8,960 bases of DNA. Origin: an uncultured Oscillospiraceae bacterium (GTDB lineage Bacteria > Bacillota > Clostridia > Oscillospirales > Oscillospiraceae). A program made the position numbers and the translations under genes. Below, one piece after another: positions 1-8,960 of this stretch. The notes below the pieces were generated by a model. That model was not told the origin of the DNA and ran no database searches. It saw nothing but the letters and a program-made list of their open reading frames with translations. Position 1 is the stretch's first letter. Each line of letters opens with the position of its first letter. The DNA lies in NCBI GenBank assembly GCA_934636305.1, contig CAKUAM010000083.1:1-8960 (forward strand). Direction: 5' to 3'.

Positions 1-902
1 TGACGACAAACAGAATATAACCGTGCTGTGACAATTGCTTCAACCTTTCGGTCACCTGGCACATATGGCGGAAGTCCCATCCACTTGTCGGCTCGTCAAA
101 AATCAAAAACTACTTTTTTTCCATAATTGCCTGACAGATGGCAAGCCGCTGCCGCTGTCCGCCCGACAAGGTAAGCGGATGCCGGTCGATGCAGTCAAGC
201 AGGTCAAAGCTGCTTAGCAGATTCTCAATCTCCTGATTGGTGGCATTCGGATTGGCCGACAAGCACTCGTTAATCCCATAGCGATCCGTTCGCTTTCGGA
301 GAGACCGACAAATTCTGCCGCCGTGAATACTCTTTCGATACACCCGGCTTTCAGGTAAACGATCCGATCGGCAAGCCCATACAGATAGGACAGTCGGTGT
401 TCGGCAATCAGCACAGTATGGCCTCCCTTTTTAACGGTTTCGAGAATCTTATGGAGATGAGTTGTCGCTCGCTGCTGGACAGCTCGTAGACATTACGGTC
501 CTTCAGTCGCTCCAGATGGAAGATCCGGAAGGCTTTCTCCACCCGCTGACGGATGGTTTCCTGCGGTAAGCCGTGATTCTCCAGCCCAAAGGCCACCTCG
601 TTGGAGCTGTTCGCGGTAAAAAACTGACTGCGGGGATCCTGAAAAACCGAGGCGGCCAGCTCGCCGATCTCGCCGATACGCATTCCGGCGGTGTCCTGCC
701 CGTTCAGGCGGCAAAAGCCCTTCCGCTCTCCCTCGTAAAACTGTGGGATCAGTCCGTTGATGCACCGCAGCAGCGTGGATTTTCCGCATCCGCTGCCTCC
801 GCAAAGCACCACACAGCGTCCCGCCGGAATACTTCCGGCAGTCTGTCGAAGCACCGGGACTTTTCCCTCCGCATATTGAAATTCAAATTCAAAATCTATC
901 AT
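1..902 (-). pseudogene. Decayed tandem ATP-binding protein of an ECF-type ABC transporter (EcfA/CbiO-like, two fused ATPase domains)
   Basis: The gene would encode a cytoplasmic ATPase with two nucleotide-binding domains, energising an energy-coupling-factor importer for a vitamin, metal or heme-like substrate. It starts at the ATG at 902-900 behind an AAGGAAAGAG ribosome site. Domain 1 keeps Walker A (GGSGCGKST, residues 35-43), the Q-loop (VFQDP, 86-90) and a signature LSSSERQ (141-147). At about 467-460 the frame jumps directly to THLHKILETVKKGGHTVLIAEHR, with the H-loop His, so the whole Walker B and D-loop stretch is missing and the frame is shifted. Domain 1 homology ends near 271. Domain 2 resumes near 270 at ECLSANPNATNQE, lacking its Walker A half, and keeps LSGGQRQ (about 169-149). 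An in-frame TAG at 112-110 then precedes an intact Walker B (IFDEPTSG, 103-80), and the gene runs off the left edge. A sequencing error could explain one lesion but not all. Non-functionality is near certain; the substrate is unknown. Confidence 0.85.
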
Positions 903-919
903 TGCAAACTCTTTCCTTA

Positions 920-938
920 TTTAGTTAGCCTACTCTAA
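920..938. promoter_or_regulatory. DtxR/IdeR-family metal-box-like palindrome upstream of the ECF ATPase
   Basis: Read on the minus strand, the 19-mer TTAGAGTAGGCTAACTAAA matches 15 of 19 positions of the classic iron box TTAGGTTAGGCTAACCTAA. The four mismatches fall in mirror-image positions and the core TAGGCTA is intact. It lies 18 bases upstream of the ATG at 902, just beyond the ribosome site, where a repressor would block transcription. DtxR-family repressors bind such boxes with Fe(II) or Mn(II). The match is seen; regulation is inferred. Confidence 0.45.
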
Positions 939-955
939 CCGGTGGCCGTAAGAAA

Positions 956-974
956 CGGACGGATGTACCGTCCG
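956..974 (-). terminator. Hairpin terminator after the TetR pseudogene
   Basis: A perfect 7-bp stem (CGGACGG / CCGTCCG) with a five-base loop lies 17 bases past the TetR stop codon. In the minus direction it is followed by TTTCTTA, a modest U-rich tail. It would separate the TetR transcript from the ATPase gene. A T6 run (980-985) on the plus side makes it possibly bidirectional. Confidence 0.5.
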
Positions 975-1168
975 AATCCTTTTTTCGGATTTATTGCAAG
1001 GTATCGCATAGCTGCCGCCAGCCGGCGTTTGTAAAATCAAGGACCGCCTGTAAGCAGGTAAGCATTCTGCCTTCCTCCATGTGCTGATCCAGCAGCTGGC
1101 GGAAGTACCAGAACTGGGAGCCCATCAGAAGGCGGATTGCATCAGCATTTGGCGCTTTTCCATAGATA

Positions 1169-1189
1169 GCGTCAGTTGACAAGGGTATA
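1169..1189 (+). repeat. Left terminal inverted repeat of the MITE
   Basis: A 21-base end beginning GCGTCAGTTGACAAGGG directly after TA. It pairs with 1420-1440, differing at two positions. Confidence 0.88.
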
Positions 1190-1419
1190 CACGGTTTTTC
1201 ACGGGGCAAAACAACGGCCAGCGTCGTTATCCTCGTTGGCGGGCGACAGCCCGCCTGCCTCGTCTGCCTTGCTGTCCGCCGTTTATCCTCCGTGAAAAAC
1301 TCCGGAGGACTTGCCGAACGGTCTGGGACGTCGTCTGCAAGGCAGAGGACGACGGCATACTGGCGTATGTCAAGGACGATCACGCAGCAGACGGCGGGTC
1401 AGTCCCGTTCGCAAGCGTC

Positions 1420-1440
1420 TATGCCCTTGTTAACTGACGC
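1420..1440 (-). repeat. Right terminal inverted repeat of the MITE
   Basis: Its reverse complement begins GCGTCAGTTAACAAGGG and is followed outward by the duplicated TA at 1441-1442. Confidence 0.88.
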
Positions 1441-1942
1441 TATGCGAAAAGAATTCCACCGTTTGTTCCGCTTTTTGATCCATCAGTTCATACAGCATGG
1501 TTTCCATGGAACTGCCATCGCTGCGGCAGAAAAACAAAGTGCAGTCATTACGGTGCTCGGTCAGGAGCCGAAAATATACCTGTTCCTCGGCGTTTATGGC
1601 GCGGAGGATATCTTCCGGCTGTGCGCTGCGCTTTGCTTTTTCGTATTCTTCCGCGACGGGGGTAAAGAGAACCTGCATCGTCTCAAAAAAATCCTGAAGC
1701 AAACTGGCAAACAACGCGTCTTTATTCTTGTACCTTGTGTAGATTGCCCCCGTAGTAACACCGGCTTTTTCGGCGATCTTGTGTAGAGAGGCTTTCTGAA
1801 AGCCGTAAGTAAGAAACTCCGAGTATGCCGCCTGAATGATCCCATCATCAGATCATAACATAGGAAATTTCCCGTGCCAGTTTCGCTGGACTGCGTGCAA
1901 GTTTTTCTGTTCTTTTTGTTGTTCCTCATTTTTACGCTGGAA

Positions 1943-1966
1943 CGCGCCGCAGGCGCGGTTTTTCTT
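1943..1966 (+). terminator. Orphan rho-independent terminator upstream of the PucR promoter
   Basis: A stem CGCGCC (1943-1948) and GGCGCG (1952-1957) with a GCA loop is followed by GTTTTTCTT, the normal layout for a plus-strand intrinsic terminator. No plus-strand gene is visible upstream, where only the minus-strand TetR remnant lies. It may be left over from a lost gene, or it may insulate the PucR promoter that begins at once downstream. Confidence 0.55.
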
Positions 1967-1993
1967 GCAAACGGTGCGCGTTTCTTTTATGAT
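1965..1993 (+). promoter_or_regulatory. Sigma-A-type promoter of the pucR-like gene
   Basis: A -35 TTGCAA (1965-1970) and -10 TATGAT (1988-1993) are separated by the ideal 17 bases. They are followed by a leader of about 30 bases and an AGGAGG ribosome site (2018-2023) seven bases before the ATG at 2031. The -35 overlaps the T tail of the upstream terminator. Confidence 0.6.
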
Positions 1994-2030
1994 GTAGGCG
2001 TAGATTTTTGCCGAAACAGGAGGAACCGGT

Positions 2031-3620
2031 ATGAGCGTGACGGTGCAGGATATTCTGGCGCTTCCGTGCATGAACGGCGCGAGGGTTGTGGCAGGCGTTG
2101 GTGGCCTTACAAAGGTCCTGTCCTCTGTTACCGTTCTGGAATTTGCCGATGCCAACGACGTGCAGAAGGAAATGCTGTCCAACATCGACTTTTACGGCAG
2201 CGAACTCGTGATCACCGCCTTTGCAAACATCCCGGATAATATCGGGCAGCAATGCGCGAACATCCGAAGGCTGGCCGCGGTCGGCGAGGCGGGCATGGTT
2301 TTATACTACGTCGGAATTTTGATGCCGCGCGTCGACCCTGCTTTGATCGAGCTTGCGAATTCTCTCGATTTTGTTTTGATCGTGATGCCGGAAAAACGGT
2401 GGGACCTGCGCTACAGCGAGGTCATCAGCGAGGTCATGGAGGCGATCATCAAGGACCAGTCAGCGGGAGGGACTCTCCTGACCGACGTTCTGGCGCAGAT
2501 GACGCGGCTGCCCGCGCACCAGCGGACGATCGACGCCGTTCTGCGTATGGCGCGTGACCACATTCACGCTTCGCTCATCTTACTTGACCATCAGGGCCGG
2601 GCGCTGGGACAGGCAAACTGGCCGATGTCTCTGGAACTGAGCATTGCAGGTTTTCCGTATATAGAGAGCCTGATGCCCGTCACGCTGGAAAATCACCGGA
2701 CTGTGTGGCGCTGCCCAGTGAATCAGAACGACCCGCAGTCGATGGAGCTGTATCTGGTGAAGGACGGAAGCCCCATCAGCCGCGATCTTGTGCTGCAAAC
2801 GGTGGAGCTTGTCCGTCTCGCGGTCAGCCTTTGGAGCAGCAAGCACGCGGAGGTGCAGATCTCCGAGCTGGTGCGGGCGATTTTGCTGGACGAGCCGCTC
2901 AAAATGCGGCGGCTGGCCGATTTGTTCCACATCGACGTGACCTCCATTCACTCCATGTGGGTGCTTCGCCTCGAAGCTCCGGACGGCGTGCGGCAGCGGC
3001 AGGAGCTGGAGGCGTTAAAAATTCTGCGTGAGACGCTGTCTTATCGGTGCGATACCGTCATCGCGGACACCTACGAGGACTATATTGTCGGCTTCATGTC
3101 CTGGCAGAACCGGGGCGAAAACGCGCCCGGTCTGAGCAATGATCTTCTGTCCCGGCTGGAAAAGGCAAATATTCCGGCGGTTCTGGTCCGCTGCCATCGG
3201 CTGCTTCGCACCTCCGATGTCCGTCAAGCATTTCTGGTCATCAAGGAACATCTGAAGCACGCAAGACGCATTTGGCTGGCAAGACAAAGCTATTCGCTCG
3301 AAGAGGTCGAATTTGCCCGCCAGTGCCGCAAAACGATCGACAAAGGAGACGAAGCGCTGGAAGCCGTTTTGCAGCCGCTGCGCTTTTTGCAGGAATTCAG
3401 CGAAGGTTCGGAGCTCCTGAACACGCTCATCGTGTATCTTCTGGACGCTGACAGCGGAATCACACGCTGCGCGGAGCTGCTTTTCGTGCATAAGAACACC
3501 ATCAAGTACCGCATGAGCCGCATTGGCATGTGTCTTGGGTATCCGGCAGACAAGGAGCCGGAAAAATTCTATCTCTATCGCGCTGCCGCCATCCATCGCT
3601 TATTGGAGCGGTCGCAGTGA
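2031..3620 (+). CDS. PucR-family transcriptional regulator of the downstream catabolic operon
   Basis: A 529-residue cytoplasmic regulator of the PucR/CdaR type, a normal length for the family. The N-terminal PucR domain spans about residues 3-125 (VQDILALPCMNGARVVAG onward, with an ELVITAFANI segment). A central CdaR/GGDEF-like region follows to about 420. The C-terminal PucR helix-turn-helix lies at about 460-525, with putative recognition helix VHKNTIKYRMSRIG near 486-499. The start is fixed by AGGAGG at 2018-2023. Family members usually activate neighbouring genes for purine, allantoin, hydantoin or related amide breakdown when the inducer is present. Its position 173 bases upstream of the permease operon, on the same strand, fits that role. 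The inducer is unknown. The gene is intact. Confidence 0.88.
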   Translation: MSVTVQDILALPCMNGARVVAGVGGLTKVLSSVTVLEFADANDVQKEMLSNIDFYGSELVITAFANIPDNIGQQCANIRRLAAVGEAGMVLYYVGILMPRVDPALIELANSLDFVLIVMPEKRWDLRYSEVISEVMEAIIKDQSAGGTLLTDVLAQMTRLPAHQRTIDAVLRMARDHIHASLILLDHQGRALGQANWPMSLELSIAGFPYIESLMPVTLENHRTVWRCPVNQNDPQSMELYLVKDGSPISRDLVLQTVELVRLAVSLWSSKHAEVQISELVRAILLDEPLKMRRLADLFHIDVTSIHSMWVLRLEAPDGVRQRQELEALKILRETLSYRCDTVIADTYEDYIVGFMSWQNRGENAPGLSNDLLSRLEKANIPAVLVRCHRLLRTSDVRQAFLVIKEHLKHARRIWLARQSYSLEEVEFARQCRKTIDKGDEALEAVLQPLRFLQEFSEGSELLNTLIVYLLDADSGITRCAELLFVHKNTIKYRMSRIGMCLGYPADKEPEKFYLYRAAAIHRLLERSQ

Positions 3621-3641
3621 CGATGTTACAATCCATCGAAA

Positions 3642-3674
3642 CGGGCGCGGGCTGCATGTTGCAGTCCGTGCCCG
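3642..3674 (+). terminator. Strong 15-bp hairpin after the pucR-like gene
   Basis: The arms 3642-3656 and 3660-3674 pair over 15 positions, two of them G-U, around a TGT loop, 21 bases after the stop codon. The tail GCTTGCTTTGTCC is only weakly T-rich, so a terminator or leader structure is equally possible. It separates the regulator from the operon promoter. Confidence 0.5.
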
Positions 3675-3678
3675 CTTG

Positions 3679-3698
3679 CTTTGTCCAAAAGGACAAAG
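3679..3698. repeat. Perfect palindrome CTTTGTCC-AAAA-GGACAAAG
   Basis: Perfect 8-base arms around a four-base loop lie five bases beyond the larger hairpin and about 30 bases upstream of the operon's -35 region. It could be a second terminator hairpin or a dimeric operator, for example for the PucR-like protein. No second copy was found in the window to decide. Confidence 0.45.
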
Positions 3699-3728
3699 GA
3701 AGAAGGGCAATTTTCAGCCTGCGAGCCA

Positions 3729-3758
3729 TTTACTCTATCAGTTTAAAGCACTTATAAT
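3729..3758 (+). promoter_or_regulatory. Promoter of the permease-DUF917-hydantoinase operon
   Basis: A perfect -10 TATAAT (3753-3758) lies 18 bases after a weak -35 TTTACT (3729-3734). Transcription would start about 28 bases before the permease ATG. The weak -35 next to a strong -10 suits an activator-dependent promoter. A ribosome site GAAGG (3781-3785) follows. Confidence 0.55.
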
Positions 3759-3793
3759 ATGCCATATTCTTTGACAGAGAGAAGGTTCTCCAA

Positions 3794-5113
3794 ATGGAAA
3801 AACAAAGCACCGGATTTGAAATCAAGCCCGAACAGCGGCAAAACTGGACGTCCATCGCGATGGTCTGGGCCGGCGGCATGATCTGCGTGCCGTGCCTGAT
3901 GATCGGCGGCGTATTGAGCTCGGGCGGTCTGTCGATCCTCGAGATCGTACTTTCAATCCTCATTGGCTACGGTCTGATCTGTGCGTACATGATCTTCATC
4001 GGCATGCAGGCCTGCGACACGGGCCTTCCGGTCTCCGTCATGGCGGAAGGTGCGCTTGGCAAGCAGGGCGCGCGCTACGTCATCAGTACGATTCTGGCAA
4101 TTGCCTGCGTCGGCTGGTTCGGCATCCAGTCCGCGACCTGCGGCAGCGCGTTTGCGTCCATGATCGCCTCCATGATGGGACAGTCTGCTCCCGGCAATGC
4201 GATGGTCATTATCTGCACGATCGTCTGGGGCGTTATCATGCTGATTACGGCCTGTGCCGGGTTCAAGGGGCTCAAGTGGCTCAACTACATCGCCGTTCCT
4301 CTGCTGGTTATCGTCTGCCTCTACGGCATTATCGCCGGTATTCTCGCGCATGACGGCGGCGCTACGATCGCAAACTACGCTCCCGCAGAATCCTCCGGTC
4401 TGGTCTTTGGCATTTCCATGACGGTAGCGTCCTTCGCCCTCGGCGGCGTTATTTCCGCAGACTACTGCCGTTACGCCAAGAGCCGCGGCGATGTTGTCAA
4501 GTCCTCGATCGTCGGCGTGATCCCGGCAGGCCTGTTTATGCTGCTGACCGGCGCGGTCATGAGCATCATCACAGGACAGTATGATATTTCCGCGATTCTG
4601 GCAAATCTCGGCGTGCCCATTCTGGGTCTGGTTGCGCTGGTGCTTGCCACGTGGACGACGAACGTCACCAACGCCTACTCCGGCGGCCTGGCGCTGAGTA
4701 ACCTTTTGGGCTTTGACGAGAGCAAGTTCAAGATCACGACCGGCATCGCCGGTGCGATCGGCACGGTGCTGGCGGCGTTCGGCTTACTCAACGCCTTCCA
4801 GGGCTTCTTATCGCTGATGTCCGGTCTCATTCCGCCGCTGGCAGGTGTTCTGATCGCGCACTACTGGATCATCTGCGGGGGCAAGCGTGAAAACTTCCGC
4901 ATTGGCGGCAATCTGTCTGCCAGCGGTATGATCGCATTTGTCGTTGGCGCCCTGGTCGCCTGCATCACGGGCGGCACGTTCGCAAACTTCCCCGGTCTGG
5001 TCGCCGCCGTGCCCTTCCTGAACACGCCGTTCTTTGTGGGGCCGGTCAATGGCATCGTTGTCTCCCTTGTGATCTATGTCCTTCTGGCAAAAATTCTGCC
5101 GGAGAAAACCTGA
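3794..5113 (+). CDS. NCS1-family permease (cytosine/hydantoin-type, CodB-like)
   Basis: A 439-residue inner-membrane transporter of the nucleobase:cation symporter-1 family, slightly longer than typical CodB. After a 17-residue soluble start, twelve hydrophobic segments can be counted, at about 21-42, 46-73, 94-119, 136-157, 166-186, 202-225, 240-262, 273-300, two between 315 and 360, 377-395 and 412-435. The opening NWTSIAMVWAGGMICVP and the FALGGVISADYCRYAK loop (about 215-230) are typical of cytosine-permease-like members. The family imports cytosine, hydantoin, allantoin, uracil or thiamine-like rings by Na+ or H+ symport. Linkage to DUF917 and hydantoinase genes favours a hydantoin-like or other cyclic amide substrate over cytosine, and there is no cytosine deaminase here. 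The gene is intact; the substrate is inferred. Confidence 0.88.
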   Translation: MEKQSTGFEIKPEQRQNWTSIAMVWAGGMICVPCLMIGGVLSSGGLSILEIVLSILIGYGLICAYMIFIGMQACDTGLPVSVMAEGALGKQGARYVISTILAIACVGWFGIQSATCGSAFASMIASMMGQSAPGNAMVIICTIVWGVIMLITACAGFKGLKWLNYIAVPLLVIVCLYGIIAGILAHDGGATIANYAPAESSGLVFGISMTVASFALGGVISADYCRYAKSRGDVVKSSIVGVIPAGLFMLLTGAVMSIITGQYDISAILANLGVPILGLVALVLATWTTNVTNAYSGGLALSNLLGFDESKFKITTGIAGAIGTVLAAFGLLNAFQGFLSLMSGLIPPLAGVLIAHYWIICGGKRENFRIGGNLSASGMIAFVVGALVACITGGTFANFPGLVAAVPFLNTPFFVGPVNGIVVSLVIYVLLAKILPEKT

Positions 5114-5132
5114 AAAAAGCAAAAATAAAATG

Positions 5133-5149
5133 AAGGAGTGTTTACCTTG
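5133..5149 (+). promoter_or_regulatory. Ribosome binding site that fixes a TTG start for the DUF917 gene
   Basis: AAGGAG (5133-5138) lies eight bases before TTG (5147-5149). The in-frame GTG at 5138 overlaps the Shine-Dalgarno itself and cannot be the start. The ATG at 5130 is in another frame. Translation therefore begins at TTG. Confidence 0.8.
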
Positions 5150-6238
5150 CGTAAAATCGGTATTCCCGAAATTGAAGACATTGCTCTGGGCGCGGCGCTC
5201 TTGGGCGCAGGCGGCGGCGGAGACCCGTATGTAGGAAAGCTTGTCGCTATCGGTGCGGTGCAGGAATGCGGCCCTGTCACGATGATGGACCCGGATGAGG
5301 TTCCGGACGACGCTTTGATCGTTCCCATCGCCATGATGGGTGCACCCACCGTCCTCTGCGAGAAGGCAATCGGCGGTGACGAATATAAGACCCTGTACGA
5401 AACTGTCTCCACCTTCTACGGAAAGCCCATCTACGCCTTTATGCCCATTGAAGCCGGCGGCGTCAACTCCATGCTGCCGATTGCCGCGGCGGCACGTCTG
5501 GGGCTCCCACTGGTTGACTGCGACGGGATGGGTCGGGCGTTCCCCGAGCTGCAAATGGTCACCTTTACCATTGGCGGCGGCTCTGCGACCCCGATGGCGC
5601 TGGTCGATGAAAAGGGCAACTCCTGCATCTTCCGCACCGTCACGAACAAATGGACAGAAGAACTTGCCCGCGCGGTCACGATGGCGTGTGGCGGCTCGGT
5701 GTCGGTTTCTCTTTACGCGATGGAAGGAAAATTTATGAAGCAGTATGGCGTCCGCGGCATCGTCACCCGCAGCCAGACGCTGGGCGCTGCCATCCGCAAC
5801 GTGAAGGAAGCGACAGACAAGACCCCGGAGGAAGCTTTTTTGGAGATCACCGAGGGCTATAAGCTCTTCAAGGGGAAAATCTCCGATGTGCTGCGCGAGG
5901 TGCGCAATGGCTTTAACTTTGGCAAGGTCGTTCTCGACGGCATCGGCGACGACAAGGGAAAATCCGCTTATGTGGAGTTCCAGAACGAAAATCTGACCGC
6001 CGTGGTAGACGGAAAGATGCTGGCCACGACGCCAGACCTCATCTGTCTGGTCGACACCGAGACCTTCACGCCGATTCCCACGGACGCGCTGAAATACGGA
6101 AAACGTGTCATGGTCGTCGGTCTGAAGTGCTTCCCCCTGTGGAGAACAAAGGAAGGTCTGGATCTGGTTGGGCCTCGTTACTTTGGTGTGGATACGGACT
6201 ATATTCCGCTTGAAAAACGCTGCAAAGGAGGTCTTTGA
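5147..6238 (+). CDS. DUF917 / S-methyl-thiohydantoin desulfurase-like protein
   Basis: A 363-residue cytoplasmic protein that covers the DUF917 family at full length, using a TTG start. Family hallmarks are the glycine-rich N-terminus LLGAGGGGDPY (residues 18-28), the PIEAGGVNSM segment (100-109) and LVDCDGMGRAFPELQM (122-137). The C-terminal part, from about 230, matches the second domain of the family. Relatives are annotated as S-methyl-thiohydantoin desulfurase or of unknown function, and nearly always sit beside a HyuA-like gene. The gene follows the permease after 33 bases and ends two bases before the next start, so it is co-transcribed and probably translationally coupled. A role in processing a five-membered cyclic amide with its HyuA-like neighbour is likely. 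The desulfurase reaction is family-level knowledge and is not shown for this protein. Confidence 0.85.
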   Translation: MRKIGIPEIEDIALGAALLGAGGGGDPYVGKLVAIGAVQECGPVTMMDPDEVPDDALIVPIAMMGAPTVLCEKAIGGDEYKTLYETVSTFYGKPIYAFMPIEAGGVNSMLPIAAAARLGLPLVDCDGMGRAFPELQMVTFTIGGGSATPMALVDEKGNSCIFRTVTNKWTEELARAVTMACGGSVSVSLYAMEGKFMKQYGVRGIVTRSQTLGAAIRNVKEATDKTPEEAFLEITEGYKLFKGKISDVLREVRNGFNFGKVVLDGIGDDKGKSAYVEFQNENLTAVVDGKMLATTPDLICLVDTETFTPIPTDALKYGKRVMVVGLKCFPLWRTKEGLDLVGPRYFGVDTDYIPLEKRCKGGL

Positions 6239-6240
6239 TC

Positions 6241-7794
6241 ATGTATAAACTTGGTATTGACGTAGGCGGCACCAATACGGACGCCGTTTTGATTGATGAA
6301 AATCTGCACGTTGTCACTTCGATCAAGCAGCACACGACGGCAAATATCTATGACGGCATTTTGAACGCCGTTCACGCAGTTTTGCAGCAGTCCGGCGTCG
6401 ACCGCAAGGACATCCGACAGGCGATGCTGGGCACGACCCAGTGCACCAACGCCATCGTTGAACGAAAGAACTTAGCGCCCATCGGCATTCTGCGCATTGG
6501 CGCCCCTGCGTCGCGTGGCATTCCACTGATGGTCGACTGGGCGGAGGATCTCAAGAAAATCGCGGTCAAAACCGCCATTGTAGGCGGCGGTTTTGAGTAT
6601 GACGGCCGGGAACTGGCTCCCTTTGACGTAGCCGCTGCGACCGAGTTCTTTGAAGACCTGAAAAAAGAGAACGTGAAGTCCGTCGCCATTTCCTGCGTGT
6701 TCTCCACAGTTCGCAACGATCATGAACTGGCCGCCGCCAAACTGTGCAGGGAAGTGATGGGTGAAGACGTTCATGTGTCCATTTCCAGCGAAATTGGCTC
6801 CATGGGTCTCATTGAGCGCGAGAACGCCACAATTTTGAACGCTGCGCTTTACAAGGTCGCGCATTCCTTTACAGAGGGCTTTGCGCAGTCGCTGGCGGAC
6901 GAAGGCGTCACCAACGCGCAAATCTACCTTTCGCAGAACGACGGCACGCTGATGACGATGGACTATGCCCGCCGCTATCCGATCCTCACCATCGCGTGCG
7001 GTCCTACCAACTCCATCCGCGGCGCGTGCTATTTAAGCCAGCTCAAAAACGCGATCGTCATCGACGTCGGCGGCACGACCACTGATCTTGGCGTGATTCA
7101 GAACGGCTTCCCCAGAGAGTCCGGCGTCGCCGTTACCATCGGCGGCGTGCGCACAAATTTCCGCATGCCAGACGTGGTATCCATCGGTCTTGGTGGCGGC
7201 TCCATTGTCCGCCAGCAGCCGGACGGCAAGGTAACGGTCGGTCCCGACTCTGTCGGCTACCAGATCACCGAAAAAGCGCTCTGCTTTGGCGGCGACGTCT
7301 GCACGGCGACGGATATTGCGGTGCGCCTTGGCATGACGGAGCTGGGCGACAAGACGCTTGTGGCGGGCATTGACGAAGCGTTTGCTCAAAAGGCACTGGC
7401 AGCCATCCGCGCCCTGTGCGAGGACTCCATCGACGCGATGAAGGTCTCTTCTGAGGATGTAGACGTCATCTTGGTTGGCGGCGGCTCTATTGTCCTGCCC
7501 GAAGACCTTGCCGGTGCAAAGAGCGTCACCAAGCACGAGTATGGCGGTGTTGCCAACGCGATCGGTTCCGCGATCTCCAAGGTGAGCGGCACGTATGAGC
7601 AGCTCATCGACTACAACGAGATCCCGCGCGACGAAGCGCTGGAAAAGGCGCGGGCAGAGGCCGTCGAGCTTACCGTCGCCGCCGGTGCGATTCGGGAAAC
7701 GGTCGAAATCGTCGACGCAGAGGATGTGCCGCTTCAGTATTATCCCGGCAATACTGCCCGCGTGAAGATCAAGGCGGCTGGCGATCTGGCGTAA
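6241..7794 (+). CDS. Hydantoinase/oxoprolinase family protein, short HyuA-like form
   Basis: A 517-residue protein with the actin-like ATPase fold of HyuA/5-oxoprolinase. The phosphate-1 loop is GIDVGGTNTD (5-14), GTTQCTN lies at 64-70, phosphate-2 is IVIDVGGTTTDLG (272-284), and IGLGGGSIV (315-323) and LVGGGS (411-416) line the nucleotide site. The ATG at 6241 is chosen because AGGAGG (6226-6231) lies nine bases upstream; a TTG at 6235 would leave only three. The protein is much shorter than ATP-dependent N-methylhydantoinase A, since it lacks the long C-terminal region, and no HyuB gene follows. The family uses ATP to phosphorylate and open cyclic amides such as hydantoin or 5-oxoproline. 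In this short subclass the partner is probably the DUF917 product. The substrate is unknown. Confidence 0.87.
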   Translation: MYKLGIDVGGTNTDAVLIDENLHVVTSIKQHTTANIYDGILNAVHAVLQQSGVDRKDIRQAMLGTTQCTNAIVERKNLAPIGILRIGAPASRGIPLMVDWAEDLKKIAVKTAIVGGGFEYDGRELAPFDVAAATEFFEDLKKENVKSVAISCVFSTVRNDHELAAAKLCREVMGEDVHVSISSEIGSMGLIERENATILNAALYKVAHSFTEGFAQSLADEGVTNAQIYLSQNDGTLMTMDYARRYPILTIACGPTNSIRGACYLSQLKNAIVIDVGGTTTDLGVIQNGFPRESGVAVTIGGVRTNFRMPDVVSIGLGGGSIVRQQPDGKVTVGPDSVGYQITEKALCFGGDVCTATDIAVRLGMTELGDKTLVAGIDEAFAQKALAAIRALCEDSIDAMKVSSEDVDVILVGGGSIVLPEDLAGAKSVTKHEYGGVANAIGSAISKVSGTYEQLIDYNEIPRDEALEKARAEAVELTVAAGAIRETVEIVDAEDVPLQYYPGNTARVKIKAAGDLA

Positions 7795-7863
7795 GCCGCA
7801 GCGACGTATAGTCACAATCTAAAATACGTTTTCATGTCCGTCTCAGTCTGATATGCTCCCTCT

Positions 7864-8016
7864 ATGAGCAATGTCATTAAGATAAGACTGCACAAAGAGC
7901 AAGGCAGCTATCGTTGGCTGCGCGGCAGCAATATGCCGAGTGTGGACAATTTGTACGCGCTCAGCCGCTATTTGAACGGTCAAGTGGACGATGTAATTGT
8001 AGAAAAGGCAGCGTAA
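7864..8016 (+). pseudogene. C-terminal remnant of an XRE-type (HTH) regulator
   Basis: A 50-codon frame contains YRWLRGSNMPSVDNLYALS, matching the last helix and tail of small Clostridial Cro/C1 regulators (pattern YKWQRG-x-x-P-S/T-VDNLYALS followed by a VPxDEI-like stretch, here GQVDDVI). The first HTH helices are absent: the sequence upstream of about 7894 does not look like an XRE N-terminus, and no ribosome site precedes the ATG at 7864. It is therefore a truncated gene rather than a complete small protein. Positions 7795-7863, between the HyuA-like stop and this remnant, hold no recognisable gene and no convincing T-tailed terminator. Confidence 0.65.
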
Positions 8017-8024
8017 AGTAAACG

Positions 8025-8060
8025 ACGAGCCGGAAGCAGAGAAATCTGCTTCCGGCTCGT
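8025..8060 (+). terminator. Perfect 16-bp hairpin with a GAAA tetraloop
   Basis: The arms ACGAGCCGGAAGCAGA (8025-8040) and TCTGCTTCCGGCTCGT (8045-8060) pair without mismatch around GAAA, a GNRA-type RNA tetraloop. It lies eight bases after the stop of the XRE remnant. There is no T tail on either side, so it may be an unconventional terminator or 3' stabiliser, or the trace of a mobile element. No gene lies between it and 8129. Confidence 0.55.
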
Positions 8061-8102
8061 GCTACGTCATATAGGTTTGGGCATTGAGGAACCAGGCAGT
8101 CA

Positions 8103-8122
8103 TTTTACGTGATGACGTAAAA
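8103..8122. repeat. Palindrome TTTTACGT-GATG-ACGTAAAA
   Basis: Perfect 8-base arms around a 4-base loop lie in the non-coding stretch between the GAAA hairpin and the recombinase tail. It could be a protein-binding site of the former mobile element. Function unknown. Confidence 0.5.
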
Positions 8123-8129
8123 CGTGTGA

Positions 8130-8225
8130 AACCTCTGTATTTTCTGTAGCCGCAATTCGGTTTCAAATACCGAAGTGGGTACAAAAGTGGGTACGATAGG
8201 CAAAGAAAAAACCTTGAAACCGTGA
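8130..8225 (+). pseudogene. Probable C-terminal tail of a tyrosine recombinase/integrase
   Basis: A frame open from 8130 and ending in TGA at 8223-8225 encodes EVGTKVGTIGKEKTLKP at its end. I associate the KVGT-repeat, lysine-rich ending with integrases of Clostridial conjugative elements and prophages, from memory and without a search. Only the last 20 or so codons could belong to it; the catalytic domain is absent. The stop codon lies in the loop region of a strong terminator, as expected at a true gene end. The DNA carries a direct repeat GTGGGTAC (8175-8182 and 8187-8194). It could mark an element end. Confidence 0.35.
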
Positions 8226-8241
8226 TAGTTTCAAGGTTTTT
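8207..8241. terminator. Bidirectional intrinsic terminator
   Basis: A 14-bp perfect stem (AAAAACCTTGAAAC at 8207-8220 with its complement at 8228-8241) has a 7-base loop. The T runs formed by the stem ends serve both strands. It closes the plus-strand recombinase tail and the minus-strand unknown ORF ending at 8240. Confidence 0.8.
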
Positions 8242-8668
8242 ATGGCAAGCTGCACCCTTTTAGATCCTCCATTGGAATAAATGCAGCCGTATTTGCTGTG
8301 GCCCAGATCCGTCGTCCGAGGTCTTCGTGTGGGAGCAAGTTGTCGCCAATCTCTGCATGTTCAACAATTCTTTCAATCAACTTAATTTCATTGACTGCGC
8401 TTCTATAATATGTGCGTTCTGTACATTCACCCAGTGCGTCGATAAACGTCTCACATTCCGAAAGAAGAGTATCAGCAGTTAGACTCTCATTTTCTGGAGC
8501 CGCAATAGAGAAGGCATCAGAGACGAAGAATAATTCAAATGCAAGATTGCATACTATCGTTTTCATCATTGATTCTTCATCAATCAATCGAACAATTGAC
8601 CACCACTTTTCCTTTACTTGCGCAAAGCGATCTCGTGCAGCATTACCTGCTGAATAGTTGATATCCAT
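8240..8668 (-). CDS. Hypothetical protein, 142 codons, in mobile-element debris
   Basis: I do not recognise this protein. It starts at an ATG at 8668-8666 behind a weak AAAGAGAG sequence that touches the start codon, and ends inside the bidirectional terminator. The composition is soluble and acidic, with an amphipathic stretch rich in Glu, Ile and Leu (about residues 75-110) and no signal peptide or clear membrane segment. The DNA is visibly more AT-rich than the central operon. Its first 18 codons overlap the end of the serine recombinase remnant in another frame. The frame also stays open upstream (TLERE before the Met), so it may be the 3' part of a longer gene that was cut when it joined the recombinase. 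It may or may not be expressed. Confidence 0.5.
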   Translation of the reverse strand: MDINYSAGNAARDRFAQVKEKWWSIVRLIDEESMMKTIVCNLAFELFFVSDAFSIAAPENESLTADTLLSECETFIDALGECTERTYYRSAVNEIKLIERIVEHAEIGDNLLPHEDLGRRIWATANTAAFIPMEDLKGCSLP

Positions 8669-8960
8669 CTCTCTTTCAAGTGTTTTTTGTATTGCGTTTC
8701 ATTCGCATTGCGCTCGGCGATGATGTTCTGAATTTCCTCCAGCCGTGCCTGCCGGGAGCCGTCCTGGTGGATGCTCTCCTGAATCGCTGCAATGCGGCGG
8801 TTAAGCTGCTCGATCTGATCGGAGATGCCTTTGAATTCATCCTCGCTGCTTTCCACATCCTTTCCGGCCGCGACGGTTTCGTTGACCAGTTCCAGCATCC
8901 GTTTGTTCAGCGTGTCGATGCGGCGCGTGAGCAGGTCGATTTCCTCCGAACCGCCATTTA
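8614..8960 (-). pseudogene. Large serine recombinase, C-terminal coiled-coil region, 3' end replaced
   Basis: The frame is open from the right window edge. It reads NGGSEEIDLLTRRIDTLNKR, then a stretch with DVESSEDEFKGISDQIEQL and NRRIAAIQES, then a coiled coil to NANETQYKK. This is the C-terminal region following the recombinase and zinc-ribbon domains in large serine recombinases of Clostridial transposons and ICEs. Family members normally finish with a YDDSIVRQMIECIKV-type segment ending in a glycine-rich tail. Here the protein instead changes to HLKERWISTIQQVMLHEIALRK and stops at 8614, so homology is lost at the A6 tract (8683-8688). The catalytic N-terminus lies outside the window. The remnant is probably a damaged end of an integrated element. 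Confidence 0.7.

What the first reader, a model, noticed from the sequence alone, without database searches (positions are those of the whole stretch)
1167..1442. A 272-bp MITE splits a TetR gene, and precise excision restores the frame
Two 21-bp inverted ends (19 of 21 positions identical), a TA duplication, and no coding capacity. Removing 1167-1440 leaves one TA and joins the codons for VEFFSH directly to IYGKAPN in one frame. That gives nucleotide-level proof of insertion and of the element's true ends. It may be an undescribed MITE family of gut Clostridia.
Basis: partly seen in the sequence, partly recalled or inferred. Interest (0 to 1): 0.7.

Follow-up and report, generated by a model that had tools for sequence, protein, structure and literature searches.

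The report
Structured hairpin-arm mobile elements of Clostridia
A 272-base stretch of DNA with no gene of its own interrupts a regulator gene in an uncultured gut bacterium, and its two hairpin arms match a folding sequence found, under many different end sequences, in 98 of 391 sampled Clostridia genomes; it is likely a transposon moved by a transposase not yet identified, and its arms would work as folded RNA or single-stranded DNA.

Summary
A 272-bp non-coding element (1169-1440) lies between two TAs, with 21-nt inverted ends matching at 19 of 21 positions. In 114 of the 115 listed homologues that match both TetR pieces, the pieces abut, so a net 274 nt (element plus one TA) was gained. The gene also lacks an in-frame start, so excision alone would not mend it.

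The element's body is the larger finding. It is two inverted ~105-nt arms of one structure. A covariance model trained without the window's arms finds both (80.2 and 47.6 bits) and hits 98 of 391 Clostridia genomes. Arms sit in TA-bounded elements with at least seven end types, with one arm (158-163 nt) or two (mostly 274-285 nt). Pairing covaries (0.77 against 0.22 shuffled), and the purine-rich strand folds better in 40 of 43 arm clusters. One family has ten copies in one genome, 41-67 ends in three sister genomes, and element-free orthologous sites in ten relatives.

No IS630 (DDE_3) transposase was found in ten genomes with such elements, and no autonomous partner with these ends was recognised. 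Best reading: a MITE-like, non-autonomous transposon carrying a conserved, strand-specific folding module. Its mover and the arms' function are inferred. The papers searched gave no earlier description.

The parts
1167..1168 (.). TA, left copy of the target duplication
   Evidence: net gain of 274 nt against intact TetR homologues, 114 of 115 abut
1167..1193 (+). left terminal inverted repeat, 27 nt with its TA (TAGCGTCAGTTGACAAGGGTATACACG)
   Evidence: 24 of 27 match the right end; same layout as the ends of related two-arm elements
1195..1298 (-). arm 1: ~104-nt hairpin module; the purine-rich, better-folding strand is the minus strand
   Evidence: model R3, trained without the window's arms: 80.2 bits, E 1.9e-19 at 1196-1298 minus; -53.2 against -46.6 kcal/mol for the other strand
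1299..1310 (.). spacer between the arms
   Evidence: arm limits from model R1
1311..1414 (+). arm 2: second copy of the module, inverted; purine-rich strand is the plus strand
   Evidence: R3: 47.6 bits, E 2.4e-10 for its inner part 1329-1396 plus; full limits from R1; -46.2 against -37.4 kcal/mol
1416..1442 (-). right terminal inverted repeat, 27 nt with its TA
1441..1442 (.). TA, right copy of the target duplication
1442..1852 (-). TetR-family regulator, 5' piece (137 codons, no in-frame start codon)
991..1167 (-). TetR-family regulator, 3' piece (58 aa and stop)
   Evidence: 115 of 120 listed homologues match it

Best explanation
A 272-bp element without a gene, bounded by 27-nt inverted ends and a duplicated TA, sits in a TetR gene whose close relatives lack it, and it is likely a non-autonomous transposon moved by a transposase supplied in trans, while its two inverted ~105-nt arms are copies of a conserved folding module whose purine-rich strand is predicted to act as folded RNA (or single-stranded DNA). 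Shown: ends, target duplication, insertion against intact homologues, dispersal of related families, element-free orthologous sites, shared arm structure with covariation, and one-strand bias. Inferred: cut-and-paste movement by a TA-targeting transposase; that this transposase acts on the ends alone; that the arms work when read-through transcription exposes the purine-rich strand, one arm per strand in two-arm elements. The arm core on that strand is CAAGG..GACGAC/AACG-type: single Watson-Crick pairs alternating with G.A mismatches, capped by a short hairpin, on a long freely varying stem.
For: Insertion. Ten copies of one family in G306, 274-276 nt, 90-98.5% identical, TA at both ends, different flanks; 44, 41 and 67 ends in sisters G398, G399, G401, and 0 in five other relatives. 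Element-free sites: at two G306 insertion sites the ten closest relatives with both flanks aligned leave 8-229 bp and 12-114 bp, too short for 275 bp (coordinates; stretches). Arms: 9 arms, 21 of 29 pairs changed on both sides; 40 arms, covariation 0.773 against 0.216 (sd 0.016) shuffled and 0.147-0.227 slid, 86.9% of cells paired against 55.2%. R3, trained without window or Extibacter-type arms, finds the window's arms and 98 of 391 genomes at E <= 0.001. Independent of the model, 56 of 64 arm loci have an inverted repeat around them scoring above the 95th percentile of 205 displaced controls. One-strand bias: purine strand folds better in 40 of 43 clusters with RNA and with DNA parameters; G.T(U) wobbles 62 on it against 22 on the other, 31 against 7 among 20 arms under 62% identity.
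Against: No transposase identified; DDE_3 absent from 10 of 10 genomes tested. No copy of the window's own sequence was found elsewhere; only ends matched by BLAST in the fetched loci, and its genome is not held. R3's training arms were harvested with R1, which contained the window's two arms among nine, so the test is not fully independent. No expression data. The purine strand shows no preferred orientation to neighbouring ORFs (8 sense, 14 antisense, crude ORF calls), which speaks against a simple cis role in mRNA. 8 of 64 arm loci show no inverted ends above the control. In the G306 empty sites the spacers are too diverged to show a single TA.
Confidence: 0.62

Rival explanations
1. An ordinary MITE of the IS630/Tc1-mariner group: ends cut from an IS630, TA target, arms without any role of their own.
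For: TA duplication; several related families have CTAG at the ends or target; from memory, IS630 prefers CTAG and Correia-type ends also carry TTAACAA.
Against: PF13358 in 0 of 10 genomes with related elements, while the same search rang in 3 of 14 control genomes; the ends of G306 form ten 274-276-nt pairs and two stray singles, no longer pair; the arms are conserved across different ends.
Confidence: 0.3
2. The arms are read as single-stranded DNA hairpins during transposition or replication, not as RNA.
For: DNA parameters also favour the purine strand, 40 of 43; two-arm elements give each DNA strand exactly one foldable arm; no orientation bias to genes.
Against: Different end types share the arm, so it would have to serve movers of different specificity; the fold difference is larger with RNA parameters (-6.8 against -3.4 kcal/mol), a weak point because the scales differ.
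Confidence: 0.28
3. The stems stay complementary only because long palindromes correct themselves by template switching; there is no selected fold.
For: Long near-perfect stems; the outer stem sequence is free to vary; arm deletions are frequent.
Against: Self-correction predicts equal G.T and A.C mismatches; observed 62 to 22. It does not explain the conserved unpaired core or the switch between G.A pairs (24 of 40 arms) and Watson-Crick pairs (10 of 40) at the same two positions.
Confidence: 0.12
4. The arms are two-way transcription terminators brought in by insertion.
For: Strong hairpins in intergenic space.
Against: The arm consensus has no T-run behind the stem (by eye; the terminator scan was not run); the conserved core is inside the stem, not at its foot.
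Confidence: 0.08

Closest known systems
Correia/NEMIS-type and other bacterial MITEs (review PMC10969869, passages read)
   Same: Short, non-coding, inverted ends, target duplication, transcripts predicted to fold; RNase III processing is reported there for Correia.
   Different: Here a separate, conserved arm module is shared by families with unrelated ends across Clostridia; the review passages give no such module and the word-start 'clostrid' does not occur in its main text.
Bacillus cereus repeats bcr1-bcr18 (PMC3446304, PMC6542083, passages read)
   Same: Intergenic repeats of 100-400 bp, some MITE-like, some with conserved secondary structure and transcribed.
   Different: Described there for the B. 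cereus group, mobility tied to a TTTAT motif; the present elements have TA and inverted ends. No sequence comparison with bcr elements was made.
GTAG- and CGTC-tagged REPs with RAYT transposases (PMC3733652, abstract, section 6 and passages read)
   Same: Folding palindromes often paired head to head; CGTC REPs lack a known transposase.
   Different: REPs are 20-40 bp; Firmicutes and Clostridia do not occur in that text by word search. RAYT genes were not searched here.
Palindromic candidate structured RNAs of the human microbiome (PMC8040213, section 8 and passages read)
   Different: The four examples named are in Bacteroidetes. Its supplementary tables were not open to me, so overlap with this arm cannot be excluded.
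Stem-loop families Clop-1, Clot-1 and Clot-3 of C. perfringens and C. tetani (PMC2267715, passages read)
   Same: Repeated folding sequences of 74-93 bp in Clostridia.

Membership tests
MITE (general) | short, no coding capacity | tested here: met
   272 bp, no ORF of 60 aa wholly inside
MITE (general) | terminal inverted repeats and target duplication | tested here: met
   24 of 27 nt, TA duplication by comparison with intact TetR
MITE (general) | multi-copy, dispersed | tested here: inconclusive
   met for related families; not testable for the window's own genome, which is not held
MITE (general) | moved by an autonomous element with the same ends | tested here: inconclusive
   none recognised in G306 with up to 3 mismatches, nor in the listed part of the sister genomes; genomes may be incomplete
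IS630/Tc1-mariner MITE | TA target duplication | tested here: met
   46 of 50 pattern-defined related elements have TA at both ends, partly built into the patterns
IS630/Tc1-mariner MITE | IS630 (DDE_3) transposase in the same genome | tested here: not met
   PF13358 in 0 of 10 genomes with related elements; the window's own genome not tested
REP/BIME (GTAG or CGTC) | 20-40 bp palindromes | tested here: not met
   arms of about 105 nt within TA-bounded elements
REP/BIME (GTAG or CGTC) | RAYT (Y1 transposase) gene | not tested
   no search for PF01797 was run
known Rfam family | match at gathering score | tested here: not met
   window 0 matches at gathering; permissive searches of the element and of four related loci gave only sub-threshold microRNA models

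The most novel reading that the evidence does not exclude
The arm is a mobile structural RNA device: a ladder of Watson-Crick and G.A pairs, read from the purine-rich strand, that transposons with different ends and different movers across the Clostridia have independently kept or picked up because it makes insertions tolerable to the host, for example by recruiting a host protein or by suppressing polarity on the interrupted transcript.
Probability: 0.28. Interest if true: 0.85.

Novelty: new variant of a known kind. Interest (0 to 1): 0.63.

Why it matters
Small non-coding mobile elements in bacteria are usually treated species by species and as transposon remnants. Here one folding module recurs under many different ends in a quarter of the sampled Clostridia genomes, with covariation and a strand bias that selfish filler would not show. 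If right, it links many orphan repeats of gut bacteria into one superfamily, gives a profile that annotates them, and poses two testable questions: what moves them, and what the folded strand does. Arm-less derivatives within the same genomes are ready-made controls.

Tried and rejected
Palindromic target: the window's TA lies in an imperfect palindrome (CTTTTCcATAgaTATgcGAAAAG), but over 46 related sites flank complementarity was 149 against 159.8 expected (p 0.86), so this is chance. Autonomous candidates: an 886-bp end pair in G032 holds one 255-aa ORF that looks by eye like a membrane protein. Two of three 3.6-kb end pairs in sister genomes hold what look by eye like a response regulator, a sensor kinase and adenylosuccinate synthetase. 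The third (L181) was fetched but its ORFs were not listed. No family scan was run on these. End pattern with up to 2 mismatches: 6 of 391 genomes match, but outside G001 only single 2-mismatch hits, and the reversed control also hit once, so the end sequence alone has no reach. Plasmids, phages and viral contigs: no match. Finding the window's genus by its PucR protein: best 38% in 291 genomes, none closer in 22. Orientation to genes: no bias. Dropped rows: 8 of the 93 arm matches (five repeat copies of loci already held, one cut at a contig end, two opposite-strand self-matches), leaving 85 arms in 43 clusters; A3 holds 37 of those 43 representatives plus three further members. L167 was fetched but left out of the alignment. 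Only 20 of 59 papers were listed.

Full report
1. The element. The window shows TA at 1167-1168 and 1441-1442 with 272 nt between, inverted ends matching at 19 of 21 nt (24 of 27 with the TA), and no ORF of 60 aa or more wholly inside. Folded as RNA it lies 8.1 standard deviations below shuffles.

2. The insertion. The TetR reading frame on the minus strand is cut by the element. The 5' piece (137 codons) has 679 homologues, most of the 120 listed being 202 aa long and 85-93% identical. All 120 listed match this piece, 115 also match the 58-aa 3' piece, and in 114 of 115 the pieces abut exactly. The net gain is 274 nt, which is the element and one TA. The gene has a second lesion: 97 of 97 homologues of 202 aa have seven more residues at the N-terminus, whereas in the window a stop lies just upstream and no start is in frame. 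Intact copies therefore exist in abundance, and excision alone would not restore this one.

3. Relatives by ends. The pattern TAGCGTCAGTTNACAAGGG occurs in 9 stretches of the species genomes, in three named organisms: Extibacter muris DSM 28560, Lachnospiraceae bacterium CE91-St61 and Dorea sp. D27. Two stretches hold complete 270-nt elements between TAs with the same ends but a different interior. A search of these three genomes with one such element gave 12, 12 and 6 matches, some of them one place on both strands.

4. The arms. Comparing the interiors shows one ~105-nt arm twice in inverted orientation. Nine arms from window, Extibacter and CE91-St61 align, with 21 of 29 predicted pairs changed on both sides. 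Model R1 from these finds 29 of 391 Clostridia genomes at E <= 0.001. Over 72 sources it gives 93 arm matches, of which I kept 85, in 43 clusters at 85% identity. Forty purine-strand arms were aligned. The given structure pairs 86.9% of cells against 55.2% in shuffles; covariation is 0.773 against 0.216 (sd 0.016) shuffled and 0.147-0.227 when slid; 20 of 21 pairs change on both sides, which 16 of 500 shuffles also reach. The structure came from the same alignment, which favours it. The core alternates single Watson-Crick pairs with G.A mismatches: 99 of 160 cells are G.A against 83.2 shuffled (0 of 2000). At the same two positions 24 of 40 arms have tandem G.A and 10 of 40 have Watson-Crick pairs.

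5. A test without the window's arms. R3 was built from 32 arms with the window and the Extibacter-type arms left out. It finds the window's arms at 80.2 bits (E 1.9e-19) and 47.6 bits (E 2.4e-10, inner part), each on the predicted strand. Caveat: those 32 arms had been collected with R1, which contained the window's arms. R3 matches 98 of 391 genomes of the class sample. Its E-values are rough by the tool's own statement. At face value, 391 searches at E <= 0.001 would give about 0.4 false genomes. An E. coli control was not possible.

6. Different ends, one arm. The inverted ends are not part of the arm model, so they test it. Of 64 arm loci with room on both sides, 56 have flanking inverted repeats scoring above the 95th percentile of 205 displaced controls, 48 above the 99th and 38 above the maximum; 8 do not exceed the 95th. 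Seven end types were defined by pattern; 46 of 50 elements so found have TA at both ends, partly because the patterns begin with TA. One-arm families are 158-163 nt (22 of 22). Two-arm families are mostly 274-285 nt. Internally deleted forms of 43-257 nt also occur, including 46-nt arm-less forms in CE91-St61 and G032.

7. Mobility. G306 holds ten copies of one two-arm family, 90-98.5% identical, in different flanks. Sister genomes G398, G399 and G401 hold 44, 41 and 67 ends; five other relatives hold none. An 18-kb stretch of G306 with two elements was compared with 20 relatives. In the ten where both flanks align closely, the interval at the site is 8-229 bp and 12-114 bp, too short for the 275-bp element. 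Nine and six of the fetched stretches were aligned; the spacers are too diverged to show a single TA.

8. Strand. The purine-rich strand folds better in 40 of 43 clusters with RNA and with DNA parameters. Wobble pairs in the outer stem are 62 on that strand against 22 on the other (p 1.5e-5); 50 to 20 under 70% identity and 31 to 7 under 62%. R1 was trained on the other strand, which would bias against this. G.T pairs are tolerated in DNA as well, so RNA and single-stranded DNA are not separated. No orientation bias to neighbouring ORFs was seen (8 sense, 14 antisense).

9. The mover. PF13358 was found in 0 of 10 genomes with related elements. The ends of G306 form only the ten pairs and two single 3-mismatch hits. 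Long end pairs elsewhere enclose what look like ordinary genes. Other transposase families were not searched.

10. Literature. Ten paper searches gave no description of this module. I read passages or sections of six papers and saw only listings of the rest. Supplements were not open to me, and subscription journals are mostly not held. Rfam has no match at gathering.

11. Verdict. The finding is right about the element and its ends. The larger point is a superfamily of MITE-like elements with a shared, strand-specific folding arm. Its mover and function are open.

Noticed in passing
window 110-902, minus strand: The ABC-transporter ATPase gene beside the TetR is split over several frames (ORFs 110-343, 214-414, 408-902; ABC_tran matched in 408-902), so the whole TetR/transporter stretch looks decayed or poorly assembled.
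   Followed up: partly
window 1850-1870: The TetR gene has no in-frame start; all 97 homologues of 202 aa have seven more N-terminal residues.
   Followed up: yes
window 2031-7794: Apparently intact run: PucR regulator, cytosine/purine-type permease, S-Me-THD-like (two domains) and hydantoinase/oxoprolinase genes.
   Followed up: no
window 8614-8958, minus strand: Coiled-coil C-terminal end of a larger protein, with only sub-cutoff Pfam matches (DUF4407, ABC_tran_CTD).
   Followed up: no
L002:735-780; L133:2333-2378: 46-nt arm-less derivatives, the two ends head to head, in two families.
   Followed up: partly
L043:1501-1523: A lone end very like the window's (TAGTGTCAGTTGACAAGGGTATT) in genome G123, with no arm found nearby.
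   Followed up: partly
G398:C24:27466-31106; G399:C77:6411-10051: End pairs of equal length (3,641 bp) in two sister genomes; the first encloses a two-component system by eye, the second was not examined.
   Followed up: partly
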